From: Methanoculleus sp. MH98A
Lineage (GTDB): Archaea > Halobacteriota > Methanomicrobia > Methanomicrobiales > Methanoculleaceae
Length of the DNA stretch: 35,932 bases
Assembly (NCBI RefSeq): GCF_000691865.1
Contig: NZ_JMIO01000030.1
Coordinates: 1 to 35,932 of the forward strand
Reading direction: 5' to 3'
Shown: one piece after another, positions 1 through 35,932 of the stretch
Layout: every line of letters starts with the position of its first letter
How positions within the stretch are numbered: position 1 is the first letter of the stretch
Translations under genes and position numbers: made by a program
Notes under the pieces: model-generated
Told to the model about the DNA's origin: nothing
What the model saw: only the letters and a program-made list of their open reading frames with translations
Databases searched by the model: none

Positions 1-12
1 GTCGGCCAGCGC

Positions 13-834
13 CGGTTCATCCCCACACGCGTGGGGAACTCGACCCCGCCCGGGCGACCGGGCTGGACCGGGCCGGTTCATCCCCACGTGCGTGGGGAAC
101 TCTGGCAAAAAGTCGATCAGGATCTCAGTGAGATCGGTTCATCCCCACGTGCGTGGGGAACTCGGCCGCCTCTTCGAGGATCTCGAAGGCCTTCTCGGTT
201 CATCCCCACGTGCGTGGGGAACTCCCGACCCGGCCCCGGCCCCGTCGCTTCCGGGTCGGTTCATCCCCACGTGCGTGGGGAACTCTCGTTTGACGACGAA
301 TGCCAGGAGCCCTTTAACGGTTCATCCCCACGTGCGTGGGGAACTCTGCATGTTCCGCACCTGATAGACCACGGCCCCCGGTTCATCCCCACGTGCGTGG
401 GGAACTCCTCATCAAGTCTGTGATACCCTGCTATGATCTCGGTTCATCCCCACGTGCGTGGGGAACTCACATACAGTGCGCTATATTCGCGTTGATACTC
501 CGGTTCATCCCCACGTGCGTGGGGAACTCCTGCCGGAGCCGATACGAGCCTGCGTGCAATCCGGTTCATCCCCACGTGCGTGGGGAACTCACCGCGTGGG
601 GGGTGTTGAGCCCCGCCGGCACCGGTTCATCCCCACGTGCGTGGGGAACTCGCGCAGGAGAACTTCTTGCGGAACTCTGACATCGGTTCATCCCCACGTG
701 CGTGGGGAACTCGCCCATACAAGCGCGTCCATGCGGTCCGGGCTCGGTTCATCCCCACGTGCGTGGGGAACTCAGGGCACGAGCAGGGAGACTTTTTTCT
801 ATATTCGGTTCATCCCCACGTGCGTGGGGAACTC
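13..834 (-). CRISPR. CRISPR array, type I-E-like, 14 repeats and 13 full spacers
   Basis: Fourteen 29-bp repeats recur every 61 bp (starts 13, 74, 135, 196, 257, 318, 379, 440, 501, 562, 623, 684, 745, 806), separated by 32-bp unique spacers. The repeat carries a CCCCACG/CGTGGGG stem and, read on the minus strand, begins GAGTTCCCC and ends GAACCG, matching the type I-E repeat of E. coli in layout, so transcription is predicted leftward from a leader to the right. Thirteen repeats are identical. The leftmost (13-41) has GT changed to AC in the stem loop, as expected for an old leader-distal terminal repeat. Bases 1-12 may be a further spacer or plain flank. No cas gene is visible on the leader side; any cas operon would lie left of the window or elsewhere. 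Confidence 0.98.
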
Positions 835-1040
835 TCTTCTCCTTATTACCCCTGGAAGGATGGTTCCTTCCATCCGGGCCATTTCTCTGAGGAAAACCCT
901 CCGTTACCGGAGAGTATACCATTACTCTCATCGCAATACCATATCACCGTTCTGGTGCCGCCCAATGTGTGCAGACAGAACTGGTATGAGAGTAGAAGCA
1001 ATTCTTCAGCGAAGCCGACAACACAGTTGAATAAAAGAGA
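835..1040 (-). promoter_or_regulatory. Predicted CRISPR leader
   Basis: This stretch abuts the newest-looking repeat, is richer in AT than its surroundings and has no convincing gene. It contains several inverted repeats: GGAAGGA/TCCTTCC (854-871), CTCCG/CGGAG (899-912) and GAGAGTA/TACTCTC (910-929), and the heptamer ATACCAT occurs twice (916-922, 936-942). TGAGAGTA at 987-994 is again complementary to 923-930. The leader role is inferred from array polarity and position; the transcription start and the right boundary are not determined. Confidence 0.6.
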
Positions 1041-1422
1041 GGTGCCGCACCTGGACCATCCGCACCTCCTTTCGCCTCGCACAGTCCTCGACCGGCAGCA
1101 GAGCCCCTGCAGACATCTCGTGCTCGCGCGCTTTTGTTGGTCTGGTTCATCTCATCGGGCACCGTGACGCATGGTCAGTTCTGGTCGCAGGTATACAATC
1201 GATCCCTCCCGGCTTTGCGCGATACCCTGCCTCGAACGGAGCCCGGAAGCCATCCCGGAACCGGCCGCCGGAACAGGCTCTCCGCGTGCCAATCCGCCAA
1301 AATCCCTCAAAGGTTGCACACTTCTGCTTGGCAGACACCCCTCCCGGTGCGGTCCCGGCAACCATTCCCGGCCAGGACCCCTCTGACGAAACCGTCCCCG
1401 CAACCAGAATGTTGATATACAA
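1041..1422. other. Intergenic stretch with no recognisable gene
   Basis: Between the CRISPR leader and the acs promoter I see no reading frame with a recognisable product or a good ribosome-binding site, no tRNA and no repeat. Open frames on both strands here are low-complexity by-products of GC-rich sequence. Confidence 0.5.
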
Positions 1423-1452
1423 TATACATTATTAATAATGTATAATTGAGGT
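1423..1452 (+). promoter_or_regulatory. acs promoter region with 22-bp perfect palindrome
   Basis: Bases 1423-1444 form a perfect 22-bp palindrome composed almost only of A and T (each half is TATACATTATT or its complement). It lies 15 bp before the acs start codon, with the ribosome-binding site GAGGT at 1448-1452. It could serve as a dimeric repressor operator overlapping the transcription start, or be part of the TATA region. An additional AT-rich stretch (1412-1422) lies directly upstream. The operator role is inferred from symmetry and position only. Confidence 0.5.
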
Positions 1453-1458
1453 ACACGG

Positions 1459-3356
1459 ATGGCGGAAAATTTTGATATCAAACTCGAGGAGGCGAAGTAC
1501 TATACCCCCGAAGCCAGCTGCAGGGAGCAGTCCTGGGTCGGGGACTACAACCAGGCCTACCGGGAGTTCCTTGCGGACCCCGACGGGTTCTGGGACTGCG
1601 TCGCCAAGGAGCTTGAGTGGTTCCAGCCCTGGGACCGGGTGAAGGAGTGGAACTACCCCTACGCCAGGTGGTTCCTCAACGGCAAACTCAACATCACCCA
1701 CAACTGCCTGGATCGCCACGTCTACAACCAGCGGCGCAACAAGGTCGCGATCATGTGGCGGGGAGAGACCGAAGAGGAGGAGCGGATCCTCACCTACCGC
1801 CAGCTCTTCCAGGCCGTCTGCCGGTTCGCAAACGGCCTGAAGCGTCTCGGCGTCGGGAAGGGCGACCGCGTCTGCATCTACATGCCGGTGGTGCCCGAAC
1901 AGATCGTCGCCATGCTCGCCTGCGCCCGGATCGGAGCGATCCACACGGTCGTCTTCGGCGGGTTCGGCGTCAGCGCACTCAACCAGCGCATCACGGGCAC
2001 CGATGCAAAGGTGGTCGTCACCGCCGACGTCACCTACCGGCGCGGTAAGGCAATTCCGCTCAAGAATATCGTCGAGGAGGCGGTCGTCAACGCACCCTCC
2101 GTCGAGCGGATCGTCATCCTCCGGCGCGACGACGACAAGCCCGTGGAGCTCCACCCCGAGATGGAGGTGGACTACTACGACCTGATGGAGGGCGTCGAGC
2201 GGGAGTGCCCGGCCGAACCGATGGATGCCGAAGACCCGCTCTTCATCCTGTACACGAGCGGCACCACCGGATCCCCGAAGGCATCGTGCACACCTGCGGC
2301 GGCTACATGGTCGGGACCTACCACACCACCCGCCACGTCTTCGACGTCAAGGACAACGACATCTACTGGTGCACCGCCGACCCCGGGTGGATCACCGGCC
2401 ACAGTTACGGCGTCTACGGCCCGCTCCTGAACGGCGCCACCTGCCTCATCGCCGAGGCCACCCCCGACTACCCGGACCCGGGCACCTACTGGGACCTCAT
2501 CGAGGAGTACGGCGTCACCATCTTCTACACCGCCCCGACCGCCATCCGGATGTTCATGCGGGTGGGCGAAGAGTGGCCGGACCGCTACAACCTCTCGTCG
2601 CTCCGCATCCTCGGATCGGTCGGCGAACCGCTCAACCCCGAGGCGTTCGAGTGGTTCTACCGCACCATCGGCAAAGACCGGTGCCCGATCGTGGACACCT
2701 GGTGGCAGACCGAGACCGGGATGCACATGGTGACCACGATGATCGGCGAGCCGATGCGCCCCGGATTCGCCGGAAAGCCGATCCCGGGCGTCGTCGCGGA
2801 CGTCGTCGATATGGCGGGCAACCCGTGTCCGCCGGGCACGGGCGGCCTCCTGGTCGTCAAGGAGCCCTGGCCGTCGATGATGCGGACGATCTGGAACGAC
2901 GACGAGCGGTACTGCAAGTACTGGAACACCATCCCCGGCTGCTACACGGCGGCCGACCTCGCGGTGAAAGACAAGGACGGCTACATCATGGTCATCGGAC
3001 GGTCCGACGACCTGATCGTCGTCGCCGGGCACAACATCGGGACGGCCGAGGTCGAGAGCGCCCTCGTCTCCCACGAGGCCGTGGCGGAGGCTGCCGTCAT
3101 CGGGATACCCGACGCCCTGAAGGGGAACGCCATCAAAGCCTTCGTCATCCTCAGGAACGGCCAAAAACCCGGTGAGAAACTGAGAAACGATCTCGTCTAC
3201 CACGTCAGGATGACGCTCGGTCCCATCGCCATACCGTCCGAGATTAACTTCGTCGAGTCGCTCCCAAAGACCCGGAGCGGCAAGATCATGAGGCGGGTCC
3301 TGAAAGCACAGGAGCTGGGTATGGACCCCGGTGATATCTCGACATTGGAAGAGTAG
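1459..3356 (+). pseudogene. acs: Acetyl-CoA synthetase (AMP-forming), single-base frameshift
   Basis: Acetyl-CoA synthetase converts acetate, ATP and CoA to acetyl-CoA, AMP and PPi in the cytoplasm. The start at 1459 follows GAGGT by six bases. Frame one runs to about 2280 (274 codons, ending in the phosphate-binding loop [10 protein letters not shown]); the remaining 358 codons continue in another frame from GIVHTCGGY to the stop at 3354-3356. Restoring one G at AAGGCATC (2278-2285, expected AAGGGCATC) gives one 632-residue protein, normal for the family. All later motifs are intact: TWWQTETG, the IGRSDDLIV loop, and [11 protein letters not shown] with the regulatory lysine. The rest shows no decay, so the defect is either a very recent mutation or a sequencing error in a short G run. 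As written, the product would be truncated at codon 323 (stop near 2430). Confidence 0.93.
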
Positions 3357-3367
3357 AAAACCAACTA

Positions 3368-3375
3368 TTTATATA
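3368..3375 (+). promoter_or_regulatory. TATA box of tbp
   Basis: TTTATATA at 3368-3375, preceded by the purine-rich AAAACCAA typical of a BRE, sits about 27 bases before the tbp start codon. Archaeal transcription usually begins 22-27 bases past the box, so the mRNA is predicted to be leaderless or nearly so, in agreement with the lack of a ribosome-binding site. It is the site at which the gene product itself would bind. Confidence 0.65.
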
Positions 3376-3398
3376 CCTTTTTTAAGCATGCTATATAT

Positions 3399-3962
3399 AT
3401 GAATGAGCACAGACCAGAGGAGTCCCTCAAGATAGAAAATATCGTCGCTTCCGCGAAAGTGACGGAATCCCTTGATCTGCCTTCTCTTGCGTCCCAGCTG
3501 AAGGACGCGGAATACAATAAAAAGCGGTTCCCCGGCGTCGTTCTCCGGATGCAGGACCCGAAGATCGCCGCGCTCGTCTTCGGTTCCGGTAAGGTCGTCC
3601 TGACCGGTGCGAAGAGCATCGACAGCCTCTCGCGCGGCCTGGATATCCTCGCCGACCAGTTGCGGGCGCTCGGCATCGACATCCCCGAGAACCCGGAGTA
3701 TAAGATCCAGAACATCGTCACATCCGCAGACCTCGGGACGCCGATCAACCTCAATAAGATTGCCGTGGGCTTCAACCTGGACAAGATCGAGTACGAGCCC
3801 GAGCAGTTCCCCGGGCTCGTCTACCGGCTCGACGACCCCAAGGTGGTCGTCCTCCTGTTCGGGTCCGGCAAACTGATCATCACGGGCGGCAAGGTGCCCG
3901 AGGATGCCCAGCGTGCGGTAAAGCGGATTCTCTCCGAACTCTCCAGTCTCGGTCTCATCTGA
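3399..3962 (+). CDS. tbp: TATA-box binding protein
   Basis: General archaeal transcription factor that binds the TATA box and recruits TFB and RNA polymerase. The 187-residue length is typical. Two direct repeats of the saddle fold are plain: residues about 10-95 (IENIVASAKV, FPGVVLRM, ALVFGSGKVVLTG) and 100-185 (IQNIVTSADL, FPGLVYRL, VLLFGSGKLIITG). The start was chosen from the TATA box at 3368-3375, which predicts a leaderless message. The gene stands alone, 42 bp after acs, and is followed by a run of eight T. No acidic C-terminal tail is present. Confidence 0.98.
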   Translation: MNEHRPEESLKIENIVASAKVTESLDLPSLASQLKDAEYNKKRFPGVVLRMQDPKIAALVFGSGKVVLTGAKSIDSLSRGLDILADQLRALGIDIPENPEYKIQNIVTSADLGTPINLNKIAVGFNLDKIEYEPEQFPGLVYRLDDPKVVVLLFGSGKLIITGGKVPEDAQRAVKRILSELSSLGLI

Positions 3963-3982
3963 AACTCATCTGATAGTCCTTC

Positions 3983-3990
3983 TTTTTTTT
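3983..3990 (+). terminator. T-tract terminator after tbp
   Basis: Eight consecutive T begin 20 bases after the tbp stop codon. Archaeal RNA polymerase terminates at such T runs without requiring a hairpin. Confidence 0.6.
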
Positions 3991-3997
3991 AAAGAAC

Positions 3998-4119
3998 CAT
4001 AAGGGCCTCTGGGCCGTTGGCTGCCCATAAGGGCCTCTGGGCCGTTGGCTGCCCATAAGGGCCTCTGGGCCGTTGGCTGCCCATAAGGGCCTCTGGGCCG
4101 TTGGCTGCCCATAAGGGCC
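3998..4119. repeat. 28-bp tandem repeat, four full copies plus a partial
   Basis: Four identical 28-bp units start at 3998, 4026, 4054 and 4082, followed by the first ten bases of a fifth (4110-4119). Each unit begins CATAAGGGCC and ends TTGGCTGCC. At every unit junction GCCC-ATAA-GGGC can form a hairpin, and GGCC occurs twice per unit, so the array can fold into a series of stems. Copies are perfectly identical, indicating recent expansion. It lies between tbp and the regulator gene. The unit length is not a multiple of three, which argues against coding. Confidence 0.97.
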
Positions 4120-4348
4120 GTTTCGCATCTCCGGCACAACCGGGTAGCCGCGGGTAGCCCCGGGCCGATGGTGTGACCGCCGTCTTCCGGCCACCCCGTC
4201 ATCCCGATCGTTCATCTCTCCCGCCGGAGAGCACTCTCTTGCTGCCTGTGGAAGCGTGATCCGGTGAAGAAAAGAGCGTTCTCATGGGTTTGATGCTTCA
4301 TCTATTCACTTAAAACAATCACAATCGCCTGATCTCCTATTGAAATAA
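4120..4348. other. Non-coding stretch before the regulator gene
   Basis: The open frames here are extensions of frames crossing the tandem repeat and show no protein-like features. The right part (from about 4300) becomes AT-rich and leads into the promoter of the winged-helix gene. No RNA gene is recognised. Confidence 0.45.
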
Positions 4349-4398
4349 TAATATTTTTATAGTCAGATTTAAAACAATAGATAACTATCTGATGGTGA
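4349..4398 (+). promoter_or_regulatory. Promoter and possible operator of the winged-helix gene
   Basis: A TATA-like stretch (about 4352-4361, ATATTTTTATA) is followed by the inverted repeat TCAGAT (4363-4368) / ATCTGA (4387-4392) and a smaller AGATA/TATCT pair (4379-4390) around the expected start of transcription. The ribosome-binding site GGTGA is at 4394-4398, four bases before the start codon. Because the gene encodes a DNA-binding protein, the repeat could be a self-regulatory operator; this is inference. Confidence 0.4.
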
Positions 4399-4402
4399 AT
4401 GG

Positions 4403-4783
4403 ATGAGGTCCGATAAGGTACGGTATTTTACGCCACGCGATGAAGAACTCGCCGAGCTCCTGATGGGTATCGGTATCAAACGAAACGTCTCCAAAGTGCT
4501 CGTATACCTGGCAAATACCGAGGAAGCGACATCCCGGGACATCGAGCGCGGCACCGATCTCCGCCAGCCCGAAGTCAGCATCGCCATGCGCTACCTCAAA
4601 GAATGCGACTGGATCGATACCCGCGAGAGCAAGTCGGAGAGCAAGGGAAGGCCGGTGAAGATCTACACGCTCTCGCGCTCAATAACGGAGATCATGGATA
4701 CAATCGAGAAAGAAAAGAAGAAGGAAGCCCGGCATCAGTTAGACCTTATCCAGAAGATGCGGGAATGCATCTCAATGCAGTGA
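4403..4783 (+). CDS. Winged-helix transcriptional regulator
   Basis: A 126-residue cytoplasmic DNA-binding protein. Residues about 28-80 form a helix-turn-helix with wing: a helix containing VSKVLVYLANTEE, then ATSRDIERGTDLRQPEVSIA as the turn and recognition helix, then YLKECDWIDTRE and a basic wing with GRPVKIYTLS. The C-terminus (about 95-126) is a charged, probably coiled-coil dimerisation helix rich in Glu and Lys. This layout resembles the small archaeal MarR/TrmB-like regulators common in Methanomicrobia; the ligand and targets are unknown. The last 12 bases overlap the 3' end of rpiA on the other strand. Confidence 0.85.
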   Translation: MRSDKVRYFTPRDEELAELLMGIGIKRNVSKVLVYLANTEEATSRDIERGTDLRQPEVSIAMRYLKECDWIDTRESKSESKGRPVKIYTLSRSITEIMDTIEKEKKKEARHQLDLIQKMRECISMQ

Positions 4784-5455
4784 CACGACGCTGCAACCCG
4801 TCTCCTCACCGACAATAACCGTTATCTTTTTTCCGTAGGCACAGAACAGGCCGCACTCCAGTGCACCGGGGATCGAGGCGATCTCCGTCTCCAGGCGTCC
4901 GGGGTCCGCGATCGTCCCGAAACTGCAGTCGACGATGAAGTTGCCGTTGTCGGTGACGACCGGTCCGTCTTTCTTCACCCCTTCCCGGAGGACCGGGTCG
5001 GCGCCGAGCGCCGCAAGCCGGCGGGAGACCGCTTCCACGGCGAACGGGAGCACCTCGACCGGCACGGGCGCGTCCAGGGTCTCCACCATCTTTGTCCCGT
5101 CGACGACGATGACCGCTCTTTGTGCCGCGTCGCAGACACACTTCTCCCGCAGAAGCGCGGCTCCGCGCCCCTTGATCAGGTGGAGAGCCGGGTCGACCTG
5201 GTCGGCGCCGTCGATGGCGATATCGAGTTCGGGGTGCTCGTCGAGGCTCGTGAGGGGGATGCCGTACCGGCGTGCCCGGATGGCCGCCTGGTAGGACGTC
5301 GGGACGCCGGCAATGGAGAGCCCGTCCTCTGTTATCCGCTCGCCCAGCCGCTCCATCGCGAAGAAGACGGTCGACCCGGTGCCGAGCCCGACGACCATCC
5401 CGTCCTCGACCTCTTCTGCCGCCCGGTAGCCTGCGTTCCGCTTTGCTGCACTCAT
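4772..5455 (-). CDS. rpiA: Ribose-5-phosphate isomerase A
   Basis: Interconverts ribose 5-phosphate and ribulose 5-phosphate, supplying pentoses for nucleotides. The 227-residue protein has the family landmarks: GLGTGSTVFF phosphate loop near residue 24, IDGADQVD near 82 with the catalytic Asp residues, and KGRGAALLREK near 94 with the catalytic Glu/Lys region. GGAGGAG lies upstream of the start. It follows surE by 21 bp on the same strand and the two are probably co-transcribed, a sensible pairing for nucleotide and sugar-phosphate metabolism. Its end converges on the winged-helix gene. Confidence 0.97.
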   Translation of the reverse strand: MSAAKRNAGYRAAEEVEDGMVVGLGTGSTVFFAMERLGERITEDGLSIAGVPTSYQAAIRARRYGIPLTSLDEHPELDIAIDGADQVDPALHLIKGRGAALLREKCVCDAAQRAVIVVDGTKMVETLDAPVPVEVLPFAVEAVSRRLAALGADPVLREGVKKDGPVVTDNGNFIVDCSFGTIADPGRLETEIASIPGALECGLFCAYGKKITVIVGEETGCSVVSLH

Positions 5456-5476
5456 GCTGTACTCTTCTCCTCCCGT

Positions 5477-6268
5477 TCAGATATGCATACCGTCGAAGAT
5501 GGCCTTGAGTTCGTCCGCGGCGGCATACGCAGTGCAGTCGAGGGTGATCGGCGTGATGGAGACGTTGCCCCTCTGCACCGCATGCACGTCGGTGCCCTCC
5601 TCCGCATCCTCGTACAGCGGCCCGTCGATCCAGTAGTAGGGACGGCCGCGCGGGTCGAGGCGCTCCTCCACGCCGGTGTAGAAGAGCTTCTCGGCAAGAC
5701 GGGTGATCTCGTATCCCCCGCGCACCTGTGCCGGGATATTCACGTTGATGACGTGAGCCTTTGGGGGGAACCCGTTTGCAAGCACCCTCTCGCAGGTCTC
5801 GCGGACCACCCGCTTCGCATCGGAGTACCGGTCGGGGATCCGCGAGGGGTCGTCGAACTTGTCGCCCTGATCCTCCACCTGGAGCGAGAAGGCAAGAGAC
5901 GGCACCCCCTGGTTCGCCGCCTCGAGCGCGGCCCCGACGGTTCCCGAGGTCATGATCGACTCGAACGAGAGGTTCTCGCCGATGTTGACCCCGCTGACCA
6001 CGAGGTCGGGGTTCAGGCGCAGCGCGAACAGCCCGATGATCACGGCATCGGTCGGTTTCCCGCCGACCGAGTAGGCGGTCACGCCGTTCATCGTCACCTG
6101 GTTCGCACGGATAGGCTCGAAGATGGAGATGGACCTTCCTACGGCGCTCTGCTGGGTGGCGGGCGCGACCACGGTGACGTCGGCGATCGGCGCGAGCGCG
6201 TCGTATGCCGCCCAGAGTCCCGTAGAGGTTATCCCGTCGTCGTTGGTGAGCAGAATCTTGGGCTTCAT
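5477..6268 (-). CDS. surE: 5'/3'-nucleotidase SurE
   Basis: Metal-dependent phosphatase that removes phosphate from nucleoside monophosphates. The 263 residues match the family: N-terminal LLTNDDGI with the metal-binding Asp pair, GKPTDAV near residue 90, SGVNIGENL near 112 with the metal-binding Asn, and TSGTVGAALEA after it. First gene of a probable surE-rpiA operon and divergent from mfnD, whose start codon is 83 bp away. Confidence 0.97.
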   Translation of the reverse strand: MKPKILLTNDDGITSTGLWAAYDALAPIADVTVVAPATQQSAVGRSISIFEPIRANQVTMNGVTAYSVGGKPTDAVIIGLFALRLNPDLVVSGVNIGENLSFESIMTSGTVGAALEAANQGVPSLAFSLQVEDQGDKFDDPSRIPDRYSDAKRVVRETCERVLANGFPPKAHVINVNIPAQVRGGYEITRLAEKLFYTGVEERLDPRGRPYYWIDGPLYEDAEEGTDVHAVQRGNVSITPITLDCTAYAAADELKAIFDGMHI

Positions 6269-6351
6269 CCTTGTCTATAGGGATGGTCCCCGCGCATCAA
6301 AAACCTGCCCGATCGTCAGGGTCAAGTCGTTTGCAGCTGACCTCTACTGCA

Positions 6352-7239
6352 ATGAAGGTCTTTCTCGCCGAATACTCCGTATGCAATGACCCCGAGCTTG
6401 CCCCCGAAGGCGCCGCCATGCTCGCCGCCATAAGCGAGAGTTTTGAGCGGTGCGGCTACGACGTGGTGACGCCGGAGAGCCCCGACTTCGAGGGCGAGAT
6501 CAAAAGGCTCGCGCCGGAGTGCGATGTGGGCCTGGTCATCGCGCCGGATCATCTCCTCTTCCGGTACACGCACCTCCTTGAAGGACTGACCCACAACATC
6601 GGGTGCGGGAGCATGAACGCGGCGGTCTGTGCCAACAAACTGCGGGCGGCGGACATCCTCTCCCGGAACGGGATAGCCGTCCCCCCCGCAGCTGGTGTTG
6701 GGAAGAGGGTCGTCAAGCCGATCATGGGCTGCGGCGCCCTCGGTGTCCGGCTGACGGACGAGGAGCCGGGGGCCGGCGAGTTTGCACAGGCCTACGTCGA
6801 AGGAGAGGCGCTGAGTGTGAGCCTTGTGGGGAGCCGGGTGACCGGCAACGTCTGCGAGTTCTACTCGGGCGCCCCGGCGCTCCTGCTCGCCGTCAACCAA
6901 CAGGAGATCGCCTTCGCGGACGACGGGAGGTTCCTCTACCTCGGAGGAGAGACGCCCGTCCATCCCGATCACGAGGAGGAGATCGTCGATGTCGCCGTGC
7001 GGACGATGAACGTCCTCGGGTGCCAGGGGTATGCCGGGATCGATGTCGTCGTCGGGAAGCGGATCTACGTCGTGGACGTCAACCCGAGGCCCACGACCAG
7101 CCTGGTCGGCATCGCGGCCGTCATGGAAGAGGAGATCGCCGATATCCTTGTTGCAGCGTCGCACGGCGAGGGCGCGGCGGAGGTGCACCTCTCCGGGAGG
7201 GTGCGGTTCGACAAGGACGGGGGGCTTCACCGGCTATGA
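6352..7239 (+). CDS. mfnD: Tyramine--L-glutamate ligase (methanofuran biosynthesis)
   Basis: ATP-grasp ligase joining tyramine to the gamma-carboxyl of glutamate, an early step in methanofuran side-chain synthesis. The 295-residue protein begins MKVFLAEYSVCND; the frame is open further upstream (to 6271), but this start fits the family and leaves room for a promoter between it and surE. ATP-grasp features include KRVVKPIMGCGALGV (nucleotide-binding Lys and Gly-rich loop, about residues 120-135), QAYVEGEALSVS, and GYAGIDVVVG / VVDVNPRPTTS near the C-terminus, with metal-binding Asp and Asn. Its stop overlaps the mfnF start (ATGA), so translation is coupled. Assignment is by family resemblance to COG1821 and the mfnF neighbour. 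Confidence 0.88.
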   Translation: MKVFLAEYSVCNDPELAPEGAAMLAAISESFERCGYDVVTPESPDFEGEIKRLAPECDVGLVIAPDHLLFRYTHLLEGLTHNIGCGSMNAAVCANKLRAADILSRNGIAVPPAAGVGKRVVKPIMGCGALGVRLTDEEPGAGEFAQAYVEGEALSVSLVGSRVTGNVCEFYSGAPALLLAVNQQEIAFADDGRFLYLGGETPVHPDHEEEIVDVAVRTMNVLGCQGYAGIDVVVGKRIYVVDVNPRPTTSLVGIAAVMEEEIADILVAASHGEGAAEVHLSGRVRFDKDGGLHRL

Positions 7240-8165
7240 TCGGGATCGACATCGGCGGTGCAAACCTCAAGGTCGTCGACGATACGGGCGTGCATATCCA
7301 CTACTGTCCGCTCTGGCAGGGCGCGCCGCTCGCCGATCTCCTCAAACCGTATGCCGGAAAACCCGCCGCCGTGGTCATGAGCGGGGAGCTCGCCGACTGC
7401 TTTGCGAGCAAGATGGACGGCATCCGGTGGATCGTCGGGGCGGTGCAGGAGGTCATCCCCGGCGCCGTCTTCTACGGCACCGACGCGGCGTTCCATACCC
7501 GGCCGGTTCCGGCCCTTGCCGCCGCGAACTGGCTGGCGTCGGCCGACTGCCTGCGGGAGAACTACGCCGACGCGGTGCTCCTCGACGTGGGAAGCACCAC
7601 CGCCGACGTCGTCCCCCTGAACCGTTTCGAGGACCTCAGGGGGCTGACCGACACCCGGCGGCTGCAGGAACAGTACCTCGTCTACACCGGCATGCTCCGG
7701 ACGAACGTCGCGACGCTGGTATCGTCGGTCATGCTCGACGGGACGGCGACCCCGGTGAGCACCGAGTATTTCGCCGCAAGCGGCGACGCGCACCTCGTGC
7801 TCGGCCACATCGCCCCGGAGGACTACACCTCGCCTGCACCCGACAACGGCGAGAAGACCCTCGATGCAGCGCTACGGAGACTTGCCCGGGTGGTCTGCGC
7901 CGATATCGATGAGATCGGGAGAGATGGAGCCCTGGATGTCGCCCGGCAGTTCTGGGATGCCCAGCGAACGCTGATCGCCCGCGCAGTAGAGCAGGCAGTA
8001 TCCCGGAGCGGTGCCGGGAGGGTGATCACGGCCGGTATCGGAGCGAACCTCTTTGCCCGCGAACTCGGCGGCGTTACGCTTGAAGAGGAGATCGGGGAGG
8101 TTTCGGACGCACTGCCGGCATACGCTGTCAGGGAGGTGGCGCTACGGCATTCCGGTGGAACCTGA
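7236..8165 (+). CDS. mfnF: Methanofuran biosynthesis enzyme MfnF (hydantoinase/kinase-like fold)
   Basis: In the characterised pathway MfnF couples gamma-glutamyltyramine to the activated aminomethylfuran, producing the core of methanofuran. The 309-residue protein has the ASKHA-type folds: IGIDIGGANLK at the N-terminus (phosphate 1 loop) and LLDVGSTTADVVP near residue 125 (phosphate 2 loop), then a C-terminal GRVITAGIGANLFAREL segment. The start codon overlaps the mfnD stop by four bases. Family (COG1548, once labelled H4MPT-linked C1 transfer protein) and the mfnD linkage support the call. Confidence 0.9.
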   Translation: MIGIDIGGANLKVVDDTGVHIHYCPLWQGAPLADLLKPYAGKPAAVVMSGELADCFASKMDGIRWIVGAVQEVIPGAVFYGTDAAFHTRPVPALAAANWLASADCLRENYADAVLLDVGSTTADVVPLNRFEDLRGLTDTRRLQEQYLVYTGMLRTNVATLVSSVMLDGTATPVSTEYFAASGDAHLVLGHIAPEDYTSPAPDNGEKTLDAALRRLARVVCADIDEIGRDGALDVARQFWDAQRTLIARAVEQAVSRSGAGRVITAGIGANLFARELGGVTLEEEIGEVSDALPAYAVREVALRHSGGT

Positions 8166-8389
8166 CCCTTCTTCTGCTCGCGGTATCGGTCGCCGTCACG
8201 GCAATATCGCTGGCGCTAGGATTCCCGTTCTTCTTTCTCTTCCTGTTCATACCGCTGATCCCGCTCTTCGGGCGCCCCCCTGCCGTGAAGCGATGCCCTG
8301 CCTGCGGGTGGGAAACCGCAGGCGGCGAGCGCTTCTGCCCCTACGATGGGACGCCGCTCACGGTCGAGGGTGAAGGTGGCGAGGTTTAA
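8144..8389 (+). CDS. Small membrane-anchored zinc-ribbon protein, no standard start codon
   Basis: An open frame of about 80 codons encodes a strongly hydrophobic stretch (LTLLLLAVSVAV to FFFLFLFIPLIPLF, one or two membrane spans), then a short basic linker and a zinc ribbon with CPACG and FCPYDGTPL, ending in an acidic tail. This order of features is too protein-like to be chance. However, no ATG, GTG or TTG lies in frame upstream of the hydrophobic part; the previous in-frame stop is near 8080. The coordinates use ACG at 8144, five bases after a strong GGAGGTG inside the end of mfnF. Alternatively one base is missing or extra near 8150 and the true start is the GTG at 8137 in the mfnF frame. 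It overlaps mfnF by 22 bp and probably belongs to that operon. Function unknown. Confidence 0.6.
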   Translation, partial: TAFRWNLTLLLLAVSVAVTAISLALGFPFFFLFLFIPLIPLFGRPPAVKRCPACGWETAGGERFCPYDGTPLTVEGEGGEV

Positions 8390-8887
8390 GAGGGAGAGCG
8401 GTAACAGGAAGCCGAAGAGATCGGTTGCGGGGATCGCCCCGAAGTCGCGGGAGGCGTAGTTCCGGATCGTGCCCCGGTCGACGACGATCCCCATCGCCCG
8501 CAGATGCTGCGCTACCTGGTTGAAGGGCATCTGCCGTGAGAGGAGAAGGCAGAGATCGACGATGGGCGACGCGAGACGGGTATCGGGATAAAAAGGAGCG
8601 TCCGCATAGCAGAGGGCGCCGCAGTCCTGGCAGTAGAACCGCTTCACGAAGACCCGGATGGTGCGTTCTCTCCCGTTATCGAGCATGACGGCAAACCGTT
8701 TTGCCCGCATGTCATGCCCGATCACCTGACCCCCGCACGACGGGCAGGCGTCGAGATCGGCGAATATCACCCCGTCCATCGACGCGAGGGCGTTTCCCAC
8801 CAGATCGACGAGCATCGGTGGGATCGGCACTGTTTTCTTCGCTATGGCAACTCTCTCCCGTGGAAGTTGTATGAATGGGGTATGCAT
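8216..8887 (-). CDS. Zinc-finger, helix-turn-helix protein, transposase N-domain-like; possibly truncated
   Basis: The 223-residue frame has a split zinc finger (CPSCGG at 48-53 and YCQDCG at 85-90) followed by a helix-turn-helix-like segment (about 105-145, SPIVDLCLLLSRQMPFNQVA then GIVVDRGTIRNYA). This order is typical of the DNA-binding head of archaeal insertion-sequence transposases, but no DDE catalytic domain follows. From about residue 167 on, the frame is antisense to the zinc-ribbon gene and becomes low-complexity (many Arg and Glu), so the true protein may be shorter or may have lost its original end. I could not name the family. The start codon is not supported by a well-spaced ribosome-binding site. 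Confidence 0.55.
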   Translation of the reverse strand: MHTPFIQLPRERVAIAKKTVPIPPMLVDLVGNALASMDGVIFADLDACPSCGGQVIGHDMRAKRFAVMLDNGRERTIRVFVKRFYCQDCGALCYADAPFYPDTRLASPIVDLCLLLSRQMPFNQVAQHLRAMGIVVDRGTIRNYASRDFGAIPATDLFGFLLPLSLLNLATFTLDRERRPIVGAEALAACGFPPAGRASLHGRGAPEERDQRYEQEEKEERES

Positions 8888-8904
8888 CCACCGATAATAA
8901 CATC

Positions 8905-8984
8905 TCCTGTCAAACGGGAACGGACGGATAAACGTTCCCGCGCGCAGGGGAGTGCCCCGGAAAACGCACGTTTTTTTTCTTTTT
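8905..8984 (+). other. Cluster of hairpins ending in a T-tract
   Basis: Three stem-loops occur in a row: CGGGAACG/CGTTCCCG (8915-8940), GGGG-AGTG-CCCC (about 8947-8958) and AAAAC-GCAC-GTTTT just before a run of eight T followed by CTTTTT (about 8971-8984). No gene ends here on the plus strand, so this is not an ordinary gene terminator. It may be a short structured transcript or a remnant of an inserted element next to the transposase-like gene. Confidence 0.3.
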
Positions 8985-9187
8985 GGCCCTTGTCGCGCAG
9001 ATTCGGAACGGTTTTCCTGGCTCCCGACTGCCCGGAGATGCCTCCGCGGAGCACCGGTTCAGCACTTATGTCTGGTTCCGATCCCGATTAAAGCCGGTGT
9101 TCCGGTGATTCTTATGCATGTAAAAACCCAAAGAGCGGATGCAGATTGTTGTTTGTCCTCCAATGCTGCCGGCGAAGGGGGTGGCGG
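8985..9187. other. Non-coding stretch before the fdh promoter
   Basis: No convincing reading frame, RNA gene or repeat is visible. Open frames crossing it lack ribosome-binding sites and protein-like composition. Confidence 0.4.
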
Positions 9188-9250
9188 ATCAGGTTAACTA
9201 CCATAATTTAAGTAGCTTAACACCTGATTGTCGTTTTGTCACAGAGGTGA
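9188..9250 (+). promoter_or_regulatory. fdhA1 promoter with inverted repeat around the TATA box
   Basis: ATCAGGT (9188-9194) and its complement ACCTGAT (9222-9228) form arms that continue imperfectly inward (GTTAACTAC on the left; GTAGCTTAAC on the right), enclosing the TATA-like AATTTAAG (about 9206-9212). The predicted transcript begins near 9235, and GAGGTGA (9244-9250) is a strong ribosome-binding site seven bases before the start codon. Symmetric arms flanking a TATA box fit a regulator that blocks TBP/TFB access; that role is inferred. Confidence 0.5.
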
Positions 9251-9257
9251 CAAAAAC

Positions 9258-11324
9258 ATGACGCTGAAGTATGTTGCCACAACGTGCCCTTATTGCGGTA
9301 CGGGATGCAGTTTCAACCTCGTCGTCCAGGACGGCAGAGTTGTCGGAACGGCACCGTACCGCCGCTCACCCGTGAACGAGGGAAAGGTCTGCCCCAAGGG
9401 GACCTACGCTCATGAGTTCGTGAACAGCCCGGACCGCCTCACGAAGCCGCTCATCAAGAAAAACGGCAAATTCGAGGAAGCGACCTGGGACGAGGCCTAC
9501 GACCTGATCGCCCGGAAGTTCAAGTCGTACAAACCCGATGAGTTCGCGGCGCTTGCATCGGCCCGTGTCTCCAACGAAGAGAACTACCTGCTGATGAAGT
9601 TCACCCGCGGTGTGATGAAGTCCCGCCACATCGACCACTGCGCCAGGCTCTGCCATGCATCCACGGTTGCGGGTCTTGCCGCCTCGTTCGGCTCCGGTGC
9701 GATGACCAACTCCATCGGCGACATCGCCGAGTCGAAGTGCGTCTTCATTCTCGGGTCCAACACATTCGAGCAGCACCCGCTCATCGGGCGGAGGGTGATG
9801 CAGGCGAAGAAGAACGGCGCGAAGATCATCTACGCCGACCCGCGCTACACCGCGACCGCGAAGCAGGCCGACCTCTACATGCCGTTTGTGTCCGGCAGTG
9901 ATGTCGCCATCCTCAACTGCATGATGCAGGAGATCATCAAGAACGGCTGGGAAGACAGGGAGTTCATCGCCAACCGGACGAAGGACTACGAGAAACTCAA
10001 GGAAGTCGTCATGAAAGACACTTACAGCCTTGAGAACGTCTCGAAGATCTCCGGTATTCCCGCAGAGAGCCTCAAGACCGCCGCCGAGTGGTTCGGCACC
10101 GCCGAGTCCTCAGCGCTCCTCTACTCGATGGGTATCACCCAGCACACCGTCGGCGTCGACAACGTCCGGTCGACTGCCAACCTCCAGATGCTCACCGGCA
10201 ACCTGGGCAAGCGCGGCGGCGGCGTGAACGCGCTCCGTGGCCAGAACAACGTCCAGGGCGCCTGCGACATGGGTGCGCTCCCGGTCGTCTTCACCGGCTA
10301 CCAGAAGGTCATCGACGAGGCCGTCCACAAGAAGTTCGCCGACGCCTGGGGCTTTTCCGACGGCATCTGCGAGCCGAAGAACGGCTACGAGGTCACCGTC
10401 ATGATGGATGTCCTGACCGACAACCCCGGCGAGCTCAAGTGCATGTACATCATGGGCGAGAACCCGATGCTCTCCGACCCGGACCTGACCCACGTCAAGC
10501 ACGCCATCGAGAACCTGGAATTCCTGGTGGTCCAGGACATCTTCCTGACCGAGACCGCCGAACTCGCCGACGTCGTGCTGCCTGCGGCATGTTACGCGGA
10601 GCGCGACGGCACCCAGACCAGCACCGAGCGGCGCGTCCAGATGTGGCGCAAGGCCCAGGACCCGCCCGGCGAGGCGAAGGTCGACTGGCAGATCATCAGC
10701 GAACTCGCCGCGAAGATGGGCTACGCCGACCAGTTCCCCTACCGGAGCGCCGAGGAGATCTTCAACGAGATCGCCGCCCTCACGCCGTCCTACCACGGGA
10801 TGAACTACGAGCGGTTGAGCAGGCCCGAAGCACTCCACTGGCCCTGCCCCGCAGTCGACCACCCCGGCACACCTATCCTGCACATCGGCAAGTTCTCGCA
10901 CCCCGATGGCATGGGCGTCTTTGCGCCCCTCGAGTGGAAACCGCCGGCGGAAGTTCCCGACGCGGAGTATCCGTTCGTGCTCACGACCGGCCGTGTTCTC
11001 TGGCACTGGCACACCGGCACCATGACCCGCCGCTCCGCGACCCTCGATCATGAGGTCCCCACCGGCTGGATCGAGATCAACCCCGAGGACGCGCAGGCAC
11101 TCGGCATCAAGGACAAGGAAATGATCCGTGCCGTCACCCGCCGTGGGTCCGTCGACGTCCCCGCGAGGGTGACCGGTGACATCATGAAGGGTGTCATGTT
11201 CATGCCGTTCCACTTCAAGGAATGTGCCGCGAACGTCCTGACGAACAACGCACTCGATCCGATCGCAAAGATCCCCGAGTTCAAGGCCTGTGCTGTGAAG
11301 GTCGAGAAGATTACGGAGGCCTGA
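9258..11324 (+). CDS. fdhA: Formate dehydrogenase alpha subunit, copy 1
   Basis: Catalytic subunit oxidising formate to CO2 at a molybdenum or tungsten bis-pterin site. The 688-residue protein starts with CPYCGTGC and a later C45 that bind a [4Fe-4S] cluster, then ARVSNEENYLL and DHCARLCHASTVAGL, in which C132 (codon TGC at 9651) is the metal ligand and H133 the conserved partner. It is thus a cysteine, not a selenocysteine, enzyme. GITQHTVGVDN and the C-terminal pterin-binding part (TGRVLWHWHTGTMTRRS) are intact. The start at 9258 was preferred to 9228 because GAGGTGA lies just before it and copy 2 begins at the same residue. Electrons pass to FdhB, encoded two bases downstream. Confidence 0.97.
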   Translation: MTLKYVATTCPYCGTGCSFNLVVQDGRVVGTAPYRRSPVNEGKVCPKGTYAHEFVNSPDRLTKPLIKKNGKFEEATWDEAYDLIARKFKSYKPDEFAALASARVSNEENYLLMKFTRGVMKSRHIDHCARLCHASTVAGLAASFGSGAMTNSIGDIAESKCVFILGSNTFEQHPLIGRRVMQAKKNGAKIIYADPRYTATAKQADLYMPFVSGSDVAILNCMMQEIIKNGWEDREFIANRTKDYEKLKEVVMKDTYSLENVSKISGIPAESLKTAAEWFGTAESSALLYSMGITQHTVGVDNVRSTANLQMLTGNLGKRGGGVNALRGQNNVQGACDMGALPVVFTGYQKVIDEAVHKKFADAWGFSDGICEPKNGYEVTVMMDVLTDNPGELKCMYIMGENPMLSDPDLTHVKHAIENLEFLVVQDIFLTETAELADVVLPAACYAERDGTQTSTERRVQMWRKAQDPPGEAKVDWQIISELAAKMGYADQFPYRSAEEIFNEIAALTPSYHGMNYERLSRPEALHWPCPAVDHPGTPILHIGKFSHPDGMGVFAPLEWKPPAEVPDAEYPFVLTTGRVLWHWHTGTMTRRSATLDHEVPTGWIEINPEDAQALGIKDKEMIRAVTRRGSVDVPARVTGDIMKGVMFMPFHFKECAANVLTNNALDPIAKIPEFKACAVKVEKITEA

Positions 11325-11326
11325 AC

Positions 11327-12478
11327 ATGGTAGCTAAAGGCGATATGGTCTACACGTGGGCGGCAGACGCCGATGTGCTGAAGAAGGGGGAGTGCGGGGG
11401 TGCGATCACCGCCCTGCAGCAGTATGCCCTGAAGTCCGGCATGGTGGACGCTGTCCTTGCCGTCAAGAAGGGTGCGGACCTCTACGACGCGGTGCCGACC
11501 GTGATCACCGATCCTGCGGAGATCGCAGAGACGGCGGGCTCGCTCCACTGCGGGACGCTCCTGCTCTCGAAACTGGTGAAGGACTACCTCGATAACAACA
11601 AGACCGCGAAACTCGGCGTCACCGTCAAGGGCTGCGACACGATGGGCCTTATCGAGCTCGCGAAGCGGAATGCGGTCGATATGGACCGCCTCCTCCTGCT
11701 CGGCGTGAACTGCGGCGGCTCCGTCAGTCCGGTCCTGGCCCGCAAGATGATCGCCGAGAAGTTCGAGGTCGACCCCGACCTGGTTCACAAAGAGGAGATC
11801 GACAAGGGCCAGTTCATCATCGAGTATGAGGGCGGCCATAAAGGGATCAAGATCGACGACCTCGAGGACGAGGGCTACGGCCGCCGCAGCAACTGCCGCC
11901 GGTGCCTCTACAAGGTCCCGCGCCAGGCGGACCTCGCCTGCGGCAACTGGGGCGTCATCGGGGAGAAAGCCGGGAACGCCACGTTCGTCGAGGTCTGCTC
12001 CGAGAAGGGGGCACAACTTCTTGACGCCGCCGCAAAAGCCGGGGCCGTCAACACCGAGCCTGCGAACCCGAAGGGGATCGAGATCCGCGGCAAGGTCGAA
12101 GGCGCCATGCTGAATCTCGGCAACAAGTGGCGGAAGAAGGACTTCGAGGCGCTCGCCTCCGATCTCTGGGGCACCATCGCCCGCGAGACCGGCCGGTGCA
12201 TCAAGTGCTACTCCTGCATCGAGAACTGCCCGGTCTGCTTCCCGGTAGCGGACGAACTCAAAGGAAACTCCAGGATGGTCACCTCCGGAGAGGTTCCGCC
12301 GAACCCGATGTTCCACCTCCGACGGTTCGCGCACATCTCGGACTCCTGCATCAACTGCGGGCAGTGCGAGGAGCTCTGTCCGATGGACATCCCGCTTGCG
12401 CTCTTCTCCCACGCCATCAGATCCGAGGGCGACACTACGTTCGAGCCCAAGCTCGGGAAAGCACCCTACACCAACTAA
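11327..12478 (+). CDS. fdhB: Formate dehydrogenase beta subunit, copy 1 (short, altered Fe-S tail)
   Basis: FrhB-type subunit that carries FAD and iron-sulfur clusters and reduces coenzyme F420 with electrons from FdhA; in formate-grown methanogens it may also feed heterodisulfide reductase. The 383-residue protein has the F420/FAD domain (GECGGAITAL near 25, VKGCDTMGL, GVNCGGSVSPV, SNCRRCLYKV, DLACGNWGVIG) and two C-terminal ferredoxin motifs (CIKCYSCIENCP and CINCGQCEELCP). Compared with copy 2 it lacks the extra CVEC cysteines after the first motif and about 30 C-terminal residues. GGAGG at the end of fdhA1 is its ribosome-binding site. Confidence 0.96.
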   Translation: MVAKGDMVYTWAADADVLKKGECGGAITALQQYALKSGMVDAVLAVKKGADLYDAVPTVITDPAEIAETAGSLHCGTLLLSKLVKDYLDNNKTAKLGVTVKGCDTMGLIELAKRNAVDMDRLLLLGVNCGGSVSPVLARKMIAEKFEVDPDLVHKEEIDKGQFIIEYEGGHKGIKIDDLEDEGYGRRSNCRRCLYKVPRQADLACGNWGVIGEKAGNATFVEVCSEKGAQLLDAAAKAGAVNTEPANPKGIEIRGKVEGAMLNLGNKWRKKDFEALASDLWGTIARETGRCIKCYSCIENCPVCFPVADELKGNSRMVTSGEVPPNPMFHLRRFAHISDSCINCGQCEELCPMDIPLALFSHAIRSEGDTTFEPKLGKAPYTN

Positions 12479-12480
12479 CC

Positions 12481-12487
12481 TTTTTTT
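12481..12487 (+). terminator. T-tract terminator after fdhB1
   Basis: Seven T begin two bases after the fdhB1 stop codon, separating the two fdh operons. Confidence 0.55.
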
Positions 12488-12629
12488 GTCTGACGCGTTA
12501 TTCCTGAGCGCATCCGGGATCCGGTCGATTTCATGCTCCTGAATGCCTGTTCGGACAAGAATGGTCGATATCGCACCGGGCTCCCGGCAAAAAGCATGCT
12601 TTGCCCCACACTTATTCATCAAAAAAGTG

Positions 12630-12685
12630 GGTGTTAATCACTATAGTTAAATATTCTGAACCCCGTATTTCTATGTATCCGAGGT
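12630..12685 (+). promoter_or_regulatory. fdhA2 promoter
   Basis: TTAAATAT (about 12647-12654) is a good TATA box; transcription would start near 12677, and GAGGT (12681-12685) lies seven bases before the fdhA2 start. GGTGTTAA, just upstream (12630-12637), also occurs on the minus strand in the right arm of the fdhA1 repeat, hinting at a shared regulator, but the full inverted repeat is not present here. Confidence 0.5.
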
Positions 12686-12692
12686 TTTAACC

Positions 12693-14759
12693 ATGGATCT
12701 CAAGTATGTACAGACCACATGCCCGTACTGCGGTACGGGGTGCAGCTTCAACCTCGTTGTGAAGGACGGGAAGGTTGTCGGCACACAACCTTACAAGCGT
12801 TCTCCGGTCAACGAGGGAAAAGTCTGCCCCAAGGGCACTTACGCTCACGAATTCGTGAACAGCCCGGACCGCCTCACAAAGCCGCTCATCAAAAAGGACG
12901 GCAAATTCGTCGAGGCGACCTGGGACGAGGCCTACGACCTGATCGCACAGAAGTTCAAGTCCTACAAGCCCGATGAGATTGCCTGCCTCTCCTCAGCCCG
13001 TGTCTCGAACGAAGAGAACTATCTGCTGATGAAACTGGCACGCGGCGTCTTCAAGACGCGCCACATCGACCACTGCGCCCGGCTCTGCCACGCGTCCACT
13101 GTCGCCGGTCTCGCCGCCTCGTTCGGCTCCGGTGCGATGACCAACTCCATCCTCGATATCGCCGAGTCGAAGTGCGTCTTCGTCATCGGGTCCAACACAT
13201 TCGAGCAGCACCCGCTGATCGGCCGCAAGATCGTCCAGGCCAAGCTGAACGGCGCAAAGGTCATCGTCTTCGACCCGCGCTACACGCCGACCGCCAAGCA
13301 GGCCGATCTCTACGCCTCCTTCTACTCCGGCACCGATGTGGCCATCCTCAACTGCCTGATGGGAGAGATCATCAGGAACGGATGGGAGGACAAGGAATGG
13401 GTCTCGAAGCGTGCAAAGGGATACGAGGAGCTCAAAGCGGTCGTGCTCAAGGATGATTATCTCCCCGAGAACGTCGAGAAGATCTCCGGCATTGCCGCTG
13501 CGGATCTCAAGACCGCAGCCGAATGGATCGGTACCGCCGAGTCCTCCGCGCTCCTCTACTCGATGGGCATCACCCAGCACACCGTCGGTGTCGACAACGT
13601 CAAGTCGACCGCCAACCTCCAGATGCTGACCGGAAACATCGGCAGGCGTGGTGGCGGCGTGAACGCGCTCCGTGGCCAGAACAACGTCCAGGGCGCCTGC
13701 GACATGGGTGCGCTCCCGGTCGTCTTCACCGGCTACCAGAAGGTCATCGACGAGGCCGTCCACAAGAAGTTCGCCGACGCCTGGGGCTTCCCCGACGGCA
13801 TCTGCGAGCCGAAGAACGGCTACGAGGTCACCGTCATGTTCAACGTCCTGACCGACAACCCCGGTGAGCTCAAGGCGATGTACATCATGGGCGAGAACCC
13901 GATGCTCTCCGACCCGGACCTCACCCACGCGGAGCATGCACTCGAGCAACTCGAGTTCCTGGTGGTCCAGGATATCTTCCTGACCGAGACCGCCCAGCAC
14001 GCAGACGTCGTGCTGCCCGCCACCTGCTACGCAGAGAAGGAGGGCACCCAGACCTCCACCGAGCGGCGTGTCCAGATGTGGCGCAAGGCCCAGGACCCGC
14101 CGGGCGAGGCGAAGGTCGACTGGCAGATCATCAGCGAAGTGGCGGCCGCCATGGGCTACGCCGACCAGTTCCCCTACCAGAGCGCCGAGGAGATCTTCAA
14201 CGAGATCGCCGCCCTCACGCCGTCCTACCACGGGATGAATTACGAGCGGCTCAACCGGCCCGAAGCACTCCACTGGCCCTGTCCCTCCGAGGACCACCCC
14301 GGCACACCTATCCTGCACATCGGCAAGTGTTCGCACCCCGATGGCATGGGCGTGATGCACCCCATCGAGTGGAAACCCCCGGCGGAAGTCCCCGATGCGG
14401 AGTACCCCTACATCCTCACCACCGGACGGTGCCTCTGGCACTGGCACACCGGGTCCATGACCCGCCGCTCCGCGACCCTCGATACCGAGGTCCCGACGGG
14501 CTGGATCGAGATCAACACCGAGGACGCAAAGGCGCTCGGCATAGCAGACAAGGAGATGGTCCGGGCGACCTCCCGCCGTGGCACGGTGGACGTCCCCGCG
14601 AAAGTGACCGACGAGATCAAGAAGGGCGTCATGTTCATGCCGTTCCACTTCGCCGAGTGTGCAGCGAACAGACTGACTAACAACGCACTCGACCCGATCG
14701 CAAAGATCCCTGAGTTCAAGGCTTGTGCTGTGAAGGTCGAGAAGATTACGGAGGCCTGA
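12693..14759 (+). CDS. fdhA: Formate dehydrogenase alpha subunit, copy 2
   Basis: Second formate-oxidising catalytic subunit, 688 residues, aligned without gaps to copy 1. It shares CPYCGTGC plus C45 for the [4Fe-4S] cluster and DHCARLCHASTVAGL with the metal-ligand Cys at 132. Differences concentrate in residues about 155-285 and near the C-terminus, whereas the stretch corresponding to 13653-13789 is identical at the DNA level to 10218-10354 of copy 1, which points to gene conversion. It has its own promoter and pairs with fdhB2 two bases downstream. Confidence 0.97.
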   Translation: MDLKYVQTTCPYCGTGCSFNLVVKDGKVVGTQPYKRSPVNEGKVCPKGTYAHEFVNSPDRLTKPLIKKDGKFVEATWDEAYDLIAQKFKSYKPDEIACLSSARVSNEENYLLMKLARGVFKTRHIDHCARLCHASTVAGLAASFGSGAMTNSILDIAESKCVFVIGSNTFEQHPLIGRKIVQAKLNGAKVIVFDPRYTPTAKQADLYASFYSGTDVAILNCLMGEIIRNGWEDKEWVSKRAKGYEELKAVVLKDDYLPENVEKISGIAAADLKTAAEWIGTAESSALLYSMGITQHTVGVDNVKSTANLQMLTGNIGRRGGGVNALRGQNNVQGACDMGALPVVFTGYQKVIDEAVHKKFADAWGFPDGICEPKNGYEVTVMFNVLTDNPGELKAMYIMGENPMLSDPDLTHAEHALEQLEFLVVQDIFLTETAQHADVVLPATCYAEKEGTQTSTERRVQMWRKAQDPPGEAKVDWQIISEVAAAMGYADQFPYQSAEEIFNEIAALTPSYHGMNYERLNRPEALHWPCPSEDHPGTPILHIGKCSHPDGMGVMHPIEWKPPAEVPDAEYPYILTTGRCLWHWHTGSMTRRSATLDTEVPTGWIEINTEDAKALGIADKEMVRATSRRGTVDVPAKVTDEIKKGVMFMPFHFAECAANRLTNNALDPIAKIPEFKACAVKVEKITEA

Positions 14760-14761
14760 AC

Positions 14762-16000
14762 ATGGCAGCAAAAGGCGATATGGTCTACGCATGGGCAGCC
14801 GACGCCGCCTGCCAGGAGAAGGGCGAGTGCGGCGGAGCGGTCACCGCTCTGCTGACGCACGCGCTTAAGTCCGGCATGGTGGACGCTGTCTTTGCCGTAA
14901 AGAAGGGACAGGATCTCTACGATGCTGTGCCTGTGCTCATCACCGACCCGGCCGAGATCGCACAGACGGCAGGCTCGCTCCACTGCGGGACGCTCCTGCT
15001 CTCGAAACTGATCAAGAAGTACCTGGACGGCGCCGAGAACATGCGGATCGCCATGCCGGTAAAAGGCTGCGATGCGATGGGCCTCTACGAGCTCGCGAAG
15101 CGCAACCAGGTCAACCTGGACAACGTCCTGATGATCGGTCTCAACTGTGGTGGGTCCGTCAGCCCGGTCGCCGCCCGGAAGATGATCCGCGAGAAGTTCG
15201 AGGTCGACCCTGACGATGTGGTCAAGGAAGAGATCGACAAGGGCCAGTTCATCATCGTCACGAAGGACGGCCAGCACAAGGGCATCTCGATGGACGAACT
15301 CGAGGAGGCAGGCTACGGCCGCCGCAGCAACTGCCGCCGCTGCAAGATGAAAGTCCCGCGCCAGGCGGATCTCGCCTGCGGCAACTGGGGCGTCATCGGG
15401 GAGAAAGCCGGCAAAGCCACCTTCGTCGAGGTCTGCTCTGAGAAGGGTGCAAACCTCCTTGATGCAGCCATAAAGGCCGGAGAACTCAAGACCGAGGCCG
15501 CGAACCCGAAGGGTATCGAGATCCGCGGCAAGGTCGAGAACGCGATGCTGAAGCTCGGCGACAAGTGGCGGGCGAGAGACTTCGAGGGCCTCGGCGAGGG
15601 CAAGGAGCGCCTGAAGAAGATCATGGACGCGACGAGCCGGTGCATCAAGTGCTACGCCTGCATCGAGAACTGCCCGATCTGCTACTGCGTCGAGTGCAGC
15701 ACGAAGAAGGCTTACCTGGTCGAGCCTGGTCAGGTTCCGCCGCCCTTCATGTTCCACCTGATCCGGTACGCTCACATCTCGGACTCGTGTATCAACTGCG
15801 GCCAGTGCGAGGAGAACTGCGCGATGGATATCCCGAACGCGCTCTTCATGCACGCCCTGCAGGTCGACCTTCAGGAGATGTTCGGCCACACCCCGGGTGT
15901 GGACATGGAACTCCCGGTGCTCGCGCTCGTCGAGGAGCAGACGGAACGCAAGCGTCTCTCCGACACCGGCAGCGACCAGATCTTCAACATCTTCGAGTAA
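14762..16000 (+). CDS. fdhB: Formate dehydrogenase beta subunit, copy 2
   Basis: F420-reducing FrhB-type partner of FdhA2; 412 residues, 29 longer than copy 1. It contains the same flavin/F420 domain (GECGGAVTAL, VKGCDAMGL, GLNCGGSVSPV, SNCRRCKMKV, DLACGNWGVIG) and two ferredoxin motifs: CIKCYACIENCPICY, directly followed by the extra cysteines CVEC, and CINCGQCEENCAMDIP. The C-terminal extension ends RKRLSDTGSDQIFNIFE. GGAGG at the end of fdhA2 provides the ribosome-binding site. A run of seven T follows at 16016-16022. Confidence 0.96.
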   Translation: MAAKGDMVYAWAADAACQEKGECGGAVTALLTHALKSGMVDAVFAVKKGQDLYDAVPVLITDPAEIAQTAGSLHCGTLLLSKLIKKYLDGAENMRIAMPVKGCDAMGLYELAKRNQVNLDNVLMIGLNCGGSVSPVAARKMIREKFEVDPDDVVKEEIDKGQFIIVTKDGQHKGISMDELEEAGYGRRSNCRRCKMKVPRQADLACGNWGVIGEKAGKATFVEVCSEKGANLLDAAIKAGELKTEAANPKGIEIRGKVENAMLKLGDKWRARDFEGLGEGKERLKKIMDATSRCIKCYACIENCPICYCVECSTKKAYLVEPGQVPPPFMFHLIRYAHISDSCINCGQCEENCAMDIPNALFMHALQVDLQEMFGHTPGVDMELPVLALVEEQTERKRLSDTGSDQIFNIFE

Positions 16001-16015
16001 GGAGAAATCTCTCCC

Positions 16016-16022
16016 TTTTTTT
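16016..16022 (+). terminator. T-tract terminator after fdhB2
   Basis: Seven T lie 15 bases after the fdhB2 stop codon at the end of the second fdh operon. Confidence 0.5.
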
Positions 16023-16074
16023 AGCAGGCTGCGACCGGTTAGCGGTGGCTCTCCGGCATTGGTGGATGGTTAGC

Positions 16075-16110
16075 GAAGCGTGAGAAGACCACAGGTCTTT
16101 GAGCCGCGAC
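16075..16110 (+). repeat. Stem-loop of the GAGCRTGA-GAGG family (member B)
   Basis: GAAGCGTGAG (16075-16084) precedes a perfect stem AAGACC-ACA-GGTCTT (16085-16099), followed by TGAGCCGCGAC. The flanks match those of the hairpins at 32813-32886 and near 35755-35920, while the stem sequence is different. It sits in the gene-free 240 bp between fdhB2 and the convergent exported-protein gene. Confidence 0.6.
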
Positions 16111-16265
16111 ACGCGCGAAGTCCGGTATGGCTGCCGGCGGCTCGTTTTATTGCATCCCCTCTCCCTGATGGCAGGCAGGAACCCGTATCAGGGAATGTGA
16201 ATGAGTGTAGCCTGCTTCCGGTTTAACTACGATTTTCCGTGCAAAAAAAGAGAGATAAGCCCCGC

Positions 16266-16760
16266 TCACTCAACCGTGTGGGAGAGGGGCGGAATTGCGC
16301 TCTGGTCGGAGAACGTCTCCTCGTGGCCGTCCGGGAACCGGACCACCGTCAGGCCCGGGGAGAGGTCCGTCTCGACCAGCGATGCAAACCAGTAGCCGTC
16401 GATTACCTCCTGCGCCGCGGTGAAGTCGAGTCCCGGTGTCGAGTAGACCCGTCCTCCGTCGGTGTTCTCAATCTCCGCGAACTCCTGAACGGAGAATACA
16501 GCGACATCGCTCTCGGCCGAGGCCACCGTTACGGGGACCCCCAGCGCATCCTCGAGCGCGAACTTCAGCTCCCGCTCCGGATCGGCGATCTTGAAGAAGA
16601 CCGCGATTGTCTCGATCCACGAGAGGGTGTAGTTAATGGTGATCTCCCCACTCCCGTCCTCGTCCACGGCTATCAGAAGGTTGTCCGTGGTGAATGCCCC
16701 GGCCGGGGCCACGGTAACCGCCAGGACCAGGAGGAAGGCAATCAGAATCCCGCTTCTCAT
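16266..16760 (-). CDS. Predicted exported protein, unknown function
   Basis: A 164-residue protein with a clear signal peptide: MRSGILIAFLLVLAV then VAPAGA, with cleavage likely before FTTDN. The mature part is acidic and predicted to be beta-rich, without cysteines or membrane spans, so it is probably secreted or held outside the membrane. The start at 16760 is supported by GAGGT (minus strand, 16767-16771) seven bases upstream; a TATA-like TTTAAATTTT lies about 16790-16799. It faces the end of the fdh cluster. I do not recognise the family; the DUF1616 membrane protein is next upstream on the same strand. Confidence 0.8.
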   Translation of the reverse strand: MRSGILIAFLLVLAVTVAPAGAFTTDNLLIAVDEDGSGEITINYTLSWIETIAVFFKIADPERELKFALEDALGVPVTVASAESDVAVFSVQEFAEIENTDGGRVYSTPGLDFTAAQEVIDGYWFASLVETDLSPGLTVVRFPDGHEETFSDQSAIPPLSHTVE

Positions 16761-16968
16761 TCTTGTACCTCGGTGAACCATATACTGTTTGAAAATTTAA
16801 ACATTTGGTAAATCTTCTCTGTGTTCAACAACCCGGTAACTGATTTTCTACGGTGTATTCTTCTGAAAATATAAAATCTCGAAAGATCCGGGTGTGGGGT
16901 GTCTCCGGGATCCTGGGGTGCACCGCCACCGTGACCCGGTGCAGAGATCCCCTGCAACCCACTCCCGG

Positions 16969-17940
16969 TTAGTGCACCCGCAGCCAGAGGTGCAGGTTGC
17001 GGTAACCGGCGTCGGTGAGATTGTTTCTGGGGATGTTTGCGGGTGGTGCCTCCTTGAAGAGGAGGAACTCAAGCCGGTTCGTATCCGGGTCCATGATTCG
17101 GAAGGAGTAGGGCTGCTCCACGGTCCGGTTGTGCGGCACCGTGACGGAAAACCGGTCGAGAGGCGTCGCCGAGACGATCGTCGACTGGTTCGTCGCGTTA
17201 TTGAACCTGCTCTCCACGGCAAACGTCTCCACCGTGTAGGTGATGTCCCGGTACTCGTGGTTCCCGATCCCGATGATGACCGTCTGCGGCGTTCCGGACA
17301 TGAACTCGGTCGGGTAATCGGCTGCTTTTCCTCGCGGCCCGAGGATGTAGAACTCGGTGAACTTCTCCCCCTCTTTCGGGACCGCGGTGACGAAGATCGT
17401 CGTCGCGATGGCCACGAGGACGGCGGCGATGAGGACGACGCTCAGGACCCGGTCGAACCGGGACGGAGAACCTCCGGAAAACTCCTCCTTTATCGCAGCG
17501 AGGTATGTGCCGAAAGGAACCACGAATCGGCTCTTTTCTGGCAGCTTGCGGCGTTGGAACTGCGCGATAAGGCCGACGGCGAGACTGAATGCCAGGAGGG
17601 TGACGGTGATGGAGTCGAGCCGGATTCCCCAGGGCGTGTAGTTGAGCGCGAAGCCGAAGAGCGGCACGGCGGCGATGGAGACCCCGAGCGAGAGGGCGAT
17701 GCGCTCTATTCCGTCGAGGTCGTCTCTTGCCGGGAAGAGGGCCGCGGTCAGGAGATAGCCGGGGATGAAGAGGATGAACGGCAGGACGAAAACCACACGA
17801 AGGGGGCTCTCGCTGATGATTGGAGCGTAGATGCCGGCAAGGGCGAGGAAGGCCCAGAGATAGACGCCTTTTAAGTCCAGGGGGATGGTGCGGGGATCCA
17901 GGGAACCGATGAGAAGGCCTGCGGTGGTTTCGGCTGTCAT
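16969..17940 (-). CDS. DUF1616-type membrane protein
   Basis: A 323-residue protein with five membrane segments in the N-terminal half (around LWAFLALAGIYAPII, VVFVLPFILFIPGYLL, IALSLGVSIAAVPLFGFAL, ITVTLLAFSLAVGLI and VLSVVLIAAVLVAIATTIFV), then a C-terminal domain of about 130 residues that should lie outside the cell and contains N-glycosylation sites (NATNQST, NRT). This is the DUF1616 layout found in methanogens and often near cell-surface genes; its function is unknown. The start MTAETTAGLL was preferred to an upstream in-frame start because a TATA box (17964-17975) predicts transcription beginning at about 17943. Confidence 0.85.
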   Translation of the reverse strand: MTAETTAGLLIGSLDPRTIPLDLKGVYLWAFLALAGIYAPIISESPLRVVFVLPFILFIPGYLLTAALFPARDDLDGIERIALSLGVSIAAVPLFGFALNYTPWGIRLDSITVTLLAFSLAVGLIAQFQRRKLPEKSRFVVPFGTYLAAIKEEFSGGSPSRFDRVLSVVLIAAVLVAIATTIFVTAVPKEGEKFTEFYILGPRGKAADYPTEFMSGTPQTVIIGIGNHEYRDITYTVETFAVESRFNNATNQSTIVSATPLDRFSVTVPHNRTVEQPYSFRIMDPDTNRLEFLLFKEAPPANIPRNNLTDAGYRNLHLWLRVH

Positions 17941-17963
17941 TCTGTTACCCCATAAAAAGCCAT

Positions 17964-17975
17964 GGTATAAATAGG
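17964..17975 (-). promoter_or_regulatory. TATA box of the DUF1616 gene
   Basis: On the minus strand CCTATTTATACC lies 24-35 bases before the ATG at 17940, giving a nearly leaderless transcript. Confidence 0.5.
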
Positions 17976-18084
17976 TTCTCCGGTGAGGGCCCGTTTGGGG
18001 GATACGAACCCCTGGAGCCCATGAAGACGGGACTGCGGGAAAAAGCAGCACCTTTTAATCGAAGCGCGACCAACCCGCATTCAT

Positions 18085-18645
18085 ATGCCCCGGGAAGACT
18101 GGGACGATCGGGCGTTCACCGGACTGGAAGCGGCCATCGTCTTCATCGCCTTTATCGTCGTCGCAGCGGTCTTTGCGTACGTCGTTCTCGGGGTGGGCAT
18201 GACCACGTCGCAGAAGAGCCAGGAGACGATGCATACCGCTCTCGGGGAAGCCGGATCCGCCCTCCGCCCGGGACAGTCGGTCATCGCCAAGCTGGATAAC
18301 GATCAGGGTTTTCTTGATTTCATAGAGTTCGATCTCGAGACCGCGACCGATCTCGCCGTCATCGATATGGGGAGCATGACCTACACCGTCGCCACGAAGG
18401 AGACCCTCATCACGTTCCCCCCCGGCGACCCCGCCATAAACGTCACCTGGCGGTATCCGGAAGATGGCGGACCCCTCCTTGAGACGGGGGAGGTCGTCAC
18501 GGTGAGACTGGAGATGGAAAGCGTGGAGGTCGGGCGCGGAGACACGTTCACCCTCCAGATGACCGCCGCAGGGGGGGAGACCGCTGCGCTGACCAGAAAC
18601 GTTCCTGCCGGTATTGGAAAGAATGTCTACGTCGAACTCTTCTGA
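18085..18645 (+). CDS. Archaellin-like protein 1
   Basis: A 186-residue protein with the N-terminal signature of archaeal flagellins: a short charged leader (MPREDWDDRA), the motif FTGLEAAIV where prepilin peptidase would cut before the Phe, and one long hydrophobic helix (FIAFIVVAAVFAYVVLGVG) that packs into the filament core. The remainder is beta-rich, as in the outer archaellin domain. A TATA-like CCTTTTAATC (18051-18060) predicts a nearly leaderless mRNA. It overlaps the next, related gene by 23 bp. No filament assembly genes are present in this window, so a pilin or minor-archaellin role is equally possible. Confidence 0.8.
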   Translation: MPREDWDDRAFTGLEAAIVFIAFIVVAAVFAYVVLGVGMTTSQKSQETMHTALGEAGSALRPGQSVIAKLDNDQGFLDFIEFDLETATDLAVIDMGSMTYTVATKETLITFPPGDPAINVTWRYPEDGGPLLETGEVVTVRLEMESVEVGRGDTFTLQMTAAGGETAALTRNVPAGIGKNVYVELF

Positions 18646-19204
18646 AGCCGGGTTCACCGGACTCGAGGCTGCGATCGTGCTCATAGCATTCGTTGTCGTT
18701 GCAGCCGTCTTTGCGTACGTCGTCCTGGGGGCGGGTATCCTCTTCTCCGAGGAGAGCCGATCCGTCGTTCACCAGGGCATCCAGGAGGCCGGGTCGAGCC
18801 TCACCGTGACCGGCGGCGTATACGGCATCAGCAACACTCCCGGAAGGATAGATTCCATCATCGTCCCGGTCGGTCTCACCGCCGGCAGCGAGCCGATCGA
18901 TATCACCACGGTATCCGTCCGCCTGATCGGCTCCACGCATAAGGAGACGGTTCGCCAGAATGAGCCTCTCATCGACGTCGTTCCCGCAGTCGGGCGCTGG
19001 AGTGTCCAGGAACGGTTGAACGCCGATTCCGATCATCTTCTCGAGGCCGGGGAGCAGTACGTGCTGAACGTCTCGCCGATGGTCATGCTGGACTGCAGGC
19101 CGTACCGGACGTTTGCCGTCGAGATCAAACCGGCAGGAAGGCCGGCACTCCGGGTGGAGAGGACGGTGCCGGGCAGCGTCACCACGATCACCCGGCTTGA
19201 CTGA
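18623..19204 (+). CDS. Archaellin-like protein 2
   Basis: A 193-residue relative of the preceding protein: leader MSTSNSSEAG, then FTGLEAAIVLIAFVVVAAVF, nearly identical to the first copy across the cleavage site and core helix, followed by a diverged beta-rich domain (ITTVSVRLIGS, VLNVSPMVMLD, ERTVPGSVTTITRLD). Start ATG at 18623 was chosen because it gives a short leader like its neighbour; the frame opens slightly earlier at 18614. The two genes look like a tandem duplication with fast divergence of the exposed domain. The cell-surface location is inferred from the signature. Confidence 0.8.
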   Translation: MSTSNSSEAGFTGLEAAIVLIAFVVVAAVFAYVVLGAGILFSEESRSVVHQGIQEAGSSLTVTGGVYGISNTPGRIDSIIVPVGLTAGSEPIDITTVSVRLIGSTHKETVRQNEPLIDVVPAVGRWSVQERLNADSDHLLEAGEQYVLNVSPMVMLDCRPYRTFAVEIKPAGRPALRVERTVPGSVTTITRLD

Positions 19205-19209
19205 CGGCT

Positions 19210-19896
19210 TTATTCGGCATCCAGGAGATCCTGGTGCCGTATAGCCCCGACAACCCCGACTGCCGCCACCGCTGCGAGCAGCAGGTAATCCTCCGGCCCC
19301 GCCCCGGCCATCAGGACGCTCTCCGGGCCCCCGGCCGCCCAGGCGAGGAGGGAGGCGAGGGCGAGGATCCCAAGGAGCGGGACGGATACGCGGACGAGTG
19401 CCGCGGCGAGCCTGGAGATGCCGGGCCCGAACCCCCTGCAGGCGGCGAGAGCGATACCGGCCGATGCCGCGAGGAATACCCATTCGGAGAGCGACGACAC
19501 TTCCGCCAGGATGGCACCGCCGAAGTAGCCGGTGTACTCGTAAGGCTCGTACGGGCCGAGGAGCGGGAAGTACCAGGTGACGGGCATCGCCCACATCGCG
19601 TCGATGACCTGGTGGGAGAGTGCGCCGGCGGCGACGGCGAGGAGCGCAAAGGATTCCTGTCTCCGGTACAGGACGATGCCTGCCATGAGCAGGAGCGCGA
19701 GAAAGAGCAGCCCGTGCCCGAATATCCGCCCGGAATTGAGCGTGCCTGCAAGAAGAATGTGACCGACCGGTTTGTCGATCAGGTCGGGGAGGACGGCCCC
19801 GAGAGCACAGAAGCCGATGAGCCGCCGGTCGCCCAGGCGTCCGGCGATCGCGAGGCCCAGGATGAGGCCGAGGAAGAGGTGGCAGGCGACGAACAC
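19210..19896 (-). CDS. YdjM-type membrane metal-dependent hydrolase family protein
   Basis: A 228-residue protein with about six membrane spans. Conserved polar residues lie at membrane edges as in the PF04307 family: His near the N-terminus (VACHLFLGL), LPDLIDKP near residue 37, HG near 61 and SHQVIDAMW near 94. These residues could bind a metal ion, but enzymatic activity is not established for most members. It ends five bases from the archaellin-like gene on the other strand and is divergent from the 63-residue membrane protein. Confidence 0.75.
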   Translation of the reverse strand: MFVACHLFLGLILGLAIAGRLGDRRLIGFCALGAVLPDLIDKPVGHILLAGTLNSGRIFGHGLLFLALLLMAGIVLYRRQESFALLAVAAGALSHQVIDAMWAMPVTWYFPLLGPYEPYEYTGYFGGAILAEVSSLSEWVFLAASAGIALAACRGFGPGISRLAAALVRVSVPLLGILALASLLAWAAGGPESVLMAGAGPEDYLLLAAVAAVGVVGAIRHQDLLDAE

Positions 19897-19986
19897 TTTT
19901 CATGAAGACGATGCCGGTGGTTATATTCCTGCTGTTCGAGGTAGGGCAAACGATATGGGCGGAGAGCGCCGATAACTCTCCGGATT

Positions 19987-20178
19987 ATGGCAACGCTTGA
20001 TCGGCGGGAGATCCTCATCATCTTCGCCTCGTTTCTCATCGGCAGCGCGGCGGGGTGGTGGAGCCGCATGCACTGGGGCGGCGGCCTCATTGCCGTCGCA
20101 GTGACGCTTGCCGGAACCGTTGCCGGCTACCTTATCATCGTAACCGTTCTCCGGGCCGCGGGTCATCCGGTCGGGTAG
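19987..20178 (+). CDS. Small two-span membrane protein
   Basis: A 63-residue protein with two hydrophobic segments (ILIIFASFLIGSAAGWW and GLIAVAVTLAGTVAGYLIIVTVL) joined by a short loop (SRMHWGG), preceded by a charged N-terminus. Composition and hydrophobic pattern support a real gene despite the small size. It converges on the ABC transporter gene with a 19-bp gap. I do not recognise the family. Confidence 0.6.
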   Translation: MATLDRREILIIFASFLIGSAAGWWSRMHWGGGLIAVAVTLAGTVAGYLIIVTVLRAAGHPVG

Positions 20179-20197
20179 CCGGGGTGAACCCGGCGGA

Positions 20198-22039
20198 TCA
20201 CGTGGCCGTGGATTGGCCGGGGCGGCGTATGCGGCCGGTATCGTGTCCCGGCGGGAGATCCGTTCCCTGCTGTTCCCGCACCCGCCCGCCTTCGATCGCG
20301 AGGACGCGGTCGGCGAGTGTCAGGAGCGACGGACGGTGGGAGACGAGGATGGTCGTCCGGTTCCGGACCAGGAGCCGGAGCGTCCGGCGAATCTGCTCCT
20401 CGGTCTGCATGTCGAGCGCGGACGTGGGCTCGTCGAGGATGAGGATGGGCGCGTCTTTGAGGAACGCTCTGGCGATGGCGACCCGCTGCCGCTGGCCGAC
20501 GGAGAGCTGGGTTCCGCGCTCCCCGACGACCGTCCGGTATCCGTCCGGGAACCCCGTGATCTCGTCGTGGATCTGCGCTTTCCGTGCGGCTTTGACGACC
20601 TCCTCGAAGGTGGCCTCGGGTCTGCTGTAGCGGATGTTCTCCTCGATGGTGGTGTGAAAGAGGAAGAGGTCCTGCGAGACGAGCGATACCTGCCGCCGCA
20701 GCCAGCGGGGGTCGAGCGATGCAAGATCGCGGCCGTCGAGGGTGATCGTGCCTTCCTGCGGTGCGAATGCCCGGAGGATCAGGTTCACGAGCGTCGTCTT
20801 CCCGGCACCCGTTCGCCCGACGACGGCGACCACCTCGCCGGGACGGATGACGAGGTTTGCGTCCGCGAGAACCGGTTCCGACTCCGTGTATCCGAACCGG
20901 ACACCGGAGAACGCTATCCTGCCCTGCACCGCGGCGGGCACGGCCCCGCCGCCGGCCGGCTCCTCGTCCATCGAGAAGAGTTCGCGCAGGCGGGCGGCGG
21001 ACGTCGCCGCAGGCTGCATGACGACGGGGAAGGCGAAGAAGGTGTTGACGGTGGGGGCGAACGTCACGACGTAGACCGCGAACGCGACGAAGTCCCCGAC
21101 GGTCATGCTGCCGGTGAGCACCTCGTTCCCGCCGACCCAGAAGACGGCGATCAGCATGAGCGACATCGTGCCGATCCTGAAATATTCGGAGAACGCCGAG
21201 AGCATCGTGTTCCTGATCCGGGCATCGACCATCTTTGCAAGCGTCCCGGAGACCCGGTGCACCTCCCGCTCCTCGGCGGCGTGCGTCTTTACCGTGTCGA
21301 TGCCGGAGATCACCTCCTGGATGTCGCGGGAGACGTAGGCCTGCCGTTCGCGCTCCCGGTGGGTGGCGGCGCGGATCCGCCGGATGAAGACTGCGTTGAC
21401 CAGGAGGTAGAGCGGGATGAAGGCGGCGACGACGAGGGTGAGCCTCAGGCTCAGGATGCAGAGGACGGCGAGGGTGAAGGCGACGTAGAGGCCGTTTGCG
21501 ACGATCAGGGGGAGGTACTGGGAGACGGTGTACTGCAGGATCTGGACGTCGTCGGAGAGGCGGGACATGATGTAGCCGGTCTGCTGCGACTTGAAGTAGG
21601 AGAGCGGGAAACCCAGGACGTGCTCGACGAGAGCGGTCTGGAGGTTGAAGGCGTAGCCTTCCCGGAACCGGGCCGTCCAGTAGTTCCGCAGCAGGTCCAT
21701 GCCGCCGGTGAAGAGCCCGAGCACCAGGAGGGCGGCGATGAGGGTATCGAGCGAGGAGAGGAGCCCGCCGGCACCTGCAATAAGGGTATCGGGGGCCGGG
21801 GTCTCCCCGAGCAGGATGTTGTCGATGAAGAACTTGATGCTGAGCGGGAGCACGGTCTTTGCCGCCGAGACGAGAGCGGTCGCCGCGAGGGCCAGCACGC
21901 CCACCATCCTGATCGGCCGGGCGAACCGGAGGAAGAAGGCGAGGTCGGAGAACCCGAGATCGCTCGTCGCCTTCGCCGGCTGGCGCATGATATCCCGGGT
22001 GAAGGCGACGGTGCGCCGGCAGCAGTCTGTGATGCTCAT
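20198..22039 (-). CDS. ABC-type exporter, fused membrane and ATPase domains
   Basis: A 613-residue half-transporter: N-terminal six-span domain (about residues 40-330) and C-terminal ATPase (about 375-600). Seen in the ATPase: Walker A GRTGAGKTT, Q-loop SLVSQDLFLF, signature LSVGQRQRV (Val in place of the usual second Gly), Walker [13 protein letters not shown] and switch His in VSHRPS. This type works as a homodimer or heterodimer exporting lipids, peptides or drugs; only one subunit is here, so a homodimer is likely. The frame is open to 22231, but the start at 22039 fits the usual length and clears the divergent gene at 22183. Substrate unknown. Confidence 0.93.
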   Translation of the reverse strand: MSITDCCRRTVAFTRDIMRQPAKATSDLGFSDLAFFLRFARPIRMVGVLALAATALVSAAKTVLPLSIKFFIDNILLGETPAPDTLIAGAGGLLSSLDTLIAALLVLGLFTGGMDLLRNYWTARFREGYAFNLQTALVEHVLGFPLSYFKSQQTGYIMSRLSDDVQILQYTVSQYLPLIVANGLYVAFTLAVLCILSLRLTLVVAAFIPLYLLVNAVFIRRIRAATHRERERQAYVSRDIQEVISGIDTVKTHAAEEREVHRVSGTLAKMVDARIRNTMLSAFSEYFRIGTMSLMLIAVFWVGGNEVLTGSMTVGDFVAFAVYVVTFAPTVNTFFAFPVVMQPAATSAARLRELFSMDEEPAGGGAVPAAVQGRIAFSGVRFGYTESEPVLADANLVIRPGEVVAVVGRTGAGKTTLVNLILRAFAPQEGTITLDGRDLASLDPRWLRRQVSLVSQDLFLFHTTIEENIRYSRPEATFEEVVKAARKAQIHDEITGFPDGYRTVVGERGTQLSVGQRQRVAIARAFLKDAPILILDEPTSALDMQTEEQIRRTLRLLVRNRTTILVSHRPSLLTLADRVLAIEGGRVREQQGTDLPPGHDTGRIRRPGQSTAT

Positions 22040-22182
22040 GGTATGGGTCCCCGTTGAGGAGCGCACTCCGGTCTTCTGCCGGGTCTCCGTTGCAATCCCA
22101 TATCGTTCTGGCGTATAATACCTGCGGCACGGAGGCCGGGGCAAACCAGAAAGGCTATTGTGTGGCGTGGTGAGGGCTCCAT

Positions 22183-22938
22183 ATGGTATCGCTGAACGCC
22201 GGCCGCTTCTCCGGGGCGGTTCCGGGCGCACTGGTGGTCGGTGCGGTTTTTCTTCTCGGCTGGCTGGGTCTCCTCCCGGCCCCGATCATGACGGTGGCGC
22301 TCCTCTTCGGCGGGGGTTTCATCGCCGGTCTCTTCACCCGGGGCAGGGTCAGGGACGGGGCCGTTGCCGGTGCCATCTGCGGGGTGCTCGTGGCCCTTGC
22401 CATAGCCTCCGGAGCAGCCCTCATGAGCCTGGTAGAGAGCAGTCCGCAGTATCCCCCGCCATGGATGACCTTCGGCTTCTACGCTCTGATCCTCACGGCA
22501 CTCCTCCTCCCCTACAACGCCGTCGGCGGGGCGGCCGGGACGGCGGTGCGAAACGGATCCCGGAGAGGCGGCAACGGGGCGGGCGAGCGGAGGCGATGGC
22601 TCGGGATAGGAATCGGCACGGCCGTCATCGGCGGTTCGTCTCTCGTCATCGCCTTTCTCGGCCCGCTGATCCTGGCCCCTCCGCTCGCCGGCGGATTCAT
22701 CGCGGGGTACTCTGCCGGGCCGAGACCGGAGGATGGCCTTGAGGCCGGGCTTGTCGCGGGGCTTTTCGGGACCGGCATCTTCCTGATCCCATTCCTCTGG
22801 ACGGCATCGCATGCCACGGGGTTCGTCGCCGGGCTCGCGGGGATGGCCGCGATCGCGCTGGGACTGCTCTTCCCGCTCCTCGGGACCGTCGCCGGGGTTG
22901 CCGGTGCGGTCGTACGGCCGGGTCCCCGGGATGGTTAA
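22183..22938 (+). CDS. DUF5518-like membrane protein with internal duplication
   Basis: A 251-residue very hydrophobic protein made of two related halves: residues 5-70 (VGAVFLLGWLGLLPAPIM, then GGGFIAGLFTRGRVRDGAVAG) and about 138-205 (FLGPLILAPPLAGGFIAGYSAGPRPEDGLEAG). Each half has the GGFIAG-x-x-x-G pattern of the DUF5518 family, common in methanogens and haloarchaea and of unknown function. GGTGA lies nine bases before the start. Divergent from the ABC exporter and convergent with the amino-acid permease. Confidence 0.75.
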   Translation: MVSLNAGRFSGAVPGALVVGAVFLLGWLGLLPAPIMTVALLFGGGFIAGLFTRGRVRDGAVAGAICGVLVALAIASGAALMSLVESSPQYPPPWMTFGFYALILTALLLPYNAVGGAAGTAVRNGSRRGGNGAGERRRWLGIGIGTAVIGGSSLVIAFLGPLILAPPLAGGFIAGYSAGPRPEDGLEAGLVAGLFGTGIFLIPFLWTASHATGFVAGLAGMAAIALGLLFPLLGTVAGVAGAVVRPGPRDG

Positions 22939-22979
22939 GAGATTACGGCTGTTTTTGGAGAGGTCTCCACTGAAAAAAG

Positions 22980-23666
22980 TTACAACTGGGCCGAGGGGGT
23001 CGCCCTGGCCGTCCCGGGAACGGCCACTCTCTTTTCAAGAATGGTGACGGCGATGGTCGTGATCGAGACCAGCACGAGGTAGACGATGCCGACGGCCGCG
23101 AACGACTCCGTGTAGGTGAAATACTTCGTCGCCACCAGTTTCCCCGCCCCGGAGAGTTCGATCACCGTGATCATGTAGGCAAGCGACGAGTACTTGATCA
23201 GGTAGATGAACTCGTTCGAGAGCCCCGGTATCGCCCGGCAGAGCGCCTGCGGCAGGATGACGTTTCTGATCGCCTGCCACCGGGTCATCCCGAGCGCCTG
23301 GGCGGCAACCATCTGGCCTTCCTTGATCGATATGAGGGCGCCCCGGATGTACTCGGCGTTATACGCTCCGTTGCAGAGGATAAATCCGACCACCGACGCC
23401 ACGAACGCGGTGAAGGTAATCCCGATCGACGGGAGCCCGAAGTAGAGGATGAAGAGAAGGAGGAGCAACGGCGTACCCTTGATGAGAAAGACATACGTCT
23501 TGCAGAGCCAGGATATGACGGGGTTGCCGTACTGCCTTCCCACCGCGACGGCGATCCCGAGCGCGAGACCGAACGGGGCGGAGCACGCGATCAGCTGCAA
23601 TGTCACGACCAGGCCCTGCATCAGCGCCGGGAGGAGAATCTCAAAGAAGAATACTGCCTGTTCCAT
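22980..23666 (-). CDS. Polar amino-acid ABC transporter permease (second)
   Basis: A 228-residue inner-membrane permease of the His/Glu/Gln family with about five spans and the ATPase-contact loop (RGALISIKEGQMVAAQALGM then RNVILPQA). The start at 23666 was chosen because GAGGAG lies five bases upstream; the frame opens earlier with TTG at 23678. It is the last gene of a permease-ATPase-permease operon read leftward, eight bases after the ATPase stop. The two permeases would form a heterodimer. The substrate is probably an amino acid or related polar compound, by family. Confidence 0.93.
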   Translation of the reverse strand: MEQAVFFFEILLPALMQGLVVTLQLIACSAPFGLALGIAVAVGRQYGNPVISWLCKTYVFLIKGTPLLLLLFILYFGLPSIGITFTAFVASVVGFILCNGAYNAEYIRGALISIKEGQMVAAQALGMTRWQAIRNVILPQALCRAIPGLSNEFIYLIKYSSLAYMITVIELSGAGKLVATKYFTYTESFAAVGIVYLVLVSITTIAVTILEKRVAVPGTARATPSAQL

Positions 23667-23674
23667 GCCGCTCC

Positions 23675-24430
23675 TCAATCATCCATCCGGGAATCGATCC
23701 GGCCGATGAAGTCCTTCATCCGGGTGAACCGCGGGTCATGCAGGAGCAGGTCCGGCGACCCCTGCTCGGCAACCACGCCGTTCTCCATGAAGAGAACCTC
23801 GTTTGCAACCGAGCAGGCAAACCCCATCTCGTGGGTGACGACGAGCATCGTCATCCCGTTGCGGGCCAGTTTCTTCATGACCTCGAGCACCTCCCTCGTC
23901 AGTTCGGGGTCGAGCGCGGAGGTCGGTTCGTCGAAGAGGATGACGTCCGGGTCCATGGCAAGCGCCCGGGCGATGGATACCCGCTGGGCCTGGCCGCCGG
24001 AGAGTTCCGCCGGGTAGTGGTCGGCCCAGTCCTCCAGCCCCACCTGCCGGAGTTCGGTGAGGGCCTTCTCGCGTGCCTCCGCCTTCCCCATGCCCCTGAC
24101 CTTCAGGAGCGCCAGTTCGACGTTTTTGACGGCGGTGAGGTGGTCGAAGAGGAAGAAGTTCTGAAAGACCATCCCGATCTTCTGCCGGAAGTAGTTGATC
24201 CGCGCCCCCGAGTTCGTGACCTCCTCCCCGTCGAGCCAGACCGTCCCGCGGTCGGGCGGCGTCAGCTGGTTGATGCACCGGAGAAGCGTGCTCTTTCCCG
24301 TCCCGGAGGGGCCGATGAAGACCTTCGTCTCGCCGCGGCGAACGTCGAACGAGACTCCCCGCAACACTTCGTTACCCCCGAAGGACTTGTGTATGTCCTC
24401 GACTCTCAACACAATGTCGTTGTTGTTCAT
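23675..24430 (-). CDS. Polar amino-acid ABC transporter ATPase
   Basis: A 251-residue ATP-binding subunit of the GlnQ/HisP type. Walker [10 protein letters not shown] near residue 40, Q-loop MVFQNFFLF, signature LSGGQAQRV, Walker [13 protein letters not shown] and switch His in VVTHEMG are all present. It drives uptake through the two flanking permeases, with three and eight bases separating the genes, so they are certainly one operon. No C-terminal regulatory domain is present. Confidence 0.95.
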
Positions 24431-24433
24431 GCT

Positions 24434-25111
24434 CTACATCGCTCCGGTTCCGAATCCCGGGATTGCTATCCTCTTCTCCAGCCTGTGCAGGAGTTTGAGC
24501 CCCCCGTAGTTCAGGACAATGAAGATCCCCGCTGCAGCGAGGTAGATCGGCATCGTTATGTGGGTCTGCGTAACCATCCGCGACGTAATGGTGAGCAGTT
24601 CCACGACCCCGATCGCGTAGCAGACCGCCGAATCGGTCAGGATGTTGGGGTACTCGTTCGACCAGCCCGGGAGCGCTATGCGCACCGCCTGGGGGAGGAT
24701 GACCGAACGGATGGCGGTGAGCCTGCTCATCCCGAGCGACCGCGCCGCGATCATCTGCCCTTCACCGACTGACTGGATGGCACCCCGGAAGATCTGGGAC
24801 TGGTAGGCCGCCCCCCGGAGGCCCAGCACGACCGCCCCGACGACGAACGCCGAGAGTTCACCGAGCCCGATTGCCGGGAATATGCCGAACCAGAAGAGGA
24901 AGAGCAGGACGAGGATGGGGAGGCCCCTGAAGAACCATACGTAGATCCCGACGACCCACCGGACCGGCCGCGCCCCGTAGACCTGGCCGAGCGCCATGGG
25001 CAGTCCGAGAAGGACTCCGAGGCCGAGGGCGGCGAGGACAAGGCCGAGGGTAGAGGCGATGCCTGAAAGGAGATACGGTAACCAGTCGAGAAGTATCGGC
25101 AAAACGTCCAT
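24434..25111 (-). CDS. Polar amino-acid ABC transporter permease (first)
   Basis: A 225-residue permease with about five membrane spans and the family loop RGAIQSVGEGQMIAARSLGM followed by RSVILPQAVR. First gene of the operon. A TATA-like TTTATTTT lies on the minus strand at about 25197-25204, predicting a leader of about 60 bases. No binding-protein gene is adjacent; the lipoprotein at 28523-29317, on the same strand and of matching family, is the likely partner. Confidence 0.93.
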   Translation of the reverse strand: MDVLPILLDWLPYLLSGIASTLGLVLAALGLGVLLGLPMALGQVYGARPVRWVVGIYVWFFRGLPILVLLFLFWFGIFPAIGLGELSAFVVGAVVLGLRGAAYQSQIFRGAIQSVGEGQMIAARSLGMSRLTAIRSVILPQAVRIALPGWSNEYPNILTDSAVCYAIGVVELLTITSRMVTQTHITMPIYLAAAGIFIVLNYGGLKLLHRLEKRIAIPGFGTGAM

Positions 25112-25196
25112 TTGGCTATCCCTGAATCACTGCACGGCACTGTCTCCGGCCGGAAGAACGGCGCCGGGTACTCTATGCATGAATCTGACGGAGAGC

Positions 25197-25204
25197 AAAA
25201 TAAA
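25197..25204 (-). promoter_or_regulatory. Predicted TATA box of the amino-acid ABC operon
   Basis: TTTATTTT read on the minus strand, in an AT-rich patch of the otherwise GC-rich 255-bp gap between this operon and the divergent aldolase operon. Transcription would start near 25172. Confidence 0.35.
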
Positions 25205-25335
25205 CGTTGTCAAATCCGCCCCGGTTGAGCAGGACGGCCGCTCGCCGTAGCGGGACGTTTTTATTCCCGGAGGCGGATTCGACCGTATCCGCTGCAAACG
25301 CCCTCCACGCCACGCTCCAGCGGGCTCCAGCAACA

Positions 25336-25344
25336 CTTAAGTAT
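25336..25344 (+). promoter_or_regulatory. Predicted TATA box of the aldolase operon
   Basis: CTTAAGTAT at 25336-25344 lies 23-31 bases before the aldolase start codon at 25367, predicting a transcript that starts at or just before the start codon. Confidence 0.4.
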
Positions 25345-25366
25345 GTGGGGGAGGGGGAAGAGGGGT

Positions 25367-26287
25367 ATGTCACCTGCACCCGATATACGGATCCCTCTCG
25401 ATGTGCCCTCCGAGGAGCAGGAGAGGTACCGGGAGAACTACCGGACAATCACGCACGGCACCGGGAGGCTGATGCTCTTTGCCGGGGACCAGAAGGTCGA
25501 GCACCTCAACGACGATTTCTACGGCGAAGGCATCCATCCCGACGACGCCGATCCCGAACACCTCTTCCGGATCGCGAGCCGGGCGAGGATCGGGGTCTTT
25601 GCGACGCAACTCGGGATGATCGCCCGCTACGGTGAGGATTACCGGGACGTGCCCTACCTCGTCAAGCTCAATTCCAAGACCAACCTGGTCGGAACCGCCC
25701 AGCGTGACCCGCTCAGCTCGGAGCTCCATCTCGTCCGGCAGGTCGTCGACCTCCGCGACCGGACGGGGCTCGCGATCCTCGGTGTCGGGTATACGGTCTA
25801 CCTCGGGAGCGAGTACGAACCGATGATGCTCTACCAGGCGGCGCAGATCGTCAACAACGCGCACGCAAACGGGCTCATCACCGTGCTCTGGATGTATCCC
25901 CGGGGCAAGGCGGTCAAGGACGAACGCGACCCGCACCTGATCGCGGGCGCTGCGGGCGTCGCGGCGACCCTCGGGAGCGATTTCGCAAAGGTGAACCCGC
26001 CGAAGGCGGGCGGCTCGATCGACGCCGCAATGCTCCGGGAGGCGGCGGCGGCCGGCGGCAGGACGGGCGTCGTCTGTGCGGGCGGATCGCAGGCCGACGC
26101 GCCGGAGTTCCTGCAGCAGCTCTACGACCAGATTCACGTCGGCGGCACGGTCGGGAACGCGACCGGCAGGAACATTCACCAGCGCCCGCTCGACGAGGCC
26201 GTCCGGTTCTGCAACGCGATATCGGCGATCACCCTCGACGATGCGGGTGTCGAGGAGGCGGTCGGGATCTACGAGGGAGGTAAGTGA
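25367..26287 (+). CDS. Class I fructose-bisphosphate aldolase, archaeal (DhnA) type
   Basis: Cleaves or forms fructose 1,6-bisphosphate by a Schiff-base mechanism, in the cytoplasm. The 306-residue protein has the archaeal aldolase layout: LMLFAGDQKVEHL near residue 35, a segment with VKLNSKTNLVG, WMYPRG near 180, and DFAKVNPPKAGG near 210 containing candidate active-site lysines, then VCAGGS and GRNIHQRP, which fit phosphate binding. The start MSPAPDIRIP at 25367 was preferred to 25343 because of the predicted TATA box position. It is followed after four bases by a phosphofructokinase gene, so the two make or break fructose bisphosphate together. The related ADH synthase is shorter, making that alternative less likely. 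Confidence 0.88.
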   Translation: MSPAPDIRIPLDVPSEEQERYRENYRTITHGTGRLMLFAGDQKVEHLNDDFYGEGIHPDDADPEHLFRIASRARIGVFATQLGMIARYGEDYRDVPYLVKLNSKTNLVGTAQRDPLSSELHLVRQVVDLRDRTGLAILGVGYTVYLGSEYEPMMLYQAAQIVNNAHANGLITVLWMYPRGKAVKDERDPHLIAGAAGVAATLGSDFAKVNPPKAGGSIDAAMLREAAAAGGRTGVVCAGGSQADAPEFLQQLYDQIHVGGTVGNATGRNIHQRPLDEAVRFCNAISAITLDDAGVEEAVGIYEGGK

Positions 26288-26291
26288 GGGT

Positions 26292-27326
26292 ATGACGACG
26301 GTCGGCATACTGACGGGAGGAGGAGACTGTCCGGGCCTGAACGCGGTGATCCGGGCGGTCGTGCGGACGGGGGCGAAGCACGGGTTCGACGCGATCGGGA
26401 TCCGGGACGGATGGCACGGGCTGGTCGCCGGGAACGTCGAGCCGCTCACCGACTACTCGGTGACCGGGATCCTCCCCAAGGGCGGGACGATCCTCGGGAC
26501 GTCGCGGACGAACCCCTTCAAGAACGAGGCCGACGTCCAGCGGCTGCGCGACAACATCAGGAAGTTCGGGATCGACGCGATCGTCGCGATCGGCGGCGAG
26601 GATACCCTCGGCGTCGCGAACAAACTCTCGAAGATGGGCATCCCGGTCGTCGGGGTCCCGAAGACCATCGACAACGACGTCGGCGCGACCGACTACACCT
26701 TCGGGTTCGATACCGCCGTCGCCATCGTCACCGAGGCGATCGACCGCCTCCACACCACGGCGGAGTCGCACCACCGGGTCATGGTCGTGGAGGTGATGGG
26801 CCGGCACGCCGGGTGGATCGCAACCGTGGCCGGGATCGCGGGGGGAGCAGACGAGATCCTCATCCCGGAGATCCCGTTCGATCTCGACGAGGTCACCCAC
26901 CACCTCCGGGCGCGCTATGAGCGGGGAAAGAAGTTCAGCATCGTCGTGGTCGCCGAAGGCGCCCAGCCGGAGGGGATGGCGGAGGCGATTGCCCAGTCCG
27001 CCCGGACGGATGAGTTCGGCCACGTGACCCTCGGCGGTGTCGGGAATTTCCTGCGCGACGAGCTCGAAAAGCGCCTCGATATGGAGGTGCGGGTGACGGT
27101 GCTCGGGCACATCCAGCGCGGCGGGTCCCCGACGGCGCACGACCGGGTGCTCGCGACCCGGTTCGGGGTGGCGGCGGCGGATCTCGTCAAGGAGAAGGAT
27201 TTCGGGAAGATGGTCGCGCTCCGGGGGGACAGTATCGTCGCGGTCCCGCTTGAGGAGGCGGTGGCGAATCTCAAGACGGTGAATATGGATCTCTACGAGA
27301 TTGCGAGCATCTTCTACGGGGGATAA
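26292..27326 (+). CDS. pfkA: Phosphofructokinase, PfkA family with PPi-type active-site residues
   Basis: Phosphorylates fructose 6-phosphate. The 344-residue protein has GILTGGGDCPGLN at the N-terminus, IGGEDTLG at 100-107, PKTIDND at 123-129 with catalytic Asp127, and MGRHAGWIA near 168. In ATP-using enzymes such as E. coli PfkA the positions corresponding to Asp104 and Lys124 are Gly; Asp and Lys here are the established marks of pyrophosphate-dependent enzymes, whose reaction is reversible. GGEDTLG resembles the actinobacterial PPi enzymes. The gene is four bases after the aldolase, in one operon. PPi use is inferred from residues, not shown. Confidence 0.92.
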   Translation: MTTVGILTGGGDCPGLNAVIRAVVRTGAKHGFDAIGIRDGWHGLVAGNVEPLTDYSVTGILPKGGTILGTSRTNPFKNEADVQRLRDNIRKFGIDAIVAIGGEDTLGVANKLSKMGIPVVGVPKTIDNDVGATDYTFGFDTAVAIVTEAIDRLHTTAESHHRVMVVEVMGRHAGWIATVAGIAGGADEILIPEIPFDLDEVTHHLRARYERGKKFSIVVVAEGAQPEGMAEAIAQSARTDEFGHVTLGGVGNFLRDELEKRLDMEVRVTVLGHIQRGGSPTAHDRVLATRFGVAAADLVKEKDFGKMVALRGDSIVAVPLEEAVANLKTVNMDLYEIASIFYGG

Positions 27327-27339
27327 GCGGCACCGGACC

Positions 27340-28464
27340 CTACCGTCGGTGCAGGTGCCGGTGGTGGATGTCGGGCTGGTGCGGGTGCTCGTGTGCGAGT
27401 TCGGCATGGGCGTGCACGTGGGAGTGCTCCCCGGCCGCCGAGAGCGGCGGATCGCCGGGCTCGTGGTCGTGATCGTGGTGGAGGTCGTCGTGGCGGTGAC
27501 GGTGCTCGTGGACGGTTGCCGGGTGCCGGTGGGGGTGTGAATGCTCCTCGGAGACCATCAGCCAGGCCCCGAGCGCCATGACGGGCAGCGCGACGTAGAA
27601 GGCGCCCGCCGGGAGTTCGGCGAAGAGCAGGAGCGAGAAGAGGACGCCGAAGAACGGGGAGACGGCGAGGAGCGAACCCGCCCGGGCTGCACCGATGCCC
27701 CGGAGGGCGAGGAGGAAGAGGATGCTCGTCAGGCCCCCGTAGCAGAGGAACCCGACCGCCATGGCGGCGGCAGCCGTGGCCGTGGCCGGGAGGTGCTCCC
27801 CGGCGGTGAGCGCGACGAGGAGCGTGACGGTGCCGGCGCCGATCCCCTTTACAGAGATGACGAGGAGGGGATCCTTCGCCGAGAGCCGCTGTCCCAGGTT
27901 GTTGTCGACCGCCCAGAAGAGGCAGGTGAGCAGGATGCCGAGTGCCGGGAGGGAGAGGCCGAGTCCGGCGGCCGGGTTCCAGGTGAGGAGGAGGCACGAT
28001 GCGGTGATGCACCCGAGCGCAACCCAGACGCGGCGGCTCACCCACTCGCCAAAGATCGTCGCGGCAATCAGCGTCGTCGCAACGGCCTCGAAGTTCAGGA
28101 GGAGGGCCGCCGTCGCCGCAGGCGTTCCCGGGAGGCTGTACACCAGGGTGACCGGTGCGAGAAGCCCTCCGAAGAGCGTCACGCCGATGAGCCAGGGGAT
28201 CTCGTTCCTCCCGGGCGGCGCCTCGACGTGGCTCCGCCGGGTGCCCGCCGCCGTTCCGGCGAGGGAGAAGAGCAGTGCGCCGCAGCCGCTTCCGAGCGAG
28301 ACCAGTGCGGCGAGAGCGAGCGGCCCGATATCGGCGAGGAGGAGTTTCGTGAACGGGGCGCTCCCGCCGATCAGGACCGCCGTCGCCAGCGCACAGAGGA
28401 CGGGTGTCCGGTACTGCGTCAGGGTGGATCCGTTCTCTACGGCGGCGGGTTTGCGCGGGTACAG
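27340..28464 (-). CDS. EamA/DMT-family transporter with histidine-rich tail, start uncertain
   Basis: Membrane transporter of the drug/metabolite superfamily: two EamA repeats of about five spans each, then a cytoplasmic tail of about 70 residues carrying 23 His (patterns such as HSHPHRH, HEHRHRHDD, HHDHDHE, HVHAHAE), which should bind Ni, Zn or Co. A GTG at 28182 would cut away the first spans, but the same frame continues upstream with clear transporter sequence (VLCALATAVLIGGSAPFTKL), so the gene must begin near 28464. No ATG, GTG or TTG exists there; CTG at 28464, eight bases after GGAGG, is used here. A one-base error is an alternative. It converges on pfkA with a 13-bp gap. The substrate is unknown. 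Confidence 0.8.
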   Translation of the reverse strand: MYPRKPAAVENGSTLTQYRTPVLCALATAVLIGGSAPFTKLLLADIGPLALAALVSLGSGCGALLFSLAGTAAGTRRSHVEAPPGRNEIPWLIGVTLFGGLLAPVTLVYSLPGTPAATAALLLNFEAVATTLIAATIFGEWVSRRVWVALGCITASCLLLTWNPAAGLGLSLPALGILLTCLFWAVDNNLGQRLSAKDPLLVISVKGIGAGTVTLLVALTAGEHLPATATAAAAMAVGFLCYGGLTSILFLLALRGIGAARAGSLLAVSPFFGVLFSLLLFAELPAGAFYVALPVMALGAWLMVSEEHSHPHRHPATVHEHRHRHDDLHHDHDHEPGDPPLSAAGEHSHVHAHAELAHEHPHQPDIHHRHLHRR

Positions 28465-28522
28465 GGGAGTTGCCTCCGGGATGATTGAATGTCGAGAAAA
28501 ATGGGGGACGAATCGTCCCCGG

Positions 28523-29317
28523 TTACGCCAGGTTGTGCTTCTCTTTGAGTTCTTCCCAGTAGGGGTCGGCCTGCAGTTCCGCGATCCCCTCGTTCATGAA
28601 CTCGAGGAGCGCGGTGTCCTCCTTGCGGATAGCGACGCCGAACTGTTCCTGCTCCTGCGTCTCGACGGAGCCGATGGTCTTCAGCGGCTTGCCTTCGATG
28701 ATGTCCTGGATGGAGACGTCGTCGTACATGACCGCGTCGATCCTGCCGATCTCGAGGTCACTGACGGCAGCCGGTGTGTCGGGGTAGTATTTCAGGTTGT
28801 CTTTGGGCAACTTCCCGGTCTCGATCAGGTTGTCCTCGATCCAGATGGCGGCGGTGCATCCCCGCTGCGCTCCGATGACCACCTTTCCGGCAAGGACCTC
28901 ATCAAGCGTCACGTTCGAGTCCTCGCGGGCTACGACGTCCTGGTTGATCGACCAGTAGGGGTTGCTGAAGCTGACCTTCTCCTGCCGCTCGGGGGTGATC
29001 GACATCCCGGCATAGACCATATCGATCTTCCCCGCCTGGAGGGTCGGGATGATGGCGTCCCAGTCGACCGCCATGAACGTCACCTCGATGCCCTTCTTCT
29101 CGGCGATCCACCTCATGGAATCGACATCGAATCCCTGGGCGTTCCCGTCCTTGTCGATGTAGCTAAAGGGAGGATATGCGCCGTCGATACCGACGATGTA
29201 GGAGTCTTTCAGTTCCGCTCCGTTGGTCTGCTCGGTCGTGCCGGTGCACCCTGCACCTGCGACTGCCAGCACTGCGACGATACATGCAAGCAGCGTGAGA
29301 ATGCCATGCATTTTCAT
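28523..29317 (-). CDS. Amino-acid ABC transporter substrate-binding lipoprotein
   Basis: A 264-residue extracytoplasmic binding protein. The N-terminus is a lipoprotein-type signal (ILTLLACIVAVLAVAGAGC) with the Cys as lipid anchor, then a Thr/Glu linker and the type II binding fold: IVGIDGAYPPFSYIDKDG, GFDVDSMRWIAEKKG, WDAIIPTLQAGKIDMVYAGMS and TPERQEKVSFSNPYW, all typical of polar amino-acid binders. It probably delivers ligand to the permease operon at 22980-25111, 3.4 kb away on the same strand. A TATA-like TTAATTTTA (minus strand, about 29341-29349) and no ribosome-binding site suggest a leaderless mRNA. Confidence 0.93.
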   Translation of the reverse strand: MKMHGILTLLACIVAVLAVAGAGCTGTTEQTNGAELKDSYIVGIDGAYPPFSYIDKDGNAQGFDVDSMRWIAEKKGIEVTFMAVDWDAIIPTLQAGKIDMVYAGMSITPERQEKVSFSNPYWSINQDVVAREDSNVTLDEVLAGKVVIGAQRGCTAAIWIEDNLIETGKLPKDNLKYYPDTPAAVSDLEIGRIDAVMYDDVSIQDIIEGKPLKTIGSVETQEQEQFGVAIRKEDTALLEFMNEGIAELQADPYWEELKEKHNLA

Positions 29318-29340
29318 AAGGAAGGGATTAGTTAGACGAG

Positions 29341-29349
29341 TAAAATTAA
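29341..29349 (-). promoter_or_regulatory. Predicted TATA box of the binding-protein gene
   Basis: TTAATTTTA on the minus strand, preceded by AAAAGG resembling a BRE, lies 24-32 bases before the start codon at 29317. Confidence 0.4.
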
Positions 29350-29619
29350 CCTTTTGATTTGGCGCTGCCGGAGAGACGGTTGGCCTGACAGCCAGCGAAA
29401 TCTCTTATCCCGGGTCAAATCCCCGCCGTTGCCGCCCTTCCGCTCGGACCGGTGCGGCCTCCGGCGCTCTGCCGCCGTTCACCGCAGGAGGATCCGGTCG
29501 CTTCCGGCCGGCACGGAGCAACCATCCCCGCCGCAGTACGGCCGATAGGTATTTATCGTATCTTACCTCCTCTGAGGCCGCCTCCCGGAAGGGAAGCGCA
29601 GATATGGATGGTGAGCAGC

Positions 29620-29874
29620 ATGAGAGGCATGAAAGAATCCGCCACGGGCGGGATGTCGAAAGTCGCCGGGTCCCTGCAGGAACTCGACCCCCGGATCATC
29701 GAACAGATCACGTCGAAGATCAACTTCCCCGCATCGAAAGACAACCTTATCTCCCAGGCGAAGGAGAGCGGAGCACCCCAGGGCCTCCTTGATGCGTTGA
29801 ACCAGTTTGAGGATAAGCAGTACAACAGCCAGGAAGACATCAAATCAGAGTTTCAGAAGGTCCAGCAGAAATAA
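29620..29874 (+). CDS. DUF2795-family protein
   Basis: An 84-residue soluble protein whose core (INFPASKDNLISQAKESGAP, then LLDALNQFEDKQYNSQEDI) matches the small DUF2795 family, which is thought to be helical and is of unknown function. The start at 29620 was chosen because GGTGA (29610-29614) lies five bases upstream; in-frame starts at 29608 and 29452 lack this. A TATA-like GGTATTTATC (about 29548-29557) sits inside a small CGATA/TATCG repeat upstream. The gene stands alone and is followed by six T at 29878-29883. Confidence 0.85.
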   Translation: MRGMKESATGGMSKVAGSLQELDPRIIEQITSKINFPASKDNLISQAKESGAPQGLLDALNQFEDKQYNSQEDIKSEFQKVQQK

Positions 29875-29877
29875 CCC

Positions 29878-29883
29878 TTTTTT
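29878..29883 (+). terminator. T-tract after the DUF2795 gene
   Basis: Six T begin three bases after the stop codon. Confidence 0.4.
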
Positions 29884-30040
29884 CAGCCGCACACAGGCGC
29901 CGGAGGCGGCACTTGCCCCGGAAGGAATCGTTTCTCAGGGCGGCGCTCCGTGCCGGGAGCCATGCAGGCAGCCGGGCCGCACCGTACCCGGGAGCGCTTC
30001 AAGGGCACGGTTCGCTCTGCCGGAAAGGCCCGCGACCCGT

Positions 30041-30050
30041 CATCTATATC
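30041..30050 (+). promoter_or_regulatory. Predicted TATA box of the glycerophosphodiesterase gene
   Basis: CATCTATATC lies 25-34 bases before the start codon at 30075, predicting a leaderless transcript. Confidence 0.4.
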
Positions 30051-30074
30051 TGGTCACCCGGTGCATGGCGCCGC

Positions 30075-30794
30075 ATGTTCATCATCGGACACCGGGGGGC
30101 GCGGGCGCTCGGGCCGGAGAACACCCTGAGGGCTCTCCGAAGGGGTATGGCGTGCGCCGATCTCGTCGAGGTCGACCTGCGCCTCACGCGGGACGGTATT
30201 GTGGTCGCGATCCACGATGCAACCGTCGACCGGACGACGAACGGGACCGGGCCGGTCAAGGGGTATGCCGTCGAAGACCTGGCCGGACTGGACGCCGGCG
30301 AGGGCGAGAGGATTCCGACGCTCCAGGAGATTCTCGGCCTCGTCCATAGTAATACCGGGCTTGTCGTGGAGATCAAGGAGCCCGGGACGGAAGCGGTCGT
30401 CGTCTCGGCGCTCATGGAGATGATGCCGGAACGGCTCTTTCTGGTCTCGTTTCACCCCGCAAGCGTTGCGACGGCAAAGAAACTCCTCCCCGGGGCGCAG
30501 GCGGGCCTCATCTACTCTGAGGAGACCGGCGATCCCGTAGCGCTCGCCCGCTCGGTGCAGGCCGACCTCATCCTCCCGCGATGGGACCGGGTCTCGCGCG
30601 AACTGGTGAAGGAGGCGCACGCGGTCGGGCTGCTTGTCGCTCCCTGGCTCTTGAACACGGAGGACGATATCCGTGAAGCGCTCCGGCTCGGCATCGACGG
30701 GTTCTCAAGCGACGACCCCTGCGCTGCGCGGCGTTACCTTGAGGGATTGGCCGCGGAGCGCCCGGTCAGACAAGCGTCCCCGGGAGGTGCTTGA
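30075..30794 (+). CDS. Glycerophosphodiester phosphodiesterase
   Basis: Hydrolyses glycerophosphodiesters to glycerol phosphate and an alcohol. The 239-residue protein has the full family set: IGHRGARALGPENT (catalytic His-Arg and metal-binding Glu-Asn), then EVDLRLTRDGIVVAIHD (metal-binding Glu and Asp and the second catalytic His) with TVDRTTNGTG after it. No signal peptide, so it is cytoplasmic and may recycle lipid headgroups. The frame opens at 29913, but the start at 30075 begins the domain and fits the TATA box. Its last 29 bases overlap the convergent hydrolase gene. Confidence 0.95.
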   Translation: MFIIGHRGARALGPENTLRALRRGMACADLVEVDLRLTRDGIVVAIHDATVDRTTNGTGPVKGYAVEDLAGLDAGEGERIPTLQEILGLVHSNTGLVVEIKEPGTEAVVVSALMEMMPERLFLVSFHPASVATAKKLLPGAQAGLIYSEETGDPVALARSVQADLILPRWDRVSRELVKEAHAVGLLVAPWLLNTEDDIREALRLGIDGFSSDDPCAARRYLEGLAAERPVRQASPGGA

Positions 30795-31464
30795 GGAGCC
30801 ACGCCTTCACCTCGACGTAGAGGCTCCCGGCCGCCTCGTCGAGGGTGTGCCCCGCTCCTTCGTAGACGACCAGCCGCCGGGGTTCACCGGCACGCCGGTA
30901 GACCCCCTCCGAGGAGCGATGGGAGAGAACCGGGTCTCTGTCCCCGTGCACCAGGAGGATTGCCGCACGGCCGGCGAAGGCGGCGACCGGGTCGGTCCCG
31001 GCGGCCTGGGTGGCAATGGCGACGACGACCCTGACCGCCGGGACGTTCGCCGCCGCCTGGATCGCCACCGCTCCCCCGAGCGAGTGCCCGACCACCCCGG
31101 CGGCCGCGACACCCCGGCTCTCGAGGTAGCGCAGCCCGAGGACCGTGTCGAAGGCCGATTCCACGAGGTCGGTCGGATGCCGGTACTGCACCCGGAGCGC
31201 ACTGATCCGGTGGTTCGGGAGATCCTCTGCCAGCCGCGGGTAGAGTCCCCGTGCCGGGGTATCGAACCCGCCGCCGGTTCCGCCCACCATGACGACGCCG
31301 TTCCGGGCTCCCTGCGCTTCGTAGTAGCGGCAGACGGTCGTCCCCCGGTCGGTCGCAATCTCCACGGTGTCGTAGGCCTCGCCGGCCTGTGGGAATCGCC
31401 GGATATCCGTTGGACGCACGTCGATTTTCGCATCCTCCACTTCAATTGCAGCCGTCCCGAGCAT
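30766..31464 (-). CDS. Alpha/beta-hydrolase fold protein
   Basis: A 232-residue serine hydrolase: nucleophile elbow GHSLGGA, acid in LVHGDRDPVLS and catalytic His in GAGHTLDEA are all present in the right order, with VMVGGTGGGFD forming the oxyanion region. This resembles the dienelactone-hydrolase and acylaminoacyl-peptidase-like small esterases; the substrate cannot be named. The frame opens with TTG at 31473, but the ATG at 31464 is preferred. It overlaps the end of the phosphodiesterase gene on the other strand. Confidence 0.88.
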   Translation of the reverse strand: MLGTAAIEVEDAKIDVRPTDIRRFPQAGEAYDTVEIATDRGTTVCRYYEAQGARNGVVMVGGTGGGFDTPARGLYPRLAEDLPNHRISALRVQYRHPTDLVESAFDTVLGLRYLESRGVAAAGVVGHSLGGAVAIQAAANVPAVRVVVAIATQAAGTDPVAAFAGRAAILLVHGDRDPVLSHRSSEGVYRRAGEPRRLVVYEGAGHTLDEAAGSLYVEVKAWLLKHLPGTLV

Positions 31465-31611
31465 GGGGAGCAATAGAGATCGGGCCTATTTGTCCTTTGC
31501 GGCAGGGAGGTTTGTGCGCGCCCGGGCCGGGAGCGATCCCGCGTAACGGCGGCAGCGTTCATAGACCCGTGCGGAAAGTACATTACTATTGATTACAAAT
31601 TATAAACTACG

Positions 31612-32667
31612 ATGGATAAAATAGAACACAGACTCTTCCGGCACACAAAAGGATCTCCTCTGGAATCCGTCCCGGAACAGCACGCTGCGATCCCCGATCC
31701 CGGCGAGTCCGATGCCGACCTCCTCGACGCCTACTCCCGCGCCGTCGTCCGGGTCGTCGAGTCCGTGGGCCCCGCGGTCGTGAGCGTGGTCGTGGGGAAG
31801 AATCCCAATGGGTGGCGCGGCGAACAGGTGGGAGCGGGCTCGGGCGTGGCCGTGTCGCCGGAAGGCTACATCCTGACCAACAACCACGTGGTGCAGGGGG
31901 CGGGGAGGATCGAGGTCCGCACGGCGGACGGAATCGCTCTTCCCGCACGCCTGGCCGGGGCGGATCCGGCGACCGACCTCGCCGTGCTCCGCGCCGATAC
32001 CGGGGATCTCGCCTACGCGTCGTTCGGCGACTCCGGGAAGCTCGCGGCCGGCCAGCTCGCGATAGCCATCGGCAACCCGCTCGGCTTTAACTCGACCGTC
32101 TCGACGGGAGTCCTGAGCGCTCTCGGGCGGGCGTTCCGGAGCCGGGACGGCCGCCTGATCGAGAACATCATCCAGCACACCGCTCCCCTGAACCCCGGCA
32201 ACTCCGGCGGCCCGCTGGTGGACTCCCGCGGCCGGGTCATCGGGATCAACACGGCCATCATCCCGATGGCGCAGGGCATCTGCTTCTCGATCCCCTCGAA
32301 CACCGCCTCGTGGGTTCTCCCGCAGCTGGTCGCCGACGGCAGGGTGCGGCGCGGCTACCTCGGTATCGCCGGCCAATCGCAGCCGCTCCCGCAGCACCTT
32401 GCTCTGGCGCTCGGCCTCGCCGCGAACCAGGCGGTCGAGGTCGTCTCGGTGAACCGGGCCAGCCCCGCCGGCCGGGCCGGGCTCCGGGCGGGAGACCTGA
32501 TCGTGGCGATCAACGATACCTGCGTGACCTGCGTCGACGACCTGCACCGGTTCCTTGCCGCCTGGCCCATCGCGGAACCGGCAACCCTGAAGATTGTCCG
32601 GGACCGGCGGCACCTCACGCTCCCGATCGTCCCCGCGGAAGCCGCCGCGTGCACTGCTGCCGGGTGA
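31612..32667 (+). CDS. HtrA/DegP-like serine protease with PDZ domain, cytoplasmic
   Basis: A 351-residue trypsin-fold protease: His92 in LTNNHVV, Asp122 in ATDLAVL and Ser198 in NPGNSGGPL form the catalytic triad, and one PDZ domain follows (about 255-340, with SPAGRAGLRAGDLIVAIND). Unlike bacterial relatives it has no signal peptide or membrane anchor, so it should act in the cytoplasm, presumably on damaged proteins. The N-terminal 40 residues are polar and not part of the protease fold. There is no ribosome-binding site; the preceding 50 bases are AT-rich and the message is likely leaderless. Confidence 0.94.
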   Translation: MDKIEHRLFRHTKGSPLESVPEQHAAIPDPGESDADLLDAYSRAVVRVVESVGPAVVSVVVGKNPNGWRGEQVGAGSGVAVSPEGYILTNNHVVQGAGRIEVRTADGIALPARLAGADPATDLAVLRADTGDLAYASFGDSGKLAAGQLAIAIGNPLGFNSTVSTGVLSALGRAFRSRDGRLIENIIQHTAPLNPGNSGGPLVDSRGRVIGINTAIIPMAQGICFSIPSNTASWVLPQLVADGRVRRGYLGIAGQSQPLPQHLALALGLAANQAVEVVSVNRASPAGRAGLRAGDLIVAINDTCVTCVDDLHRFLAAWPIAEPATLKIVRDRRHLTLPIVPAEAAACTAAG

Positions 32668-32698
32668 AGCGGGGGCGGAACTCACAACCGAACAGGTC

Positions 32699-32770
32699 TT
32701 CGCGGCTTCGCGTTCTTCGCGTGAGGACCTGTCCTTCTCTTTGTACGTTATCTCACGCGAAGCCGCGAAG
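32699..32770. repeat. Long inverted repeat after the protease gene
   Basis: CTTCGCGGCTTCGCG (32699-32713) is complementary to CGCGAAGCCGCGAAG (32756-32770), and inside these arms TTCGCGTGAG (32716-32725) pairs with CTCACGCGAA (32752-32761). Alternative pairings share bases, so more than one fold is possible. The loop is pyrimidine-rich. It starts about 30 bases after the protease stop codon and may act as a transcript end structure or be a repeated element. Confidence 0.7.
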
Positions 32771-32790
32771 GACGCGAAGAGCGACATTCC

Positions 32791-32886
32791 GAGGCGCGAC
32801 GGACAATGTCCGGAGCATGAGAAGCCGTTAGGCTTCGAGGCGCGACGGACAATGTCCGGAGCATGAGAAGCCGTTAGGCTTCGAGG
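32791..32886 (+). repeat. 46-bp tandem repeat made of two stem-loops (member A)
   Basis: Two identical 46-bp units (32791-32836, 32837-32882) are followed by the beginning of a third. Each unit holds GAGGCGCGA, then a hairpin GGAC-AAT-GTCC, then GAGCATGA, then a hairpin GAAGCC-GTTA-GGCTTC. The latter hairpin with its flanks belongs to the family also seen at 16075-16110 and 35755-35920. No coding potential is apparent. Confidence 0.85.
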
Positions 32887-32943
32887 TGCGAAGAGCGCGA
32901 AGTCCGCGATAACTGCTTCCCTTTGCGGTCACCACCGGCCCGG

Positions 32944-33531
32944 TCAGGGAACCCACGTTATCCGGGGCTCCCGGCGCGCCGCTTTCGGTGACAGGGGACC
33001 GGGATACCCGAAGATCAGCGGCGCCACGATCTGGTGATCGTCCGGAACCTTCAGCGCCGCGAGGAGATCGGGGTTCTGCTGGACGAGAGCCGCCGAACCG
33101 ATCCAGCAACTGCCGATACCGAGCGCCCAGGCGGCAAGCATCATGTTCTCTGCGCAGAGCGCGCAGTCGAGGACGCTCGATACGGCTTCCCGGGCGCCGA
33201 GGACCAGGATCAGCACCGGGGCGTTGTAGAAGATGTTGAAGTCGGGGTTCTTGAGCGCCGCGAGAAACTCTTCCGTCCCTGGTCGGGCCTCCTCTCCGAT
33301 CTTCTCGATAAGGATTGGTTTGCAGTAGTCGGATACCCGCCGCATCAGGCCCCGATCCTTCACGATCACGAACTGCCAGGGCTGAAGCCCGAGGGCGGTC
33401 GGGGCCTGGATGCCCGCAGTGATGATCGCTCTCAGGCCCTCGTCCGGGACGTCCTGGTCGGTGTAGTTCCTGACACTCCGGCGTTCCCGGATCACGGCGA
33501 AGATCTCGATGGACTCGGTATCCGTCATCAT
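32944..33531 (-). CDS. Nitroreductase-family flavoprotein
   Basis: A 195-residue FMN-dependent oxidoreductase of the nitroreductase family: RERRSVRNY near residue 15 binds the FMN phosphate, APTALGLQPWQFVIV is the second flavin segment, and GIGSCWIGSAA near 138 completes the site. Such enzymes form dimers and reduce nitro compounds, quinones or flavins with NAD(P)H; the physiological substrate here is unknown. The start at 33531 follows GGAG; a TATA box (GGTATAAATACC on the minus strand, 33556-33567) lies just upstream. Confidence 0.93.
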   Translation of the reverse strand: MMTDTESIEIFAVIRERRSVRNYTDQDVPDEGLRAIITAGIQAPTALGLQPWQFVIVKDRGLMRRVSDYCKPILIEKIGEEARPGTEEFLAALKNPDFNIFYNAPVLILVLGAREAVSSVLDCALCAENMMLAAWALGIGSCWIGSAALVQQNPDLLAALKVPDDHQIVAPLIFGYPGPLSPKAARREPRITWVP

Positions 33532-33555
33532 GGACTCCGGTTATGGCCCGCCGGG

Positions 33556-33567
33556 GGTATTTATACC
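33556..33567 (-). promoter_or_regulatory. TATA box of the nitroreductase gene
   Basis: GGTATAAATACC on the minus strand, 25-36 bases before the start codon at 33531. Confidence 0.55.
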
Positions 33568-33772
33568 TTGGCGAGGCGCGCTTCACGGGTCCCCCCGCCT
33601 GCAAGCATCTCCTTCAGGGCCTTCTGCCTGCTCCCCCGGGAACCCGTAAACGTCGCGCAATCGTCCGGGAGGTCGTGGAAAACCTGCTTTTCGTCCAATA
33701 ATCGGATAGTAATCTTTTTAGTGTCCCCGGAGCACAACCACTACAGCGACTGTATCTCGGCGCCGGTGGGAA

Positions 33773-35521
33773 ATGACGGACTCGCACCAGGATCGGGCAC
33801 CCTTTGATCGTGCGGTGCTCAACGCTCTCGAAGACGGACTTCTTGTGGTAAGCGAAGACCGAAAGGTCAGTTGGTATAACCCGTCCCTCGCACGGACTCT
33901 CGGTATCCGGCAGGCGGACGCCATCGGGATGGAGATGAGTTCTCTTCTCGACGCATACTTCCTGCCGATCATCGAGGACGACGATTCCGTGCGGCTGCTC
34001 CGTCATGTCCTTGAGAACGGCGCGGACCTGCCTTCTCTTCTCTGCCGTGCCCGGACACCCGACGGCACCCAGCGCTGGCTCTCGATATCGAGCAAACAGG
34101 CTTTCGCCGTGACCGGGCAGCGGCTCATCAAGATCCGGGACGCCACCGCGGATCTGGATGCGCATCATTTCATGGCCGCGCTCGACCAGTCCCCGGTGGT
34201 CGTCTTTGTGCAGGATGAAGAACTCCGCTACATCTGGTCGTACAACCAGCAGCTGGGGTCCACGGATACGTCCATCATCGGCATGCGCGAAGAGGATGCC
34301 TTTCCCGAGAACGCCGGGCATCTTGCCGCGCTCAAACGGCGGGTTCTTGAGACGGGAGAGACCGTGCGGGCTGCGGTGACATTCACCGTCGCAGGCGAGC
34401 GGCGTGTCCGCGACCTGACGCTCAAACCGCTTCGGGACGCGGAGGGAGAGGTTGTCGGCGTTGCCGGGACGGCCTTCGACGTGACCGAACGGAACCGGGT
34501 GGAGGTGGCGCTCCGGGAGAAGACGCACGAACTGAAGAAACGGATGGACGAACTCCAGTGCCTGTACACCATCGCGCATCTTGTCGAGACGCCCGGGATG
34601 ACGCTCGATAAACTCCTGCAGGCGGTTGCCGATACCCTTCCCATGGGATGGCAGTACCCGGACGATACCGGGGTGCGGATCGCCGTCGACGGCCGGGACT
34701 ACTACCGGGGCGATCCGGCGGATACCCCCTGGAAACAGGAGAGCCCGATCGTCGTTCACGGCAGGCGGGTCGGCGAGGTCGAGGTGCGCTACCTCGCGGA
34801 GTTTCCGGAGGGCGGCGAAGGGCCGTTCCTGCCGGAAGAGCAGATGCTGCTCGACTCCGTCACGAAGCGGCTCGGCCGGATCATCGAGCGGCTGCAGGTG
34901 GAAGCGGCGCTCGAGGAGAGCGAGGAGAAGTTCCGTGGGATTGCCCAGCGGAGTTTCGATCTCATCGTCACGTCGTACCTGGACGGCGGGCTGAACTATG
35001 TCTCGCCGGCGATGGAGCGGATCCTCGGTTACTCTCCCGAAGAGATGGTGGGAACAGATTGGGAGGATTACATCCTTCCGACGAGCCTTCTGGCCTGGAA
35101 AGAGGGGCGGCGGAGAGTTCTCCGGGGCGAGCAGGTCGAAGGGCTCCAGGTCGAGGTCAGGCGAAAGAACGGGGAGACCGCCATACTGGAACTGAACGAG
35201 TCGCCGATCGTCGAGAAGAAGGTGATCGTGGGGTTCCAGATCGTCGGCAGGGATATTTCCGAGCGGATCCTGCACGAACGGCTCCGGGAGCAGGCGTTCG
35301 ATATGACCGAACGGAATATCGAGCAGTTCGCCTTCCTTGCCGACCGGATCCGCCACCCGCTCCAGGTGGTCATGGGGGTCGCGGATCTCCTCGAGGACGA
35401 GGTGGTCGCGGAGAAACTCCGGGAGCAGGTCCGGCGGATCAATACGCGGATCAGCGAACTCGACCGGGAGTGGACGGAGTCCCGGAAGATCCGGGAGTTC
35501 TTGAAGCGGTACGAACTCTGA
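33773..35521 (+). CDS. Multi-PAS sensor protein without kinase ATPase domain
   Basis: A 582-residue cytoplasmic signalling protein. PAS domains occupy about residues 10-120 (ALEDGLLVVSEDRKVSWYN), 130-250 (ending GTAFDVTERN) and 385-505 (FDLIVTSYLDGGLNYVSPA to IVGRDISERI); a GAF-like segment lies between (about 265-370), bounded by helical linkers. The C-terminus (about 515-582) resembles a dimerisation/phosphoacceptor helix pair: NIEQFAFLADRIRHPLQVV with a His where kinases are phosphorylated. No HATPase domain follows; the protein ends 60 residues later. No membrane span is seen. GGTGGG lies two bases before the start. No response regulator is adjacent. Confidence 0.9.
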   Translation: MTDSHQDRAPFDRAVLNALEDGLLVVSEDRKVSWYNPSLARTLGIRQADAIGMEMSSLLDAYFLPIIEDDDSVRLLRHVLENGADLPSLLCRARTPDGTQRWLSISSKQAFAVTGQRLIKIRDATADLDAHHFMAALDQSPVVVFVQDEELRYIWSYNQQLGSTDTSIIGMREEDAFPENAGHLAALKRRVLETGETVRAAVTFTVAGERRVRDLTLKPLRDAEGEVVGVAGTAFDVTERNRVEVALREKTHELKKRMDELQCLYTIAHLVETPGMTLDKLLQAVADTLPMGWQYPDDTGVRIAVDGRDYYRGDPADTPWKQESPIVVHGRRVGEVEVRYLAEFPEGGEGPFLPEEQMLLDSVTKRLGRIIERLQVEAALEESEEKFRGIAQRSFDLIVTSYLDGGLNYVSPAMERILGYSPEEMVGTDWEDYILPTSLLAWKEGRRRVLRGEQVEGLQVEVRRKNGETAILELNESPIVEKKVIVGFQIVGRDISERILHERLREQAFDMTERNIEQFAFLADRIRHPLQVVMGVADLLEDEVVAEKLREQVRRINTRISELDREWTESRKIREFLKRYEL

Positions 35522-35736
35522 AGGGCTGTTGCGGCCTCGTGGTTGTTTTATAGGATCGTGGTTGCACCGGGGTTTCCGTGCAGTGGATCGCAGTGAATTG
35601 CACAACTCGCACCACCCTGTGCTCAAACTCTTGCCGGGACGGTAGTCGCACTTACGAACCATCGCGCTTTTGAAAGCCCTTCGGCTACAATGACACGGAT
35701 TTCCAGTGGATATCGCCATAGGGGGGTGGGGACAAA
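35522..35736. other. Gene-free stretch after the sensor gene
   Basis: No convincing gene. ACGAACCATCGC occurs here (about 35654-35665) and again at 35829-35840 inside the stem-loop element, suggesting that related sequence extends leftward. Confidence 0.4.
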
Positions 35737-35847
35737 GGGGAGTGCGAGCGCAGCGAGCATGAGAAACTCGAAGAGTTTCGAGGGGGGCAAGCCCCCTTCC
35801 CACCTGACGGTGGTCGAGCTCCGGTTCCACGAACCATCGCACTCCCC
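35737..35847. repeat. 111-bp stem-loop element with 11-bp terminal inverted repeats
   Basis: GGGGAGTGCGA (35737-35747) and its exact complement (35837-35847) bound a segment holding four hairpins: GAAACTC-GAA-GAGTTTC (35763-35779), GGGGGC-AA-GCCCCC (35783-35796), CCACC-TGAC-GGTGG (35800-35813) and GGTTC-CAC-GAACC (35823-35835). The first is preceded by GAGCATGA and followed by GAGG, as in members A and B. Terminal inverted repeats on a short non-coding segment suggest a miniature mobile element; a structured RNA is the alternative. Confidence 0.65.
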
Positions 35848-35857
35848 GTCAGCCCCT

Positions 35858-35920
35858 CCTCGCACCTAACGGTGCTCACGCTCACTGCGTTCGCGCCTCG
35901 CACCTTCGGTGCTCGAACTC
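35858..35920 (-). repeat. Two further stem-loops of the GAGCRTGA-GAGG family (members D, E)
   Basis: Read on the minus strand: GAGTTCGA, hairpin GCACC-GAA-GGTGC (plus 35900-35912), GAGGCGCGA, a linker, GAGCGTGA, hairpin GCACC-GTTA-GGTGC (plus 35862-35875), GAGG. The order and the words GAGGCGCGA and GAGCRTGA are the same as in the tandem units at 32791-32886, with different stems. The element may continue past the right edge of the window. Confidence 0.65.
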
Positions 35921-35932
35921 CGCTCCTGCGGA

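Follow-up and report, generated by a model that had tools for sequence, protein, structure and literature searches.

The window, a stretch of 35,932 nucleotides from Methanoculleus sp. MH98A, carries on its minus strand a gene for a CnrT-like EamA/DMT exporter at positions 27340..28464, consisting of 374 codons counted from a CTG and followed by a stop codon at 27342-27340. Directly upstream and on the same strand, the exporter has as its conserved neighbour a gene for an amino-acid type binding protein (SBP_bac_3, 28523..29317), and a terminator-like hairpin with a U run was seen in the upstream sequences between the two genes (28497..28520, minus strand). The other neighbours are PFK, a DeoC-type aldolase and a set of amino-acid ABC genes, namely a permease, an ATPase and a permease of the polar-amino-acid type (22980..25111, minus strand), whose families also occur near the exporter in several other genera. 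Elsewhere in the window (9228-16000) two successive pairs of neighbouring genes belong to the same two families (about 690 and 420 codons), an arrangement resembling a tandem duplication.

The exporter showed an EamA domain in both halves (Pfam, E 3.9e-20) and 23 histidines in its last 70 residues, in agreement with the earlier note on this DNA, which had described an EamA transporter with a 23-histidine tail. It is the sole gene matched by the EamA model in its own genome. An AlphaFold2 model built from 12 sequences returned a mean pLDDT of 67.1, with values mostly between 70 and 91 by ten-residue blocks in the core and low confidence for the tail from residue 307. The model and the fold matches delimited a membrane core at residues 16-304 (27553..28419, minus strand) with about ten predicted helices, as in the CnrT subfamily; helices 1, 2 and 3 were predicted at residues 16-42, 48-72 and 89-113, respectively. 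Foldseek matched the model with solved DMT proteins (SLC35B1, the triose-phosphate translocator and 5i20; best E 1e-6), which share the ten-helix DMT fold but show 11-21% identity in the best fold matches and, to our knowledge, have different substrates and no such histidine tail. A PDB sequence search with the whole exporter protein as query returned no relative.

Past the upstream stop, the first in-frame ATG, GTG or TTG of the exporter is the GTG at 28182, corresponding to codon 95, and the frame ahead of the first two and a half helices contains none of these codons. According to the helix positions in the predicted model, a start at 28182 would therefore remove two helices and part of the third; the earlier claim that the N-terminal spans lack a standard start codon was thus borne out, this GTG lying inside helix 3. 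Codon 1 is instead a CTG (28462..28464, minus strand), preceded by a GGAGG Shine-Dalgarno (SD) sequence (28473..28477, minus strand). A total of 23 Methanoculleus loci were read, and the start counts use 22 of them, since one (L033) begins at a contig edge; excluded from them were a partial match (G022), a second copy (G026) and a divergent copy (G006, L062), the last being counted among the 21 other archaeal loci. In 22/22 orthologues with upstream sequence, exactly 8 nt separate GGAGG from codon 1, which is CTG in 21 of them and TTG in one (L029). The third base of codon 1 is invariant, compared with differences in 26-51% of sequence pairs at the third bases of codons 2-6. Residue 1 is the sole position that has ATG or a codon one base away from it in all 22 orthologues, the next best position reaching 14. 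The ten triplets ahead of the CTG, read as codons, gave pN 0.38 and pS 0.40, as in noncoding DNA, and codons 2-15 gave pN 0.19 and pS 0.37, the coding signal beginning at codon 1. As 6 of the 31 invariant leucine columns (21 sequences) keep one single codon, conservation of CTG alone is not decisive, and the case for the CTG start is supported by the SD sequence, the TTG variant, the scan for near-cognate codons and the change in pN/pS. On sequence grounds, a conserved SD-CTG start with substitution only among start-competent codons is well supported in Methanoculleus, and the proposal that the CTG at 28464 after GGAGG serves as the start gains from its being the sole common near-start position.

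A read error was ruled out, as 21 other genomes, among them the single-contig G019 and G029, share this start region. A truncated protein from the GTG at 28182 was ruled out as well, by its position inside predicted helix 3 and by the purifying selection acting on residues 22-94 (dN/dS 0.28, 21 Methanoculleus sequences); orthologues starting at this GTG had been put forward as a refuting observation, and the outcome speaks against refutation, the frame ahead of the GTG being conserved in all orthologues.

In 18 of the 23 Methanoculleus loci, the sequence ahead of helix 1 has no canonical start. The five exceptions have a TTG at codon 1 (L029), a TTG about 20 codons upstream (L026), a TTG upstream together with an ATG at 15 (L030), an ATG near 14 (L033) and an ATG at 13 (L034). 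A canonical start ahead of helix 1, most often ATG at about residue 10-18, was found in all 45 other loci (24 bacterial and 21 archaeal, the latter comprising 20 from other genera and the one divergent Methanoculleus copy). An SD match of 4 nt or better occurs at only 4 of the 20 archaeal starts checked among these loci, the other 16 having none. Many Methanoculleus loci have a second CTG near residue 15, and translation might begin there, at some other codon devoid of SD or, yielding a truncated protein, at GTG 28182, the GGAGG-CTG pair being incidental. Such a choice would fit the starts near residue 11-19 in most other genera and the ATG at residue 13-15 in L030, L033 and L034, but it appears highly improbable: the residue-15 codon has no SD and is not conserved, the GGAGG spacing and the wobble base of codon 1 are invariant, the segment from residue 22 to 94 is under purifying selection and 28182 falls within helix 3. 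With initiation at the SD-led CTG, the simplest history would begin with an ATG near residue 14 whose SD was weak or absent and which gave way in Methanoculleus to the SD-led CTG, with the addition of about 14 residues. In PMC6237735, aIF1 in Sulfolobus is reported to favour discrimination against non-canonical starts; searches of open-licence papers by title or abstract opening found no archaeal CUG start.

Codon analysis and alignment placed the histidine tail at residues 305-374 (27343..27552, minus strand). Unit comparison resolved it into two tandem units of about 27 residues with the pattern HxHxHxHx4HxHxHx(H/P)Dx(1-2)HHxHxH, unit 1 at residues 308-334 with 12 histidines (27463..27543, minus strand) and unit 2 at residues 347-372 with 11 (27349..27426, minus strand). 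Outside the histidines, and in a register chosen by eye, the two units agree at 0.205, against a shuffled mean of 0.084, with 0/2000 shuffles as high. The codon analyses were carried out on 21 full-length Methanoculleus orthologues, L033 and L034 being omitted, and all 23 tail histidines are invariant among them. These residues are encoded by 378 CAC and 105 CAT codons, with pN 0 vs pS 0.83 at the 23 positions, and dN/dS is 0.15 for the whole tail vs 0.21 for residues 95-304 of the membrane core. Histidine occupies 20 of the 23 tail positions in all 58 tailed relatives compared (34 from archaea, 24 from bacteria; omitted were nine Methanoculleus loci, repeated loci and L033) and the remaining three positions in 55-57 of them; the alignment program may favour placing histidine on histidine, but the pattern is evident even before alignment. 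The computations show a fixed tail architecture under strong purifying selection. Neutral low-complexity drift was ruled out by the pN of 0 at the histidine codons and by histidine conservation in the 58 relatives. As to orthologues lacking the tail, which had also been suggested as a refuting observation, the outcome is again against refutation: 22 of the 23 Methanoculleus loci keep it and L034 has lost it. In this locus (G013:C237) the orthologue stops just past the first two tail histidines, with the tail gone and the core kept.

A search of plasmid records with the exporter protein returned 58 records, all with less than 60% identity, and a second search, with a homologue from Cupriavidus as query, brought up CnrT, whose annotation is nickel diffusion facilitator of the cnrYXHCBAT locus on pMOL28 of Cupriavidus metallidurans CH34. 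Exporter and CnrT share 43% identity over 347 residues, membrane part and tail included (E 2e-64), so that homology to CnrT, like the DMT fold, is shown by computation. The two proteins have the same DMT core and, position by position, the same two-part histidine tail. The earlier note set the tail apart from what is usual in the DMT family; within the CnrT-like subfamily it is standard and not an oddity. CnrT differs in having an ATG start and in belonging to the cnr RND operon, whereas the archaeal exporter has a CTG start after a strong SD, is about 14 residues longer at the N-terminus and adjoins the amino-acid type binding protein; neither the cnrYXH regulators nor the CnrCBA RND pump lie beside it. 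In the literature, Ni(II) is exported by DmeF, CnrT and CnrCBA, a single determination giving 11 copies of CnrT per cell (PMC11647595), cnrT is assigned to the DMT family (PMC7019866), CnrT is described as an inner membrane exporter (PMC9045368) and Nies 2003 is cited for nickel efflux (PMC10133563). The terms 'histidine-rich' and 'His-rich' are absent from PMC11647595 and PMC7019866, and searches of open-licence papers by title or abstract opening found no archaeal CnrT. The eamA gene of Cupriavidus Tn6048 was also considered, but its identity with the same gene is not established (PMC12029693).

The surroundings of tailed bacterial homologues were inspected in 24 plasmid stretches hand-picked from the two match lists, 21 of which were annotated. 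Explicit metal genes were present in 11 of the 21, a fraction that is not an unbiased estimate owing to the hand-picking; six had only RND/TolC/HlyD-type efflux genes and four had neither. The metal genes included Cus/Czc-type RND pumps with copper-binding proteins and, in one neighbourhood, dmeF with a metal-sensing repressor.

A tree of 69 rows was calculated on the membrane core alone, with the same omissions as in the count of tailed relatives and a single outgroup. The archaeal sequences and two Bacillota form one branch (99/100), apart from the proteobacterial tailed sequences including CnrT; as the branch leading to the outgroup is very long, the position of the root is uncertain, and so is strict monophyly with CnrT. 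Tail-less proteins are scattered within the archaeal part, and the label needs 7 changes over the tree, at least 5 of them forced by well-supported branches, a distribution best read as repeated tail loss. One of the Bacillota copies (L045, Acetoanaerobium noterae, in a record listed as plasmid) has a full histidine tail and falls inside the archaeal branch, a placement that suggests transfer between clostridia and methanogens. The exporter protein is present in 73 of the 135 genomes of the class and, at E 1e-60, in 43 of 295 genomes sampled across the phylum; 10 of the 35 same-genus genomes gave no match. One metagenome-assembled genome (G026) contains two near-identical binding-protein/exporter pairs on the short contigs C68 and C69 (L003 and L004), perhaps a strain mixture.

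In the archaea, 24 of 26 Methanoculleus places and 3 of 22 places in other genera have the SBP_bac_3 gene directly upstream of the exporter in the same orientation; it is next door in three separately fetched loci (L051, L052, L056) and one gene away in L055. A block ATCAAAAGGTTAATTTTAC (29340-29358), which lies about 22 nt before the ATG of the binding-protein gene and is conserved with few exceptions across 21 Methanoculleus loci, resembles an archaeal promoter whose leader would be very short; no operator was identified before this gene in an alignment of the upstream region judged by eye. The stretch between the two genes as a whole folds no better than shuffles. Given the promoter-like block and the terminator-like hairpin, the exporter may be expressed only weakly, in second place behind the binding-protein gene.

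Where the substrate of a DMT protein is known, it is mostly an amino acid or a metabolite, which counts against metal export. The amino-acid gene context in archaea leads us to keep an amino-acid or metal-chelate substrate as an alternative. The exporter could carry an amino acid, a similar metabolite or a metal-amino-acid chelate, with the histidine tail as a cytoplasmic metal sensor switching it on and the adjoining binding protein and ABC importer handling the same amino acid. The recurrent SBP_bac_3 neighbour speaks for this arrangement, as do the relatives of the binding protein, whose nearest models and structures are amino-acid binders, and the existence of EamA exporters of opine-type metallophores, described in PMC7438024. 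The latter, of the CntI type, resemble our protein in family and in metal-linked export but differ in exporting a chelator beside its biosynthesis genes; a term search in PMC7438024 gave no mention of a His-rich region, and no nicotianamine-synthase-like or opine dehydrogenase genes were found among the scanned neighbours of the exporter. The named tailed relatives, however, are nickel exporters or lie amid metal-efflux genes, the binding-protein neighbour is missing from most copies outside Methanoculleus and its amino-acid ligand is only putative, which makes this alternative possible but rather unlikely.

Nickel is needed by methanogens and histidine-rich stretches are found in nickel chaperones, so the tail might be mainly a cytoplasmic nickel store or chaperone on an inward transporter supplying nickel for methanogenesis. 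NikR is encoded in the genome (NikR_C was found twice, once at a contig edge), so that nickel-dependent regulation is likely present. Supply of this kind is nonetheless very unlikely, since CnrT, the nearest relative with a name, serves efflux and belongs to a resistance locus, the same His-tailed module occurs in many non-methanogenic bacteria, often beside metal-resistance genes on plasmids, and the gene has no match in part of its own genus. CnrT being an efflux protein, the link to nickel-dependent methanogenesis advanced in the earlier note can be kept at most as homeostasis. RcnA, a nickel/cobalt efflux protein with a His-rich region, combines a His-rich region with nickel efflux, as is proposed for the exporter, and gave a weak NCBIfam match spanning the tail (E 0.0056); membership was ruled out, the score being 15.9 bits vs a cut-off of 195.

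With a tail common to CnrT position by position, the exporter probably rids the cell of excess nickel or a comparable metal, and we regard as reasonably probable that it is an archaeal CnrT-family exporter, probably for Ni(II)/Co(II), whose translation begins at a conserved SD-led CUG. The earlier proposal that a His-tailed DMT protein transports metal is thereby supported. Initiation would occur at the CUG, positioned by the strong GGAGG, presumably with methionine as first residue. The ten helices would form a DMT exporter that most likely clears the cytoplasm of Ni(II), though Co(II) or some other divalent metal may be the substrate, and the two histidine units of the tail, on the probable cytoplasmic side, would bind metal and hand it to the pore or gate the exporter by metal load. 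Nickel as the substrate is suggested by homology, and the outward direction likewise. Against this reading, no metal gene was found among the ten genes scanned around the archaeal copies (nine of them next to copies that lack the binding protein), an amino-acid type ABC system is what is conserved nearby, the archaeal and proteobacterial branches are separate and some relatives are tail-less.

A bolder and improbable extension of CnrT-type efflux would have an AUG with little or no SD exchanged genus-wide for an SD-driven CUG when the exporter landed behind the binding-protein gene and its hairpin. CUG and hairpin would then hold the level low, the substrate would be a nickel-amino-acid chelate, and ABC importer and exporter would constitute one amino-acid/metal balance system.

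The exporter adds a new branch, an archaeal one, to a known kind of protein, and the surprise lies in the genus-wide SD-CTG start and in the strictness of the two-unit histidine module. CnrT-type metal efflux provides a specific hypothesis for a gene family spread through methanogens, and the module, with its spacing held between archaea and bacteria, lends itself to direct tests of metal binding. About two dozen genomes share the CTG start, and gene finders restricted to ATG, GTG and TTG would miss or truncate the gene there; this start also offers a natural system for how the archaeal ribosome accepts CUG behind a strong Shine-Dalgarno sequence.
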